From Acetivibrio thermocellus ATCC 27405 (GTDB lineage Bacteria > Bacillota > Clostridia > Acetivibrionales > Acetivibrionaceae), in NCBI RefSeq assembly GCF_000015865.1, contig NC_009012.1:2473081-2537080 (forward strand): a stretch of 64,000 bases of DNA, given 5' to 3'. How positions within the stretch are numbered: the stretch's first letter is position 1; each line of letters opens with the position of its first letter. Both the position numbers and the translations under genes were made by a program. Below the pieces are notes generated by a model that saw only the letters and a program-made list of their open reading frames with translations, searched no databases and was not told the origin of the DNA. Shown piece by piece: positions 1-64,000 of this stretch.

Positions 1-421
1 GCTCCAATTCACGGTATTTCCTATATGACAGGCTTACCAGGGATCTGTCATGACCTGAATTAATAAGATTCATGGCTTCGTCAACCTTAACAAAGTCCAT
101 GAATCGTGAACTGTTTTTTCTTCTTATCTTCATTATTTTATTTTCCTCGTCAAGGGATTTCATAATGTACCACGTGGTTTTATTGCAGAAGGGTTTTTTA
201 TGCGTCGTGGATGAGAATTCATAGTTGGTCTGCCCGGCTGTGTATATGATTTCAGTGGCTATCCCGGATTCCTCCATGATTCTTCTTACCGCTGCTTCAC
301 TCGAAATTTCTCCGTCGTGCATCTTGCCTCTCGGAAGCATCCACTCATTCCTCTCATTTTTAAAAAGAAGAACCTTGTCTCCCGAGAACACCACTCCGCC
401 TGCAAAGCTCCTCATCAGCAT
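1..421 (-). CDS. NUDIX hydrolase family protein (3' end outside window)
   Basis: Reading the minus strand gives an open frame that runs off the left edge. It contains a Nudix box about 30 residues in: G-KMHDG-E, seven residues, then RRIMEESGI. This matches the GX5EX7REUXEEXGU pattern except that the first Glu of REU is Arg. The two metal-binding Glu of EExG are kept. The family hydrolyses nucleoside diphosphates linked to another moiety; the substrate cannot be told here. I chose the start at 421 because GAAAGGGG sits 8 nt upstream. An ATG at 439 is in frame but has no ribosome-binding site. It is transcribed in the same direction as hflX but lies downstream of it, about 150 bp away. Confidence 0.75.
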   Translation of the reverse strand, partial: MLMRSFAGGVVFSGDKVLLFKNERNEWMLPRGKMHDGEISSEAAVRRIMEESGIATEIIYTAGQTNYEFSSTTHKKPFCNKTTWYIMKSLDEENKIMKIRRKNSSRFMDFVKVDEAMNLINSGHDRSLVSLSYRKYRELE

Positions 422-570
422 GATAAAAACCCCTTTCATAATTTAATTGTATATAATTACATATTCTTAAATCTTTCATATATATTAGAAAAACTTTCAT
501 ATATATAATATATTACTTCAATGGTAGTCTTTATTCTGGCTGTGAGGAAATTGCAGCGTTCAGCTGTATA

Positions 571-2319
571 TCAGACAGGGTATTTCCCACAAATATATGC
601 CCTGACAGGTTTCAGTCTGTGTTTTTTTATCAAAGCTTTTACTTCGGTCCCCGACTCGCCGTGAACTTGCTCAAGTATTCTTCCGTTTTGATAAATATAG
701 GATATGACCCATCCGTCACTGTAAGGTATAAAAAGTCTTACCTCCTTTTCATCCTCGGGCAGCATTTCCCTGATGCCTTCGAGCATGGCATCTATTCCCT
801 GTCCTGTAACGGCAGATATTTCAAATATCCTGCCGTTCGGATTGGATATTGCAAGCCTCAGGCCGCCCTTTACCATATCCATCTTGTTGAGTGCCATGAT
901 AACAGGTTTGTTTGCCGCACCGAGACTTTCAAGGATATCGTTCACAACCTTTACTTGTTCTTCCGCCTCCTCATTGGAAGCATCCACCACATGAATCAGC
1001 ATGTCCGCATACACTGCCTCTTCAAGAGTTGACTTGAACGCCTCCACCAACTCATGAGGGAGCTTTCTTATAAATCCCACCGTGTCAATGAGAAGCGCTT
1101 CCCTTCCGTCCGAAAGTCTAAAACTTCTCGTCGTGGGGTCAAGAGTTGCAAAGAGTTTGTCTTCTGCCAGGACGTTGCTTTCGCACAACCTGTTCATAAG
1201 AGTGGATTTTCCCGCGTTGGTATATCCCACCAGCGCAATGGTGGGTATGGCGTTCCTTGTCCGGCTTTCCCTGAAAGAATTTCTTCTCTTTTCCACATCC
1301 TTAAGTTGTGCTTCAAGGAAGCTTATTCTTCTCTTTATATGCCTTCTGTCAACCTCCAGTTTTTTCTCACCCGGACCTCTTGTTCCTATACCGCCTCCGA
1401 GCCTTGAAAGCTGGGTCCCAAGACCCACAAGCCTCGATACCCTGTATTTTAGCTGGGCCAGTTCCACTTGAAGTTTTCCCTCCCGGGAACGCGCCCTTTT
1501 GGCAAATATGTCCAAAATCAAAGTGGTCCTGTCCACAACCTTTACTCCTGTCATCTCTTCAATATTCCTCATCTGGACTCCCGAAAGCTCGTCGTCAAAA
1601 ATTATCAGATTGGCGTCAAGAGCCTGGCATATAAGAGAAAGTTCCTCAACTTTTCCCCTTCCGATAAAAAATGCCGGGTCTTTTGCAGGTCTTCTCTGTA
1701 TTATTTTTTCCAGAACAACCGCTCCGGCAGTGCGGGCCAGCTCTTCCAGTTCGTCCAAAGATCTTTCTCCTTCGCTTTTTCCTCCCACAATGACCTTTGA
1801 CGAAGTCTCAAGCCCAACCAGCACGGCTCTTTCTTCATCGCTCTCATTTAAGTGCACCACCGTACTTTTAAGCTTGTCCGTCTCAAGTATTATGTCCCAA
1901 AGCCTATTCATTCTTTTGTCGTCCTTGCCAAAGGGTCCATACACGGTGGTTTTGCCCAAATTCCCGTTTTCATCCCTCACAGGCAAAGCCGCGTATATTT
2001 CCGTTATCCGCCCGTCTTTCACTCCGACTGCCACCATGGCATCCAGTCTCATCTTAACCAGGGAATTTAAATCCACCAGTGAAACCATTCCCTCACCGTT
2101 GGGATGAGTATGGATGCATCTTACCCCGACAAGGCGTGCCAAATCCTTTCTTCCTTCCACTTCCGGAAGTGAAACGGTGCTGCTGTCTCCCACACTTACG
2201 TCAATTATATTCCCTTTTCTGTTTATATACACCGCTATTTCGCGGTTGATTTTCCCTGTAAGTTCCGCCATTTTGACCGCAAGGCCCGCCGGCAGAAATT
2301 CATCTTTCGCGCCCTGCAT
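571..2319 (-). CDS. hflX: GTPase HflX with long N-terminal extension
   Basis: Ribosome-associated GTPase of the HflX family, which splits or rescues stalled ribosomes. The hallmark glycine-rich linker LSRLGGGIGTRGPGEKK is near residues 310-330, followed by G1 GYTNAGKST, G3 DTVGF and G4 NKMD. At 582 residues it is about 150 longer than E. coli HflX. The extra N-terminal part (about 1-185) contains HTHPNG...SLVD, which fits a JAMM/MPN metalloprotease pattern (HxH, ten residues, D). The ATG used has GAGGAG upstream, but the same frame continues upstream with coding-like sequence (ending SVLKEIEELFD) to a TGA near 2406. It has no ATG/GTG/TTG there, so the true start may be a rare codon further upstream. 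Confidence 0.93.
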   Translation of the reverse strand: MQGAKDEFLPAGLAVKMAELTGKINREIAVYINRKGNIIDVSVGDSSTVSLPEVEGRKDLARLVGVRCIHTHPNGEGMVSLVDLNSLVKMRLDAMVAVGVKDGRITEIYAALPVRDENGNLGKTTVYGPFGKDDKRMNRLWDIILETDKLKSTVVHLNESDEERAVLVGLETSSKVIVGGKSEGERSLDELEELARTAGAVVLEKIIQRRPAKDPAFFIGRGKVEELSLICQALDANLIIFDDELSGVQMRNIEEMTGVKVVDRTTLILDIFAKRARSREGKLQVELAQLKYRVSRLVGLGTQLSRLGGGIGTRGPGEKKLEVDRRHIKRRISFLEAQLKDVEKRRNSFRESRTRNAIPTIALVGYTNAGKSTLMNRLCESNVLAEDKLFATLDPTTRSFRLSDGREALLIDTVGFIRKLPHELVEAFKSTLEEAVYADMLIHVVDASNEEAEEQVKVVNDILESLGAANKPVIMALNKMDMVKGGLRLAISNPNGRIFEISAVTGQGIDAMLEGIREMLPEDEKEVRLFIPYSDGWVISYIYQNGRILEQVHGESGTEVKALIKKHRLKPVRAYICGKYPV

Positions 2320-2478
2320 GTCAAAAAGCTCCTCAATTTCTTTGAGAACCGACGGTTTTAATGATTCCGTGTTCCCTTTTATTCCTTTTATATAAATAAA
2401 GCATCACCCCAATCTTTCATATCCGTACTTGCAATTATTCAACATTGTTATTTTATTGTATCCTGTTGCATCCGGCAA

Positions 2479-2718
2479 CTATTTATTTCCGGTTTCCACA
2501 AACCATTTTTCATCATCAAAAAACAGGTATATTTCTTTTCCCCTTATTCTGCATTTGTACCTTGTGCCTCTTCCTCCCGCTTTTAAAGACGCCGCTTTTG
2601 TCACATCAAGAACCCTGTCCACCTCAAACCTTCGTCCGTCATCCCATACTATTTCCAAAGGAATTTTGTCTCCTTCTTTTGTAAATTTCACAATGGCATC
2701 CACAAAGACCTTTCCCAC
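2479..2718 (-). CDS. small conserved protein next to Y-family polymerase
   Basis: A 79-residue protein beginning MGKVFVDAIVKFTKEGD, predicted to be mostly beta strand with a conserved-looking core (IPLEIVWDDGRRFEVDRVLDV). I do not recognise an assigned function. It lies 26 bp downstream of the Y-family polymerase gene on the same strand and very likely shares its LexA-controlled promoter, so a role in the SOS response or as a polymerase accessory is plausible but inferred from position only. Confidence 0.7.
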   Translation of the reverse strand: MGKVFVDAIVKFTKEGDKIPLEIVWDDGRRFEVDRVLDVTKAASLKAGGRGTRYKCRIRGKEIYLFFDDEKWFVETGNK

Positions 2719-2744
2719 AATATATCACTTCCCTGACAGATTTT

Positions 2745-3944
2745 TTAAATCCTGTTTAATCCTCTGTCCTGAAGCAAAATTCCTCTTCTCACCGAATAAT
2801 ATCCAAATCTCTCCCTGACCCTGTCCACACACTCATCAAGTATCTCAAGCTTTTGCCTTTTTATGTCGTCCGAAAACAATGATATCTGCGTGCATGTATC
2901 CGACTCAACCAAATCCGTCACCCTGACTCCCAGAGCCCTTACGTTTTTTGACCAATTCCAGGATTTTAAAAATATTTCATACGCTTTTTGCGCAATTTCA
3001 GATGTAATACTGGTATGTATGTCAAGCCCGGCCTGCCTTTCCAATGTCTGAAGCTCCGGGTCCTTTATACTTATCTGGACGGTCCTTCCTTTAAGATTGT
3101 GACTTCTAAGCCTTTCTCCCACGCTTTCGGAAAGTACATATATTAAAATCCGGACATCTTCGTTGTTCGTAAGGTCCCTTGGTGCGGTAAGGGAATTTCC
3201 TATGCTCTTTATCGGTATTTCACAATCATTTTTGGCAACAGGGCTGGTATCATAGCCGTTTGCAAAGCTCCACAGGGTATATCCCCATTTTCCCAATTGC
3301 CTTACGAGAAATTCCGAATGGCAATTGGCCAAATCTCCGATAGTAAAAACAGCCATATTGTTAAGTTTCTTTTTTGTTGAATCCCCCACATAAAGAAGAG
3401 CTTCCACCGGAAGTCCCCATATTTTTTCTTTAAAATCATTCTCGGTAATAACCGTAACCGCGTCCGGCTTTTTCATGTCAGACCCAAGCTTTGCAAATAC
3501 TTTATTATAGCTTACGCCAACGGAAACCGTCACTCCCAGCTCCCTTTTTATTCTTTCTCTTATCTCGTTGGCTATCTTCGTCCCGTCTCCAAAAAGCAAT
3601 GTACTTTCACTGACATCAAGCCAGCATTCGTCCAATCCAAAGGATTCCACTCTGTCGGTGTAATATTCGTAAATTTGGCGGGCATATTTTGAAAACTTGT
3701 AATACAAAGAATGATTGGCTTTTACCACAACCAGCCCCGGGCACTTGTTTTTTGCCTCCCATACCGTCTCGCCCGTTTTTACTTTGTATTTTTTTGCCGC
3801 ATAGTTTTTGGCAAGCACTATGCCATGTCTGTCCTCTATCGAGCCACACACCGCAACCGGCTTGTCGCGAAGTTCGGGATGATACAGACATTCCACGCTG
3901 GCATAAAAATTATTAAGGTCGCAGTGAAGAATCACTCTCTTCAT
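2745..3944 (-). CDS. dinB: Y-family DNA polymerase (DinB/UmuC-like)
   Basis: Translesion DNA polymerase of the Y family, 399 residues. It begins MKRVILHCDLNNFYASVE, the metal-binding DxNxFYA motif. The second catalytic site is FGLDECWLDVSE near residue 105, equivalent to the usual YSIDE. A helix-hairpin region and a little-finger domain follow. The product copies across damaged bases with low fidelity. The gene is preceded by a textbook SOS operator between -10 and start, so it should be induced by DNA damage. It could be called a UvrX/UmuC-type polymerase rather than true Pol IV; I saw no clear C-terminal beta-clamp motif. Confidence 0.9.
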   Translation of the reverse strand: MKRVILHCDLNNFYASVECLYHPELRDKPVAVCGSIEDRHGIVLAKNYAAKKYKVKTGETVWEAKNKCPGLVVVKANHSLYYKFSKYARQIYEYYTDRVESFGLDECWLDVSESTLLFGDGTKIANEIRERIKRELGVTVSVGVSYNKVFAKLGSDMKKPDAVTVITENDFKEKIWGLPVEALLYVGDSTKKKLNNMAVFTIGDLANCHSEFLVRQLGKWGYTLWSFANGYDTSPVAKNDCEIPIKSIGNSLTAPRDLTNNEDVRILIYVLSESVGERLRSHNLKGRTVQISIKDPELQTLERQAGLDIHTSITSEIAQKAYEIFLKSWNWSKNVRALGVRVTDLVESDTCTQISLFSDDIKRQKLEILDECVDRVRERFGYYSVRRGILLQDRGLNRI

Positions 3945-3964
3945 TTAATTACACCTTCTTGTAC

Positions 3965-3978
3965 CGAACATTTGTTCG
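3965..3978. promoter_or_regulatory. LexA (SOS) box
   Basis: CGAACATTTGTTCG has the two half-sites of the Gram-positive SOS box (CGAAC-N4-GTTCG). It lies 21 bp upstream of the polymerase ATG and just downstream of its -10 element, so bound LexA would cover the transcription start. Confidence 0.9.
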
Positions 3979-3985
3979 TACTTAT

Positions 3986-4014
3986 ATTATAATGCAACAA
4001 TTTCTAATTGTAAA
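3986..4014 (-). promoter_or_regulatory. sigma-A-like promoter of the Y-polymerase operon
   Basis: On the minus strand TTTACA (4014-4009) and TATAAT (3991-3986) are separated by exactly 17 bp. Transcription would start in or just before the SOS box. Confidence 0.8.
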
Positions 4015-4351
4015 TACTCTGCCGGCATTTATCAGGGCACATTTTCTTCAAGATGCAAAACAAGAGATTTTTTATGATGAATATTATGTAAATTGCTATA
4101 AACACTAAAACTTTGCCTGAAAACAGTCCAAAAAACACCCCCTTCTTTTTTTAATTTTTTGCGAATAATTATTATATAAAGTAAAATTGCATGCAATGCA
4201 CTCTCTTTTTAACCGGTTTAAGCAGATTCCAAAAAACACCAAATTGAAGAAGAATTTCGCATGAAGAAGTCAAAGACAGAAGAACTTTGATACTTTTAAA
4301 AGCCGTGCCCAATGCTCCCGGAGCCACAGTGGAACGGGATGAAAAAACAAA

Positions 4352-4489
4352 GACGATGAACTCAAAGCGGTTATAATTAACGGTGACAATGAAAACAAAG
4401 ATGACATTGACAAGCTTATCAAGGCTTTTTGCAAAGAGCTTAAAGCAAAATACAAAAATAAACATGCAAGAAAGGCACTTATAAGATGA
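4352..4489 (+). pseudogene. decayed coding fragment of unknown origin
   Basis: The plus strand reads DDELKAVIINGDNENKDDID then KLIKAFCKELKAKYKNKH and ends at TGA 4487-4489. It looks like real protein composition but has no start. Just upstream another frame carries a coding-like stretch (LLKAVPNAPGATVERDEK), suggesting one gene broken by a frameshift. I do not recognise the family. Confidence 0.35.
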
Positions 4490-4688
4490 AAATGAGACTG
4501 ACGACTAAAATGGTAAAATGGCGCTGAAAATGGAAATGATGGTCAAAACAAAAACGAACCGAAATAAAAAGGAACAACTGATTTACAAGAAATAACTGAT
4601 TTACGCAAGTCCCACAACTGCCGGAAGGCATGCAAATTCAATCCTTTCATCTTTCATGTGCTTTCGGCAGAATTAAAAATTCATACAC

Positions 4689-4732
4689 TGCAAAAAGCTC
4701 AAGGTTCTCCCCTGACCTTTGAGCTTTTTGCA
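4689..4732. terminator. bidirectional hairpin terminator after dut
   Basis: A 17-bp near-perfect stem (4689-4705 with 4715-4732) contains AAAAAGCTCAAGGT and its complement. The plus-strand side is followed by a T-run (4735-4741). On the minus strand it closes the dut transcript. Confidence 0.75.
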
Positions 4733-4743
4733 GGCTTTTTTTA

Positions 4744-5262
4744 TTACTCCCGTACTCCGGTGGAACCAAATCCCCCACCGCGGTTATTGCCTATTTCCTT
4801 TACCGAATCCACCACTTTAAACTGAATTCTGGGAACACGCTGAAGCACAATTTGTGCAATTCTGTCCCCCTTGCGAATTTTATACACTCCCTGTTTATTG
4901 CCTTTGCTGTCAATGGTAAATTCATTCTGCCCCGAAGAAATTTCTCCGCCGCCGGATGCCGGGGACGTGTTTGTAATTATTATTCCTATCTCATCCCTGT
5001 AACCGCTGTCAATAGTACCCGGAGAGTTTGTGATTCGAAGCGGTGTGTTCAGTGATATCCCGCTTCGGGGACGGACTTGTATTTCATAACCCTCGGGAAT
5101 GGCCATTTTAAGCCCTGTCGGAACTATTACCGTTTCTCCGGGCCTTATGATTACATCCTCGGCGGCACATATGTCCATGCCCGCATCCCATGGCTTCGCA
5201 TATTTCGGTATTACCGCTCCTTCTCTGCATATTTCCACAAATACTTCAACATTTTCCGACAT
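4744..5262 (-). CDS. dut: dUTP diphosphatase
   Basis: Trimeric dUTPase that converts dUTP to dUMP and pyrophosphate, keeping uracil out of DNA and feeding dTMP synthesis. Motifs: AGMDICA (motif 1), RPRSGISL (motif 2), TIDSGYRDEIG (motif 3), GDRIAQIV (motif 4) and the C-terminal RGGGFGSTG (motif 5). At 172 residues it is somewhat long because of a glycine/serine-rich insertion (ASGGGEISSGQNEF) between motifs 3 and 4. I chose the ATG at 5262 because GGGGG lies 7 nt upstream. An in-frame ATG at 5280 is possible. Confidence 0.95.
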   Translation of the reverse strand: MSENVEVFVEICREGAVIPKYAKPWDAGMDICAAEDVIIRPGETVIVPTGLKMAIPEGYEIQVRPRSGISLNTPLRITNSPGTIDSGYRDEIGIIITNTSPASGGGEISSGQNEFTIDSKGNKQGVYKIRKGDRIAQIVLQRVPRIQFKVVDSVKEIGNNRGGGFGSTGVRE

Positions 5263-5304
5263 CCAACTACCCCCAGACAAAATTTTTTACTTTAAATCTT
5301 TTTA

Positions 5305-5377
5305 TTTTATCGGAAAGTTCCTGCTTCACCGGAAAACATCTTACTTTACCGGAAAGCTTCCCACTTTACTGGACACC
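5305..5377. repeat. degenerate 20-bp tandem repeat
   Basis: About 3.5 copies of a 19-20 bp unit, CGGAAAgcttCccACTTTAC-like, start at 5311, 5330, 5350 and 5370. The array fills the gap between the U32 peptidase gene and dut and overlaps the last codons of the former. Confidence 0.6.
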
Positions 5378-7885
5378 CCTTGGGAAATGCCCTTTTGTAA
5401 AGCCTCTGCTTTTTATTTTATCAATCAACTGCTTATAAGAGTCTAACGCCCCGGAACCGTTATTTAAAAGATCCCTGTGCATTTTCACTATGTCTTTTAC
5501 TTCTTTTGGATTTTCATCCGTAAAATTAAGCCGTACCATATCAATACCCAATGTTTTAATTCTATCAACAGTATCTGAAAGCAGCAATACTTTTGCGTTG
5601 AAAATCATGCTTCTGCAGTCAATCCTGTCGCACAGGACGGGAAATTTCATGTTCATTCTGTCCACAAGGTAAAAATCTTTGTCTTTGCAAGGCATGCTGC
5701 ATCTGGAGTTTTTGCCGAAATTGCCTTTTATGCTCCCAACCGGACAATACTCACTGATCATAAGGGGTATTCTTCCGTATACCAGCACTTCTTCCACAAA
5801 ATCCGGAAACTTCCCCATCTCCCTTATCTGATTCAAATTAAGCTCGCAGGACAAAGTCGCCCCGTTAAGCCCCATATCCTTGAGAGTTTTTATTGAAACA
5901 CTGTTAAATATGTTCAGAGAAAAGTCCCCCATAATACGGATTTTTGGGTATGCTCCGGCATATTTCACAGTGCCGGGGTTCCCCGCAAGAATTCCGTCAA
6001 TTCCCATATTTACAATATCATCAAGCCTGGATTTTATCAGCTTGTCATAATTTCCCCTGGTTACCGGGGGAATAAATACAAACAGCTCTGCATTTTCTTT
6101 AATGCTCAAAATCCTTTCTTTGTTTTCCTTTACAAACATGCTGAAAGGAAGGTAGATGCGATCCACTCCAAGGCTTTCATATTCAAGCCCGGCCATGTCT
6201 TTGTAAAAACATGCCGAAATTTTTAAATTTTTTTCCTCCCCGTTTCGACTATTTCCCGGGAAATGCATCACATCCTCCAATTTTTCTTGCAAATTTCCCG
6301 GCTTTCTTAAGGGATATCTGTCGGTTCTTTTTATCTCCAGCTGATTTAGTGCATGACGCCGAATATTGTTGATTTCACTTACGGGTACGGACAAACCGTC
6401 TTCCACATCGGCGAGCAATTCTTTAAATTCAAAAGGAGTCTGTCCGGTTTTTGCCGCCTGTTTCAAAACTTTCTCTTCGGTAACGGGACTTGTCAGAGCT
6501 TTCTCAGGCACGTATGAGGACTTGACTTCAACTTTGTTTCCCTCATAATCCTTCACAATAATTGACAGAGGTTTGCCTCCCGCCACAGTAATCCTTCCTT
6601 CAATGGGAATTCTCTTTTTGAATTTTCCGGTGAAAGATTCTCTGGCAGAAGCATTAAGCTTTTTGTCGGACGTCTTGTAAACTTTGTTTCCCTTGTTTAT
6701 CCTGCCTTTGACGTTTCTTACCTCAACCACCTGCTGCGGCAGTGCTTCCGTCACTGCCTTGCCGTTTACCCGGATTGACGTTACAATTGTTCCCGGGCTT
6801 TCATCCTCACCGTTCCACACCTCTATCCCGTCACCAAGGCTTAAAGGTTCCTCAAGTTTTATTTTTATGCTGCCTTGCGCCCTGTCACAGGCCATTACTT
6901 TTCCCACGTATATTCCCCAGTTTTTAGGCTTCTCAAAGCTCATCATATCTTTTCCCGTTTTTCCTTCCAGATATCCTTTTGAGAAGCCCCCCCGGTTGAA
7001 TATCTGGAGAAGGTCCTTCATATCCTTTTCCACAATACCTTCATTACGACTGTCCGTACTCTCAAACAGCCTGTCAAGATATTTTCTGTAAATCCTCACC
7101 ACGGTGGCCACATACTCGGCGCTTTTCATTCTGCCTTCAATTTTAAGCGATTTTACACCACTTTTTATAATTTTATCCAAAATATCAACAGAGCACAGGT
7201 CTTTTGGGCTCATAAAATACCCTCTGTTCGCTTTTCTTTGAGGCAGACCGCTTCCTTCGCCAACTTCCAGAAGCTGATACGGAAGCCTGCAGGGCTGGGC
7301 ACATTTTCCGCGGTTTCCGCTTCTTCCTCCAATAATACTGCTCATAAGGCATTGTCCCGAATAGCAGACACACAACGCCCCATGAACAAACACTTCCACC
7401 TCCAGTGAAGTATTTTCAGTAATATATTGTATTTCCTCCAGCGACAACTCCCTTGCAAGCACAACCCTTTTAAATCCCAGTTCCTCGAGCAGCTTTACGC
7501 CCTGCAAATTGTATACTGTCATCTGTGTGCTTGCGTGAAGTGCAAGATCCGGATACAGCTTTCTTATCAAACTCGCCAGTCCGATATCCTGGACTATCAC
7601 CCCGTCAATACCTGCAAGGTACGACCGCTCCAATGCTTTGAGCGCCTCTCTCATCTCACTGTCGCTTATCAGGATGTTCATGGTCTGATATACATTTACA
7701 TCCCGCACATGGGCATAGTGTATTACCTCTTTGATTTTTTCCTCATCAAAGTTTGAAGCATACTGCCTTGCATTAAACAACTTTCCCCCCACGTATACCG
7801 CGTCCGCACCGTTTTCGACGGCTGCCATAAATGCTTCCCAGTCTCCGCAGGGGGCAAGCAATTCCAGTTTAAAATCTCTTGTCAT
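5366..7885 (-). CDS. U32 family peptidase / RlhA-like protein
   Basis: An 839-residue protein of the large U32 type. The N-terminal U32 domain starts LELLAPCGDWEAFMAAVENGADAVY. It carries the signature region EVFVHGALCVCYSGQCLMSS with the family's cysteines, then GGRSGNRGKCAQPCR. A middle domain resembles DUF3656. The C-terminal third repeats U32-like features (EVLVYGRIPLMISEYCPVGS, CSMPCKDKDFYL). In E. coli the related RlhA makes 5-hydroxycytidine in 23S rRNA. Whether this paralogue acts on RNA or protein is not visible. Its start overlaps the upstream gene by 4 bp, so translation is probably coupled. Confidence 0.88.
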   Translation of the reverse strand: MTRDFKLELLAPCGDWEAFMAAVENGADAVYVGGKLFNARQYASNFDEEKIKEVIHYAHVRDVNVYQTMNILISDSEMREALKALERSYLAGIDGVIVQDIGLASLIRKLYPDLALHASTQMTVYNLQGVKLLEELGFKRVVLARELSLEEIQYITENTSLEVEVFVHGALCVCYSGQCLMSSIIGGRSGNRGKCAQPCRLPYQLLEVGEGSGLPQRKANRGYFMSPKDLCSVDILDKIIKSGVKSLKIEGRMKSAEYVATVVRIYRKYLDRLFESTDSRNEGIVEKDMKDLLQIFNRGGFSKGYLEGKTGKDMMSFEKPKNWGIYVGKVMACDRAQGSIKIKLEEPLSLGDGIEVWNGEDESPGTIVTSIRVNGKAVTEALPQQVVEVRNVKGRINKGNKVYKTSDKKLNASARESFTGKFKKRIPIEGRITVAGGKPLSIIVKDYEGNKVEVKSSYVPEKALTSPVTEEKVLKQAAKTGQTPFEFKELLADVEDGLSVPVSEINNIRRHALNQLEIKRTDRYPLRKPGNLQEKLEDVMHFPGNSRNGEEKNLKISACFYKDMAGLEYESLGVDRIYLPFSMFVKENKERILSIKENAELFVFIPPVTRGNYDKLIKSRLDDIVNMGIDGILAGNPGTVKYAGAYPKIRIMGDFSLNIFNSVSIKTLKDMGLNGATLSCELNLNQIREMGKFPDFVEEVLVYGRIPLMISEYCPVGSIKGNFGKNSRCSMPCKDKDFYLVDRMNMKFPVLCDRIDCRSMIFNAKVLLLSDTVDRIKTLGIDMVRLNFTDENPKEVKDIVKMHRDLLNNGSGALDSYKQLIDKIKSRGFTKGHFPRGVQ

Positions 7886-8766
7886 AACTCTCCCTTTGCA
7901 TCAAAAATTTTTAATATTGTCGGCATAATATCGGTCAGCGAATTTATTTCAATCTCCACATTCTCAGGTATTTTCCCTAAAATTACCGTAGGTACCTTGT
8001 TGAATGTATGGGTATTGACCGTCAAGTCTTCAATATTGCCATGGTCGCTTGTGATAAATATGATATCCTCATCCTCGTTGTAAAGATTCAAAAGCTCGCC
8101 TAAAAAGGCATCCAGAATCTTTAGCTTTTCCACTGCCTCTTCCATTTCCATTTTGTGCCCCAGTATGTCCGTCACAAAATACTCAAAAAGAGTAAAATCA
8201 TATTTGCGGCTCAGGCTATAAAGCCTTTGCGCAGCTTCCCGGGGCGTAATAAGTTCCTCCACGTAACCCTCATTTTTCAAAATTTCTCCGATGATATCAT
8301 GATAAACACCGTCTCCGGTTATATATTCTTCCACGGTTCTGAGATTTAATCCGCAGGAAAGGGTCATAACCGTCGTGACAGAAGGACGGTATTTTCTCTC
8401 CTTTGGGTCTTTGATTTTTTCAATATACGGCGTTCTGTACACATTCGAATTTGTTACGGAAAAACCTCTTTTTATAAGCTCTTTAAAGAGGTTGTTTTCA
8501 ATTATCATCTTCTTCAGTGTAATTGTGGGTTGTCCGTGCAAATGCCTGGACAGGACCTTTGACGCATTTTGACCGGTAAATATGGTTGTCTGCCCCGTTG
8601 CACTCTGGGGCAGGCCGGGCACGTCAAGACAGGCATCCGTAGGAATTGCACCGGCTTTATTAAGTATATAATTTATGTTTGGGAGCTCCGGATTGGCCAG
8701 AGGATTGACCGAAGCATCCTCCTTTCCAATACCAAAACCATCTATAAAGATGAATATCATTTTCAC
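7882..8766 (-). CDS. alkaline phosphatase superfamily metalloenzyme (phosphomutase-like)
   Basis: A protein of about 294 residues of the superfamily that includes cofactor-independent phosphoglycerate mutase and phosphopentomutase. The N-terminal metal site is IFIDGFGIG. A likely nucleophile region is LPQSATGQTTIFTGQNA (Ser or Thr). The second metal site is ITSDHGNIED, with NTHTFNKVPT behind it. It is shorter than either mutase, so the reaction is unassigned. I chose the GTG at 8766 (GGTGG 9 nt upstream); the ATG at 8760 is the alternative. Upstream in-frame codons to 8835 look non-coding. It overlaps the U32 gene. Confidence 0.75.
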   Translation of the reverse strand: MKMIFIFIDGFGIGKEDASVNPLANPELPNINYILNKAGAIPTDACLDVPGLPQSATGQTTIFTGQNASKVLSRHLHGQPTITLKKMIIENNLFKELIKRGFSVTNSNVYRTPYIEKIKDPKERKYRPSVTTVMTLSCGLNLRTVEEYITGDGVYHDIIGEILKNEGYVEELITPREAAQRLYSLSRKYDFTLFEYFVTDILGHKMEMEEAVEKLKILDAFLGELLNLYNEDEDIIFITSDHGNIEDLTVNTHTFNKVPTVILGKIPENVEIEINSLTDIMPTILKIFDAKGEL

Positions 8767-8843
8767 GGTTGGACACCACCCTGTAAAAAAGTAAAAAGAA
8801 GCGCCCTTTACGCTTCCCTGCCATTTAACCGACATCCCATATT

Positions 8844-9254
8844 TTAAATTCTTGCTCTCGTTGACTTCTCAAGGGTATTTCGAACTTCATTCAACTCAGC
8901 TTCTCTCTTTGCCAGCTCCAATTGATAGTAGGTATTTTTGTTGCTTATTACGGCATTTTCATTGGCGAGCCTCCGGTTTTCCTCTTTCAGCCTTTCTATC
9001 TCTTCCTTTGCACTTTTCAACTCCCTGCTGAGACTTGCAATCTCCTCCTGAGCTTTGAAATACTCATCGGCAACATTAACGGCGGTAAGCACCGATGCCA
9101 TTGAGGTGCTAAGCTTATTATTCATTCTCATGATTTCAGTCATCTTTTTGTCTATATACAGCGCCACCTTCTGAATATACTCTTCGGATTCGCAACCAAC
9201 CAACGTATAATCTTTTCCCGCTATCCTGACTTCCACCTTGTTTTTCTCCGCCAT
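8844..9254 (-). CDS. zapA: cell division protein ZapA
   Basis: A 136-residue ZapA: an N-terminal beta domain (KVEVRIAGKDYTLVGCESEEY) followed by a long coiled coil rich in E/K/L (ELKSAKEEIERLKEENRRLA). ZapA cross-links FtsZ filaments at the division site. The Firmicute form is often longer than the E. coli one, as here. I used the ATG at 9254 because AAAGGAG lies 8 nt upstream; the longer in-frame extension has no homology look. Confidence 0.88.
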   Translation of the reverse strand: MAEKNKVEVRIAGKDYTLVGCESEEYIQKVALYIDKKMTEIMRMNNKLSTSMASVLTAVNVADEYFKAQEEIASLSRELKSAKEEIERLKEENRRLANENAVISNKNTYYQLELAKREAELNEVRNTLEKSTRARI

Positions 9255-9410
9255 ACCATCAGCTCCTTTGCACATTGCAGACCATGCGACTCTTTTTTCA
9301 AAAAAGAACACATTATTATTTATTATACAATATTTCGGCACAAAAATCATTGGTTTTTAGCGAATATAATAGAAATTATGCGAAAAGCCATGGTATGGCT
9401 TTAGAAATGT

Positions 9411-9434
9411 AAAAAAGACCGGCACAAGCCGGTC
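9411..9434 (-). terminator. celS terminator
   Basis: Minus strand GACCGGC-TTGT-GCCGGTC followed by six T. A compact 7-bp GC-rich stem 20 bp after the celS stop, consistent with a monocistronic transcript. Confidence 0.92.
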
Positions 9435-9454
9435 CTTTCAAATCAGTTTTGAAA

Positions 9455-11680
9455 TTAGTTCTTGTACGGCAATGTATCTATTTCTTTGAGAATATATCTC
9501 TTCAAAATTCCTAAGTCAGTTGAATTAACTCTGCCGTCTTCATTCAAATCGGCATTGTCAGTGTTGATGCTTATACCTGATCTCAAAACATATCTCTTCA
9601 ATGCTACAGCGTCAGTTGAGTTAACTTTTCCGTCATCATTGACGTCGCCGTATAATTTAGTAGAAGGAGTACCAGGTACTTTATATGTCATATCCGGGAA
9701 GTATGTAGCCAATACACCCATTGCAACTGCAAGGTCAACTTCATGCCAGAAGCGGTGATAATTCAATACAGGAGCTTCGCCTCTCAAGTATGCCTGATAT
9801 ACTATATCGTAGTAAGGATCTTGTCTATATTTTGTACGGATGTCTATGAACTTAATACCAGGCTGAATCTTGTCACCGTTCGGCATAGTACCGCTCCAAC
9901 CTGCCGGAACGTATACTTCCTGCTCAAAGAAACGTTTGTAGTCAGCACGTGCTTCCTCAGTAACAACACCTTTTCCTTCAGAGCAGTAGAAGTTGTACCA
10001 TGCACGGTTAACCAGTTCAGCAGCCATGTCTCTTGCTTTTGTATCAAGTTTTCCTTCCCATCTTTCTGTAGCTGCGGCATAAGTTGCAAGAGCATTTGCA
10101 AGTGAACCTGCAACACCAAGGTCAGTACCGTAAGAAGTTACTCTTACATGGAGGTTCGGGTTGCCTGTGTATGTTCCGGTCCATGTATCAGGCTGACCTG
10201 ACCACTCGAGGTCGCTAGGAATTGCAAATGTTCCATCGTCATAGAGCTTAATTTCGCTCATTACCCAGTCGACCCACTTCTTAATCAAATTCTTAACTGA
10301 TGAATCTCCTGTTTCGAGGTAGTACTCCATTACACGCTGCATTGACCATGCCTGGAATCCGAACCACTGGTTACTACCCGGGTCAGCGTATACAGGATGC
10401 GGAACATATGCCATACCATAGAACGTTGACGTACCAGCAGGATATTTCTCATATCTACCGTTCCAGGAGTTGGTTGCTCCACCGGCAATACCACCTTCAG
10501 CCGACTGCAACCACTGATAGAATTCAAGCTGTCTCTTGTAGCTTGTTGTCCAGTCTCTCTTACCGTTGGATGATTTAGGAGCAAAGTCGCTCTGTGTTGC
10601 ACTTACCCATCCCTGGAATGGGTTCTGATATCCGAAGTGTGCGTGGCTGCATCCGATCTTCCATGCCCAGGATGCACCAATTCCACCACCCCATGCAGTA
10701 TACCAGGCCATAAGGTAGTGTGCACTGTCATAACCGGTAGCAGGAGTCTTGTCCTGTGCACCGATCTTCATGAAGTATTTGTCGAACATGTCGTTTCTCA
10801 AGAAGTCACCCATCTTTGCAGCCTTGGATACAACGGAAGCAACGGCAGAACCTTTACCCTGCTCCTTTGCCCATTTGTTTGCCCAGTAAACAGCCTGTAT
10901 AGCACGGCCTTCTGCGTCAGGAGCGTTTGTATAACGCCACTGTTTTGCATATGATCTGTCCTTTGTAAACAAATCAAGGAATCCGTTCGGTCCGCCGTAT
11001 TTGAACTCTTCTATTGACGGATGAGGAATGGTTTCCCATGTGGATTCCTGTTCACCTCTTTGGAAGGTGTTTATGAATGTTGCCCGTGTTCCTGTACCAA
11101 AACCGTACCAGTTGTCAACGTCCATCAACCAGTGCATGAGGTACATGTTAGGACCGTATGCGGATACAAGGTCGTTGTGTACAGGGTCGGATCCAACTCT
11201 TACGGTATCAAACTTCAACTCTGAAGGATAGTATGAAGGATCCTCATATTCGTCAGCATATGTGGCAGGGCTGTTTGGATTGTAAGAAGACATACCCGGC
11301 TGCTCTGTGCTGTCAGGAATTATCCAATCCTCCATAACTTTCCATGCTGTTTCTACTCCGGACCAGTTGCCTGTGAGATTTCCATACATTGCTTCAAGCC
11401 ATACATAATAGCTGAAAGCCTCACTGGTAGTAACGTGACCGTAGTCCGGCGCTTCAACGATCAATGTTTCAATTGAGTGATAAGGAATTCCCTCGTCTGG
11501 GCTGAAATATCCGTTCTTAGGATCTTTAATTTTTCCGTAGAGTTCAAGGAAAAGATCCTTATAAGATGTCCCATCTTTTGTAGGTGCCTTTGTAGGACCT
11601 GCGAATGCAGTTGTGGGTATCATTATGGATACCAGCATTGCAACTGCCAACAGAATAGAAATCTTTCTGCTTTTTACCAT
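9455..11680 (-). CDS. celS: cellulosomal exoglucanase CelS (GH48) with dockerin I
   Basis: The major processive cellobiohydrolase of the C. thermocellum cellulosome, acting from the reducing end of cellulose. The signal peptide ([20 protein letters not shown], cut after TAFA) gives a mature start GPTKAPTK. The GH48 (alpha/alpha)6 barrel spans about 30-665, with the conserved [20 protein letters not shown] region that holds the catalytic acid Glu. A C-terminal type I dockerin (about 675-741) has two calcium-binding repeats, [20 protein letters not shown] and [20 protein letters not shown], for docking on CipA cohesins. I used the ATG at 11680, matching the known protein; an ATG three codons upstream is also in frame. 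741 residues. Confidence 0.98.
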
Positions 11681-12495
11681 TCTCTCCATCTTCCCCTTTC
11701 AAATATACTTTTTTATTCTTTTTAAGTTATATGATGAAATAATGCAACCTACCCGCAATAAATTCATTCCCCCTTTTTGCGGATAAATTTTACGCATTAT
11801 TTTCATCATAAAACTAAGCTGGACCCAAAAAATACTTGTGTTAACATAATAAATTTGTGTTAACAAACTTTTTTATCAAATCAGCCGCGCATTTGACATA
11901 AATTTACATTTTTTTGTCGGAACGACGTATAACAAAAGAAACTGCCACGAAGACAATACTGAAAGGTTTAAAAGACAATTGCTTTTTTGAACAGAGACTA
12001 TTGCAAATACTGAAATTTGTAGATGCCAGATTATTACTACAATAAATACATCTTATTATGGGAATTTAAACAGACCGGCGAAGTCTTACGTCAAATGCAG
12101 CTGAATCACGCAAAACAACTTAACATATTCAGTTTTCAACGACCCTAAAAGGCCAAAATTAATAACTTAAATTAATCAATAAATCCCATATATATATCTT
12201 CGAAAAAAATATACTTTTTGAGGGGGCAACAAAGAAATCTCCAATTTTTAAATTTCACTATGGAAACATTTGAAGTTCTTGTGCTTTTTTCGAAAGACAG
12301 CAGATATGCAACCCCATTATACGATATTAATACTACCCCCATTTCAAAAATAACTGAGTAAATTATTGCTATTTTGTTTTGTATTTTTATTATAATACAC
12401 ATCAAGTTTGTATGCAAGTCATAAAATTTATATTTAACCAAGTCTGACTTTAATAGTACTACAAACATGAAATAACGGTGAACCCGGCCTGCCAA
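11681..12495. other. long celS upstream region without a convincing gene
   Basis: About 800 bp of AT-rich sequence between celS and the next terminator. It should hold the celS promoter(s); published celS start sites lie roughly 140 bp upstream of the ATG, i.e. near 11820. A direct repeat is listed separately. A 107-codon minus-strand frame at 12172-12495 has unconvincing composition (many Ile, Phe, Tyr, Lys; no ribosome-binding site) and is not called. Confidence 0.6.
11836..11865. repeat. direct repeat upstream of celS (possible operator)
   Basis: TTGTGTTAACA occurs exactly at 11836-11846 and 11855-11865, 19 bp apart. Each contains the palindrome TGTTAACA. They lie about 155-185 bp upstream of the celS ATG, just upstream of the reported transcription start, where a regulator could bind two faces of the helix. 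Confidence 0.5.
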
Positions 12496-12498
12496 AAA

Positions 12499-12534
12499 TA
12501 AAAAAGCCTACGGCGCAGTTAAAAGCCATAGACT
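12499..12534 (-). terminator. terminator of the zinc-ribbon gene
   Basis: Minus strand AGTCTATGGC / GCCGTAGGCT stem (10 bp with two G-U pairs, 10-nt loop) followed by TTTTTTATTTTT. Confidence 0.8.
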
Positions 12535-12572
12535 AAAAATATCTTGCCAAAGAATATTAAAATATTAAAACT

Positions 12573-13151
12573 TCATTTTTCCTCGTTTTGCTCAGCGGGG
12601 CATTCGCTCCCGCAGCTTTCTTCCTTGTTCTCTCCGGTAGTTTCCTTGCTGCACTCAACATTATTTTCCACATTACTTTCCGCATTACATTCGGGATTAC
12701 ATCCGGTACTGTTTTCCGCCTTGTCCTGTTCTCCGGGTTCAGTATTATTCTCCCTTCTGTTCTCTTCTTTTGATTCCGCGGAAGATACAACCACTTCCTG
12801 TTTTGTGCCGCATTTGGGGCAATAAGCAACCTCTTCAGGAAGTTCTCCTTTGCATGACGGACAGATTTTTACACCTTTTATTTTCAAAATCTGCTGCTTC
12901 ATTTTCTCGATATTTTTCTTCATGTCCGAAACTTTCTCACAAAGCTCTTTCAAATCCCCGGAAACTTCCTCGCCCTTTTCAAAAGAGCGGTACACCGTCT
13001 CTCCTATTTGCATGTAAATTTTTTTAATTTTATCCTCTTCCGAACCAATGCTGAAATTCAACTTAGTAATTTCCACCATGTCACTGGACTTTTTTGCGGC
13101 AACTCTGGCGGTATCAGTAACTTTCCTCGTTAAATCCTTAATGAATTCCAT
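12573..13151 (-). CDS. zinc-ribbon protein with Asn/Glu/Cys-rich tail
   Basis: About 192 residues. The N-terminal half (1-95) is a charged helical region likely to form a coiled coil (EDKIKKIYMQIGETVYRSF). A zinc ribbon follows: CPSCKGELPEEVAYCPKCG near 97-115. The last 70 residues are low complexity, with repeating Asn-Glu-Cys units (NPECNAESNVENNVECSKE). I used the ATG at 13151, which has AGGGGAGG upstream. Many Firmicutes carry small helical-plus-zinc-ribbon proteins of unknown role; no function is assigned here. Confidence 0.75.
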   Translation of the reverse strand: MEFIKDLTRKVTDTARVAAKKSSDMVEITKLNFSIGSEEDKIKKIYMQIGETVYRSFEKGEEVSGDLKELCEKVSDMKKNIEKMKQQILKIKGVKICPSCKGELPEEVAYCPKCGTKQEVVVSSAESKEENRRENNTEPGEQDKAENSTGCNPECNAESNVENNVECSKETTGENKEESCGSECPAEQNEEK

Positions 13152-13308
13152 TATATGCACCTCCCCTTTATTTCCCCAGGTAACTTACACCTTATATAAT
13201 ATACTATTTTATAAAAAAAGCCAATAGTTTTTATAAATTTTTTTAATTTATTTATTAATTATTTTAATATTGCGATTAAAATATCTAATGATACCTGACA
13301 ACATCCAT

Positions 13309-14607
13309 CTAGCCAACGTTCAATATCTCGCCTGTATTGGGATTTATATAAACAAGCCAATATCCAAATGCACCGTATTTCGGCACGTTTCCGTCAACCT
13401 GGGCCCACCTGCATATTTTGCCGAAAGGCTTCTCGTCAACCCAATACACTCCGGGAACACCGCAGACAATATAACGAAGATTTCTGGCCTTGTCTTCATA
13501 AGTACCCACAATCAAATGCCTGTATTTAAAGTGGGCCATAAGCACCAGGGGATTAAAAAGGATGGGTACATCTACTTTCATTTGGTACAGTATGTTGTTC
13601 AAATGAACCGGACTTGCTATCTTCCACCACCTGTAATCTTTTCTGCCGGACATAAACGGATTACACTTTTCAAAGCATCTATCAAATTTTGCCACCAATT
13701 CTTCAAAATTTATTTCACTGCCGGCTTTTCTTTTATTCCCAAACTCATCTTTACTTTCAGTTTCATTTTCATTTTCTTTTTCATTCTTATCTTCAACTTC
13801 ATTCTCAGCCTCAATTTTTGTTTTTCTCTCATCATCGTCAGAAACCCCGCCACGACCGTTTTCTTCCACAATGGTATCAGCACCGCTCTTATTGTCCTCT
13901 TTTCTCTGAACGCTTTCAATCATGTTTTTATTTTTATCCTCAATATTTTCATTTCCACTTGCAATATCTTCCCCTATTTTGCCGCCATCTTCACTCTTTT
14001 CAGAACCCGTTTTCGGCATTGCATCATCTTTCGTTCTTTGCGCACGTTCCGTTTTTTGCATCTCTTCTTTTTTTGGGATATCCTGGGTCCTTTGACTTTC
14101 CCCGGTTTCCTGTGCTTCTTCAAAATCTTGTCTTTCTTCCGTTTCTTCCGCTTCTTGCGCCCTTTGCTTGTTCAAAAACTTTTTCATTTTCTGTCTCCAC
14201 TCAATTTTCCCGTTTTTATACGCCGCAAGGGGGCAGAGAATATTGTCTATGTACCGTTCATTATTGTTCTCAAGGATAACTGCCGCAACATTGATGTCAC
14301 AGACACTCATTCCCGTTCCGTCAATATTTGCGGGGTCAAAATTCCATATCAATTCACCTTTTCCTTTCGCCAAATCAATGACTCCCGGGCAAGCCGCCTT
14401 AAGTCCCGCTTCATCCACATTTATTAAATACAGTTTATAAACTGCGTCGTTGCTTTCCCTAAGGTTTGACACCTGACAGCAAAGCTTTCCCCTGCCGTCT
14501 CTGATTTCTATTTTTACATATCCTGACGGTTCTCTCCCTTCTCCGTTTCTTGAATCTTCGTGGGTAAATATTAAAAATGACCTGTGATATTTAAATCTAT
14601 TATCCAT
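13309..14607 (-). CDS. hypothetical protein with low-complexity centre
   Basis: A 432-residue protein in three parts. Residues 1-150 look like a folded domain (KYHRSFLIFTHEDSRNGEG, then VYKLYLINVD). Residues 150-310 are almost only E, K, D, N, Q, R, S and T, with no hydrophobic core. Residues 310-432 form a second folded domain beginning FDRCFEKCNPFMSGRKDYRW and containing SPVHLNNILYQ and YGAFGYWLVYINPNTGE. The end domains resemble proteins found in spore-forming clostridia, but I cannot name a family with certainty. A folded-linker-folded layout is typical of spore-layer or scaffold proteins; that is inference. Confidence 0.7.
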   Translation of the reverse strand: MDNRFKYHRSFLIFTHEDSRNGEGREPSGYVKIEIRDGRGKLCCQVSNLRESNDAVYKLYLINVDEAGLKAACPGVIDLAKGKGELIWNFDPANIDGTGMSVCDINVAAVILENNNERYIDNILCPLAAYKNGKIEWRQKMKKFLNKQRAQEAEETEERQDFEEAQETGESQRTQDIPKKEEMQKTERAQRTKDDAMPKTGSEKSEDGGKIGEDIASGNENIEDKNKNMIESVQRKEDNKSGADTIVEENGRGGVSDDDERKTKIEAENEVEDKNEKENENETESKDEFGNKRKAGSEINFEELVAKFDRCFEKCNPFMSGRKDYRWWKIASPVHLNNILYQMKVDVPILFNPLVLMAHFKYRHLIVGTYEDKARNLRYIVCGVPGVYWVDEKPFGKICRWAQVDGNVPKYGAFGYWLVYINPNTGEILNVG

Positions 14608-14751
14608 TTTGGCCGTCCCCTCCCTCTACAGGATTGAAATGAATTTTACCGCCCGCATACATTAGTTTTTAACTTTTAAAAAATTGTGTCTTTTAAAATG
14701 AATTTTCATATTACCGAGTTCATAATTATATATATGATGGCAAGTAAAAAA

Positions 14752-14798
14752 ATAAACCGTTTATACTCTCAAAAAGATTGAAAGTATCAACGGTTTAT
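14752..14798 (-). terminator. ksgA terminator
   Basis: A long inverted repeat (ATAAACCGTTTATACTCTC at 14752-14770 with its near complement at 14780-14798). It separates ksgA from the downstream 432-residue gene. Confidence 0.7.
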
Positions 14799-14837
14799 CA
14801 TCTTCATTATCGGATTTGGAACCTATGCAACCAATAC

Positions 14838-15692
14838 TCACATTATTTGTGAAGACCGGAAAAGCAAATTTGAAAGCTCTGCAAACTGCGTAATTGACAA
14901 TGTTTCTCCCCTGGCATTTTCGTCAATTCCAAGCTTTTTCAATATTTCCTTGATTTCTTCTTTTGACTTGCCTAAAGCCTTAAAATTATGCAGTGCGTTT
15001 ACCAAAGTTTTTCTTCTTTGTCCGAAAGCAGCCTTTACCACCGTGAAAAAATAGTCCTTGTCCATGAGCTTTACCGGCGGAGTTTCATTCACTTTCAGTT
15101 TTATTACGGTGGAATCCACCTCGGGCTGCGGAACAAAGCAATGAGGCGGAACGTCAAACGCCTTTTCCGGCTTCGTATAATATTGAACGGCAACGGACAA
15201 GGCGCCATAATCCTTTTTGCCCGGCGAGGCAACCATCCTCTGGGCAACTTCCTTTTGGACCATGAAAACCATAATGTCTATATTATCATTATTTTCTTCC
15301 AGAAGCTTCATAATAATAGGAGTGGTTATGTAATAGGGAAGGTTGGCAACCACTTTGACATTGCCGCTTTCGCCCCGAAATTCATTTATATTCACATCCA
15401 TTATGTCCTTGTTAATAATGTCCACATTTGAAAACTCTCCAAGGTTGTCTTCCAACGCCGGTATGAGCCTCTTGTCAATTTCAACGGCAACAACCTTCCC
15501 GGCTCTTTTTGCAAGTTCCACCGTCATACTGCCCACTCCCGGGCCAATTTCAATTACCAGGTCCTTTTCCGTTATTTCCGCCACGTCAACTATCCTTTTA
15601 ACTATATTGTCATCGATAAGAAAATTTTGTCCCAAAGATTTTGTCAGCTTCAAATTGTATTTTTGGATAAGTTTTTTGGTATTTACTCCCAT
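14838..15692 (-). CDS. ksgA: 16S rRNA dimethyladenosine transferase
   Basis: KsgA/RsmA dimethylates A1518 and A1519 in helix 45 of 16S rRNA using SAM, a late step of 30S assembly. 284 residues, the usual length. Motifs: QNFLIDDNIVKRIV at the N-terminus, SAM site EIGPGVGSMTVELA, acidic loop EIDKR, and the catalytic NLPYYITTPI. In Bacilli ksgA follows yabE and rnmV; here a yabE-like gene is directly upstream and rnmV is absent. Confidence 0.97.
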   Translation of the reverse strand: MGVNTKKLIQKYNLKLTKSLGQNFLIDDNIVKRIVDVAEITEKDLVIEIGPGVGSMTVELAKRAGKVVAVEIDKRLIPALEDNLGEFSNVDIINKDIMDVNINEFRGESGNVKVVANLPYYITTPIIMKLLEENNDNIDIMVFMVQKEVAQRMVASPGKKDYGALSVAVQYYTKPEKAFDVPPHCFVPQPEVDSTVIKLKVNETPPVKLMDKDYFFTVVKAAFGQRRKTLVNALHNFKALGKSKEEIKEILKKLGIDENARGETLSITQFAELSNLLFRSSQIM

Positions 15693-15794
15693 CTTTCCAA
15701 CTCCAAAAATATATTTTATATTTATATTTATTTTAAAATCCGCATATCCAAAAATAAATAATTAATAAAACATTTAAAATAATAAAACATCCAA

Positions 15795-15825
15795 AATTTT
15801 AAAAGCCGGGACATTCAATCCCGGC
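15795..15825 (-). terminator. terminator after the yabE-like gene
   Basis: Minus strand GCCGGGA-7 nt-TCCCGGC followed by a T-rich run. It ends the G5/3D-domain gene and separates it from ksgA. Confidence 0.88.
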
Positions 15826-15911
15826 CCCATTCAGTCCCTTAAAATTTTAAAAATCATAAAAATTGCTGTTTTACAAACTCATATTCTTGCATTGTATTAT
15901 GTATACAGTGA

Positions 15912-16970
15912 TTAATCGTAAAGTATGTAGACTCTTACCTTTTTTACTCCCCACTGTTTAACGGCTTGCCTGCTGTCCATATAAAGGTCGATGACATTAC
16001 CCTTTACAGCACTTCCAATGTCCGCGGCAACGGCAAATCCGTAGTCGGGCGTCCCTCCTATGCCTTCTATGTACAACTTTGTTCCCAAAGGTATAACCTT
16101 TGGATCCACCGCAACAACACCTTTCTTTGCCCTAATTCCGGTATAAGTGATTCCAAACTCCGGATGATCGGGGGTTTTCCCTGTGTCCTCATAAGATGCG
16201 GTATAAGCTGTGGCTTTCATAGTCAGCACCTTTTTGTATCTGAATTTCTCTCCTCTGGCCGTCATATAGACCGGAACAGTACCGTATTCCACAATCCTGG
16301 TTTCCGGTTCTGAAACAACGGTCGAGCTTACAAGCTGTTTCCCCACTTCTTTGCCGTCCTCATACGAAACCACATAGACCTTTTCTCTTACTCCTTCTTT
16401 TCCTTCTTTGATTACTCTGTAATCTCCCTTGTCCATGCTGCCGTTTTCCCTTTTTATCACGTTGTAAGGGATAATTTCGTTTTCACTGACAAGTTTCTTC
16501 TTTACTCTGACGACTTTGAGCTTCATGCCTCCAACTATTTCGTCATCAAGTCCGGCCCCTTCAACCCGGTCCAAATGTCCAAGATTGACCGGTTCTCCTT
16601 CCAACGCTTCCCGGACTGTCTTCTTGGAAGTCATAAGCTTGAATTCCTGTCCATCGGCAATTACTGTAACAGGTACTGCTTTTTTTATATCTATCACGTT
16701 GCCTTTTTTACTCTTAAGTTTCGTATCAAGCGGAACACTAACATAGTCATCCTCGGTTATATTTATCCCGCTTTGCTTCAATACTTCTTTCACGGTGGAT
16801 TTTACTGTTTTTACAACAAGCCGCTCGCCATCCAGGTTTATCACTACTTCTTTTTGACAGCTGTAATATGTTCCCCATCCTGCAATTCCCGCAACAACGA
16901 ATGCAACAGCCAAACAAGCCAACAGTTTGAACGAAACACGCCTTTTAATACTTTCAACAAGCTGCGACAA
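15912..16970 (-). CDS. YabE-like cell-wall protein (DUF348, G5, 3D domains)
   Basis: 352 residues, membrane-anchored or secreted. A hydrophobic segment spans about 14-32. Two DUF348 repeats follow (around 40-80 and 95-140), then a G5 domain (about 185-260, ending EPETRIVEYGTVPVYMTARG). The C-terminal 3D domain (about 265-350) has AVDPKVIPLGTKLYIEG and DLYMDS, the three conserved Asp that name the fold; it is a probable lytic transglycosylase-type catalytic domain related to MltA and Rpf/YabE muralytic proteins. The start is TTG at 16970, 6 nt after GGGAGGTG. Its place just before ksgA matches yabE in Bacillus. Confidence 0.9.
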   Translation of the reverse strand: MSQLVESIKRRVSFKLLACLAVAFVVAGIAGWGTYYSCQKEVVINLDGERLVVKTVKSTVKEVLKQSGINITEDDYVSVPLDTKLKSKKGNVIDIKKAVPVTVIADGQEFKLMTSKKTVREALEGEPVNLGHLDRVEGAGLDDEIVGGMKLKVVRVKKKLVSENEIIPYNVIKRENGSMDKGDYRVIKEGKEGVREKVYVVSYEDGKEVGKQLVSSTVVSEPETRIVEYGTVPVYMTARGEKFRYKKVLTMKATAYTASYEDTGKTPDHPEFGITYTGIRAKKGVVAVDPKVIPLGTKLYIEGIGGTPDYGFAVAADIGSAVKGNVIDLYMDSRQAVKQWGVKKVRVYILYD

Positions 16971-17194
16971 CTTCTACACCTCCCGTTTAAACATTAAGGG
17001 ACATATGGGTATTTTATTTAAAACAGTTGTATTTGTCAAATCTCTATACATTATTATCATATACATGTAATTATTGGCTGTTTTTCTGTTCATTATACTC
17101 GTAATTGCCTCTGTGCAAAAAAAATACCGATGGACCTCTTGTGTTATTGTTTTTAATCGGTAAATGATACCGATTTATTTATCCATATTTATAC

Positions 17195-17221
17195 AAAAAG
17201 CAGGTAAATGACTTACCTGCT
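17195..17221 (-). terminator. terminator of the Met/Pro-rich gene
   Basis: AGCAGGTAA (17199-17207) pairs with TTACCTGCT (17213-17221). The minus-strand side is followed by TTTTTG. Confidence 0.85.
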
Positions 17222-17313
17222 GCCTGAATTTTAAGTACTTTGATAATACAATGACATGTTTTATAAAATGAGATGTTTCATAAAAAAATTTGCCGGCATA
17301 ATCCCCCTGCTGA

Positions 17314-17865
17314 TTAATAATAACCCGGTCTCATCGGATTATACATACTTGGATTATACATGCTCGAATTATAATTCTGATCGTACATATCAGAACCGTA
17401 TCCACACGGACTGCCCGAATGTTGTGGATAATATGGACTTCCGCAGGGACCCGGAGCATACTGGGCAGGAGTTGCCGGTTGAGGCACGGCCTGCATTGTC
17501 TGAGGCATGGCCTGAGGTGCAGTCTGGTACGTTGGATGGGACATGGATGAATAATCCATCGGCATCATCGGGCAATGCATCTGAAGCAGGAACGGACAGC
17601 AAACTACAGGCACCATCTGTGGTATCGGCTGCATACAAGGCATTTGGCCCATTTGCTGGGCCGGTTCCGTCGGCTGCGCCGGCACCTGTGGTATCGGATA
17701 CATCGGCCCTATTTGAGGCATTTCTCCCGCAGCTTCCGTTCCATTCATTTCTTCCATCTGGGGATACTGCTCTGTTACATCCGTTTCCGGTACCTTACCG
17801 CCCGCAGCAGTTTCTGCTATCTCCGGCGGTATTTCAACAGGTTCTTTTCGATACTTCTTTTCCAT
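17314..17865 (-). CDS. Met/Pro/Gln/Tyr-rich protein, putative spore coat protein
   Basis: About 183 residues. After a charged N-terminus (MEKKYRKEPVEIPPEIAE) the rest is dominated by P, M, Q, Y, C, S and G, such as PMYPIPQVPAQPTEPAQQM and a tail with NSSMYNPSMYNPMRPGYY. It has no membrane segment and no recognisable enzyme motif. Such composition is usual for structural proteins of the clostridial spore coat, which cross-link through Tyr and Cys; this is inference. The ATG at 17865 has GGAGGT upstream. It is monocistronic, with its own terminator. Confidence 0.65.
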   Translation of the reverse strand: MEKKYRKEPVEIPPEIAETAAGGKVPETDVTEQYPQMEEMNGTEAAGEMPQIGPMYPIPQVPAQPTEPAQQMGQMPCMQPIPQMVPVVCCPFLLQMHCPMMPMDYSSMSHPTYQTAPQAMPQTMQAVPQPATPAQYAPGPCGSPYYPQHSGSPCGYGSDMYDQNYNSSMYNPSMYNPMRPGYY

Positions 17866-17971
17866 AAAAAATTTACCTCCGGTCAATATTCTTCTTAACT
17901 CAATATCATTATATGTTCCGAAGGTAAATTGGTGATAACTGTATTATGTCAATATTTTGATTATTTGAAAA

Positions 17972-18739
17972 TTACTTTATACCAAAAAGCCTTTTGGCGT
18001 TATTAGTCGTGATTTCGGCCACTTCTTCAAAACTCATGCCCCTTATCTTTGCAATTTTTTCCGCCACGAGCCTTACATAGCTTGAATCATTTCTCTTCCC
18101 CCTGTGGGGTTCAGGGGTCAGATACGGGCAGTCGGTCTCTATCAGAAGCCTGTCTAAAGGCACACGTTCCACAACTTCAACAACCCTTTTTGCATTTTTG
18201 AATGTCAGTGTTCCGCCCACTGAAATGTAAAAGTTGTTTTCCAGCACATCCTTAAGCATCTCAACACTTCCCGAATAGCAGTGGAACACTCCCCCGACAT
18301 CCTTTGCCTGCTCGGCCTTCACTATGTCAAGGACGTCCTTGTGGGCGTCCCTGTCGTGGACAATTATAGGAAGGTTAAGTTCTTTCGCCAGGTTTATCTG
18401 CCTTGCAAACCAGAGCTTCTGCTGCTCCCTCGGTGAAAAATCATAATAATAGTCAAGCCCTATCTCCCCAATTGCGACAATTTTCTCCTCTTTTGCAAAG
18501 TCTTTAAGCTTCTCAATGTCATCGTCACTCATTTTGGCCACCTCATGGGGATGAACCCCCACGGCTCCGTAAATAAAATCAAATTTACGGGTAAGTGAAA
18601 CGGTTTCCAGCGAGGAAGCCATGTCGGCGGCGGCGTTTAAAATGTAGGAAACGCCGCTGTCATAGGCCTTTTTTATCACTTCAAACCTGTCTTCATCAAA
18701 CCTTTTATTATCGTAATGTGCATGTGAGTCAAAAAGCAT
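17972..18739 (-). CDS. tatD: TatD family metal-dependent hydrolase
   Basis: 255 residues. It has the full TatD metal set: FDSHAHYD (HxH), GEIGLDYYY (Glu), PIIVHDRDAH (His), FHCYSG (His) and ETDCPYL (Asp). TatD/YabD proteins are 3'-5' exonucleases or D-aminoacyl-tRNA deacylase-like hydrolases. I used the ATG at 18739, with GGAG 7 nt upstream; the one two codons earlier is too close to it. It lies directly downstream of metG, as yabD does in Bacillus. Confidence 0.92.
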   Translation of the reverse strand: MLFDSHAHYDNKRFDEDRFEVIKKAYDSGVSYILNAAADMASSLETVSLTRKFDFIYGAVGVHPHEVAKMSDDDIEKLKDFAKEEKIVAIGEIGLDYYYDFSPREQQKLWFARQINLAKELNLPIIVHDRDAHKDVLDIVKAEQAKDVGGVFHCYSGSVEMLKDVLENNFYISVGGTLTFKNAKRVVEVVERVPLDRLLIETDCPYLTPEPHRGKRNDSSYVRLVAEKIAKIRGMSFEEVAEITTNNAKRLFGIK

Positions 18740-18791
18740 AAACATTCTCCGTTTCTTGCAAATCTGCTTTTTTTCAAATGTAAAAATGTAT

Positions 18792-20756
18792 TTACTGAAC
18801 CTTGGTTCCGCTGTTTATCTCTTTGTCAATCGTCACCAGTACCAGGTCCTTGTCATCCGAAGCGGCAAGAATCATACCCTGCGACTCTATTCCCCTGAGT
18901 TTTACCGGCTTTAAGTTTGCCACCAGCACAACGTATTTACCCTTTAATTCCTCCGGAGAGTAGTACTTTGCAATACCGGACACCACCTGGCGTACTTCAT
19001 TGCCAACTTCAATCTTTAGTTTCAGCAACTTGTCGGCATTTTCAACCTTCTGAGCCTCAAGAACCTTGCCAACCCTCAAATCCAGCTTCTCAAAATCCTC
19101 TATGGTGATATATTCATTCTTTTCCGCATCCTTTTTCTCCGTTTCCTGCTTCGGTGATTGCTTTTCCTTATTTTCAGCCGCAGCCAAAGTGAGCTTTTCC
19201 AATTCCTCCAGCTCTTTCTTAACATCAATTCTCGGGAACAAGGGTTCTCCTTTGTTCACAGCGGCACCTTCAGGATATACTCCCCATTTCTTTGCAGTTT
19301 CCCACTCCACATACTTTTTGTCGTTTATACCCAGCTGATGCCATATCTTTTCAGGAGTTTCAGGCATAAACGGCTGTATGAGTATGGAAACTATTCTGAT
19401 ACTTTCCGCAAGATTGTATAAAACAGCGGCAAGTCTTGCCTTGTTTTCTTCACTTTTTGCCAGTGCCCACGGCATTGTCTCGTCAATATACTTGTTGGTT
19501 CTGGAAATGGCTTTCCAGATTTCAGTAAGCGCCGTACTGAACTGCAAACGGTCAAGCAGTTCCTCAACCTTTTGAGGTGTATCCGTCACAGTCTTTATAA
19601 GGTCGTCGTCAAATTCTCCCGCCTGTCTTTCCTGCGGCAGCTTCCCTCCAAAATATTTGTCAATCATGGCAACGGTCCTGCTGACAAGATTTCCAAGGTC
19701 GTTTGCCAAGTCTGAATTAATCCTGTTTATCAATGCTTCATTTGAAAATACTCCGTCCGAACCGAAAGGAACCTCTCTTAAGAGGAAATACCTTATCGCG
19801 TCAACACCGTACTTTTCAACAAGCACAACAGGATCGACCACATTTCCCTTGGACTTGGACATTTTTCCGCCCTCAAGAAGGAGCCAGCCATGGCCAAATA
19901 CCTGCTTCGGCAAAGGCTCACCCAAAGCCATGAGCATTGCAGGCCATATGATGGTGTGGAAACGCACTATTTCCTTTCCCACAAGATGAACATCCGCAGG
20001 CCAGTACTTGCGGTAATCCGAATCGTCCTCGGACATGTAGTTAAGGGCGGTAATATAGTTGGAAAGGGCGTCAATCCAAACATATACCACGTGCTTGTCA
20101 TCAAAGGACACCGGTATTCCCCAGTCAAAGGTGGTTCTGGACACGCAAAGGTCTTCAAGCCCCGGCCTTAAGAAATTGTTCAGCATCTCGTTCTGTCTGG
20201 AAACAGGCTGTATAAAATCCGGATTCTCCTCGATATGTTTTATCAGCCGGTCCTGATATTTGGAAAGCCTGAAGAAATAGCTCTCCTCTTTTGTAAGTTC
20301 CACTTCCCTTCCGCAGTCGGGACATTTTCCGTCAACCAGCTGTGTCTTCGTCCAGAAAGACTCACAAGGAGTGCAATACCAGCCTTCATATTCACTCTTG
20401 TAAATATCTCCCTGGTCGTAGAGCTTTTTAAATATCTTCTGCACAGTCTTCTCATGGTGGGGATCCGTCGTTCTGATAAACCTGTCGTTGGTTATTTTCA
20501 AAAGCTTCCACAGTTCCTTGATTCCGGCCACAATTTCATCCACATACTGTTTCGGGGTAACTCCCTTTTCCTTCGCCTTGCGTTCAATCTTCTGTCCATG
20601 CTCATCCGTTCCCGTAAGAAACATTACATCGTAACCTTTCAGCCTTTTGTATCTTGCCACGGCATCCGCCGCAACAGTAGTGTATGAGTGGCCTATATGT
20701 AACTTGTCGCTCGGGTAATAAATGGGCGTTGTAATGTAAAAAGTCTTTCTATCCAT
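18792..20756 (-). CDS. metG: methionyl-tRNA synthetase
   Basis: 654 residues. Class I synthetase with the HIGH motif (KLHIGHSYT, about residue 20), KMSKSKGN near 298, and a zinc knuckle CTPCESFW...CPDCG. The C-terminal 110 residues (from EYITIEDFEKLDLRVGKVLE) form the Trbp111/EMAP-like tRNA-binding domain used for dimerisation, preceded by a Lys/Glu-rich linker. It charges tRNA-Met and tRNA-fMet. The start has AAGGAGG in a good place. I saw no T-box in the 230-bp leader. Confidence 0.97.
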   Translation of the reverse strand: MDRKTFYITTPIYYPSDKLHIGHSYTTVAADAVARYKRLKGYDVMFLTGTDEHGQKIERKAKEKGVTPKQYVDEIVAGIKELWKLLKITNDRFIRTTDPHHEKTVQKIFKKLYDQGDIYKSEYEGWYCTPCESFWTKTQLVDGKCPDCGREVELTKEESYFFRLSKYQDRLIKHIEENPDFIQPVSRQNEMLNNFLRPGLEDLCVSRTTFDWGIPVSFDDKHVVYVWIDALSNYITALNYMSEDDSDYRKYWPADVHLVGKEIVRFHTIIWPAMLMALGEPLPKQVFGHGWLLLEGGKMSKSKGNVVDPVVLVEKYGVDAIRYFLLREVPFGSDGVFSNEALINRINSDLANDLGNLVSRTVAMIDKYFGGKLPQERQAGEFDDDLIKTVTDTPQKVEELLDRLQFSTALTEIWKAISRTNKYIDETMPWALAKSEENKARLAAVLYNLAESIRIVSILIQPFMPETPEKIWHQLGINDKKYVEWETAKKWGVYPEGAAVNKGEPLFPRIDVKKELEELEKLTLAAAENKEKQSPKQETEKKDAEKNEYITIEDFEKLDLRVGKVLEAQKVENADKLLKLKIEVGNEVRQVVSGIAKYYSPEELKGKYVVLVANLKPVKLRGIESQGMILAASDDKDLVLVTIDKEINSGTKVQ

Positions 20757-20996
20757 CTATTTTCCTCCTTGTATAAATAAAACATTACTGGATAATAGTT
20801 TCTGATTAATTATTGCCGTTCAAACTTGCCATTAATACTAATATACATATATACTATTTATTTTTCAAGGAAATTGAGATTATTGAACCAATTTTTTCAC
20901 AATTCCTTTCATAATCTTTTTAATGCACGCATAAAATGGGAAGAATAATATTATATTGAAGCGGAAAATATTTTTCGGCTTTTAAGGAGGAAAATT

Positions 20997-22040
20997 ATGA
21001 TTACCCGGTGCTGTCACGGCCCCAGGCTGGTACTGAAGTGCATCAGCGACATATATCCAAAATCCCGCTCCCTTTTCAGGGAGTATGGAATTTTTGAAGA
21101 CAAATATGACAATATGGAAGGCTTTTCCCTGCAGATGAAAAAACTTCCCGCCCGGGAGGCAGGCATTTATGCGCTCTATCCCGGAGTAAACCTTGACAAT
21201 ACGCTGGATTTTATAATATCATTTCAGACCATCGACCGGTGTATTAACCATATTTGCAGCAAAATCAAAGACAAAGACGAACTTCTGATAGGCCGCCTTT
21301 ATCTTTCACTAAGAGACGCGGTTGACCCTAAAAGAAGAATCTCCGTCGGTTACATAAACGGTCTTGACAGCAAATACGTTTCAACCATAATAAAGCTTGT
21401 GGAAAGGTGCAGAAACCAGGTTGTAATGCTGCCTTCATACAACCTTGTCATAACCCGGCTGAAAAAATTCATTCAAATGTACTCGGATTTTATGACCTGT
21501 TCCCATTTGGATAAAGAATTAAGAAACAAAAAAATTGAGGAATGGGTGGACAGGTATTATGATAAAAGTACAGGCATATCCAAAACAGAAATAATCACCG
21601 CATCGGCATCCCCTCTTCTTGTATTCGTTCTTTTTGCCTGTGCCCACGACCCGTACCTTACCAGGGAAGAAGTGGACAACATATGGGATGCATATTTCCC
21701 ATGGATTTGCGGACTTCATGCACTCCTGTACAATTTTGTCAATGTAAATGATGTATTCGGAAACAACAATAATCTTGCATTTTATTATAAAAATTTAAAA
21801 ATGTATGAAGACAAAATCACATTTTTTATTGAAAAGTCTCTGGAAAGCTGCAACAAACTCAAATATCCGGAATTTCACAGAACCGCGGTCAAAATGATAA
21901 TTGCCCTCTATCTTTCGAATCCCCAGGCTTATCATGGAATGAACAGGCTCGCAAGCACAAATATCATGAAAAAATCCGGTTCTGCGGCACGTTTTTACTA
22001 CAACCTGTGCAAATTACTGAGACTTTCCGGTAAGTTCTGA
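20997..22040 (+). CDS. DUF2600 / YtpB-like (tetraprenyl-beta-curcumene synthase family) protein
   Basis: 347 residues. Blocks match what I recall of the DUF2600 family: REAGIYALYP, FIISFQTIDRCINHICSK, YFPWICGLHALLYNF, FHRTAVKMIIALYLSNP and a C-terminal RLA...SGSAARFYYNLCK. B. subtilis YtpB cyclises tetraprenyl diphosphate and is a class IB terpene synthase. In YtpB the two aligned blocks carry Asp-rich motifs (DYLDNLCD and DYFIDQEED as I remember them). Here they read DRCINHICSK and YNFVNVNDVF, so most of those Asp are missing and activity is doubtful. Single gene, AAGGAGG upstream, convergent with spmB. Confidence 0.8.
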   Translation: MITRCCHGPRLVLKCISDIYPKSRSLFREYGIFEDKYDNMEGFSLQMKKLPAREAGIYALYPGVNLDNTLDFIISFQTIDRCINHICSKIKDKDELLIGRLYLSLRDAVDPKRRISVGYINGLDSKYVSTIIKLVERCRNQVVMLPSYNLVITRLKKFIQMYSDFMTCSHLDKELRNKKIEEWVDRYYDKSTGISKTEIITASASPLLVFVLFACAHDPYLTREEVDNIWDAYFPWICGLHALLYNFVNVNDVFGNNNNLAFYYKNLKMYEDKITFFIEKSLESCNKLKYPEFHRTAVKMIIALYLSNPQAYHGMNRLASTNIMKKSGSAARFYYNLCKLLRLSGKF

Positions 22041-22044
22041 TTTC

Positions 22045-22578
22045 TCATCCGCCGAAAACCTTCGTACATATCCATACGGCGGCAATAACACCGGCAAAAT
22101 CGGCTATAAGGGCGGCAGCCAGAGTATGCCGTATGTTTTTTATACCCACCGCTCCGAAATACACTGCAAGAGTATAAAATATGGTTTCAGTGGAACCCAT
22201 GAAAGTTGACGCCAGGCGTCCTACAAAAGAGTCCGGCCCATACATTTTGAATATGTCGGACAGCATTGCCAAAGATGCACTCCCGGAAATAGGACGAAGA
22301 AAAACCATGGGCAAAGCCTCCGTCGGTATCCTTAAAAAATCGGCGGCAGGTCTCACGGCAAAAACCAAAAGATCCAGCGCTCCCGAAGCTCTAAACACCC
22401 CGACTGCAACCATAAGCCCCACCAGCGGCGGTATAATCCTTAAAACAGTGGTTATGCCTTCCTTTGCCCCCTCCAAAAAAACGTCATACACTTTCACACC
22501 CTTGTATATCCCGGCAGACAAGATAACAAAAATCAACGCCGGTATGGCATAAGAAGACAGTTCTTTTATAAAACTCAT
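22045..22578 (-). CDS. spmB: spore maturation protein B
   Basis: 177-residue polytopic membrane protein of the SpmB/nucleoside-recognition (Gate) family: GVFRASGALDLLVFAVRPA and LRPISGSASLAMLSDIF are typical. With SpmA it is needed for spore core dehydration and heat resistance in Bacillus and Clostridium. It overlaps spmA by 4 bp (ATGA), so translation is coupled. Confidence 0.92.
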   Translation of the reverse strand: MSFIKELSSYAIPALIFVILSAGIYKGVKVYDVFLEGAKEGITTVLRIIPPLVGLMVAVGVFRASGALDLLVFAVRPAADFLRIPTEALPMVFLRPISGSASLAMLSDIFKMYGPDSFVGRLASTFMGSTETIFYTLAVYFGAVGIKNIRHTLAAALIADFAGVIAAVWICTKVFGG

Positions 22579-23207
22579 GCTCTCCCCCGTCCCGTTTTGT
22601 TCTCGAATCTCTTTTTAGCCTGGGATTTGCCTTTGAAAAAATATGACAATGTTTTTGCAGCAACGATTCCCGTAATAAAGGCGCAAATGCTTGCAACCCA
22701 TATGGTGCCTATAACCTCCGCAGGATTCTTCGACCCGAAGGACGCCCTTAGTGCAATTATAGTTGCAGGAATAAACTGAATACAGGATGTGTTCAGAACG
22801 AGAAACATGCTCATTTCATCTGTGGCAGTGTCTTTGTCGGGATTTAGTTTCTGAAGCTCATTCATGGCCTTTATACCCAACGGCGTTGCCGCATTGCCAA
22901 GACCTAAAAAGTTTGCCACAAGATTCATGACAATGGCTCCCGACGCAGGATGTCCCTTCGGTATCCCCGGAAACAAAAACTCCATAACAGGCCTTACGGT
23001 CTTTGCGATGCTTCTTACAATTCCGCTCTTTTCCGCAACCTCCATAAGTCCCGTCCACAGACACATAATTCCTAAAAGACCTATGCTTATCTCCACGGCA
23101 TTTTTGGATGAGTCCACCACCGCCTGTGTAATCTCATCAACTCTTCCGTTCATTATGCCGACCACAAAACCCGTCACAAGCATTACAAACCAGATATAAT
23201 TTAACAC
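22575..23207 (-). CDS. spmA: spore maturation protein A
   Basis: 210 residues. It begins with GTG at 23207 as (M)LNYIWFVMLVTGFVVGIMNG, the conserved SpmA start; the longer in-frame extension to 23282 does not look coding. Gate-domain membrane protein with FLGLGNAATPLGIKAMNELQ, the SpmA signature. First gene of a two-gene operon with spmB. A dacB/dacF gene, often next to spmAB, is absent. Confidence 0.92.
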   Translation of the reverse strand: MLNYIWFVMLVTGFVVGIMNGRVDEITQAVVDSSKNAVEISIGLLGIMCLWTGLMEVAEKSGIVRSIAKTVRPVMEFLFPGIPKGHPASGAIVMNLVANFLGLGNAATPLGIKAMNELQKLNPDKDTATDEMSMFLVLNTSCIQFIPATIIALRASFGSKNPAEVIGTIWVASICAFITGIVAAKTLSYFFKGKSQAKKRFENKTGRGRA

Positions 23208-23560
23208 AGCGCAAGCCCCGTTTAAACGTATTAATACTAAATAATGTATATGAGACGATTTAGGACAATATACCACTCCCAAATTTCAAATTAACCCATC
23301 AATTTCAATTTTTGCGGCATGATTAAATTGTCGAATTTCAGAATATGATTTTTAAATGAATTTGCCAGTTATATATTGGTTTAATATACTTTTATTTACA
23401 TAGCTTAATTTAAGCAAAAGTATTCCTATTTGTTTTATTAATTTTAAGACGAAAGTAATTTGATGCTTTTTGTGACATTATGAAAAAATAGAATTACTAT
23501 TAACTTACAATCTCACCACAAATTATTATTGAATTTAATTGAATTTTTTTTAAAATATTG
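23208..23560. other. AT-rich divergent intergenic region between spmA and abrB
   Basis: About 350 bp, very AT-rich, with no open frame of interest. It should hold the spmAB promoter on the minus strand; the abrB promoter is at its right end. I could not pick out a sporulation-sigma consensus with confidence. Confidence 0.5.
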
Positions 23561-23589
23561 TTGACTATTATTGGCATTTATGGTATCAT
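23561..23589 (+). promoter_or_regulatory. sigma-A-like promoter of abrB
   Basis: TTGACT (23561-23566), 17 bp, TATCAT (23584-23589). Transcription would start about 42 bp before the ATG. Confidence 0.75.
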
Positions 23590-23638
23590 GGAAAGTGAGA
23601 AGTTTGTCGAATACTGTATGTTTAGAGGAGGATCAGTT

Positions 23639-23878
23639 ATGAAATCTACTGGAATCGTAAGAAAAGTCGATGAATTAGGAAGGGTTGTTCTGCCTATCGA
23701 ATTGAGAAGAACACTTGACATTGCAGAGAAAGACGCTTTGGAAATCTATGTTGACGGTTCAACAATCATACTCAAGAAGTATGAACCGGCTTGCATCTTC
23801 TGCGGAAACGCAAAAGATGTAACAGTTTACAAAGGTAAGAACATTTGCCCTGACTGTATGAGAGAGCTGAAAAAATAA
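23639..23878 (+). CDS. abrB: AbrB family transition-state regulator
   Basis: 79 residues. The N-terminal swapped-hairpin DNA-binding domain is MKSTGIVRKVDELGRVVLPI then ELRRTLDI, followed by a tetramerisation region. Unlike Bacillus AbrB, the C-terminus carries two CxxC pairs (CIFCGNA, CPDCM), a likely zinc site, as in SpoVT/Abh-like clostridial versions. AbrB proteins repress post-exponential and sporulation genes. I used the ATG at 23639, 7 nt after GAGGAGG; upstream in-frame codons contain the promoter. It has its own terminator. Confidence 0.93.
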   Translation: MKSTGIVRKVDELGRVVLPIELRRTLDIAEKDALEIYVDGSTIILKKYEPACIFCGNAKDVTVYKGKNICPDCMRELKK

Positions 23879-23921
23879 TAGCCTCATAAAATCAGTATAA
23901 TTGTTAAAATCAGTATAATTG

Positions 23922-23951
23922 CAAAAGGGACTTCGTAAAAAGTCCCTTTTG
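23922..23951. terminator. abrB / rsmI intergenic terminator
   Basis: CAAAAGGGACTT (23922-23933) pairs with AAGTCCCTTTTG (23940-23951), 6-nt loop, T-rich on both sides. It can end abrB on the plus strand and rsmI on the minus strand. Confidence 0.9.
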
Positions 23952-23999
23952 TGATTTTACGCAATTTTTATGATTTTATGCAATTTTCCGTTTCATTTG

Positions 24000-24842
24000 T
24001 CAAATCAGGGCATTATAAACATCCCTTTTACTTATCCCTCTGTCCTGCGCAACTTTTTTCATTGCTTCTTTCCTGGAAAGTCCTTCATCTATATACATTT
24101 GATAGTGTTCCAAAATACTCATGGAATTCCATTCACTCTTTTTATCCTCAATTATTTGTTTTTCGTCCGCTCCTTCCACCACAAGGACATATTCTCCCCT
24201 TGGTGATTCGTTTTCGTACTTTTCTATTGCTTCCTTCAAAGTACACCTTAAAATCTCTTCAAATTTTTTTGTAAGCTCCCTTGCCAATGCTATCCTTCTG
24301 TTTCCCAGAACCTCGTACAGGTCCTTCAAAGTGTAAACAAGTTTATGGGGCGCTTCATAAAAAACCATGGTTCGTATTTCATCCTTTAATGAATCGATTC
24401 GCTCTCTCCTTGCCCTTTTATTCATGGGCAGAAATCCTTCAAAAACAAATCTCCCCGACGAAAATCCTGACAGGACAAGTCCCATCACAGCCGCCACAGG
24501 CCCCGGAACCATGGTAAACGGAATTTCATTTTCAATGCAAAGCTTTATCATATCCTCCCCCGGGTCGGAGATTCCCGGAGTGCCGGCATCGGAGACCAGG
24601 GCAATGTTTTTTCCCTCCAGAAGGCGCTCTACAAGATAATTGCCTTTTACAACCTTGTTGTGTTCATAATAGCTCACCAGGGGCTTTTTTATATCAAAGT
24701 GGTTGAGAAGCTTTATTGTCTGCCTTGTGTCTTCGGCAGCTATAAGGTCCACTTCTTTCAGCACCCGTATTGCCCTTAAAGTTATATCCTCAAGGTTTCC
24801 GATGGGAGTCGCAACAAGATACAGCGTTCCTTTGTTATTCAA
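24000..24842 (-). CDS. rsmI: 16S rRNA 2'-O-ribose C1402 methyltransferase
   Basis: 280 residues, usual length. Tetrapyrrole-methylase fold: LYLVATPIGNLEDITLRA at the N-terminus, AEDTRQTIKLLNHF, SAM-binding LVSDAGTPGISDPG and VPGPVAAVMGLVLSGF. RsmI methylates the ribose of C1402 in 16S rRNA. It overlaps the upstream methyltransferase gene by 8 bp; the two are paired as yabB and yabC are in Bacillus. Confidence 0.96.
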   Translation of the reverse strand: MNNKGTLYLVATPIGNLEDITLRAIRVLKEVDLIAAEDTRQTIKLLNHFDIKKPLVSYYEHNKVVKGNYLVERLLEGKNIALVSDAGTPGISDPGEDMIKLCIENEIPFTMVPGPVAAVMGLVLSGFSSGRFVFEGFLPMNKRARRERIDSLKDEIRTMVFYEAPHKLVYTLKDLYEVLGNRRIALARELTKKFEEILRCTLKEAIEKYENESPRGEYVLVVEGADEKQIIEDKKSEWNSMSILEHYQMYIDEGLSRKEAMKKVAQDRGISKRDVYNALI

Positions 24843-25599
24843 TGTTCCTTACCTCTCTGCCGTAAATATTGTCTATTTCTTTGGAATAATTTCCATTCTC
24901 GTCGTAAACATACAACGGCTCCAGCATCTTAAGCTGCACCCTCCCCTGTCTTGCCCCCTTTATAAGAATAAGGTTTGCTTTTTTGCGGGGATATGGATGT
25001 ACAAATTGGAGGTACTTTGGCTCTATGGAGTATTTTCTCATAAGCCATATTATATCCACAAGCCTGTCGGGTCTGTGAACCATTGCAAACTGCCCGCCGG
25101 GCACCAACAGCTTTGACGATGCCTTTATTACGTCTTCCAAAGTACATTTTATTTCATGCCTCGAAATGGCCTTCGTATCGCTGATATTCAAAAGCCCGCC
25201 CCCCTGGTTCATATAAGGAGGGTTGGTAACTACCACGTCAAATTTTGATGCGCCAAACATTTCAACGCTGTTTTTAATATCTCCGCACACTATTTTCACA
25301 CGGTCTTCGAGGTTATTGAGCTTTACGCTTCTTTGAGCCATTTCGGCCATTTCTTCCTGAATCTCAAGCCCAATTATGGATTTTGCCTCGGTTTTGCCTG
25401 CAATGAGAATCGCTATGATACCTGTGCCCGTACCGAGGTCAATTACAGTATCACCCTTTTTTATGTCTGCGAAATTTGCCAGCAATACGGCATCAAGTCC
25501 AAAGCAAAAACCGGCTTTCTTTTGTATGATTTTCAATCCCTTGCACTGCAAATCATCTATTCTCTCATTTTCATTCAATTTTACTTCCAAATCAAACAC
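24835..25599 (-). CDS. TrmN6/YabB-like tRNA adenine methyltransferase
   Basis: 254 residues. Class I SAM methyltransferase with DLGTGTGIIAILIA, an acidic loop LEIQEEMAEMA, and VVTNPPYMNQGG, the N6-adenine type NPPY motif. Family members methylate A37 of tRNA-Val in E. coli (YfiC/TrmN6). The exact tRNA here is unproven. The start is GTG at 25599 with a weak ribosome-binding site. Confidence 0.9.
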   Translation of the reverse strand: MFDLEVKLNENERIDDLQCKGLKIIQKKAGFCFGLDAVLLANFADIKKGDTVIDLGTGTGIIAILIAGKTEAKSIIGLEIQEEMAEMAQRSVKLNNLEDRVKIVCGDIKNSVEMFGASKFDVVVTNPPYMNQGGGLLNISDTKAISRHEIKCTLEDVIKASSKLLVPGGQFAMVHRPDRLVDIIWLMRKYSIEPKYLQFVHPYPRKKANLILIKGARQGRVQLKMLEPLYVYDENGNYSKEIDNIYGREVRNIE

Positions 25600-25619
25600 C
25601 CGCGTTCATCATGTATCCC

Positions 25620-25832
25620 GAAATTATTCAGCATGTATAAACAAGCATATATAAAATAAATAGCATATATAAATAGCATCTATAAAATTATTTCATAAAA
25701 ATTATTTCATATTAAAATTATTTATCATATTTAAATTATCTATAAAATTGCCTATAAAAAGCTATCCTAATTTATAAATAAACTTTATAAATAAACTTAA
25801 ATAACCCTCTTATATATCTCCGATTCAAGGCA
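25620..25832. repeat. AT-rich degenerate repeats
   Basis: Over 200 bp made mainly of variants of ATATAAAATAAATAGC, ATAAAATTATTTCAT and TTTATAAATAAACTT. It fills the space between the ferredoxin terminator and the trmN6-like gene. It has no open frame. Confidence 0.6.
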
Positions 25833-25833
25833 T

Positions 25834-25879
25834 AAAAAAGAGGCCAAAGAAAGGCACACAACCTTTTCGACCTCTTTTT
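25834..25879 (-). terminator. ferredoxin terminator
   Basis: An imperfect long hairpin: AAAAAGAGG / CCTCTTTTT outer stem with an inner AAAGG / CCTTT stem. The minus-strand side ends in six T. Confidence 0.85.
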
Positions 25880-25888
25880 GACACACCG

Positions 25889-26059
25889 TTATTTCTGCTG
25901 AGGAGCATCAACAGGGCAAACATTTGCACAGGCTCCACATTCTATACAAGCGTCAGCATCTATTACATAAACGCTGTCTCCTGGTGAAATACAAGATACC
26001 GGGCATTCAGACTCGCAAGCACCGCAGCTGATGCAAGCATCGGTTATAAAATATGCCAT
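25889..26059 (-). CDS. 2[4Fe-4S] ferredoxin
   Basis: 56-residue clostridial-type ferredoxin. Two cluster motifs: CISCGACESECP and CIECGACANVCP, each CxxCxxCxxxCP, arranged in the usual pseudo-twofold repeat. It carries low-potential electrons, for example between pyruvate:ferredoxin oxidoreductase and hydrogenase. I used the ATG at 26059 after AGGAGG; the in-frame GTG upstream would overlap the ribosome-binding site. Single gene with its own terminator. Confidence 0.96.
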   Translation of the reverse strand: MAYFITDACISCGACESECPVSCISPGDSVYVIDADACIECGACANVCPVDAPQQK

Positions 26060-26203
26060 TGTATGGTACACCTCCTATATATATTCCTTTAGCAAGAATT
26101 AAAATAAACTACTGACCTTATAATTTTACCACTAAAATTGTGGAATGAAAACCACTTTTTTTATTTGATTTCAAGACAAATCATTCACAAACTTTCAGCA
26201 CTT

Positions 26204-27079
26204 TCAGTCTTCCAGCTGTTTTAACTCATCCAAATCTATTTCTTCCTCTTCAGTCTCCTCACGGGTTACATCTTTAATAACCTTAACTTCCGATGCCTTG
26301 TAAACCTTAAGATCGGTTTCATTTTCCCGGTCAAGTTTTACTTTCACCAGCTCTTTCAACAAGCTTACCGACATTACAACCCCCTGACCGTCAGGAGTTT
26401 CAACAATGGCCCCTTCTTTCGGAACCCTGGAGATTATTTCCTCATATGCCTCCTGTTCATATTTCAGACAGCACATAAGCCTTCCGCAGGCACCGGATAT
26501 TTTGGCGGGATTTAGAGACAACCCCTGTTCTTTTGCCATCTTTATGGATACCGGCTGAAATTCGCCAAGGAACGAGTTGCAGCAAAGAACCCGGCCGCAA
26601 ACTCCCAGGCCTCCCATCATTTTGGCCTCGTCCCTGACACCGATCTGTCTTAGTTCAATCCTTGTCCTGAAAACCGAAGCAAGGTCTTTTACCAGCTCCC
26701 TGAAATCCACTCTTCCGTCAGCGGTAAAATAAAATAATATTTTGTTGTTGTCAAAGGTGTATTCCACGCCGACCAGTTTCATTTCCAGTTTATGGTTCGC
26801 AATTTTCTGAAGACAAATATCGAAAGCTTCCTTCTCTCTTCTGATATTATCCTCATGATGCGCCTTGTCCTCTTCCGTGGCAACACGGATAACTTTTTTC
26901 AAAGGGGCAACTATTTCCTCCTCACTGACCTCGGTGTTCGGCACCACAACCTGACCGAACTCAATTCCCCTTGCAGTTTCAACTATTACATTTTCATGCA
27001 GATTTATTTCCAAATCGCCGGGGTCAAAATAGTATATTTTCCCGGCTTTTTTAAATCTTACACCAACCACCTTTACCAT
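26204..27079 (-). CDS. ricT: PSP1 domain protein RicT (YaaT)
   Basis: 291 residues. PSP1 C-terminal domain with the Cys-rich signature: MMGGLGVCGRVLCCNSFL and GACGRLMCCLKYE. In B. subtilis RicT joins RicA and RicF in an iron-sulfur complex that steers RNase Y processing and affects sporulation. The C-terminal tail is acidic (TREETEEEEIDLDEL). It overlaps the holB stop by 1 bp (TAATG). Confidence 0.93.
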   Translation of the reverse strand: MVKVVGVRFKKAGKIYYFDPGDLEINLHENVIVETARGIEFGQVVVPNTEVSEEEIVAPLKKVIRVATEEDKAHHEDNIRREKEAFDICLQKIANHKLEMKLVGVEYTFDNNKILFYFTADGRVDFRELVKDLASVFRTRIELRQIGVRDEAKMMGGLGVCGRVLCCNSFLGEFQPVSIKMAKEQGLSLNPAKISGACGRLMCCLKYEQEAYEEIISRVPKEGAIVETPDGQGVVMSVSLLKELVKVKLDRENETDLKVYKASEVKVIKDVTREETEEEEIDLDELKQLED

Positions 27080-28068
27080 TATGCATTTTCCTCCTGAAGC
27101 TTCATAAGCATGACCTCAACAGCAAGCTGATAATTTGCGTTCTGTTTTATATTTCTGCGAGTTTCTTCAATTATCTCTATATTATTCAATAATTTTCCAG
27201 CAGAAAACCTACCTGCGTACTTTAATATGATATCCTTTTTATCAGAATTAATCAACAACTTTTCATTTCCAAATTTCCCGGCCATAAGCAAATCCCTGTA
27301 AAACAGGAGTATAACATCCAGTATGGAATCGACGTCCTCCTTGTTCTCATCAAACATCCGGGAAATATTCAACATATCCTCAAAATCGGACCCGGAAAGC
27401 CTGACTGCCGCGTCAATCGCCTTCTCCCGAAGTTCCTTGAATCTTTCCGATTCCATAAGCTCAACAGCCCTGCCAATTACTCCGTCGGCATACGCAGCTA
27501 TAAAATCCGCTTGTTCAAAGTCTCCTCCCGCCCTGCTCACGATAAATCTTTTTACCTCGTCAAAGGTATTTTTCGCAAAATTAATTCTTACGCTTCTTGA
27601 ACGTATGGTCTCCAGAAGAGACTCATAATTTGACGTTGCAAGTATGATAACCGCATATTCCGGAGGTTCCTCAAGGGTTTTTAAAAGACAGTTCTGGGCC
27701 TGCACGGTCATTTTCTCCGCTTCCCGTATCAAATAAACTTTTCTTTTGGAATAGAGAGGTCTTATGCATATATCCTGCTGTAAATTTCTTATTTCATCGA
27801 CACCTATGCTAAGGCCCCTGGTTTCCAACACACCAAAGTCGGGATTGGTCCTGTTCTCAAAAAGGCGGCAGGACCGGCAATTGCCGCAGCTTTTATCCAC
27901 TGCCGCATCATCGCACATCAATATGGATGCAAAAATCTTTGCAACAGTACTCTTGCCTATTCCTTCCGGTCCAGAAAATATATATGCATGTCCTATTCTG
28001 TTGTTGTCTATAAATCTTTTTAAACTTTCCACAACACTTTTTTGGCCGATAATCGAATTAAAATCCAC
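27079..28068 (-). CDS. holB: DNA polymerase III delta' subunit
   Basis: 329 residues. Clamp-loader ATPase-like subunit: FSGPEGIGKSTVAKIFA (P-loop), a zinc module CDDAAVDKSCGNCRSC, and LLKTLEEPPEYAVIILATSN (sensor 1 region). It loads the beta clamp with the tau/gamma and delta subunits. I used the GTG at 28068 (AGGGGTG upstream) because VDFNSIIGQ is the conserved start. Operon with ricT. Confidence 0.93.
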   Translation of the reverse strand: MDFNSIIGQKSVVESLKRFIDNNRIGHAYIFSGPEGIGKSTVAKIFASILMCDDAAVDKSCGNCRSCRLFENRTNPDFGVLETRGLSIGVDEIRNLQQDICIRPLYSKRKVYLIREAEKMTVQAQNCLLKTLEEPPEYAVIILATSNYESLLETIRSRSVRINFAKNTFDEVKRFIVSRAGGDFEQADFIAAYADGVIGRAVELMESERFKELREKAIDAAVRLSGSDFEDMLNISRMFDENKEDVDSILDVILLFYRDLLMAGKFGNEKLLINSDKKDIILKYAGRFSAGKLLNNIEIIEETRRNIKQNANYQLAVEVMLMKLQEENA

Positions 28069-28208
28069 GTTACACCCCTGCCATAGCAAAAATATAAAAC
28101 CTGTCAGCACAACAATAAATTACAATGAGGCATCAGATACACGCCTCAAATAAACATTCTGCAGCCAAAAAATCTCCAATAATAAAAAATTACCCATTAG
28201 TGCAAGTA

Positions 28209-28661
28209 CTATAACATCAGGTCCAAAACAAGACCCCTTATATCCTCAATCCTCTGCAGTATTCTAATGTTGTCCTTCTCGGCATTAAGAACCTCTTTTG
28301 TAAGCTCGTCAAGCTCCTCATTTATTTTCTTTACCGTGGCATAAACCTTGTATCTGCCTCTTCTGTCAAGATGACTGTCTTTCGAAAATATATGGGAGTG
28401 GTGCAAAACTTCATCCAGAAAATCAGAAATAAGCCTTTTATAAACCTTAAGTTCCGCTACATCTATTTTCTGGCTCAGTTTCCTTCCCTGCTCCTCAATC
28501 TGGCTTACCAGAGCACGGATTCTTTCTTCATGATTGCGATGGTCAAATTCCTTTAAATGCCTTTTAAAACTTGAACCACTGCTGTCGGCAACCCTCCTCG
28601 GCTCCTGTCCGGGAACCTCGCGAAGGCTCGATGTCTTACCGGTGCTCTCCCTTATCTTCAT
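28209..28661 (-). CDS. YaaR family (DUF327) protein
   Basis: 150 residues, charged and helical. The core ALVSQIEEQGRKLSQKIDVA and the C-terminus ILQRIEDIRGLVLDLML match YaaR/DUF327 proteins of Firmicutes, whose function is not known. It sits between tmk and holB exactly as yaaR does in Bacillus. Confidence 0.85.
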   Translation of the reverse strand: MKIRESTGKTSSLREVPGQEPRRVADSSGSSFKRHLKEFDHRNHEERIRALVSQIEEQGRKLSQKIDVAELKVYKRLISDFLDEVLHHSHIFSKDSHLDRRGRYKVYATVKKINEELDELTKEVLNAEKDNIRILQRIEDIRGLVLDLML

Positions 28662-28742
28662 AGATTATCACTCCATTTGCAGAAGTTTGGTTTATTACTC
28701 CGGTAAAGCCTGTAAGCAAACGTTGCATTTACAACAAAGGCC

Positions 28743-29426
28743 TTACTGCCTGATTATCCCACTTACAGCTTCGTAAACTTCTTTTTGAATTTCATCTATC
28801 TTTTTTAAAACTCCGTCCTTTACACATTCGATTTTAATCCAATTGTATTTTTTGGCAACATACAAAGAATTCCTGTATGATTCCACCAAATACTCGTCAT
28901 TTCTCTCATGTATATCTTTTTTCTGCTCCCCGGTAAATTTGTTTGCCCTTTCTTTCATAAGCTCCCTGCTGAAAGAGGGGGGCATGTCCAGAAATATCAC
29001 GCAGTCGGGCACCGGGAGTTTATAAATCTCAAATTCAAAGTTCCACAGCCAGTCAAGAAAGCGGTCTTTCTCTTCCATATCCTTAATTTTTGCGGCCTGA
29101 TGCACCATGTTGGATGTGGTGTACCTGTCGGCAAGAATTATCCATCCGTCATTATAAGCCTGTCCCCACTCAGTCCTGTAAGATGCAAACCTGTCCACCG
29201 CATAAAATGTGGAGGCCACATAAGGACTTACATCATTGGGGTCTTTTCCGAAATCACCGTTTAAGTACATTTTAACCAAAGCTGAAGAATCGCTGTCATA
29301 GTTCGGAAAAGTAATTTTTTTTACTTTATATCCCTCCTGCACCAGCCGTTCATACAGCTTGTTGGTCTGAGTGGCCTTACCGCTGGCATCGGCTCCGCTC
29401 TCAATTATTATAAGCTTGCCTTTCAT
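28743..29426 (-). CDS. tmk: thymidylate kinase
   Basis: 227 residues. The P-loop is ESGADASGKATQTNKL; DRYTTSNMVHQAA is the DRY motif of dTMP kinases; the lid region contains REL. It phosphorylates dTMP to dTDP. It is longer than the common 205-residue form and keeps Ala instead of Gly in the P-loop, as a distinct clostridial type does. ATG preceded by AAAGGAG. Confidence 0.93.
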   Translation of the reverse strand: MKGKLIIIESGADASGKATQTNKLYERLVQEGYKVKKITFPNYDSDSSALVKMYLNGDFGKDPNDVSPYVASTFYAVDRFASYRTEWGQAYNDGWIILADRYTTSNMVHQAAKIKDMEEKDRFLDWLWNFEFEIYKLPVPDCVIFLDMPPSFSRELMKERANKFTGEQKKDIHERNDEYLVESYRNSLYVAKKYNWIKIECVKDGVLKKIDEIQKEVYEAVSGIIRQ

Positions 29427-29452
29427 AAAAATCTCCTTTGCATAAATCTCGG

Positions 29453-30892
29453 TTACAGATTGCTCCGGTCAATTACGTCAACTTCAAGGTTTGAAGACAC
29501 ACCGTTTACCACGCCGCCGGCTTCAATAATTTTTACGATATACTCCACAATGTCTCCGTTTATAACTTCACCCGGACATACCACAGGTATCCCCGGCGGA
29601 TACGGAGTTATCATCGTTCTGCTTACACAGCCAACAGCATCATAAAGCTTTCTTTTTACAAAACCGCTGTGCATGACGGCGGCAGGCTCAACCCTTTGCT
29701 CCGGTATGTCCAGGCAGTCTATTTTAAATTCCTTTTCAAATTTTCTTTGCCCGCCGGACTTTCCAGGGCAGTCAGCCAATTCCACAAACGCCCTCTGAAG
29801 CCTCATTATGTCTTCAGGAGTATCCGCAACGGTTGTAATACACACAATATTATATAAATCGGACATTTCCACCTGAATATTATATTGGTTTCTTAAAATT
29901 TTTTCAAATTCAAAACCTGTCTTTCCGGTGTTCCTTACATTAATCACAACCCTGGTTCTGTCTATTTCTCCGTCATTTATATCGTCATCGGAGAGGATTT
30001 TAAAAACACCGCTTTTTGAAAGAGCACTGCTTAGCATTTCTATCCCTGCAAGCACTCTTTTGATATTTTCTTCTCCGGTTTCTTCCATAATCGCACGGGC
30101 AATGTCCAGATGAGCCATTATGATATACGACGGACTGGTGGTTCCTAAAAGGGACAGGGTAAATTCAAGCTTTTCAACATCCACCCTGCTGCCTTTGACA
30201 TGAAGGTACGCCCCCTGGGTTAGTGCCGGAAGGGTCTTGTGGGCGCTCTGAATGCATATATCCGCTCCATATTCCACAGATGACGGAGGAAGGTTTTCTG
30301 AAAATTTCAAATGCGCACCATGGGCTTCGTCAACAATCAATATCTTATTGTATGAATGAACCAATTCACTTATGGATTTTATGTCCGAACAAATTCCATA
30401 ATAATTCGGTCTCGTTATGTAAACTCCGACAGCGTCTGGATTCTCTGCAAGGGCTTTTTCAATCTCTTTTTCCGAAATAATCGAAGGTATGCCAAAAGAA
30501 CTGTTAAACTGAGGTTTCACATACACAGGAACGGCTCCTGACAGCATCATCCCGGCAACGGCAGATTTGTGGCAGTCCCTTGCAATTATAAGCTTGTCTT
30601 TCGGTTTGCAAACAGTCATAATTGCCGCCTGAATTCCACAGGTTGAGCCGTTTACCAAAAAGAAAGTTTTGTCGGCCCCAAAAGCCTTTGCTGCCAATTC
30701 CTGGGCCTCTTTAATCACCCCGCTCGGGCAGTAAAGACTGTCGAGGCCTGGTATTTCTGTTAAATCCATCAAATACAAGTCCCTCAAAAATGACAAAGGT
30801 ATACCTTTTCCAAGCTTGTGTCCCGGCATGTGAAAAACAGTCGGACATGAGTTGGAATAATTTCTCAATGCGTTATATATAGGGACATTCAT
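29453..30892 (-). CDS. Orn/Lys/Arg decarboxylase family protein
   Basis: About 479 residues. PLP enzyme of the fold I group III decarboxylases: HMPGHKLGKG near the N-terminus, NGSTCGIQAAIMTV, DEAHGAHL, and the PLP lysine in QSAHKTLPALTQGAYLH. The C-terminal part has PYPPGIPVVCPGE. It would make a polyamine precursor (agmatine, cadaverine or putrescine). It lacks the N-terminal wing domain of the large E. coli enzymes, like Bacillus SpeA/YaaO. I used the ATG at 30892, which shares an A with the stop of the upstream small gene; a GTG at 30910 is the alternative. Confidence 0.92.
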   Translation of the reverse strand: MNVPIYNALRNYSNSCPTVFHMPGHKLGKGIPLSFLRDLYLMDLTEIPGLDSLYCPSGVIKEAQELAAKAFGADKTFFLVNGSTCGIQAAIMTVCKPKDKLIIARDCHKSAVAGMMLSGAVPVYVKPQFNSSFGIPSIISEKEIEKALAENPDAVGVYITRPNYYGICSDIKSISELVHSYNKILIVDEAHGAHLKFSENLPPSSVEYGADICIQSAHKTLPALTQGAYLHVKGSRVDVEKLEFTLSLLGTTSPSYIIMAHLDIARAIMEETGEENIKRVLAGIEMLSSALSKSGVFKILSDDDINDGEIDRTRVVINVRNTGKTGFEFEKILRNQYNIQVEMSDLYNIVCITTVADTPEDIMRLQRAFVELADCPGKSGGQRKFEKEFKIDCLDIPEQRVEPAAVMHSGFVKRKLYDAVGCVSRTMITPYPPGIPVVCPGEVINGDIVEYIVKIIEAGGVVNGVSSNLEVDVIDRSNL

Positions 30893-31074
30893 CACTTTTG
30901 AATCAACCACGCTGACGTTACCCTGTGGGTAGGATACATTTCAGCAACAATTTTCTTTGCTTCCTTTATGCTGGAAGCACGTACCTCTTCTATCTCTTTT
31001 GTGTCAAACTTCGAGCAGGTTTTCTTGTCCGTGTGCCAGACTCTGTATAATCTGGTCCTTTCCTTGTCCTTCAT
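30892..31074 (-). CDS. small conserved protein coupled to the decarboxylase
   Basis: 60 residues, basic: MKDKERTRLYRVWHTDKKTC, then a helical region and a C-terminal beta-like end (HRVTSAWLIQK). It has a good ribosome-binding site (GGGGGAGCG) and its stop overlaps the decarboxylase start. Function unknown. Confidence 0.7.
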   Translation of the reverse strand: MKDKERTRLYRVWHTDKKTCSKFDTKEIEEVRASSIKEAKKIVAEMYPTHRVTSAWLIQK

Positions 31075-31182
31075 ACTATCGCTCCCCCAGATTTCAAAAT
31101 ATTATAATTCCTTTTAGGTTTATTATATCATTAAATATGTTAATAAAAAGTTAACAAATTATGAATAATTATTACAACCTTC

Positions 31183-33720
31183 TTAATTTTTCGGAATCAT
31201 TATGCTTCCACTCTCTTCCATGCTCCAAAGTTCATGGGCCTTAACCATTCCTTTGGAAAGTGTATACAAAGTGTCTCCGATATACAGAATTCTCTCCACA
31301 TGCTTTTCCGGATTGTAGTAGTAACCTGATTTCTTATAATCTTCATCAGACAGATGAGTGATTTTCCCTCTTAACTTAAAGCCGTTTTCCGCGTCAATAC
31401 TGTAAACATATGCTCCCTGGAAGGTGAACCTTCCATATGCAAGAGACTCATCCTTTTGGGCATCGTCCACCTCCATGACCGTCACGGGGAAGGCAAGAAG
31501 GTTTTTATTCTTTGAGAACAGCAGAGCTTTATGGTTGTTTAAAACATCGGATTCCGTGCCTCTGTCCCCGATAATTTCAGAGAACTTCTGTATTGGATTC
31601 GTTACATCGCTAACGTCAAACAGAGCTATTTTCATGCCTTTGTAATATGCATTGCCCTTAATTTCCACAGTATCCTTGCCAAAACCAATTATATGATTTT
31701 CATCGTAGGGATGCAAATAATCACTGTAACCCGGTATCTTTAAAGCGCCAAGGATTTTTGGCTTTGAAGGTTCCTCCAGGTCTATGACAAACAGCGGGTC
31801 CACCGTCTTGAAGGTTACCACATAGGCCCGTTTTCCCATAAACCTTACCGAATAAATCATTTCTCCCGGTGCGATATCCTCAATTTTTCCGGTAATATTC
31901 ATGGTGTCATCCAATATATAGACATTGTTCTTTGAAACATTGTCCCCCGTTCCCCAAGCATCACCAACAGTAGTGGCTATGCGGAAAAAGCCGTTGTATT
32001 CATCCATTGAAAACTGATTTAATATTCTGCCGGGAACATCGCCTTTGTTCAAATAAGTAACCTTGGTTCCATTAAGGGAAAATTTATATACTGTCGTGGT
32101 TTCCCTGTTCGAAGGCAAGTCAGAAGCTATCGGTTCAGCTACTATTTTGTTTGAAACCGGAGCGTCCGGCTCGACCGTCAAAACATCAGCAGGAAGAGGT
32201 CGAATCAGGCCGTAATTATAGTTTGTAACCGATACATAGAGATTTTCACTCGATGCATATATGTTCTCCCCTGCACCAAGATAGGTCTGAATGTTCACTT
32301 CTTCATTGCTTGTTATATCAAAGGCAGCTATATTCATAAAGTTTGATTCTTTGGAATTTGGGAAATACCTTATATCCGTGCATTTCAAATCGATATATTT
32401 ATCCGAAACGGCAGTGTCTCTGTAGGACGGGACTATCTTGTCGGGCTCGGTTTCCAAATAATAAATATTCGGATACATGTTTGCGACAAGATAAAGAACG
32501 GAATCTATTTTTCGGGAGGAAACATAGTTTCCTTCAACTTCCACTTCTCTAAGTTTCTTAATGTTTGCTCTGTCGCTGATATCAAAAACTATTGCTTTAA
32601 CGGTGGTTCGCTGCAAGTAGAACGGATGTATGTCATAACTTACCCGTTTTTTTACGGAAATGTCCGCCTGAACATTTTCATAATGGTTTCCTATGGCAAC
32701 CAGATAATCACCGTCCACATATAATTCCTGGGGATAAAAACTGTCATCATCAAAATTCAGCATACTTTCTATTTTCATTCCCGATACCGAATAAGCGTTT
32801 CCGGCAACAGTATCATATGCCTTGATAACAACTACCCGGTTATTGTTTATCTGGTATATATATTTGCCGTCGGTTTTGACAACATCCGCCTCATCCACTC
32901 CCTCAACCTGTACGTTTGTAGTGGAATAATCAATGGAACCCTCTGCCTCGGACATCTTGGCTTTTTCTGCTACAGGAGCGGAGTTTACGGCAAGATCGGC
33001 CTCAACGGCCAATTCATCAGCCAAATAAATACCTCTGCTTCTTCCGTAAGCCCATCCACTGTTTTCAAGCATCTTTTTAAGTTCTTCAACCGAACCTACT
33101 CTCGGAAGATTGTTTACTCTTGATATGACCTCATCAATCAAGCCTTTGTCTTTGGATACGTCAAATACATCTTCCCTGTCGCTTATGACAATAAGCCCTC
33201 TGTCATAAAAAACTTTCTTGCCCAGCGCTTCCACAAGGCTCCTTAGCGGAAGATAAGTTCTGCCTTCGCTTATTTCGGGAGCCACATCCAGTACTTCTTC
33301 TTTATCTCCCACTTTCATGATTTTATTACCTATAACAAGCTCCACCACTTTGTTGTTCAGCTTAACAGTGACCCTGGAATTTTTCCTGTCCCAGTCAACC
33401 TGGGCTCCGATGCTCTCCGATACAAACCTTACAGGCACCAAGGTCCTGCCGTCTTTAATATAAGGCTTTACATTGGCATTTGTTGAATCAACCTGGGTTT
33501 CAACATTATTTACAAGGGCCTGGGAGCTTCCTATGTACAATGCAATGGCGTTCTTTAATCTATCATCTATGCTGCTTTTATCCTCTGTGCTATTACTCTC
33601 CGCACTTTTGTCCTCTATGCTTTTTTTATTTTTCACGCTTTCAGCAAAAGACATGCCCAGAGGTATAACCGCCAAAGCAAGTACAACTGCAATGCACAGT
33701 ATTTTTACAATCTTTTTCAT
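31183..33720 (-). CDS. secreted beta-propeller protein with stalk (copper amine oxidase N-like) domain
   Basis: 845 residues. Signal peptide 1-26 (MKKIVKILCIAVVLALAVIP, then LGMSFAES). Residues about 75-205 form a stalk domain with paired DGRTLVPVRFVSESIGAQVD and EGRTYLPLRSLVEALG motifs, common in Clostridia and Paenibacilli. The remaining 600 residues match the large secreted beta-propeller family (PF09826-like): TTNVQVEGVDEADVVKTDGK, then repeating blades such as VFDISDRANIKKLREVEVEG and ALFDVSDVTNPIQKF. It probably works at the cell surface; its ligand is unknown. Confidence 0.88.
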   Translation of the reverse strand: MKKIVKILCIAVVLALAVIPLGMSFAESVKNKKSIEDKSAESNSTEDKSSIDDRLKNAIALYIGSSQALVNNVETQVDSTNANVKPYIKDGRTLVPVRFVSESIGAQVDWDRKNSRVTVKLNNKVVELVIGNKIMKVGDKEEVLDVAPEISEGRTYLPLRSLVEALGKKVFYDRGLIVISDREDVFDVSKDKGLIDEVISRVNNLPRVGSVEELKKMLENSGWAYGRSRGIYLADELAVEADLAVNSAPVAEKAKMSEAEGSIDYSTTNVQVEGVDEADVVKTDGKYIYQINNNRVVVIKAYDTVAGNAYSVSGMKIESMLNFDDDSFYPQELYVDGDYLVAIGNHYENVQADISVKKRVSYDIHPFYLQRTTVKAIVFDISDRANIKKLREVEVEGNYVSSRKIDSVLYLVANMYPNIYYLETEPDKIVPSYRDTAVSDKYIDLKCTDIRYFPNSKESNFMNIAAFDITSNEEVNIQTYLGAGENIYASSENLYVSVTNYNYGLIRPLPADVLTVEPDAPVSNKIVAEPIASDLPSNRETTTVYKFSLNGTKVTYLNKGDVPGRILNQFSMDEYNGFFRIATTVGDAWGTGDNVSKNNVYILDDTMNITGKIEDIAPGEMIYSVRFMGKRAYVVTFKTVDPLFVIDLEEPSKPKILGALKIPGYSDYLHPYDENHIIGFGKDTVEIKGNAYYKGMKIALFDVSDVTNPIQKFSEIIGDRGTESDVLNNHKALLFSKNKNLLAFPVTVMEVDDAQKDESLAYGRFTFQGAYVYSIDAENGFKLRGKITHLSDEDYKKSGYYYNPEKHVERILYIGDTLYTLSKGMVKAHELWSMEESGSIMIPKN

Positions 33721-34044
33721 AAAAAAATACTCCTTTCAATCTTACTTTGCATATTTAGTAAAACGAATTTTAAGTAAAAAAAGTTCCCATGCCCGCTCGT
33801 TTTTCCCGAAACAGACCTAAAACACCTTTTTTATTTTATCGTTTCAATTTGCTCTCACATTATTTTTGACATATATGCAATTCATATTTTATTGTAACAC
33901 AAGATATTTCAATACGGAATATAAAACCCCCAATTCAAATGTATGAAACACAAAAATTGGATAAAGAGACTTTCATCAACTGTAAGTGTTTATCTAAAGC
34001 CATAGATGATAAGATATATCCAGAAGCTAAAGGAGGCATACAAT
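33721..34044. other. divergent intergenic region with bce promoter candidate
   Basis: It separates the beta-propeller gene (minus) from the bce module (plus). TTGACA at 33866-33871 and TATTGT at 33890-33895 (18-bp spacer) form a plausible plus-strand promoter about 150 bp before bceA. Further downstream CCAATT and AATTGG (near 33931-33960) form an interrupted inverted repeat that could be a regulator site, but this is weak. Confidence 0.45.
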
Positions 34045-34818
34045 ATGAACACCATTTTAGAAATTGAAAATTTATGTAAATATTATGGAAAGCAGGAAAA
34101 TCAGACAAAAGCATTAGACGGTATAACATTTCAAGTTATGAAGGGAGAATTTCTTGGCATTATGGGAAGCAGCGGTTCCGGCAAATCAACCCTCTTAAAT
34201 TGCATTGCAACTGTAATTCAGCCTACCGGTGGAAAGATTATTATGTGCGGAAAGGAAGTTCAATCACTCAAAGGCGCCGAACTGGCAGACTACAGGGGAA
34301 AACAGATTGGTTATCTGTTTCAGAATTTTGAACTGCTTGATAATCTTACAGGCCGTGAAAACATCCTCCTTCCCCTGTCTCTTCATAATGTTCCCAAAAG
34401 CGAAAGCAACAAGAGGATTATGGAAATTGCTTCGTATTTGGAAATTACAGATGTATTGGACAAATTTCCGTCTCAAATGTCCGGTGGGCAAAAGCAGAGA
34501 GTTGCAGCTGCCAGAGCGGTAATTCTAAATCCAAGTATTATTCTGGCGGATGAGCCAACAGGTGCATTGGATTCAAAGAATGCAAAACTACTTATGAAAA
34601 AACTGTCGGGGCTTAATCAGGAGTATAATGCAACTATATTAATGGTAACCCATGACTGCAATGCGGCAAGCTACTGCAAGCGAATTTTGTTCATTCAGGA
34701 CGGAGTGATTTTTCATGAACTTCGCAGAAATATTCCGGAAGAATCGCAGCAGGCATTTTATGAGCGCATCTTAAAAGTCATGGCGCAATTGGGAGGTGGG
34801 ACTGCAAATGTTCTTTGA
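34045..34818 (+). CDS. BceA-type ABC transporter ATPase
   Basis: 257 residues. Walker A MGSSGSGKST, signature MSGGQKQRVAAARA, Walker B IILADEPTGALDSKN, switch His VTHD. It belongs to the MacB/LolD/BceA group that works with FtsX-like permeases. It starts at 34045 after AAGGAGG. The next gene overlaps it by 23 bp. With the permease and two-component system it forms a standard Bce-type antimicrobial-peptide sensing and resistance module. Confidence 0.93.
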   Translation: MNTILEIENLCKYYGKQENQTKALDGITFQVMKGEFLGIMGSSGSGKSTLLNCIATVIQPTGGKIIMCGKEVQSLKGAELADYRGKQIGYLFQNFELLDNLTGRENILLPLSLHNVPKSESNKRIMEIASYLEITDVLDKFPSQMSGGQKQRVAAARAVILNPSIILADEPTGALDSKNAKLLMKKLSGLNQEYNATILMVTHDCNAASYCKRILFIQDGVIFHELRRNIPEESQQAFYERILKVMAQLGGGTANVL

Positions 34819-36865
34819 GTTGGTTTCCCGCAACAGTAAAAGAAGCAGAAAAGAAAACGGATTGTTTTTTGCATCCCTTTTGATATCCATAGTTGCATTC
34901 TACAATATTTTAGCGTTGTCGAAGCAGGATATTATGATTTTTCTCGCAAAGCTGGAAAGCGATGCGGTAAACAAGCTTCTTGCCATGATACCGTTGTTTT
35001 ACGGAATGACGTTATTTATTCTGTTCTTCCTGGTCTATTTTGCCAGCAAATTTCAATTGGAGCGGCGAAAGCATGAATTTGGTATTTATTTAATGCTGGG
35101 AATGCGCCGTTCAAAATTATTCTTTATGTTACTGGCGGAAGATTTCCGCAGCAGTATAACGGCACTTTTTATGGGATTGCCCATTGCAATTTTACTATCG
35201 GAGCTTATCAGCTTAGTAACGGCGCGCCTTGCGGGGCTTGGTATTATAGGACATCAAATTTCAATTTCTTTTCAGGCAATCTTATGGACAGCTGTTGGAT
35301 TTTACCTTATTAAATTCATTGCCTTTCTTATTCTCAGCGGTAAAATTGCAAGTCAGGAGATAGGCTCATTGCTTGTAGAAACACCGGAAGGCACAAAAAA
35401 AGACCTTCCTTCTGTTGCTTATGCCCTGGCATTTTTAGCCGGTGTTATCTTCTTGGCTGCTGCATACGGCATGGCAATCAGCGGTCTGGCCTGGGATGAA
35501 GCCGGTAAAATGGGGCTTACTCTTATCCTTGGCTTTGCAGGTACATTGTTACTGTTTTTCGGTCTTCGCTCAGTTATGGGTTTTTTGGCAAAACGCAGCG
35601 GTAACGGTCAAAAGCTGCAGGCCTTTACTTTCCGCCAGCTTCAGGAAAATGTCATTCACCGTTCCACGACATTGGCTGTCAGCTCCCTGTTGATTTTAGC
35701 GGCACTGTGTTGTTTTAGCGCAGGTGTGGCCATTGCACAGTTTTACAGTGGGTTGGAGCAGCATGTCTTAGATTATACATTCAGCAGTGATTCACAAGAT
35801 ATCGCTGTTGTCAAAGAAACTTTGGAATCCCATGGATTGGATTCATTATTCTCTGAGCTTTTTGAGATGAGAGTAGGATATATCCGGTCGGCAAAGGATA
35901 CGGATAATGCGTTTGAGATGAATTCCGTACTGGAATATTTAGCCCGGCTGCCGGGAAGCGATGACAGGGATGTTCTTCTCAATAATCTTGGATATCAGAC
36001 ATATCCCCATGTGATTTCCCTGTCAGGTTACAACCGCCTGCTGTCTGTTGCAGGAAAACTCACTATCGAGCTGGCGGAAGGCGAAGCCGCCGTTTATATG
36101 GACAATGAGTTTGTCTCGCCGGCCAAATTGGAAATGCTCAATCAAATTTTGGCACTAAATCCCGAAGTACAGATTGCCGGGGAAAATTACCGCCTCACAG
36201 GTACCGTCCAAAGTACCGACCTTGTGACAGACAGTTCCATTACATTATCCTTTGCATTGATTGTGCCGGATGCTGATTTTGAACGTTTTACCGAAAATGA
36301 TTACGATATTTATTTAAATGCTGTCTTAAATCCGGAGCAAGTTGCCGGCAAAAGTCTTTTGAACGCTATATCCGAGACCAATGAAAAACTGGATGCCGCA
36401 GGTTTATTATACGAAAGCTATTTGCAAAATATGGGACGTCAACTGTTTTATATTGCTGCTGCAAGCTATATAACAATCTATTTGGCCGTTGTTTTTCTAA
36501 TAATTGCTAATACTATCATTGGTGTTCAATTTCTTACATGGCAGCAAAAAACCAGCAGGCGGTATAAGACCCTGGTTCGGTTGGGAGCCTCGTATGAAAC
36601 ACTATGCCATTCGGCCGGAAAACAAATTAATTGGTATTTCGGCATCCCCGCAGCTGTTGCGGCAATTAGCAGTGTTTTCGGTGTTCGGGCCCTGTTTAGC
36701 GGCTTATTATCCTCAAGGGTTAAAAGTAATATTTCTGCAATGATGATAATTTCTGTAGCTATGGTGCTATTGCTTTGTGTGGTAGAATATATTTATATGG
36801 CTGTGGTTAAGAAATCCAGCAATCGTTATATCCTGACACTCATGGTACCGGAACGCGAAGAATGA
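34796..36865 (+). CDS. BceB-type ABC transporter permease
   Basis: 689 residues. FtsX-like permease with the Bce topology: one N-terminal TM pair, eight further TM segments, and a large extracellular domain of roughly 220 residues (about 325-545) between TM 7 and 8, which senses the peptide. FKRRKHEFGIYLMLGM-type sequence (QLERRKHEFGIYLMLGMRRS) is the FtsX motif. It both exports/removes the peptide from its lipid target and signals flux to the BceS kinase. Confidence 0.92.
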   Translation: MGLQMFFELVSRNSKRSRKENGLFFASLLISIVAFYNILALSKQDIMIFLAKLESDAVNKLLAMIPLFYGMTLFILFFLVYFASKFQLERRKHEFGIYLMLGMRRSKLFFMLLAEDFRSSITALFMGLPIAILLSELISLVTARLAGLGIIGHQISISFQAILWTAVGFYLIKFIAFLILSGKIASQEIGSLLVETPEGTKKDLPSVAYALAFLAGVIFLAAAYGMAISGLAWDEAGKMGLTLILGFAGTLLLFFGLRSVMGFLAKRSGNGQKLQAFTFRQLQENVIHRSTTLAVSSLLILAALCCFSAGVAIAQFYSGLEQHVLDYTFSSDSQDIAVVKETLESHGLDSLFSELFEMRVGYIRSAKDTDNAFEMNSVLEYLARLPGSDDRDVLLNNLGYQTYPHVISLSGYNRLLSVAGKLTIELAEGEAAVYMDNEFVSPAKLEMLNQILALNPEVQIAGENYRLTGTVQSTDLVTDSSITLSFALIVPDADFERFTENDYDIYLNAVLNPEQVAGKSLLNAISETNEKLDAAGLLYESYLQNMGRQLFYIAAASYITIYLAVVFLIIANTIIGVQFLTWQQKTSRRYKTLVRLGASYETLCHSAGKQINWYFGIPAAVAAISSVFGVRALFSGLLSSRVKSNISAMMIISVAMVLLLCVVEYIYMAVVKKSSNRYILTLMVPEREE

Positions 36866-36893
36866 AAAAATATCCTGATGAAAGGAGAAAAGC

Positions 36894-37595
36894 ATGAAGC
36901 ATATTGTCATTGTGGAAGACGAGGTATTTATGCGGGAAGAATTGAACGATATGCTGTGTAAAGCCGGATACAAAGTTGATATGGTTAATTCTTTCGAAAA
37001 TGTAACAGAACAATTGCTTTCCCTCTCTCCCGACCTCATTTTGCTGGACTTGAATCTTCCCTGTGTCAGTGGCTTTCAGATTTGCAGGGAGATAAAGCAA
37101 AAAAGTGCAATTCCTGTACTTGTTTTGACTTCCCGTGACCAGATGAAAGATGAACTTCATGCGCTGAAGCTGGGTGCCGATGAATACTTGACAAAACCGT
37201 GCAGAAAAGAACGCCTGCTTGCCCGGGTGGCAAATGTTCTCAAACGTTATGAAGGCCGTGCCAATCTTTTGGAGGGCGCCGATTTTCTCCTGGACCGTCA
37301 GACATACACGCTGTATATTCATAATCAGTCTGTTGTTCTTCCTAAAAATCAGGGAAAACTATTGGAAGTTTTTTTAATGCGGGGAGATGATATTGTCACA
37401 AAGGATGACTTGTGCCTGGCTATTTGGGGAACAACCGAATTTATCGATGAAAATGCCTTGCAAGTTAATTTGACCCGGTTGAAAAAAACAATGACAAGTT
37501 TAAAAATGCGGCAAAAAATAGTGTCTGTACGTGGGGTCGGGTATAAGCTAATCATGGAGGAAAATTCTTATGAAGCAAAATTGGAAGATTTTTAA
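36894..37595 (+). CDS. BceR-type response regulator
   Basis: 233 residues, OmpR family. Receiver domain with the acidic pocket VEDE, phospho-Asp in LILLDLNLP, and Lys in LTKP. A winged-helix DNA-binding domain is in the C-terminal half (LEVFLMRGDDIVTKDDLCLAIW). Expected to activate the transporter genes upstream. ATG preceded by AAAGGAGA. Confidence 0.93.
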   Translation: MKHIVIVEDEVFMREELNDMLCKAGYKVDMVNSFENVTEQLLSLSPDLILLDLNLPCVSGFQICREIKQKSAIPVLVLTSRDQMKDELHALKLGADEYLTKPCRKERLLARVANVLKRYEGRANLLEGADFLLDRQTYTLYIHNQSVVLPKNQGKLLEVFLMRGDDIVTKDDLCLAIWGTTEFIDENALQVNLTRLKKTMTSLKMRQKIVSVRGVGYKLIMEENSYEAKLEDF

Positions 37596-38595
37596 GCAAT
37601 ATGCTCCCTGGCTTTTGTTGTTGCTGTGTGTAGACGGACTTGCCGCAGTCCTGCTGTGGCTTGCGGACGTACAGGCGTTTTACGCATTAATGGGCTTCAT
37701 CATCCTTGCAACGATGCTTTTGTTTACTGTGGTATTTATAGCAGTCTGCCGTCATGAACATAAAAAGAGGCAGGCTTTTGAAAACTTTTTGAGTAGTCCG
37801 GACGAACTTAACGAAAAATCACTCCTAAAACTATGTGGCGATGCAGAGAAGGAAATTATTCTCCTGTTAGGGCAGGTACTACGGGAAAAGAATAATTCCA
37901 TCAATCAATTATTGACCCGCGTATTGGATTATGAAGAGTATGTGGAGGCCTGGGCTCACGAGACCAAAACCCCTCTTTCTCTTCTTACAATGCTTTTGGA
38001 CAACCGTAGGGAGGAACTGCCTGAAAATTTTGCGTTTAAACTGGATTATATACGAAATCGAATGCAGGAATTTATCAACCAAATGCTGTTTTATTCCAGG
38101 TTAAAAGGAACTCAAAAGGATTATCTGTTTGAATTTATAAATCTTCATACATGTATTAAGGAAGTATTGGAGGATTATATGCCGCTGCTGGAGGAAAAGC
38201 GGTTTCAGATTAAAATGCAGGTTCCTGAAATATTCGTATATTCCGACAGAAGAGGACTGACTTTTTTAATTAGCCAGGTCATCAGCAATTCCGTCAAGTA
38301 CACTGGTGCCAACATCCCGGAACTGTGCATAAAAGCCGTCAAAACCGACCGCAATTATGTTTTGTCTATCAGTGATAATGGAATTGGAGTACGCAGTTCT
38401 GACTTGCCGTATATCTTTGAAAAAGGTTTTACCGGCAATTCAGGAGACGGGAGAAAAAAAGCGACCGGTATGGGGCTGTATCTTGCAAAAGAAATTGCAA
38501 AGGACCTCAATATACTTTTGAATGTTGAATCCGAATGGGGAAAAGGTTTTACAATGAAAATTCTTTTTCCCATTGTAGACAATTCGCGCCCTTAA
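37570..38595 (+). CDS. BceS-type histidine kinase
   Basis: 341 residues. Two closely spaced N-terminal TM helices (about 12-58) with almost no extracellular loop, the intramembrane-sensing layout of Bce kinases. H-box EAWAHETKTPLSLL (His near 140), N-box QVISNSVKYTG, G boxes SDNGIGVRSSDLPYIFEKGF and GMGLYLAKEIA. It overlaps bceR by 26 bp. Its 3' end adjoins the relic of a divergent sigma-factor gene. Confidence 0.92.
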   Translation: MKQNWKIFKQYAPWLLLLLCVDGLAAVLLWLADVQAFYALMGFIILATMLLFTVVFIAVCRHEHKKRQAFENFLSSPDELNEKSLLKLCGDAEKEIILLLGQVLREKNNSINQLLTRVLDYEEYVEAWAHETKTPLSLLTMLLDNRREELPENFAFKLDYIRNRMQEFINQMLFYSRLKGTQKDYLFEFINLHTCIKEVLEDYMPLLEEKRFQIKMQVPEIFVYSDRRGLTFLISQVISNSVKYTGANIPELCIKAVKTDRNYVLSISDNGIGVRSSDLPYIFEKGFTGNSGDGRKKATGMGLYLAKEIAKDLNILLNVESEWGKGFTMKILFPIVDNSRP

Positions 38596-38715
38596 GAGAT
38601 TTATTGCAAATTCTATATCAGTCAGTTGTCGAAAAGCCAGTCTATAAACCATATTGGAGTATGCTTTTATAACATCTTCCACGCAATCACTCGAGCTCAA
38701 AGGTTTTTGTTCCAC
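38590..38715 (-). pseudogene. truncated ECF sigma factor gene
   Basis: GTG start at 38715 with GAAAGGGGG upstream. The product begins with GTG-EQKPLSSSDCVEDVIKAYSN then MVYRLAFRQLTD, the start of region 2 of an ECF sigma-70 factor. After about 38 residues the match ends at the 3' end of the bceS gene. The rest of the sigma gene is gone. Confidence 0.65.
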
Positions 38716-38872
38716 AATTTGAATCCCCCTTTCACCTTAAATACCTTTTGGAGGGATAAAAAGCTGCACTAAAATTAAAAATATATTATAACATTAAAGG
38801 TTCGTTGTAAAATTAAATGCAACAGTAAAATGAAATAAAAAATTGACAACCATAGTGAGAAATCATGTATGA

Positions 38873-39982
<1,110 letters not shown>

Positions 39983-40014
39983 GCCCTTCATCCAAGATAT
40001 TTTAAAGCTCATTT

Positions 40015-40071
40015 GAGGGTAGTCAAGGGTAAAGACTTTGTCTTATCTATCGATAACCCTTGACTACCCTC
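40015..40071. terminator. long hairpin behind the IS30 transposase
   Basis: A perfect 16-bp stem GAGGGTAGTCAAGGGT (40015-40030) with its complement at 40056-40071 and a 25-nt loop. It is not followed by a clean T-run. It could protect the IS from, or end, readthrough. The stem core GTCAAGGG recurs in the IS3-family element at 60.7 kb. Confidence 0.6.
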
Positions 40072-40219
40072 TGCACTCGCTCAAGATAGTAGTTAAGAAG
40101 GGCTAAAAGATGATGTTGTACTTTAACACCTAAAATTATGGATGATTTCCACTATAGGTGTTGCATTTAATATTGCAATTTACATTATAACATTAAACAA
40201 TAATTAAAAAATTAATTTG

Positions 40220-40248
40220 TTGTATTCTATCGTTTTATGTGTTATTAT
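40220..40248 (+). promoter_or_regulatory. promoter of the thiamine-precursor operon
   Basis: TTGTAT (40220-40225), 17 bp, TATTAT (40243-40248), about 20 bp before the riboswitch aptamer. Confidence 0.6.
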
Positions 40249-40267
40249 TAAAGACAAAATTAATATG

Positions 40268-40364
40268 TCGCATAGGGGTGCTGGTGAATGCCGGCTGAGA
40301 GCAGGGAGTTTTCCCTCAACCCTTAACCTGATCTGGGTAATGCCAGCGTAGGGAATGTGTAAAT
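40268..40364 (+). ncRNA. TPP riboswitch (THI element)
   Basis: Conserved core GGGGTGC...GGCTGAGA, then ACCCTTAACCTGATCTGGGT then AATGCCAGCGTAGGGAA, the defining THI-box segments. It binds thiamine pyrophosphate and reduces expression of the downstream uptake operon when TPP is plentiful. Confidence 0.96.
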
Positions 40365-40372
40365 TGGTATTT

Positions 40373-40397
40373 AACCGCCTATGTTGGGCGGTTTTTG
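40373..40397 (+). terminator. riboswitch-controlled terminator
   Basis: AACCGCC-TATGTT-GGGCGGTT followed by TTTGCTGTTTTT, right behind the aptamer. It is the likely expression platform: TPP binding favours this terminator. Confidence 0.8.
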
Positions 40398-40467
40398 CTG
40401 TTTTTACCGCTGCATGGATATAAAGCTACCGTAAGGATATTAAAATACCGGAAAGGAGGGTATAAAT

Positions 40468-40755
40468 ATGGCAGCCGTTAATGTATCGCTGCAGGTTATT
40501 CCATGTGTACCCGAAAATCAGATTTATCCTGTTGTGGACAAAGTTATTGACCTCATAGCCAAAAGCGGCGTTAAATATGAAGTAGGCCCGATGGAGACTA
40601 CCATGGAAGGTGATATAGATACCCTTTTGGAAATCGTCAAAAAAGCGCAGGAAATATGTATTTCGGAAGGTGCAAGCAGGGTTTTGTCCGTGGTTAAAAT
40701 CGATTATAAAAAGGAAGGCGTGACGATGGATGAAAAAATTTCGAAATATCGGTAA
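40468..40755 (+). CDS. MTH1187/YkoF-type thiamine-binding protein
   Basis: 95 residues, ferredoxin-like fold of the MTH1187/YkoF family: VSLQVIPCVPENQIYPVVDK, VGPMETTMEGDIDTLLEIV. Relatives bind thiamine or its HMP moiety. First gene after the TPP riboswitch. It overlaps the permease gene by 26 bp. Ribosome-binding site GGAAAGGAGG. Confidence 0.9.
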   Translation: MAAVNVSLQVIPCVPENQIYPVVDKVIDLIAKSGVKYEVGPMETTMEGDIDTLLEIVKKAQEICISEGASRVLSVVKIDYKKEGVTMDEKISKYR

Positions 40756-41491
40756 TCCCATTTATTCATCCATTGCCGTTGTTGTTTTTATTATTGTGTG
40801 GGAAATATTCACAAGAGCAAAAAATATAAAAGAATACATACTGCCGGCCCCATCAGCCATTCTGAATGAATTTATAACGTCCGGCGACTTGCTCCTTCAC
40901 CATTCAATGGTGACCATGACAGAAACCGTGCTGGGCTTTATACTGGGGTTGGTGCTTGCAATCCTGCTTTCTTTGCTCATGAGCAGCTTCAAGCTGTTTC
41001 GAAGCATATTCTACCCTTTTATGTTTTTGTCCCAGACCATACCCATAATTGTTGTAGCGCCGTTGATTACGGTCTGGTTTGGATTCGGCCTTGTATCAAA
41101 ACTGATTGTCTGCGTCCTTGTGGTATTTTTTCCCATAGCTCTGAATCTCACGGAAGGGTTGAGCTCCTATGACAAAGACCTTGAAGAGCTGCTTATGTGC
41201 ATGAATGCCAGCAAGCTTCAGATTTTTATGAAACTAAAGCTTCCGTCGGCGCTGGTTCATTTTTTCTCAGGCTTAAAGATTGCAGCGGCTTACGCCGTCA
41301 TGGGGGCGATTATGTCGGAATGGACCGGAGCGGAAAGCGGGCTTGGCATCTTCCTTACAAGGTCCATGAAATCTTTCAGGACCGCTGCTATGTTTGCAGA
41401 CATTGCGATTATTTCAATTTTCAGTATTTTATTGTTTGGATTGATAAAACTTATAGAAAAAAGATGCATTAAGTGGAATGTGAAAGGATGA
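40730..41491 (+). CDS. ABC permease for thiamine precursor (ThiX-like)
   Basis: 253 residues, about six TM helices, of the NitT/TauT/SsuC type. The cytoplasmic loop EELLMCMNASKLQIFMKLKL then PSALVHFFSGLKIA is the EAA motif that contacts the ATPase. By context it imports HMP (hydroxymethylpyrimidine) for thiamine synthesis or salvage. Confidence 0.9.
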   Translation: MKKFRNIGNPIYSSIAVVVFIIVWEIFTRAKNIKEYILPAPSAILNEFITSGDLLLHHSMVTMTETVLGFILGLVLAILLSLLMSSFKLFRSIFYPFMFLSQTIPIIVVAPLITVWFGFGLVSKLIVCVLVVFFPIALNLTEGLSSYDKDLEELLMCMNASKLQIFMKLKLPSALVHFFSGLKIAAAYAVMGAIMSEWTGAESGLGIFLTRSMKSFRTAAMFADIAIISIFSILLFGLIKLIEKRCIKWNVKG

Positions 41492-41497
41492 TCGTCA

Positions 41498-42526
41498 TTG
41501 AAAAGAAGAAATGTTTTAACGGCAATATTCATGGCAATTATACTTGCCTTTGCCGCTACAAGCTGCGGTATTGAGAGAACTCCGTCACCGTCTCCGAACC
41601 AGACTTCTTCCGCAGACGGAAAACAAAAAATCAGTTTCGTCCTTGACTGGGTTCCCAACACAAATCACACCGGAATCTATGTTGCAAAAGTAAAGGGATA
41701 TTTTGCCGAAGAGGGACTGGATGTTGATATAATCCAGCCCGGTGAGTCATCCGCCGACCAAATGGTGGCCACCAACACAGCGCAGTTCGGAATCAGCTAC
41801 CAGGAAGGAGTTACTTTCGCCCGTGCTTCAGGAGCGCCCTTGGTATCCCTGGCAGCGGTTATACAACACAATACCTCCGGCTTTGGCTCGCCTAAAGACA
41901 AACAAATCGTTTCCCCAAAGGATTTTGAAGGCAAAAAATACGGAGGATGGGGTTCGGAAGTTGAAGAGGCCATGGTAAGGCAAGTTGTGAAAGATGCAGG
42001 GGGAGACCCGGACAAAGTGCAAATCGTTACCATCGGCACAGCGGATTTCCTTCAGGCATGTGAAACCGGCCAAATTGATTTTGCCTGGATTTTCGAAGGC
42101 TGGGATTTCATCAATGCCGCCAACAAGGGAGTCGAACTAAACTATATTCCCTTAAGGGAACTTTCCGAAACCTTTGACTACTACACCCCGGTAATTGTTA
42201 CAAATGAGGATAACATAAAGAATAATCCCGAACTTGTGAAAAAATTCATGAGAGCCGTGGAAAAGGGCTATAAATTCGCCATGGAAAATCCCGATGAAGC
42301 GGCGGAATGCCTGCTTCAACTGGCACCGGAGCTTGACCGGAAGCTTGTGGTAAAAAGCCAGCGCTTTTTGGCCTCAAAGTATCAGGATGACGCTCCCTAT
42401 TGGGGAATGCAGAAAAAAGAAGTATGGGAAAGGTACATGAACTGGCTTTACGAAAATAAATTCATAGATGCCCCCATAGATGTGGAAAAGGCCTTTACCA
42501 ACGACTTTTTGCAAAATGGACAGTAA
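41498..42526 (+). CDS. ThiY-like HMP-binding lipoprotein (NMT1/THI5 domain)
   Basis: 342 residues. Lipoprotein signal: KRRNVLTAIFMAIILAFAAT then S-C (Cys about residue 24). The NMT1/THI5-like domain has VLDWVPNTNHTGIYVAKVKG, the start typical of pyrimidine-precursor binding proteins, and KYGGWGSEVEEAMV. It captures HMP or a formyl-aminopyrimidine derivative outside the cell for the permease. Confidence 0.92.
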   Translation: MKRRNVLTAIFMAIILAFAATSCGIERTPSPSPNQTSSADGKQKISFVLDWVPNTNHTGIYVAKVKGYFAEEGLDVDIIQPGESSADQMVATNTAQFGISYQEGVTFARASGAPLVSLAAVIQHNTSGFGSPKDKQIVSPKDFEGKKYGGWGSEVEEAMVRQVVKDAGGDPDKVQIVTIGTADFLQACETGQIDFAWIFEGWDFINAANKGVELNYIPLRELSETFDYYTPVIVTNEDNIKNNPELVKKFMRAVEKGYKFAMENPDEAAECLLQLAPELDRKLVVKSQRFLASKYQDDAPYWGMQKKEVWERYMNWLYENKFIDAPIDVEKAFTNDFLQNGQ

Positions 42527-42618
42527 GCGGTAAACAATAAATTAAACAAATTAACGTAAACTGATGTTAGTATGAATTAGCAACAAACAATAAACTTTAT
42601 ATATACAAAAGGTGGAAA

Positions 42619-43371
42619 ATGAATATCAAGATAAAGATTGAAAATTTAAGCAAAACCTTTAAAGTGAATAAAAAACCTCTGGAGGTTTTAAACAATATAA
42701 ATATTGAGGTCTATGAAAACCAGTTTGTTTCCCTGATTGGTCCCAGCGGCTGCGGCAAAAGCACAATTTTTCGTATTTTGGCCGGACTTGAAAAGGACTT
42801 TTCAGGAAACATAACGGTAAACGGAGAAAGCATAAAAGCTTCCTCCTGCCAGTTCGGTTACATGCCTCAAAAGGACGTTTTAATGCCCTGGCGCACAGTA
42901 TACAAAAACATCATTCTTCCCCTTGAAATAAACGGCAAAAAGGACAGGTCCAAAAAAACCGAAGTGGAAAACCTCATAAAGGAATTTGGTCTTGAAGGTT
43001 TCGAAAACTTCTATCCGGGGGAAATATCCGGCGGAATGAAGCAAAGAGCAGGTATTCTTCGCACTTTTTTAATGGAAAGCGACATAATGCTTCTTGACGA
43101 ACCCTTTGGTGCGCTTGATGCAATAACCCGGATAAATATGCAGGAATGGCTGCTGAAAGTCCTGGTTGAGCACAAAAAGACCGTATTGTTTATAACCCAC
43201 GACATTGAAGAGGCAATCTTTCTGTCGGACAGGGTGTATGTCCTGTCCGGCAGACCTGCCCATGTTATAAAAACTTTGGATATAGAGTTTCCCCGACCAA
43301 GGGACAGAGAAGTGCTTTCTTCTCCAAAATTTCTGGAATACAAAGATGCTCTTTTGAAAGCCCTTCTCTGA
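42619..43371 (+). CDS. ABC ATPase for thiamine precursor (ThiZ-like)
   Basis: 250 residues. Walker A GPSGCGKST, Q-loop MPQKDVLMPW, signature ISGGMKQRAGILR, Walker B IMLLDEPFGALD, switch THD. SsuB/TauB group. Fourth gene of the operon controlled by the TPP riboswitch; 92 bp separate it from the lipoprotein gene. Confidence 0.92.
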   Translation: MNIKIKIENLSKTFKVNKKPLEVLNNINIEVYENQFVSLIGPSGCGKSTIFRILAGLEKDFSGNITVNGESIKASSCQFGYMPQKDVLMPWRTVYKNIILPLEINGKKDRSKKTEVENLIKEFGLEGFENFYPGEISGGMKQRAGILRTFLMESDIMLLDEPFGALDAITRINMQEWLLKVLVEHKKTVLFITHDIEEAIFLSDRVYVLSGRPAHVIKTLDIEFPRPRDREVLSSPKFLEYKDALLKALL

Positions 43372-43451
43372 AAAGTTTTATATGAAAAGTCTTATATGAA
43401 AAGTTTTCTCTAAAAAGCTTTCAAGCATCCTTTCCCGCATTCAAAATACCG

Positions 43452-45734
43452 TCAGGGAATTCTGTAAGTAGTCTGCAATGTTCCGCTGCCGCGGTTCAGA
43501 TTCAAAGTATAGTTGTACTTTCCTTTTCCCGGCACTGTCACGGTTATCCTGTATGTTCCATAGAATCCTCTGAAGCCAAAGCTGCCCGAACCATCCGTGC
43601 TTCCATAAGCCCTGGTAGTCCACTCATTCATCAAGGACTCAAACCTTCTGCCGGCTTCATTCAACGTCCAGTTATCATTTACTATTGACGCATCTCTTCC
43701 TCTCCAGTGCACTCTTTCCCAGAAACCCCACATTACGATTCCTTCAACGGAAGGATGGCTGAAAGCCGTACGATAGAGGTTCTCCAGATTGTCCGCCCTC
43801 CTGTATTCATCCGGTGTAACCGAATCATATTCGGTAATCCATATCGGAAGGTTCAAGACAGACAGCTTGTCAAGTATTCCTTTGAGAAGATTGCGGTCCA
43901 CCGAGTCACCAAAGTGTCCGTGCACTCCTACGCCGTCCACACGAACTCCCTGGGATCTGAGCCAGTTTACCAGGGCCACACAATCATCCGCTTCTTTCAA
44001 AGTGGTTATATTGTTGTTTACAAAATACTTTGCATTCGGATCAATTTCTCTTGCCCTGTTGAACATATAAGGCCAGATGGACTCACCCAGACGGCTCTTG
44101 AAAAAGTTGCCGTGAATCATTTCGTTGTTTACATCCCAATGTTCGAATTTTCCTTTAAAATGACCTACAGCACTGTTTAAGCGGTTGTCTACCGCAAAAC
44201 GCAGGGTAAACGGATCCAAACTCCTTACCCATGCAGGCTGCCACTCTTCAGCCTCCCAGAAAATACAGTGTCCCCTCACTTTTATTCCGTTGCTCCGGCA
44301 AAATTCATACAAATAGTCAGCATCGTCATAGGTTATAATTCCCATACTGGGTTCATTTGTATACCATTTGGATTCATTTTCAAACACAGCCCAGTTAAAG
44401 TGGTCTTTTATAAACTTAGTGTAATTCGAATCGTACATTGCCCTTCTTGTAATGGCTGTACCAAATCCAAAGGCATGGTTGGTGAGAACCGCCTCCACAT
44501 AAGCATTCTCTATCGGCTTGTTGCTGGAATCCACAACTTTTATCTGTACATTTCTCTTTCGAATCTCATTTATTCTCTCATTTGCCTGGTCAATCCATTG
44601 AATGCCGGTGGAAGGTATTACTGGCGTCGGTGAGTTCCTGGGTGTCAAAGTCCCAATACCCTTTGTCGCTGTTGCCGTTTGAACGGGTGATACCGGCTTG
44701 GGCGTCGAAGATTGCCCCAGTGACGATTTTGCCGGTGTATTGAATGTCCTTCCCGGTGTTTCTGTTTTGCCCGGTGTTTCGTTCTTGGACAAAGCAGGTG
44801 TACTGTCAACCGAACCTGTCGCGGTGTTACCTTCCGTCCTGCCGGGTGTTGAGGTAGCAGGCAAAGTTTCAGTCACTTCAGGCACGGCACTTTCCGCAGG
44901 TCCGGTATTTATCGCATCCAGGTTGTCTTTATCCTCTGTTACAATATCCTCCGGAACATTCTCATTATCAATGCCGACCTTGGCAATGAGCTCCAGCAAA
45001 TCCGCATCTTTAATCTCATCAATAGTCAAATTTACATTCTGCTCTTTGGCTTTTAAATACACGGCATATCTGCCCATTGAAATATTTTCTTCTTTGGATG
45101 ATTCTCTTTCCTCCAAAGTAAGATTTAAAATCCTGGTTGTAATACCGCTGTTTTTAAGGTCTGAAACCGCCTTGTTCACATCATCAAAAAGCTGACCGAT
45201 TTTATTTTGAACGTCCTTATTCTCCGAACCTTCCCCTGCTTTTAAATCACAGGCTGTGGATATAAGGATTATATTCTCCTTCTCCCTGGAAATAAATCCA
45301 AGCTCCATGCTCTTTTGCACAATCTCATTCACAGCCTCCGCCACTGTTTTTTCTTTTAATTCAAGTCCTTCCAGCACTGTCTCGGCATCGCCGTTCAGTG
45401 CTTTGGCTTCGGCTATTTTGTTGTTGTAATTTATCCAAAGCTCAATACTTGGATTTATATCAATGCCAACATAAGCATATATATTTTTTCTTGCCGTATT
45501 TCCATTAATAAACATCAGCACAAAAGACAACACAATTACAAAGCATGCAGCAACTGCCGCAACCGGCAAATATCTGCGCAAAGAATTTTTAGGCTTGATT
45601 ATATCCGAGTCCAAAACCTTCACTTTTTTACCAACTGCCATTTCAGAGGTCCTTACCACATTCAGAAAAGCAAAGTCATCAGTCATTATAATGGCCGTCT
45701 TTTCATCCATATCAAGAACTTTTCCTACAATCAC
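43452..45734 (-). CDS. rsgI6: anti-sigma-I factor RsgI6 with extracellular GH10 domain
   Basis: 760 residues. The N-terminal RsgI cytoplasmic domain (about 1-50: VGKVLDMDEKTAIIMTDDFA) binds SigI. One TM helix lies near 55-76. Next is a periplasmic RsgI domain (about 85-260, YAYVGIDINPSIELWINYNN), a Pro/Thr/Ser linker (about 290-365) with repeats like TETPGRT, then a GH10 xylanase barrel (about 375-700) with acid/base Glu in HWDVNNEMIHG and nucleophile Glu in WITEYDS. A short beta-rich tail follows. It senses xylan-type polysaccharide outside and releases SigI6. GTG start overlaps the sigI6 stop. Confidence 0.96.
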   Translation of the reverse strand: MIVGKVLDMDEKTAIIMTDDFAFLNVVRTSEMAVGKKVKVLDSDIIKPKNSLRRYLPVAAVAACFVIVLSFVLMFINGNTARKNIYAYVGIDINPSIELWINYNNKIAEAKALNGDAETVLEGLELKEKTVAEAVNEIVQKSMELGFISREKENIILISTACDLKAGEGSENKDVQNKIGQLFDDVNKAVSDLKNSGITTRILNLTLEERESSKEENISMGRYAVYLKAKEQNVNLTIDEIKDADLLELIAKVGIDNENVPEDIVTEDKDNLDAINTGPAESAVPEVTETLPATSTPGRTEGNTATGSVDSTPALSKNETPGKTETPGRTFNTPAKSSLGQSSTPKPVSPVQTATATKGIGTLTPRNSPTPVIPSTGIQWIDQANERINEIRKRNVQIKVVDSSNKPIENAYVEAVLTNHAFGFGTAITRRAMYDSNYTKFIKDHFNWAVFENESKWYTNEPSMGIITYDDADYLYEFCRSNGIKVRGHCIFWEAEEWQPAWVRSLDPFTLRFAVDNRLNSAVGHFKGKFEHWDVNNEMIHGNFFKSRLGESIWPYMFNRAREIDPNAKYFVNNNITTLKEADDCVALVNWLRSQGVRVDGVGVHGHFGDSVDRNLLKGILDKLSVLNLPIWITEYDSVTPDEYRRADNLENLYRTAFSHPSVEGIVMWGFWERVHWRGRDASIVNDNWTLNEAGRRFESLMNEWTTRAYGSTDGSGSFGFRGFYGTYRITVTVPGKGKYNYTLNLNRGSGTLQTTYRIP

Positions 45735-46492
45735 CGCAAATCCACCTCCTTTTCCTGGATACCTGCAGCATACTCCTTGAAGATTTCGAGGTTGCTCCTT
45801 AATATCAAGCTTACTGCAATTATATATTTTTTATTTCTTTCTATAGTCCTTCTGCTAACTTTTGCCAGTTTCAACAGTTCCAATGTGGGCAACTTTTTGG
45901 TTTTTTTTAGCTTTTCATAAAGCCCGTCATTACTTGCAATTTTTTTTGCAATATTTATCAAAAGCTCTCTCGAATCTCTGTGCTTTGGAGTACAGGAGAG
46001 CAAATCCTTAAAAGTTATATCAAAGGAGGCCAGCTCAGATTTGAAAAGTCTAATCTCGTCCGTAAATTCCAATCTTTCAATTGCATTGTTGCCGTCAGCA
46101 TCCGAAAGAGTTCTTTCAAGTTTGATATCTTCGTTTTCAAAGTAAGAAAAAGGATAAACCATTTTATTCTTATGATTTTTTCTTTTATAGTCAATAAGTC
46201 TTCTATTAATAACCTGTTCTGAGAAAACAAGGAAGTTAGAATGCTTCTCTTCATCATAAGCATTGATGGCTTCATTGAAAGCCAATAATGCAACGCTGTA
46301 TTCTTCACTGTTTTCCGGCTCAACATGCCTGTCAGTCGCCTTATACACCAATTTTAATATAAAAGGCCTAAACCTCAGGATAAACTCTTCCCTTGCAGAA
46401 TCATCCCCGGCTTTTATTCTGTTCAGATACTCTATAATAATCCTTTTTGTATGTTCCCTGTCGTCGTTCGTACCTTGAAAATGCCAATCCAC
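45731..46492 (-). CDS. sigI6: alternative sigma factor SigI6
   Basis: 253 residues, sigma-I family: region 2 with GDDSAREEFILRFRPFILKLV and EYSVALLAFNEAINAYDEEK, and a C-terminal HTH (LLKLAKVSRRTIERNKKYII). The C. thermocellum SigI paralogues direct cellulosomal genes in response to outside polysaccharide. GTG start at 46492, 9 nt after GGGGTGA. Cotranscribed with rsgI6, the usual sigI-rsgI order. I recognise the pair as number 6 from the GH10 domain. Confidence 0.95.
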   Translation of the reverse strand: MDWHFQGTNDDREHTKRIIIEYLNRIKAGDDSAREEFILRFRPFILKLVYKATDRHVEPENSEEYSVALLAFNEAINAYDEEKHSNFLVFSEQVINRRLIDYKRKNHKNKMVYPFSYFENEDIKLERTLSDADGNNAIERLEFTDEIRLFKSELASFDITFKDLLSCTPKHRDSRELLINIAKKIASNDGLYEKLKKTKKLPTLELLKLAKVSRRTIERNKKYIIAVSLILRSNLEIFKEYAAGIQEKEVDLR

Positions 46493-46650
46493 CGGTTAAT
46501 TTCACCCCTTATTCTTATATCGATTCGTATACCGGAATGGTTTTATGTCGCATTGTCAGCTTCCCAGGTGGATCAAGATATTTGAGACCCAATTTTGCAA
46601 ACATTTTGCGTTGTTCGTGCAGCGAATCGGATGTATGACCCAAATATCTT

Positions 46651-47568
46651 TTACAATTGCAAAAACATTCTCCACAATTCCCCATGGTAGATTATTAACC
46701 CAATTCCCGCAGCGATGCTTAAAATATTGGCTGTCAATGCAAACAGTATCCGCCTCAGTTTTGAATGTTGCTCCAGGAAGTTTGCATACAGGTAAACTTC
46801 AGCTATCAATATTATCAATTCAAGAAGCAAATACGCCAAAACCGCCTCCACCCTTCCTCTACTGTAGAGCACAGCAGCCAAAAGAAGGCTCAAAAAAGCC
46901 TGGGTAAATATATTAATTGCCAAAAACGGCACACCGTCGCGTTCCATGTCAAATCTAAACAGCAATAATACAAGTCCTTCAACAATCAATGCCTTCAAAC
47001 AGGTGCAAACAAATAAAATCAAAAAAGCCAAACCTATCGAAAGTTCCGTTGCTTCCTCTGACATGTAATCAAAAAAAACAATACTGTCAAACGCTTTTCT
47101 TTCTATTACGTTGGAAACGGCGGTCATGCCGTCGGAAGTCACCACTATGATTTTAAATTTGTCAATCTTTCTGTCAAAAGTAAACTTCTTAACACATTTG
47201 CCGTCTTTCACATCGCATTCAATATCGTTAAGTCCCATCCCAAACGGGTTGGCCGACAAAGGAGTCCAACCGTCTTTATTATAATTTTTCAATATGTTTA
47301 TCGCACTTCGGTCATGTTCGTCAGAAAAATGCGGGAAGATGGAAAAATAATCCTCAAGCTCTGAAATCCGTCCACTTTCATTCCATAGAGAATTGTATTC
47401 AAGTATGTCAAGATAACAAACCTGATAAGACGGCATGTTCTTTGCAATAATATACACAGATGACTCCGAACCGAAATATGCCGAAGCGGTTAAAGGCAAA
47501 AACAGTATCACCAATACAATTAACAATAATTGTGCATATAAAAGTTTTGCCAAGTTCTCCCTTCCCAC
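46651..47568 (-). CDS. multi-pass membrane protein, unknown function
   Basis: 305 residues. N-terminal signal/TM (LLYAQLLLIVLVILFLPLTA), an outside domain of about 170 residues (YIIAKNMPSYQVCYLDILEY onward), then four or five TM helices in the last 120 residues. No family recognised. I used the GTG at 47568, 4 nt after GGGGGAG. It lies upstream of sigI6 on the same strand, 158 bp away, so cotranscription is possible but not shown. Confidence 0.65.
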   Translation of the reverse strand: MGRENLAKLLYAQLLLIVLVILFLPLTASAYFGSESSVYIIAKNMPSYQVCYLDILEYNSLWNESGRISELEDYFSIFPHFSDEHDRSAINILKNYNKDGWTPLSANPFGMGLNDIECDVKDGKCVKKFTFDRKIDKFKIIVVTSDGMTAVSNVIERKAFDSIVFFDYMSEEATELSIGLAFLILFVCTCLKALIVEGLVLLLFRFDMERDGVPFLAINIFTQAFLSLLLAAVLYSRGRVEAVLAYLLLELIILIAEVYLYANFLEQHSKLRRILFALTANILSIAAGIGLIIYHGELWRMFLQL

Positions 47569-47767
47569 AATACTCCCCCTCTTATAATATTCTACCATAA
47601 AAAAGCAAAACTTTATATAAACTTCATACAATTTATTCTGCCATTGTTTTGCCCATCATTACAAGTACTATATAATTTAAAATTGTTTGAACCTTTTTAA
47701 AATAAAGATAATCTAAATATATGAAACAAAAAAATTGCAAAGATATGTGAATATTGGTAATGAAATT

Positions 47768-48133
47768 ATGGAATATTTGGAAAGTAACTACAAAGATAAT
47801 TTTAAAAATATAGCAGTTTCTTTGGCACTTTTAACTCTTTTTTCAGTCTCCTTGTACATGTCACTAAAGCAAAAAGACACCGAAATTTATCATAATCCTC
47901 TGATACCCTCCGTAATAGATTGGAATAATTCCACATATATTTGTTCAAGCGATTTTGTCATTGATGATATAAATATGGTCGGAGATAAAATCGGTATTGG
48001 TTCAAACTATAAATGGCCGATTTTTGAAATTAAAGGTATATCCCCTTCGGGAAAAATAGCTGTATTAATTGGAAAAAGCTATTTTGTTTATGAAATCAAA
48101 GAATCCAAAAGTTCGCCGCCGGAAATTGATTAG
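47768..48133 (+). CDS. small single-pass membrane protein, unknown
   Basis: About 121 residues: MEYLESNYKDNFKNIAVSLA, then one TM helix (LLTLFSVSLYMSL) and an outside domain of about 85 residues with beta-strand character. The ribosome-binding site is weak. Convergent with, and overlapping by 4 bp, the next gene. Unknown function. Confidence 0.5.
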   Translation: MEYLESNYKDNFKNIAVSLALLTLFSVSLYMSLKQKDTEIYHNPLIPSVIDWNNSTYICSSDFVIDDINMVGDKIGIGSNYKWPIFEIKGISPSGKIAVLIGKSYFVYEIKESKSSPPEID

Positions 48134-49551
48134 CTTGATATACTTTGATTTACCGCCCCATATCTTACGGCGATTTTTTCAAAAATCAAGCCACTGTTAA
48201 GAAGCAGAAAACAAAGCATAAGCACAATAAATTTAGCAGGCAGACTGTAATCAATCCCCATAAAGCATACTGCAAGATAACCTGCTGCAACTCCCAACAC
48301 GATGGAGGACAAAGAAGATACGGCAAGCTTCACTTTCGGCATTTGAGCCGATTTTGCAATCCTAAGGCTCAATATCAAATCCACAAATCCCGCAACGATA
48401 AACGCCGTCAGTATCCACGCAATTCTAAGGGTGCTTTGGAGCATGGCGGCAAAAGGCATGTAATTTACCTTAATCTGAGAATTGCTCTGTCTTATCATTT
48501 CTTTTATTTTTTCGATATAGAACCCTATATCAAACACATTATCCGGCGGTAAATACCCGCTGGGCACATAGAATTCAAACTTTACAAGCCTCCATATCAA
48601 AACCAAAATCCCTGCAAAACCAAATACAATTAACAGATCCAAAACCAGAGGCAAAATGTTTCTCCTTACCATCTCCTTTATGTACAAATCACCAAGCTTA
48701 TGCCTGTAAAAAGCAATCCTTCGCTTCAAAAACTCAACAAAATTCTTTATCAACAGATACACGCATGCAAGGCCAACCAAAAGATTTAACACATTTTCAA
48801 ATTGTGAAATCACAATGTCATACTTTTCATAATTCCTCACGGCATAGTTGTAGGCGGCATTCCTCCTTAATGTTTTGTTTATGAGTTCTTCAAAGGAAAA
48901 AACCTGTCTGTATTTGTACCTAAGACCGTTTGCCATCAAATAATCAATATTTCTGTCCGTCTCAAAAGACGTATATGGTATGTATATTTTTTCATATCCG
49001 TCATCGGTAAGATCGGACAATATCCCTGTGTCCGCATCATACACTCCTACAATTTTGTATTTTTTGTCCCCAAGAACAAGCCTGTTGCCGATTATGTCCT
49101 CGGTCATGTAAAGCTTTCGCGCAAGCTCGCTGCTGACAACCGCTGCGTTTTCCCCGTTTTCCACCATGTCCGAATCCAGAAACATTCCCTTTTCTATTGT
49201 CATGCAAGGAAAAAAATTAATATAGTTTTCATCGGTCATAATTACTTTTGCATCCAACGACCTTTGACTCAATTCAGCCATAGCCGTAAACTCAAGTACA
49301 ATTGCCGCTGAAGTGTCTCCCTCGTCATAGTCTTGTATTATCTTTTCATAGTCCTTAAAAGAGATACCCGGTTCACCGTTTTCTCCTACATAGACAGCCT
49401 CCACCCTTTTTCGCATTTCTCCCATAATCTTCTCATCAAAAGTAGCTGTAAGGCTTCTTAAAACACTAACCAGACAAGTTACAAATAAAAAACTTGCACA
49501 CAGCTTTATCGACAAACTGCGGAAAATTGCCCTGCCGTTCATCTTTTTCAC
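48130..49551 (-). CDS. FtsX/MacB-like ABC transporter permease
   Basis: 473 residues. One N-terminal TM, an outside MacB-like periplasmic core domain (about 40-220, with VVSSELARKLYMTEDIIGNR then LVLGDKKYKIVGVY), then three or more TM helices. The usual partners are a membrane-fusion protein (upstream, frameshifted) and an ATPase; no ATPase gene is in this cluster. Substrate unknown. Confidence 0.8.
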   Translation of the reverse strand: MKKMNGRAIFRSLSIKLCASFLFVTCLVSVLRSLTATFDEKIMGEMRKRVEAVYVGENGEPGISFKDYEKIIQDYDEGDTSAAIVLEFTAMAELSQRSLDAKVIMTDENYINFFPCMTIEKGMFLDSDMVENGENAAVVSSELARKLYMTEDIIGNRLVLGDKKYKIVGVYDADTGILSDLTDDGYEKIYIPYTSFETDRNIDYLMANGLRYKYRQVFSFEELINKTLRRNAAYNYAVRNYEKYDIVISQFENVLNLLVGLACVYLLIKNFVEFLKRRIAFYRHKLGDLYIKEMVRRNILPLVLDLLIVFGFAGILVLIWRLVKFEFYVPSGYLPPDNVFDIGFYIEKIKEMIRQSNSQIKVNYMPFAAMLQSTLRIAWILTAFIVAGFVDLILSLRIAKSAQMPKVKLAVSSLSSIVLGVAAGYLAVCFMGIDYSLPAKFIVLMLCFLLLNSGLIFEKIAVRYGAVNQSISS

Positions 49552-49552
49552 C

Positions 49553-50906
49553 TCATCTTACCTGCATTCCGTCTGCCAGAGGCTTGCTTGCATTTACCAC
49601 TATTTCCTCATTGTCCTCGATAGATGCTTCTATGGCGCAGTTGAAGTCATCCTTTTCCAGAATCTCAACCTCCCGCTGTTCCACATAGTTTTCGATGCCC
49701 AGCACCCCTTCCCTCTGTTTCACTACAAACACACTTGCCTGCCCCCTGCTTTCAATAACGCAGCTTCTGGGGACAACCATGTCATAGACTTTTCCGTATT
49801 TTGAAGCCTGAATTTCCACATCACTTCCTTCCAAAACACTGCCTTCTTCAAGCTCAATATCCACCCAATACCTGTATTGTTTCAATTCCGGCACATATTC
49901 TTTTCCTTGAATCGGCCCATTTTTGGTTACCTCAACCCATTCCGTCGTATTTTTACTTTTTTTCGCACTCTTTTTCCCATCTCCTTTTGAATCTTCGCTT
50001 TCATTATCCACTGTTATCCACTGTTTTCTGCACTTCCAATTTTATGGCTACTTCATCCCCTATGTCAAAGTCTTCGGCCTCGGACCTGCTCATCAGCCAT
50101 GACAGCCTGTATTTTTTATCATCCCTTCCTACAACAAAAAGAGTTTGATTCGGTGCGGTCATCATTCCCTTGTCAATATTCACTTCCAGAATAATACCGT
50201 CGGACGGTGCTTTTATCTCTCCCATTCCGGAATAATCCTTTTTTAACTTTTCAAGTTCCTTTTTCCGAAGCTCGAGCTCCGCCATTCTCTCCTTAAGGTT
50301 CGTTTCATAAGTTCCCCTGCTTCGCTCAAGTTTGTTCTTTTTGTCCTCATAATCATATTTTGCATCCTCGTATCTTCTTTTTGCCCTGTCCACATTGTCT
50401 TTTGTCTCAACCCCTGCATTAAAAAGCTGCTCCAGCGACTCAAGCTCTTCTTTTGCATCATCCATTTCTCTTTTGGCAAGTTCTATCAACCTTTCCTGTT
50501 CCGACACCCCGTTCTCATAACTTGCCGACAACTCATTTATACTGTTTTCAAGCTTCAAAATCTCAAGCTCCTTCTGCTTTAGCGTCAGTGAAATATCCTC
50601 CTTTTCCACCACGGCCAATACCATGCCTTCCGTAACACAGTCATTCTTTTTTACGAACACATCCGTAACCTTCCACGCCCCGGTGGCATACACATTTTCT
50701 TTATTCAGCAGCTCCACCTGACCGGTCTTTTCAATTGTCCTTCCAATGCTGCCCTTCTTTACCTTGACGGTATCCACCACAGGTAGCAGTGTGTTGTTTA
50801 TTGTTTTAGAAAAGAATGTAAGAAATATTATCATCGCCCCAAATATTAACGCCAGCTTTATAACTATGCTTTTCCTTCTATTGTTTAAAGCCATTTCTGC
50901 GTCCAT
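49553..50906 (-). pseudogene. HlyD/MacA-like membrane fusion protein split by a 10-bp duplication
   Basis: The first part (50906-50004, 300 codons) has an N-terminal TM anchor (IVIKLALIFGAMIIFLTFF), a lipoyl-like half, and a long coiled coil rich in E/K/L. The second part (50011-49553, 152 codons) begins MDNESEDSKGDG and carries the C-terminal beta domains. The break is at a perfect 10-bp tandem repeat TTATCCACTG (50004-50023). With one copy removed, the frame reads EVQKTVDNESEDSKGD without a break, giving a single protein of about 450 residues. The second part could still be translated from its own ATG. Confidence 0.85.
50004..50023. repeat. perfect 10-bp tandem duplication
   Basis: TTATCCACTG at 50004-50013 and 50014-50023. 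On the minus strand it duplicates CAGTGGATAA and causes the frameshift in the fusion-protein gene. Confidence 0.95.
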
Positions 50907-50919
50907 ATAAATTCCCCCC

Positions 50920-51834
50920 TTACTTAATACCGGTAAGCTGAATACCTTCCACGAAGTATTTTTCGCCGTAAAGGTATATCAACACCGTCGGAATCATGTA
51001 AAGAACTCCGCTTGCAAACGCCAGTCCAAGATCCCCTTCATTTATATAGGCAAGGTATACGGACAAAGGGTATTTTGCACTGTCGCTTAAGAATATCAAA
51101 GGCTGTTCAACCATATTCCAGTTGTCAATGAAAGCCAAAATCGCAAGAGAAGCTATTATGCTCTTGCACTGGGGCAGAATAATCTTTGTAAAGGTTTTAA
51201 GATATCCCGCTCCGTCAATCATTGCCGCTTCACAGCACTCATCAGGTATTCCCCTCATATACTGTCTTAAAAGCACCACGCCGAAGGCCGAAAATCCTCC
51301 CGGCAGAATAACTGAAAGAAACGAACCAATCATATCAAGTTTTCTTAACAATATATAATTGGGAACGAGGGTAACCTGCAAAGGCATCAGCATAACCACT
51401 ATAAAGACAAAGAACAACTTATCCCTCAACGGAAACCGCAACTTTGCAAAAGCGTATGCCGCAAACACACCTACTATCACCTGGATGATAACAATGGGAA
51501 TTGTCATAATTGCAGAGTTTAAAAACATCAACAGGAAAGTCGGCTTTCTGAATAAAACAGTGTAATACTGTTTCATGCTCACCATGTCAGGTATCAGCTT
51601 GAACCCTAAAAATTCGGTACTTTCTCCCTCTTCAACTTCTTCTATCTTTTTCTGATATGTATCCAAAACTTCCTTATCGGACATAAAGGAATTTGCTATC
51701 GTAAACAGTATTGGAAACAGTAAAACCACGGTAATTACAATCAAAATAACATAAACGCCAAACCTTTTAAGTTTATAAATCCGTTTCCTCAATTTTATCT
51801 TTCTTGCCAGCTCCACAAATTTCTCTTTCAACAA
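50920..51834 (-). CDS. carbohydrate ABC transporter permease (MalG-like)
   Basis: 304 residues, six TM helices. EAA loop CCEAAMIDGAGYLKTFTKII. A TTG start at 51834 after GGGGTGAGG. It pairs with the MalF-like permease 27 bp upstream and the solute-binding lipoprotein further upstream. Sugar type not visible. Confidence 0.9.
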   Translation of the reverse strand: MLKEKFVELARKIKLRKRIYKLKRFGVYVILIVITVVLLFPILFTIANSFMSDKEVLDTYQKKIEEVEEGESTEFLGFKLIPDMVSMKQYYTVLFRKPTFLLMFLNSAIMTIPIVIIQVIVGVFAAYAFAKLRFPLRDKLFFVFIVVMLMPLQVTLVPNYILLRKLDMIGSFLSVILPGGFSAFGVVLLRQYMRGIPDECCEAAMIDGAGYLKTFTKIILPQCKSIIASLAILAFIDNWNMVEQPLIFLSDSAKYPLSVYLAYINEGDLGLAFASGVLYMIPTVLIYLYGEKYFVEGIQLTGIK

Positions 51835-51861
51835 ACCTCACCCCTTAACCTTACCATAATC

Positions 51862-52716
51862 TTAAAAACTTTTACCGTATCTGCCTTCAATTTTGTACAT
51901 TAAAAACACTATTGCGACTATAAACAGTTCCATCAGCAGAGAAGCCGTTGACAGTCTTTGATAGTTCAGGTTGTTGAAATTATTGTTCATAAAGTGCTGG
52001 AGCATATACATATTGAGCGGCGGATAGTTCCCGCACAACAGGTAAGCCTCTCTGAAGACCTTGAATGAATTTATAATGGAAATAATAAATACAAAAAATA
52101 TCGTCGGAACCAAAAGCGGAAGCGTTATACTTGTAAAACATTTGAAACCGCCGGCACCGTCAATACTTGCCGCATCATAATAATCCTTAGGGATACTGTT
52201 TAATCCCGCTGTAAACAAGATTATATTGTATCCGCAGTTCTTCCACACGTACAGAAGCACCAGCACCGCAATCGACCATTTTGAATTCAGCCACTCAACT
52301 CCTGCAATACCAAAATGATTAAGCAAATTGTTCAATACTCCAAATTCATTAAAAGTAATCTGCCATACCAGTATAATTGAGGCTACAGGTATTACCAGAG
52401 GCAGTACGAAAAACATCCGAAAATACCTTGCTCCCCTCAGAGCTTTGTTTAAAAGCATTGCCAGCAAAAGTGAGACAATCATGATAACCGGCACACTGAC
52501 GGAATTGAATATAAGTGTGTTTTTCACCGCAAGGCGATACGAGTTGCTTGCAATAACGCTTTTGAAATTATCCAACCCTGCAAACTCAAAGCTGCCCACT
52601 CCTCTGGTAAAACAATAATACACGCTCATTGCCGAAGGTATGGCAAAAAATATCAGGAAGCCGGCAAGGTACGGCGACGAAAACAAATAACCCGCCAATG
52701 CTTCCTTATGCCTCAT
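51862..52716 (-). CDS. carbohydrate ABC transporter permease (MalF-like)
   Basis: 284 residues, six TM helices. N-terminus LAGYLFSSPYLAGFLIFFAI is typical of sugar permeases. EAA loop DYYDAASIDGAGGFKCFTSI. Works with the MalG-like protein; an ATPase such as a shared MsmX-like protein must come from elsewhere in the genome. Confidence 0.9.
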   Translation of the reverse strand: MRHKEALAGYLFSSPYLAGFLIFFAIPSAMSVYYCFTRGVGSFEFAGLDNFKSVIASNSYRLAVKNTLIFNSVSVPVIMIVSLLLAMLLNKALRGARYFRMFFVLPLVIPVASIILVWQITFNEFGVLNNLLNHFGIAGVEWLNSKWSIAVLVLLYVWKNCGYNIILFTAGLNSIPKDYYDAASIDGAGGFKCFTSITLPLLVPTIFFVFIISIINSFKVFREAYLLCGNYPPLNMYMLQHFMNNNFNNLNYQRLSTASLLMELFIVAIVFLMYKIEGRYGKSF

Positions 52717-52847
52717 TTTAAACCTCGGTTTTCTTTTTTTGTTCTCGCCCTTTTCCTTCCTTCTTTTCTCATTTCTATTCCCGCCCTTTTTTTATCATTA
52801 AATCTATAAATTTAAACCGCCAAAAGTTATCAGACTTTCTTCCCCAT

Positions 52848-53642
52848 TCACAAATCCCACATTCCATTTTTTCTGCGCAACGTCCCAAACACTGAGCTTA
52901 AAATTTTTACAACCGACACAACCGTAAAGATTGAAAGCACGAAAACAGCGGTACATACAATAGTAATGACAATTGTCTCTTTTACTATTGAAATCCCTGA
53001 AAGAGCAAAGATTATCGCAAAAATCAGAGCTATAGCGATTCGATTGTAACGGATGACGGAAAAAGAAATAGATTTTTTATCAGTTGAATAGACGATGGAT
53101 TTGATGAGAAGAGTATTGGCTCTAAAGATATAAACTGCGACACTTATAACTCCCATCCACGATATGAACGGCACGTATGGCTCCAGCTTGTTCACAAAAT
53201 TGAACACAAAATACGAAATAAAATATGTACCCAATCCATACCAACAAGCTGTTTCCGGAAAAACTTCATCCGGCGGCAGTTTTACATATAGTATCCCGCG
53301 GTGTAATACCATTGGATAAATTATAAAAATTATATTTGAAAAGATTGGTCTCGCTCTGAACTTAAATCTGCTTTCCTTTTGATTAAAGAAGTTTATACCG
53401 CTTAAGTCCGACGGAAGGATGTGCGGTGTGAATTGAATTCTCTTAAACGAAGTGTCCAGCGATTTTGCCATTGCTTTAGCAATCAGTATTTTGCCCGTCC
53501 CGGGCACATCCTCAAGCAGAACATGCCCTGACGAAATCAATGCAATCTGCAAAAAGTCTATTACATCATCCTTTCCGGCAATAACCTTCCGGATGTTTTC
53601 TTTAACCCTTTGCATTAAATCTTTTATTTGATTTAATTCCAT
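52848..53642 (-). pseudogene. MoxR AAA ATPase N-terminus fused to an unrelated membrane protein
   Basis: 264 codons from an ATG preceded by AGGAGAAAG. Residues 1-115 are a MoxR ATPase N-terminus (KVIAGKDDVIDFLQIALISS, P-loop LEDVPGTGKILIAKA, and SRFKFRARPIFSNI, the segment that in MoxR comes just before Walker B). The sequence then changes to a protein with about four TM helices (IFIIYPMVLHRGILYVKLPP onward). The Walker B, sensor and lid parts are missing. It looks like the product of a deletion joining a moxR gene to a downstream membrane-protein gene. The open frame is intact, so a product may still be made. Confidence 0.75.
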
Positions 53643-53817
53643 TTTAACTACTTTCTCCTCTAATACCGGATATAAATATCTCCATAAATTTTCTGACAAT
53701 AATATAATTCTATTATCTATAACCTAATTTTATCATTTAATTCGCAATAAATGGTTACAAAATAGTTAAAATTAGTATGTATATATAATCATTTTATAGT
53801 TACCATTTGCTTAGCCA

Positions 53818-55200
53818 TTACTCATTTAAAAACAAATTTACTTTTTGCTGTACCATCCGAGCTGCGTCTTTAGCAGACATTTTGCCGTTTTTGTATTCAT
53901 TGAATCCTTCAATCATAAAATCAATTATTTGCTCGTCAACCAGTACACATTCAGTTACTCCGTTTATTATTGAATTGTATTCCGCCACTACAGATTCCGG
54001 TAACGGTACGGTATCCATAGTTTCGTTAATGGTCATTCCCACAGGAAGGGTGGTCTTTCCTTCTTCTCCTGAATATTTCTCTATGAGTTCTCTTATCGCC
54101 TCATCATTAACCGGTATTCCCATTCTATCGCGAAATTGTTGGGAACTTTGAATTTCTTTTGACAAAAAAACTTTCAGCACCTCATATGCAGTTGCTTTAT
54201 TTTTGCTGTTTTTGTTTATCGCTACTATATCTGTAGGATGCGCCACTATTCTGCCCAAGTCCCCAAATGTAGGAAATTTTGAAAGCCTTATGCTATCCGG
54301 ATTAAAATAGTAATTTATGTGCGAATTGCGATACCATAATTCCCAAGGATTTATGGGATACTCAGTACTGCTTATCAAAGTAATTTTCCCATGCTTTAGA
54401 GCTTCAAACTCCATCCCCGTATATTCTTTAATAAGTTTTTCATCACAAATGCCTGCTTTTTCAATAGCTCCAATTGCCTCCAAAAATTCAACAAACTCTT
54501 GACTGTCAAAGCTTGCCTGCTTATTCTCGTAATCAACAAATTCTCTCCAGTTCGCATACATAATATTTCTGATAAATCCGTCACCATAGCCAAAGAGGTA
54601 ATTATCAGAATTCTTTTCTTTAAACTGAACTGCAAAATCAGCCATGTCCTTCAACGTCCAGTTTGCTATTTCATCCTTTATATTGTTTTCCTCAAGAATG
54701 GAGTTAGCCGTCCAAAAAATAGGTACATCATAGGCTATGGGAATAAAGTATCTTTTGCCGTTTATAACACCGCTGTTTAAAACAGTCTCATTATACTCTG
54801 ACAAATTTATACTCTCATCCTTCGATATATATGGCTCCAGATCACAGAAAACTCCTGATTCTACCAACTTTCTCATAGTTTCTATTGTAATTGAACCCTT
54901 TTTGGTGGATGGGCTTAAAACAATAACATCCGGACCTTCTCCCGCCATCAATTCAGTTAAAAGTCTGCTTTTGAATTCGTCAGCATTATTGAACGAAACC
55001 ACTTGAAACTCCACATTTGGATACTTGCTTCTTACTATATTTCTTATTTCTGACTGAACATTGTCGCCGGGTGCCGCATACATCACTATTTTACCACCTA
55101 TAACATCTTGCGTGTCATCCCGGCTGCCAGAACAAGACGTTGCCAGAAATAAAATGCTTAAAATAATTAAGCTTAACACCATTGTTATAAATTTTTTCAT
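53818..55200 (-). CDS. extracellular solute-binding lipoprotein (sugar ABC transporter)
   Basis: 460 residues. Lipoprotein signal: TMVLSLIILSILFLATSC. Family 1 solute-binding fold: VIGGKIVMYAAPGD, LMAGEGPDVIVLSPS (the usual GxxPDV motif), and a long C-terminal lobe. Good ribosome-binding site GGAGGGAAG. It probably serves the two permeases downstream. The C-terminal 70 residues have a near copy at 55267-55492. Confidence 0.9.
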   Translation of the reverse strand: MKKFITMVLSLIILSILFLATSCSGSRDDTQDVIGGKIVMYAAPGDNVQSEIRNIVRSKYPNVEFQVVSFNNADEFKSRLLTELMAGEGPDVIVLSPSTKKGSITIETMRKLVESGVFCDLEPYISKDESINLSEYNETVLNSGVINGKRYFIPIAYDVPIFWTANSILEENNIKDEIANWTLKDMADFAVQFKEKNSDNYLFGYGDGFIRNIMYANWREFVDYENKQASFDSQEFVEFLEAIGAIEKAGICDEKLIKEYTGMEFEALKHGKITLISSTEYPINPWELWYRNSHINYYFNPDSIRLSKFPTFGDLGRIVAHPTDIVAINKNSKNKATAYEVLKVFLSKEIQSSQQFRDRMGIPVNDEAIRELIEKYSGEEGKTTLPVGMTINETMDTVPLPESVVAEYNSIINGVTECVLVDEQIIDFMIEGFNEYKNGKMSAKDAARMVQQKVNLFLNE

Positions 55201-55266
55201 TTACTTCCCTCCAATTATCAACCGATTAAATATTTTGCTGATGTCAATTTTCTATTTTACAAATTA

Positions 55267-55492
55267 TCACTCATTTAAAAACAAATTTACTTTTTGCTGT
55301 ACCATCCGAGCCGCATCTTTAGCAGACATTTTGCCTTTTTTGTATTCATTGAATCCTTCCATCATAAAATCAATTATTTGCTCGTCAACCAGAACACATT
55401 CGGTTATCCCGTTTATTATTGAATTGTATTCCGCTACAATAGATTCCGATAATGGTACGGCATCCATAGTTTCGTCAATGGCCGTTGAATCA
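55267..55492 (-). pseudogene. relic of a duplicated solute-binding protein gene
   Basis: The minus strand reads STAIDETMDAVPLSESIVAE and on to VQQKVNLFLNE, nearly the same as the last 70 residues of the gene at 53818-55200 (there INETMDTVPLPESVVAE...). Upstream of about 55492 the match stops. So a tandem copy existed and lost its first 390 codons. Confidence 0.85.
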
Positions 55493-55632
55493 CTACCAGC
55501 AAATTACTCGTAACGTAGTTATTTTATCACCTTATTTTATCGCCGTTTACTTATACGCATTTTAATTTTCGTCCCGCTGCAATAGGAACATGGATAATGC
55601 CTGGCAGGTTTAAAATGCAAAAACACAAAAAA

Positions 55633-55655
55633 AGGCTACCCTTTTCGGATAGCCT
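55633..55655 (-). terminator. terminator of the DUF4097 gene
   Basis: AGGCTACC / GGATAGCCT hairpin. The minus-strand side is followed by seven T. Confidence 0.88.
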
Positions 55656-55683
55656 GCAATATGACAATGTCAGTTTTAATGGT

Positions 55684-56886
55684 TTACTTTACAATTTCAA
55701 TATTGCCGTTGGTGGTTTCCGCAACAATATTTACCTTGTTTATATAATCATCATATCCGTCGCTGTCTGCCTCCACGAAATTGGAGCTCATCTGCTTGCT
55801 TATGTTGCGGTAAGTCATTTCAGGAATAAGGAGGTTGATTTCCGCATGGGTGGTCTGAGCTTTGATTTTGTATCCTCTCTTTTCCATATCGTTCATATTA
55901 ACCTTGATATCCGCAGACGATGTCTTCAAATTCATATTTATATTCGGGTCGTCATTATGGTTGTGTACATTTTCAATAAATATTCTTCCGTTCCTGGTAG
56001 AGGCATTTATGTTGGTGGTTTTTATCTGTCTAATCTCTATAACGGAGTTTACGGCGTCAATATTAATGTCCTTGCCGATAATATAACCGAAGTTAATTCG
56101 CCCGTTTTTGTTGGAAACATTAATTTTGTCGCCGTTAACGCCCATCAAGTCAACATTGCTGTTGCTGGTAACCGCTTCAAAATTCTCAGATATTGAATCC
56201 TCCACATATACCTTGCCGTTTTTGGTAACCAGGCTGATGTTCTTAACCTTAACGGACGGAAGGAATATTTCATGGGATACGCTGATGTTGCCGATTTTAT
56301 TGCACTTTAAAGTCACCTTGTTCTCTTCCCGGCTAAAATCAAGGATTTCATCAGCATTGTCAGCAGGGCTCTTTACCGTGGTCCTGATTATAACTTTATT
56401 TTCCATATGTTTTTTAACAAGAATGTGCCCGTTTATCGCCTCAATATTAAGTTCCATGTCTTCATTCACATCAGGCACTTCAAAAACCCTGTTTGTTGCC
56501 TTGTACTTTCCAAACACGTTAAAAGAATTTGTTTCCACAAAGCTGCTTATAAAATCCACAAGTTTGTCAGCCACACCTATAGTGGTATAAGCAAGGTTTT
56601 TACCCAGCTTTTCCACCTTGGAACTGAATTCATCCACCGCTCTTTCAAAGTCTTTCTGGTTGTAATTCTTCTTGAACTCTTTTTTCCATTCATTAAGCTT
56701 ATCCCTTACTTTGGATACCTCATCGGCAAAATTGGTTTTTCTTTGCTGGGCCTTAAAACCACTGCCACTGTCAGCCGTTCCCTTATCAGGGTCAATAGCC
56801 TCCAAAAGTCTTGCCGCTTCCTCGCTTGTAATTTTCCCTTCCTCCAGCATTTTAAGTATAAACATTCTTTCTTCACTAATTGACAT
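55684..56886 (-). CDS. DUF4097 family protein with N-terminal SHOCT-like helix pair
   Basis: 400 residues. Start ATG at 56886 after AGGAGGCGG. Residues 1-35 are a short helical module (MSISEERMFILKMLEEGKIT, then SEEAARLLEAI). A charged helical region follows to about 130. The rest is a right-handed beta-helix-like DUF4097 repeat with many V/I-N-x-x-x-N-G-x-I units (INVSNKNGRINFG, INASTRNGRIFIENVHN). LiaG/YvlB relatives answer cell-envelope stress. Cotranscribed with the DUF2089 regulator upstream. Confidence 0.87.
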   Translation of the reverse strand: MSISEERMFILKMLEEGKITSEEAARLLEAIDPDKGTADSGSGFKAQQRKTNFADEVSKVRDKLNEWKKEFKKNYNQKDFERAVDEFSSKVEKLGKNLAYTTIGVADKLVDFISSFVETNSFNVFGKYKATNRVFEVPDVNEDMELNIEAINGHILVKKHMENKVIIRTTVKSPADNADEILDFSREENKVTLKCNKIGNISVSHEIFLPSVKVKNISLVTKNGKVYVEDSISENFEAVTSNSNVDLMGVNGDKINVSNKNGRINFGYIIGKDINIDAVNSVIEIRQIKTTNINASTRNGRIFIENVHNHNDDPNINMNLKTSSADIKVNMNDMEKRGYKIKAQTTHAEINLLIPEMTYRNISKQMSSNFVEADSDGYDDYINKVNIVAETTNGNIEIVK

Positions 56887-57017
56887 AATGCATACCGCCT
56901 CCTCTTCGTCCCAAGCTGATATTTTCAGCTTACAAACATTGATTTCGTCCTTTTTTCCAAGCCTTGCATTTATCACTCAATTTCAAATCGGGCTTGCACA
57001 CCAGGCACTTTGAACTG

Positions 57018-57386
57018 TCAGCCTTTTAGCAATTCCAGTGCCTCATCTACGGATATTTCTCCTTCGTACAATTTATCGAGAATTTCCTTTCTGTTTGTTT
57101 CCTCAACAGGTGCTTCTTCCGACTTATGTCCTAATGCATTTGCCACATCTTCAAGTTTATTTTTAACCGTGGGATACGAAACCCCCAGTTCTTTTTCCAC
57201 TTCCTTGATGTTGCCTCTGCACTTGATAAACACATCCACAAACAACTTCTGCTCCGGCGTCAGTCTGCAAAACTTGCACAAATCAAAACGTCCCTCTATT
57301 GTTGTATTGCATTTTTCGCAGGTAATTCTTGTTATCGTGGTTTCGTTGTTGCAAACCGGGCATTTTCCAAGTGCTTCCCTACCCAT
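57018..57386 (-). CDS. DUF2089 family regulator (zinc ribbon + HTH)
   Basis: 122 residues. N-terminal zinc ribbon CPVCNNETTITRITCEKC, then a second CxxC (LCKFC), an HTH of the sigma-region-4 type (LTPEQKLFVDVFIKCRGNIK, then EVEKELGVSYPTVKNKL), and a C-terminal helix pair RKEILDKLYEGEISVDEALE. DUF2089 proteins commonly sit next to DUF4097 genes and probably control them. The C-terminal module resembles the N-terminal one of its neighbour. Confidence 0.88.
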   Translation of the reverse strand: MGREALGKCPVCNNETTITRITCEKCNTTIEGRFDLCKFCRLTPEQKLFVDVFIKCRGNIKEVEKELGVSYPTVKNKLEDVANALGHKSEEAPVEETNRKEILDKLYEGEISVDEALELLKG

Positions 57387-57830
57387 ATCATCACTCCTTA
57401 TTTTATTGATGTGGAACCTGTTTTACTTCATCATTAATTTTCTACCGTACATTTATTATATTAATACATATATTTAGTATTGTCAATCTTTTGATAAATA
57501 TTATTAATATTAAAATTAATTTTTTTAATTGAAATCGTATTTTGTTTGTTTTATTTAAATAACTATTTGAGAAAATTTATAACCTCCAATGTTTCCCGTC
57601 TACCCTATTTACTCCTTTTGCACCAATAGTACTCCTGTAATTTTACATTTTATATAAATAATGGTAGCTGTATCTTTTTATAAATCTTTTAAAATATCTT
57701 GAATTTATACAAACAACTCCTACTAAAATTTTGAGATTTTTTCTCAATTGCATTGTATTATATCCAGAAATCAGTTATAATATAAATAATGAATTACGGA
57801 ATTACAGCAATTTTTTAAGGGTGATATATT
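57387..57830. other. AT-rich divergent intergenic region
   Basis: About 440 bp with no open frame worth calling. It must hold the minus-strand promoter of the DUF2089-DUF4097 operon and the plus-strand promoter of the ATPase-RloB pair. No operator or clear consensus could be singled out by eye. Confidence 0.5.
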
Positions 57831-59129
57831 ATGCTTATAAAATATGTATTTCAAAACTTTCGTTCCTTCAAAGGCAAAAGTGAACTTAGTATGAAAGCAG
57901 GAAGACAGCGCACTTTAGATGAAAACCTTATCCGCGAAAACGGACTGCGTATTCTTCCTTCTGCTGTCATATATGGCGCAAACGCCAGCGGAAAATCAAA
58001 CATTATCATGTCCCTGGCACTAATGCGGGAAATTGTTTTATTAGGTTCTGTTGGAACTTCACACCCATATTTGAATAATTTTGAATTATATCCTTTTGTC
58101 CACAGCATTGAACAAAGTCCGATGTTGTTTGAAATTGAGTTCATAAACCAAGGAGTACATTTTCTTTACTCTTTTGAAGTCATGACCAAATCATTTGAAA
58201 AAGGAAATCGTCGAATTGTATCGGAAATGCTGTGGATAAATCACAATAATAAAATGATGCAAATTTTTGAACGAGATCTCCAGCGAATTACCATCAATAA
58301 GGATAAGAGAATACTTTCTCTTATACAGTATAACGAAAATTTATTGAAAGAATTCGAGAATAAAATCAATAAAAATCTTGACCCGACACAGCTGTTTTTG
58401 ACACATGCTTTTAAGACCATTGTCAGCAACGAAATTGCCGATAAAATAATTGATTTTTTCAAAAACAAGCTGCTTGTAATAAGCGATTTTAGTCTAAAAA
58501 AAATGAGCTTTACATATACAGAAGAAATACCGGATAAAGATTTTTTGGCATGGAACGAGACAATTGACGTTTTTGTAAAAAGTGCGGATTTTGGACCTCA
58601 GCGAATCCTGTTTAAATCTCAAAAATCAGATGACCAGCATTCTGGCGATATCCAGCTTGTTTCAATATATAAAGTTGGTAAGCACAATGTGATAATTCCT
58701 GCAGAATTGATGGAATCCAGGGGAACTTTGAAGCTTTTGGATTTTGCCATTCCCTTTGAAGGCTTGTTCATGGAGGGAGGCGTATTCGTGCTGGATGAAT
58801 TCGACGCTGCAATTCATCCTGAATTGGTCAAAGGTATAATTGCTCTTTTCAACGATCAATCGATAAATAAAAAAGGAGCTCAGCTTATTTTTACCACACA
58901 TAATCCTATTTATCTTAGTAACAAAATATTTCGACGTGATCAGATTATATTTGTTGAAAAGGACAAAGATACTTTTGAAAGTACTATTTATTCATTGGCT
59001 GATTTCGGCTCCGCTGATGTCAGAAATGACCAAAATTATCTGATTAATTATTTTAAAGGAAAATACAGTTCACTTCCGTACATCGATTTCTCCAAGCTTT
59101 TCACCAAAAAAGCAAAGGAGGATGTATAG
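57831..59129 (+). CDS. RloA/AbiLi-like AAA ATPase
   Basis: 432 residues. ABC/OLD-type AAA ATPase: YVFQNFRSFKGKSELSMKAG at the start, Walker A YGANASGKSNI, signature-like ESRGTLKLLDFA, Walker B GGVFVLDEFDAAIHPEL, switch His IFTTHNP. This layout matches the ATPase that pairs with RloB. RloA/RloB homologues include the lactococcal AbiLi/AbiLii abortive-infection pair. The stop and the next start share a base. A defence role is inferred from family and pairing. Confidence 0.85.
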   Translation: MLIKYVFQNFRSFKGKSELSMKAGRQRTLDENLIRENGLRILPSAVIYGANASGKSNIIMSLALMREIVLLGSVGTSHPYLNNFELYPFVHSIEQSPMLFEIEFINQGVHFLYSFEVMTKSFEKGNRRIVSEMLWINHNNKMMQIFERDLQRITINKDKRILSLIQYNENLLKEFENKINKNLDPTQLFLTHAFKTIVSNEIADKIIDFFKNKLLVISDFSLKKMSFTYTEEIPDKDFLAWNETIDVFVKSADFGPQRILFKSQKSDDQHSGDIQLVSIYKVGKHNVIIPAELMESRGTLKLLDFAIPFEGLFMEGGVFVLDEFDAAIHPELVKGIIALFNDQSINKKGAQLIFTTHNPIYLSNKIFRRDQIIFVEKDKDTFESTIYSLADFGSADVRNDQNYLINYFKGKYSSLPYIDFSKLFTKKAKEDV

Positions 59130-59740
59130 TGTATCGTAAAACGTACTTTTGTGTTTGTGATGGACAACAAGAAGAAATGTATTTAAAACATGTAGCTTTA
59201 TTGCTGAAAAAGTTTCTAGAGCGTGTTGTTACTTTTAACACAACAGTCGGTTCGCCTGAAAAACTGAAGAAAAACTATACAGAGTATGATAGTGCCGCTC
59301 TGTTTGACTATGATTTTAAGGACCGTCAGTTTCATCAAAATATAGTAATTTGTGATCAGCTTAATCGAAAAAACCGAAGAAAGAACGGACAAAATGTTTA
59401 TCATGCATACAGTAATGTAAATATAGATTTATGGTTTATTCTCCATAAGGAGGATTTCAACAGACCCGTTACCACAAATGATGCTTATGTTGCCGATGTA
59501 CGCAGAATCTACGGATTGAGTCAGGAAGCTGATATTAAAGAAAAAGCTAATCTCGAAAGAATACTAAGACAAATTACTCTTGAAGATGTAAAAAACGCAA
59601 TCAGGAGGGCAGAACAAATACGAGCCAGCAAATTAGAATCCGATTGCTTTAAGGTAGGCAGTACCACATGTTTTAGCAATCCCGACTTCTCTATTCATAA
59701 TTTCCTAAAAATTGTATTACAGGATTGCGGAGAATTATAA
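59129..59740 (+). CDS. RloB family protein (AbiLii-like)
   Basis: 203 residues. Start FCVCDGQQEEMYLKHV resembles the toprim-like xxxGxxEExYL motif of RloB. Then IVICDQLNRKNRRKN in the place where relatives carry an acidic DxD, and SNVNIDLWFILHKEDFNRP, the conserved SNPxFExWxLLHF block in diverged form. RloB is the presumed effector nuclease of the pair. The acidic positions are partly replaced (DQLN rather than DxD), so nuclease activity is uncertain. Confidence 0.82.
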   Translation: MYRKTYFCVCDGQQEEMYLKHVALLLKKFLERVVTFNTTVGSPEKLKKNYTEYDSAALFDYDFKDRQFHQNIVICDQLNRKNRRKNGQNVYHAYSNVNIDLWFILHKEDFNRPVTTNDAYVADVRRIYGLSQEADIKEKANLERILRQITLEDVKNAIRRAEQIRASKLESDCFKVGSTTCFSNPDFSIHNFLKIVLQDCGEL

Positions 59741-59762
59741 ATAAAAATTTTATTGCAGACTT

Positions 59763-60295
59763 TCACCCCATCCTCTTCCTTTGAATTGATAAATATTTCA
59801 ATTGATTTTCCCTAGTCATACATGCCCGTATCATTTTCTCGTCATGTTCATCCACTGCCCTGAAATATTCTCTGACAATATTCTCCGTATCCATTTTGGA
59901 CAGCCTGCTTTCCAATTGAACGCTAAAATCAATATAATCTTCAATCCATGCATTTCATTTTTTACCTGTAACATCTTCCAAACTTTTCTTATTGAAGAAA
60001 CAGGCAATAAAATCCTGCCTTCCAGTATCAACGTATGTTCCAACGTTTTCATCATTGTATTTAACAACGACACCTCTGACATCCAGTCTTGGCCTAATAA
60101 ACTCGGAAAGCGGCTATCTAAGCCTGTAAATCTCTAATACTACCACATCTTTTCCCGGATATTTGGTAAAATCAAAACCTATTTTCTTGGTCAGTTCGTT
60201 ATTATAAGCCCAGTATATCTCTACGGGATATTCCTCTACTTTGTGTTTAAGATTGTCAGGTAATTTCTCTTTTAAAGTGTTTACCTTACAATCAA
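59763..60295 (-). pseudogene. DUF4830/DUF4829-like gene with two nonsense mutations
   Basis: One minus-strand frame reads IVDCKVNTLKEKLPDNLKHK, then NNELTKKIGFDFTKYPGKDV (DUF4830-like), a TAG at 60114-60116, then RPRLDVRGVVVKYNDENVGT and FIACFFNKKSLEDVTGKK, a TGA at 59955-59957 where Trp would fit, then a DUF4829-like end (NIVREYFRAVDEHDEKMIRA). There is no start; the 5' end is lost. Both stops are single-base changes in the same frame. Confidence 0.7.
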
Positions 60296-60695
60296 CAATT
60301 CAGTTTTATTAACTTAACTTCTTAAAAAAAGTTCAATAGACATACAAATTCTCAACTTAAAAAATACATTCTTCTCGTATATGTAAGTTAAAAAGAAAAA
60401 TTTTTGGGGGTGGTGGTATGTTTATTTTTATTATTCGCAAAATTACAGGTACTTAGAGGCAAAATTGACAGGCATGCAAAAGTTTCTGTGGGACAGTAAT
60501 GAAACTCTAAATTTTAAAAAACCTTGGGGCAAAAAAGGAGTGGTTATTTGATGAAAGTAAAAAATACAAAGAAGGCTGTAAAAAAATGGTGTGCAATTTA
60601 TAATGCTCCCCATTGTCAAGACAGTTTTTTAGCTTTTCTAAGTTAGCTCTCCTTTCTTAATTTTGTATAATCTTTACAACTGTGCACTCTGTTGG

Positions 60696-60745
60696 AGGAT
60701 GTCAAGGGCGAGCGTAAGCGAGTTCATCTTGACCCTTGACATCCT
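60696..60745. terminator. hairpin in the IS3 element downstream of orfB
   Basis: AGGATGTCAAGGG (60696-60708) pairs with CCCTTGACATCCT (60733-60745), 24-nt loop. Two smaller hairpins lie between it and orfB: GGTCTG/CAGACC (60764-60781) and GGGGC...GCCCC near 60812-60829. The GTCAAGGG core also occurs in the IS30 hairpin at 40 kb. Confidence 0.6.
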
Positions 60746-60834
60746 TTGGACATATATCCTTTTGCTTTCCGGTCTGTTATGACAGACCGGCTGCCTTCCG
60801 GTGAGGACGGGGTTTGGGGCGGAGCCCCATAATT

Positions 60835-61782
60835 CTATACAACTGCCAGTAGCTGGTCATATCCTCCAAAGTAATACTCTGCCGGTGTTTTGTAATCCAA
60901 TGACTGGTGCGGTCTCCTATGGTTATAGTGCTCCACATATTCCTTTGTGATTTGTCTAAGTTGTTGTACCGTTTCGCACTCTTCAAGATAAAGTTTCTCC
61001 CACTTGTAGGAACGGAAAAATCGTTCTATCCTTTGGTTGTCTAATGCTCTTCCTTTTCCATCCATAGATATTTTGATACCGTTATTTTTTAATAGATTTA
61101 TGTAATCATCACTGGTAAACTGTGAGCCTTGATCACTGTTCATGATTTCAGGCTTGCCATATCGCTTTATGGCCTTTTGGATTGCTTCTATGACGAATGT
61201 CTTATCAAGAGTGTTTGATAGTTCAAACCCAACAATATACCGAGAATACCAGTCTATTATTGCAACCATATACATGAAACCGCGTTTCATTCGGCAATAG
61301 GTCACATCTATGGACCATACCTGATTAGGATGATCAATTTTCAAGTTTCTCAACAGATATGGATACAAATTCTTACCATGTATTCGTTTGCTGAGGTTGG
61401 GGCCAGGACAGAATCCATGTATGCCCATTTCCCTCATATAACGCCGGGTCCGTTTTCGATTGATATGAATGTGATAATCCTTGTTCAATATACTTGTCAT
61501 CCTGCGATAGCCATATTCCGGATAAGACGCGTAAATTTCATCAATGATACGCTTAATCAGGTATTCCTCCTCATTTACCGGAGCAGGCTTGTAGTAAACG
61601 CTCGTACGGTTTAAGCTCAATAATTCTGCTTGCCTTGTTATGCTGAGTTTCTTCTCATTTCTATCAATCATTTTCATGCGGTCTTCTCGGGATTTAGAGG
61701 AGGCCAGATTTTTTTTTAAGCCAGGCAACCTCATATGATAGTTGACCAATTTGCTTAAGCAGTTCGTCCTTCTCCTTTTCAT
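60835..61782 (-). CDS. IS3 family transposase OrfB (DDE integrase)
   Basis: 315 codons in the frame as given. HTH_21-like segment ITRQAELLSLNRTSVYYKPA, then the DDE core: VWSIDVTYCRM (Asp), NSDQGSQFTS (Asp), NQRIERFFRSYKWEKLY (Glu). Ends ...YYFGGYDQLLAVV. Normally made as an OrfAB fusion. It overlaps orfA by 89 bp and is joined to it through a run of nine A (T at 61709-61717). Confidence 0.94.
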   Translation of the reverse strand: MKRRRTNCLSKLVNYHMRLPGLKKNLASSKSREDRMKMIDRNEKKLSITRQAELLSLNRTSVYYKPAPVNEEEYLIKRIIDEIYASYPEYGYRRMTSILNKDYHIHINRKRTRRYMREMGIHGFCPGPNLSKRIHGKNLYPYLLRNLKIDHPNQVWSIDVTYCRMKRGFMYMVAIIDWYSRYIVGFELSNTLDKTFVIEAIQKAIKRYGKPEIMNSDQGSQFTSDDYINLLKNNGIKISMDGKGRALDNQRIERFFRSYKWEKLYLEECETVQQLRQITKEYVEHYNHRRPHQSLDYKTPAEYYFGGYDQLLAVV

Positions 61783-61987
61783 ACGACTGTTTGACCTTCT
61801 CTACTTCATCAGTTTCCTTGCTGAATACTCTGCCCGCATTGCTTATGAATTCAGTCTTCCAGCGACTTAACAGGTTTGGATGAATTCCATATTCTGCAGC
61901 AATCTCATTCAGCGTTCTTTCTCCCTTGATGACCTCAATCACTATTTTTGCTTTTTGTTCAGGTGTAAAATGTTTTCTCTTTTCCAT
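61694..61987 (-). CDS. IS3 family transposase OrfA (HTH)
   Basis: 97 residues: KRKHFTPEQKAKIVIEVIKG, then LNEIAAEYGIHPNLLSRWKTEF, the Tnp_1 HTH, and a leucine-zipper-like end (ELLKQIGQLSYEVAWLKKKS). Reading from orfA into orfB needs a +1 (or -2) shift at the nine-A run; with eight A the two would be one frame. Confidence 0.92.
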   Translation of the reverse strand: MEKRKHFTPEQKAKIVIEVIKGERTLNEIAAEYGIHPNLLSRWKTEFISNAGRVFSKETDEVEKVKQSYEKEKDELLKQIGQLSYEVAWLKKKSGLL

Positions 61988-64000
61988 AGTTCCATTCTAA
62001 CTTATTTGGGCTGTTTTGTCTGTCTTAATTTTTGGTATCATTATAATTTTCCTGACCGTCATGCTGGTCATGAGTGTCATGCCTTTACCTAAGAGTTTTG
62101 CTGCAAACCAGGTTCTGACCGTAGATTTGGCAGCAGATACAGGGGAAATTTGTTATGGTGCCATTGGTGGTCTTTATGCAATGGGTAGCCCGGGCGTACC
62201 TACAGATAACGTAATTGTTCCTTTGGGAATGAAGGCTATTTCGCAAAAGGCTCCTGACGGACTTCAACATCCTACCGGTGACGCGCTTAAGGTTGCTCCA
62301 CAGTTTATTGAAGCCGGTGGCGAATATGTTATGATAATGATGCAGGATATATACAGGAACTGGCCCTATGAAGATCTTGGTATTAATGACTATCTTGCGA
62401 AAATTGAGACAATATGCAGAAAAGTTGTTGCAGATCCATACCGTCACAAGTATGTATATGTTCCGATTAATGAGCCTGAATGGATTTGGTACAGGGGAAA
62501 TATGACTAAGTTGTGTAACGAGTGGAAAATGATGTACGATAAAATCCGCTCAATTGACCCCACGGCTAAGATTGCAGGACCTAACTATGCAGTATACAAC
62601 AGTTCGGCTTATCGTCAATTCATGACCTTCTGTAAAAACAACAATTGTTTGCCGGATATAGTGACATGGCATGAATTGGATGATGGATTCTTTTCAAACT
62701 GGTATAACCACTATAATGATTACAGGAACATTGAGAAAAGCCTCGGAATTTCGCCAAGACCGATAAACATAAACGAATATGGCAGAATCAACGTAGACGG
62801 AGGTATTCCCGGAAATCTCGTGCAATGGATAGCACGCTTTGAAAACAGCAAAGTGTATGCTTGTCTTGCCTATTGGACGACAGCAGGAACCTTGAATGAC
62901 CTTGTAACTCAGAACAATAAGGCAACCGGTGCATGGTGGCTGTATAAATGGTATGGAGAACTTACGGGACACACCGTACAGGTAACTCCGCCAAGCTTAA
63001 ACGGATCGCTTCAGGGCTTGGCTGCTCTGGACAGAAACAAAAAACAGGCCCGTGTTATTTTCGGTGGGTCACTGAGAAGCACTGACGTATTTAATACTGA
63101 TGTAGTAGTTAAAGGTTTCAATTCTCACTCCTACTTTGGAAACTCAGTTCATGTAATTGTTTGGGGAGTGGACAATACCGGTACCAATCCTTCCAGTGGG
63201 CCATACCTCGTACATGAAGGTGACTACAACATTTCCAACGGACAGATTACGGTAACTGTCAATAATATGAAAGCATTATCTGCATATCATATGATAATAA
63301 CTCCTAATACAGACCTGTCGCCCGCCAATAATAGAAATCGCTATGAAGCAGAGTATGCAAGAATTTTGGGAACAGCAACCGTTTCTCACGGCGGTCATTC
63401 CGGTTATTCCGGGACAGGCTTTGTTGAAGGATATGCCGGAAGCAATAATGCGAGCACCAATTTTGTAGTAACTGCCGAAACAGACGGATACTACAATGTA
63501 ACCTTGAGATATTCTGCCGGTCCTTACCCGGGAGCACCTAAAACCAGATATTTAAGGATGGTTGTGAACGGCGGGCTCCATAAGGATGTTGCTTGTATCC
63601 AGACTGCTAATTGGGATACATGGGAAAGCACCACTGTCAAGGTATTCTTGCAGGCAGGTATCAACCGTCTGGATTTCAAGGCTTTTGCTTCGGATGAATC
63701 AGACTGTGTAAATATAGACTATATTGATGTTGAACCCACATCCGGAACCATTAACGTTTATGAAGCCGAGGATCCTGCAAACACACTGGGTGGAGCGGCT
63801 GTAAGACAAAGAGATAATGCTGCGTCAGGCGGACAATATGTAGGCTGGATTGGCAATGGTTCTAATAATTATCTCCAATTCAACAACGTTTATGTTCCGC
63901 AGGCAGGTACATACAGGATGGTAGTTCAATTTGCAAATGCGGAAGTATTTGGTCAGCACTCTTATAACAATAATGTAGTTGACAGATATTGCAGTATTAG

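Follow-up and report, generated by a model that had tools for sequence, protein, structure and literature searches.

A DUF2600 gene of Acetivibrio thermocellus retained without the metal motifs of class IB terpene synthases

What is a terpene synthase kept for once the residues that bind its metal ions have gone? The question is raised by a DUF2600 gene in a 64,000-nucleotide stretch of the Acetivibrio thermocellus ATCC 27405 genome (hereafter the window), a genome held in a single contig of 3,843,301 bases. In Bacillus subtilis, the family member YtpB converts heptaprenyl diphosphate into tetraprenyl curcumene under the control of sigma-M and sigma-E; it is expressed under sigma-E during sporulation, and its product affects spore hydrophobicity and has been given a role as a spore lipid (PMC11708026). 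Sporulene, a derivative of that product, is made in the mother cell (PMC13123705). Class IB enzymes of this kind carry two acidic motifs, DYLDNLxD and DY(F,L,W)IDxxED (PMC7839719), and an original prediction, made from the sequence of the window, held that both have been lost from a gene that is otherwise intact. Here, we describe the gene and its predicted fold, its distribution in the order, the partner gene that has disappeared together with the motifs, and the reasons for which the protein may have been retained.

An intact gene without its metal site

The gene occupies positions 20997–22040 of the plus strand, closely preceded by AAGGAGG, and its ATG-initiated open reading frame encodes a full-length DUF2600 protein of 347 aa. 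The Pfam model PF10776 (DUF2600) matches residues 44–342 with an E-value of 6.1e-65 and 219.7 bits, against a curated cut-off of 25 bits, so both the family assignment and the claim that the gene is intact hold. None of the NCBIfam models was informative for the window protein, for one intact relative or for one relative from the group g6, described below. In the collection of named genomes, a protein search returned a single locus, in Acetivibrio mesophilus N2K1.

The sole PDB sequence match of the protein is BalTS, a class IB (large) terpene synthase (5yo8, 6loo and 6lop; E 1.4e-34). An AlphaFold2 model built on 51 aligned members (pLDDT 89.3, pTM 0.90) resembles BalTS with a TM-score of 0.85–0.86 in a Foldseek search of the PDB, and VIA aligns it to 6loo with a Z-score of 38.3 and an rmsd of 2.6 over 336 residues at 24% identity; the runner-up, a class I diterpene synthase, reaches a Z-score of 17.6. 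The window protein is predicted to adopt the all-helical BalTS fold overall, and the low-confidence loops predicted at residues 35–48 and 255–257 make the shape of its cavity uncertain. The model of a g6 member, from genome G039, is also helical and confident (pLDDT 92.5, pTM 0.92).

To place the metal motifs, we used an alignment of 96 members: 26 degenerate and 18 intact proteins from the order, 50 intact proteins from outside it, and the damaged copies of genomes G006 and G008. Of those 50, 47 were drawn from the 143 other carriers of the phylum sample (the 30 with the best scores and 17 with low or middling ones), and the class sample supplied the other 3. The N-terminal part of the G004 protein is out of frame in this alignment. 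The former first motif (residues 81–88, positions 21237–21260 of the plus strand; DYLDNLxD in the family, PMC7839719) now reads RCINHICS. Columns 81, 84 and 88 hold D, D and D in 68/68 intact members and R, N and S in the window protein, none of its three Asp being left. The former second motif (residues 245–253, positions 21729–21755 of the plus strand; DY[FLW]IDxxED in the family, PMC7839719) reads YNFVNVNDV. Here columns 245, 249, 252 and 253 hold D, D, E or D, and D in all 68, and Y, N, D and V in the window protein, so that none of the four acids is identical and one position is acidic. Across both motifs, 0/7 columns are identical and 1/7 is acidic, and the alignment of DUF2600 members that had been proposed for mapping the Mg-binding Asp thus bears out the predicted loss of the motifs.

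The two stretches in which the original prediction had located the motifs, DRCINHICSK and YNFVNVNDVF, are indeed both degenerate, but the D that opens the first (residue 80) is not the first Asp of the family: in the alignment, it falls opposite the residue preceding the motif, a Ser in 62/68 intact members, which rules out that assignment. D80 is retained in 4/4 members of the genus and is the sole new acid near either motif among the columns identical in all four; N249 is likewise retained in 4/4. A conserved set of Asp elsewhere in the protein, which would have spoken against the loss, was looked for, and only the lone D80 was found. The same loss in independent genomes of the genus excludes a sequencing error.

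The damage extends to other conserved residues of the pocket. H102, K169 and K310, invariant in 68/68 intact members, are Y, S and Q in the window protein, while C138, W183, E198, F234, P235, L244 and Y264 are retained in 26/26 degenerate members. With the motif acids and the three pocket residues replaced and the seven core residues retained, the catalytic surface has gone and the core has been kept.

A degenerate branch and its lost partner synthase

Within the genus, DUF2600 is found in four of six genomes and missing from the other two; all four carriers are without metal motifs, with 0, 1, 1 and 2 of the seven motif columns identical. Across the order, 46/58 genomes carry the gene and 12/58 do not. 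Among the carriers, 18 are intact and 26 degenerate; to these are added G008, which is missing 18 residues in frame, motif 2 among them, and G006, broken into two frames. The degenerate members come from the genus (g1, four), g6 (11/11 genomes), the families f6 (six) and f9 (three), and genomes G027 and G037. In g6, all 11 proteins have 3–4 acids in the seven columns together with both K169 and K310, and G034 (f9) retains none of the seven acids. Outside the order, 50/50 members examined are intact. The degenerate protein is therefore a branch rather than an oddity, given 4/4 carriers in the genus and 26/46 in the order, and in the open-licence literature on the family we found no study of such proteins. 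The G004 copy is frame-broken, but we do not count it among true pseudogenes, because the same assembly also splits holB, SpoIVA and a polyprenyl synthase.

In intact genomes, the DUF2600 gene has a partner on the opposite strand, a polyprenyl synthase (PF00348) that NCBIfam matches best to its model of heptaprenyl diphosphate synthase component II (258.7 bits, under the curated cut-off of 456.55). It directly adjoins DUF2600 in 16/18 intact genomes and in G008, and lies elsewhere in G044 and G047. This HepT-like synthase is present in 18/18 intact genomes, 0/26 degenerate genomes and 0/12 genomes without DUF2600. When one copy was searched against the 58 genomes, it scored at least 303 bits in 19 (the 18 intact genomes and G008), and none of the remaining 39 (the 26 degenerate, the 12 without DUF2600, and G006) exceeded 185 bits; the best match in the window genome, at 143.7 bits, shows that it has no dedicated synthase. 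The partner copies form their own clade in a quick tree (SH-aLRT 99), and in G006 a remnant of 50 synthase residues (58% identity) survives next to the broken DUF2600 gene. The association between synthase and motifs gives a Fisher's exact p of 1e-12 with kinship ignored, but counting by independent pairs on well-supported branches leaves only three pairs, of which 3/3 agree (sign test p 0.25). What is new here is that the presence of the HepT-like synthase tracks intact DUF2600 across the order, and this linked loss offers a simple genomic marker for sorting working from non-working DUF2600 genes.

The loss can also be read from the spacing of the locus. In the window, the gene is flanked by metG (methionine-tRNA ligase by family match; 18792–20756, minus strand), its divergent upstream neighbour, and, after a gap of 4 bases (22041–22044) between its stop codon and the end of the next gene, by two minus-strand genes with Pfam Gate domains at 22045–22578 and 22575–23282, which we take to be SpmB-like and SpmA-like, respectively. 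The interval between DUF2600 and spmB spans 1131–4522 bp and holds the polyprenyl synthase in the 9 intact genomes that have the two genes at this site, compared with 9–441 bp in 19 degenerate genomes; it is about 206 bp in G034. In the 20 of 26 degenerate genomes whose gene order was checked (six g6 genomes were left out), the gene adjoins spmB in 20/20 and metG in 18/20; G039 has tatD there, and the G037 sequence begins near a contig end. The intact gene and its synthase sit at the same metG–spmB place in nine intact genomes, and in g2, G041 and G028 the intact pair is at another locus.

The sporulation neighbourhood invoked by the original prediction is thus real to the extent that the gene adjoins the SpmA/SpmB-like pair, but the link is positional only: the gene lies on the opposite strand and hence outside that operon, and its convergent orientation does not imply shared expression. 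An upstream alignment of the DUF2600 gene yielded no convincing sporulation promoter. Within 20760–20996, on the minus strand, a block conserved from g1 to g6 (TTGAAA-N17-TATATT) reads as a housekeeping-type promoter for metG. SpoIVA, found in 56/58 genomes of the order (the exception with intact DUF2600, G047, has no match), is near-universal whatever the state of DUF2600 and does not discriminate.

Several other features of these loci were observed along the way. The sequence CGCATAAAATGGGAAGAATAA at 20928–20948, 5' of DUF2600, is nearly identical in G005 and G004 and is not so in G003; it has one match in the window and none in 100 shuffles. In g2 (L070–L072 and L069), the DUF2600–synthase pair sits beside genes that read as FabF-type ketosynthases, and in G006, G010 and G012 an apparent AONS-type aminotransferase gene is also beside it. 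In G050 (L236, 5088–6576), TetR regulator-like and flavin-reductase-like genes take the usual spmA–spmB place, and no spmAB match was found there between metG and abrB.

Constraint on the gene and its history

The degenerate gene is under purifying selection. Its NG86 dN/dS between the window genome and G005 is 0.17, and the ratio ranges over 0.07–0.26 in 14 degenerate pairs and 0.10–0.19 in 6 intact pairs, with dS not computable in 4/26 pairs and values of dS near 1 close to saturation. Over a longer frame in the same two genomes, DUF2600 has the highest ratio of seven genes (0.193, against 0.051–0.147 for its six neighbours), so constraint may be partly relaxed; together, the values describe a window gene that is neither neutral nor strongly conserved. 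After large divergence, the frame is open in 25/26 degenerate members, G004 being the exception.

How the degenerate state came to be so widespread admits two accounts. It may descend from an ancient non-catalytic paralogue, lost to catalysis once and then differentially retained or transferred, an account to which we give somewhat less than even odds. The gene trees, from which G006 was left out, lean this way: without the motif columns, the degenerate members fall on one side of a branch with support of 20/71, recovered in 17% of bootstraps, and in a smaller set that keeps these columns and includes the G041 copy, the support is 87/87; the clade of the genus receives 100/100 in both. G041 also holds an intact copy with its synthase and a second, degenerate copy beside metG, broken by two stops, which joins the degenerate clade of its family (99/97). 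Against a single loss, the degenerate state has to change 6 times on a quickly searched tree of nine neighbouring proteins (built with no mixture model and no outgroup, and with 10/51 rows under half filled), the AU test does not reject a gene tree in which family f1 forms a single clade (p 0.435), long branches may attract each other, and the nine intact pairs in the metG–spmB place show that the degenerate genes sit where the enzyme itself is found.

The other account is more tentative still. The class IB terpene synthases of this single order of spore-forming clostridia might repeatedly have become non-catalytic in place, losing motifs and synthase each time, with the gene beside spmB kept under constraint by an ancestral second function, perhaps the binding of spore isoprenoids, that outlived the enzyme. 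The choice between one loss and several bears on history rather than function, and a single loss is compatible with the protein having become a pseudoenzyme.

What the protein may do

With no means of binding a diphosphate–Mg cluster, no dedicated synthase and no SqhC-type enzyme of the sesquarterpene pathway (HepS/HepT, YtpB, SqhC), the window protein is very likely no longer a class I cyclase. The last of these points is not decisive: PF13243 has 0 matches in the window genome, but most intact genomes of the order have no SqhC either. Some squalene-hopene cyclase match occurs in 18/58 genomes; the two genomes with matches above 200 bits, G016 and G030, both carry the degenerate form of DUF2600. 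In these two, G016:C1:4063215-4064153 and G030:C8:138501-142124 (g6) are true squalene-hopene-cyclase-type genes, two of them close together in G030, and hopanoid synthesis is possible there.

The reading we favour, with a probability of roughly 0.6 for the whole of it, is as follows. The ancestor would have been a large terpene synthase of class IB, akin to YtpB and BalTS. The forebears of the genus would have lost the two acidic motifs that bind Mg, further conserved residues of the pocket and the adjoining HepT-like synthase, and the protein would no longer ionise prenyl diphosphates by the known mechanism. Its helical fold would have been kept under purifying selection as that of a non-catalytic protein, whose old cavity or surface most likely binds an isoprenoid, another hydrophobic ligand or a protein partner, possibly in sporulating cells. 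The absence of catalysis, the binding and the time of expression are all things that we infer. Since the protein has been preserved after the metal site and the partner synthase had gone, it has probably taken on a new, non-enzymatic job, and a binding or scaffold role would be the likeliest reason for its retention. Of the two possibilities raised originally, a non-catalytic branch is well supported by the lost motif acids, H102, K169, K310 and synthase together with purifying selection, and a changed substrate may yet apply, above all to the other degenerate lineages that keep 2–4 acids.

That the window protein has remained an enzyme, working through an altered metal site or altered chemistry (for example, with D80, N249 and D252 as new ligands) and fed by the remaining long-chain synthase, is improbable. 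D80 and N249 are the residues retained throughout the genus, D252 falls in a column of motif 2, and all g6 proteins keep acids and both lysines; yet D252 varies within the genus (D, A, E, E), and the window lineage has lost K169 in 4/4 members, H102 in 4/4 and K310 in 2/4. As for a supply of substrate, the window genome does have a second PF00348 gene beside a PF07456 gene resembling heptaprenyl synthase component I. With both genes present, the cell may go on making a long-chain prenyl diphosphate, which speaks against a complete loss of the pathway. The clade of this second synthase is also found, however, in the intact genomes G035, G044 and G047; being common to intact genomes, it is no substitute for the lost partner and is read as serving another pathway, perhaps that of a quinone. 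The polyprenyl synthase, ApbE, PF07456 and pyridine-nucleotide oxidoreductase genes lie together at L243 1241-6420 (G000:C1 about 686740-691919) and are possibly a quinone or electron-transfer cluster.

Equally doubtful is a relic heading for loss, its pathway gone and the gene surviving only through recent decay: such decay is visible in the sister genus g2 (the broken gene and synthase remnant of G006, the deletion in G008), in the two stops of the G041 copy and the broken G004 frame, and in the absence of the gene from 2/6 genomes of the genus and 12/58 of the order, but it sits badly with the open frames of the other degenerate members, an assembly of G004 that splits other genes too, the low dN/dS throughout and a degenerate form retained in every g6 genome.

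Should the protein prove to be a pseudoenzyme that has been retained, a second function may have been present in the enzyme all along. Family-based annotation would name the window protein a terpene synthase, though that chemistry is very likely gone, and the same misannotation would affect this industrial cellulose degrader and its relatives alike.

Three known systems help to place the protein. BalTS is its relative in sequence and in predicted fold, but the stretches of BalTS that align with the former motifs read DYLDNLCD and DYFIDQEED, and the window protein has lost both. YtpB, a tetraprenyl-beta-curcumene synthase, belongs to the same DUF2600 family, and the B. subtilis control genome was matched in the family search; the window genome differs in being without an SqhC-type cyclase and a dedicated HepT-like synthase, and its protein in the lost motifs. 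CspC, the spore serine pseudoprotease of Clostridium difficile as described in PMC4619724, is unrelated in fold and pathway, and its role as a germinant receptor has been tested, whereas that of the window protein is proposed; what the two would share is that a spore-forming clostridium has kept the fold of an enzyme but not its catalysis.
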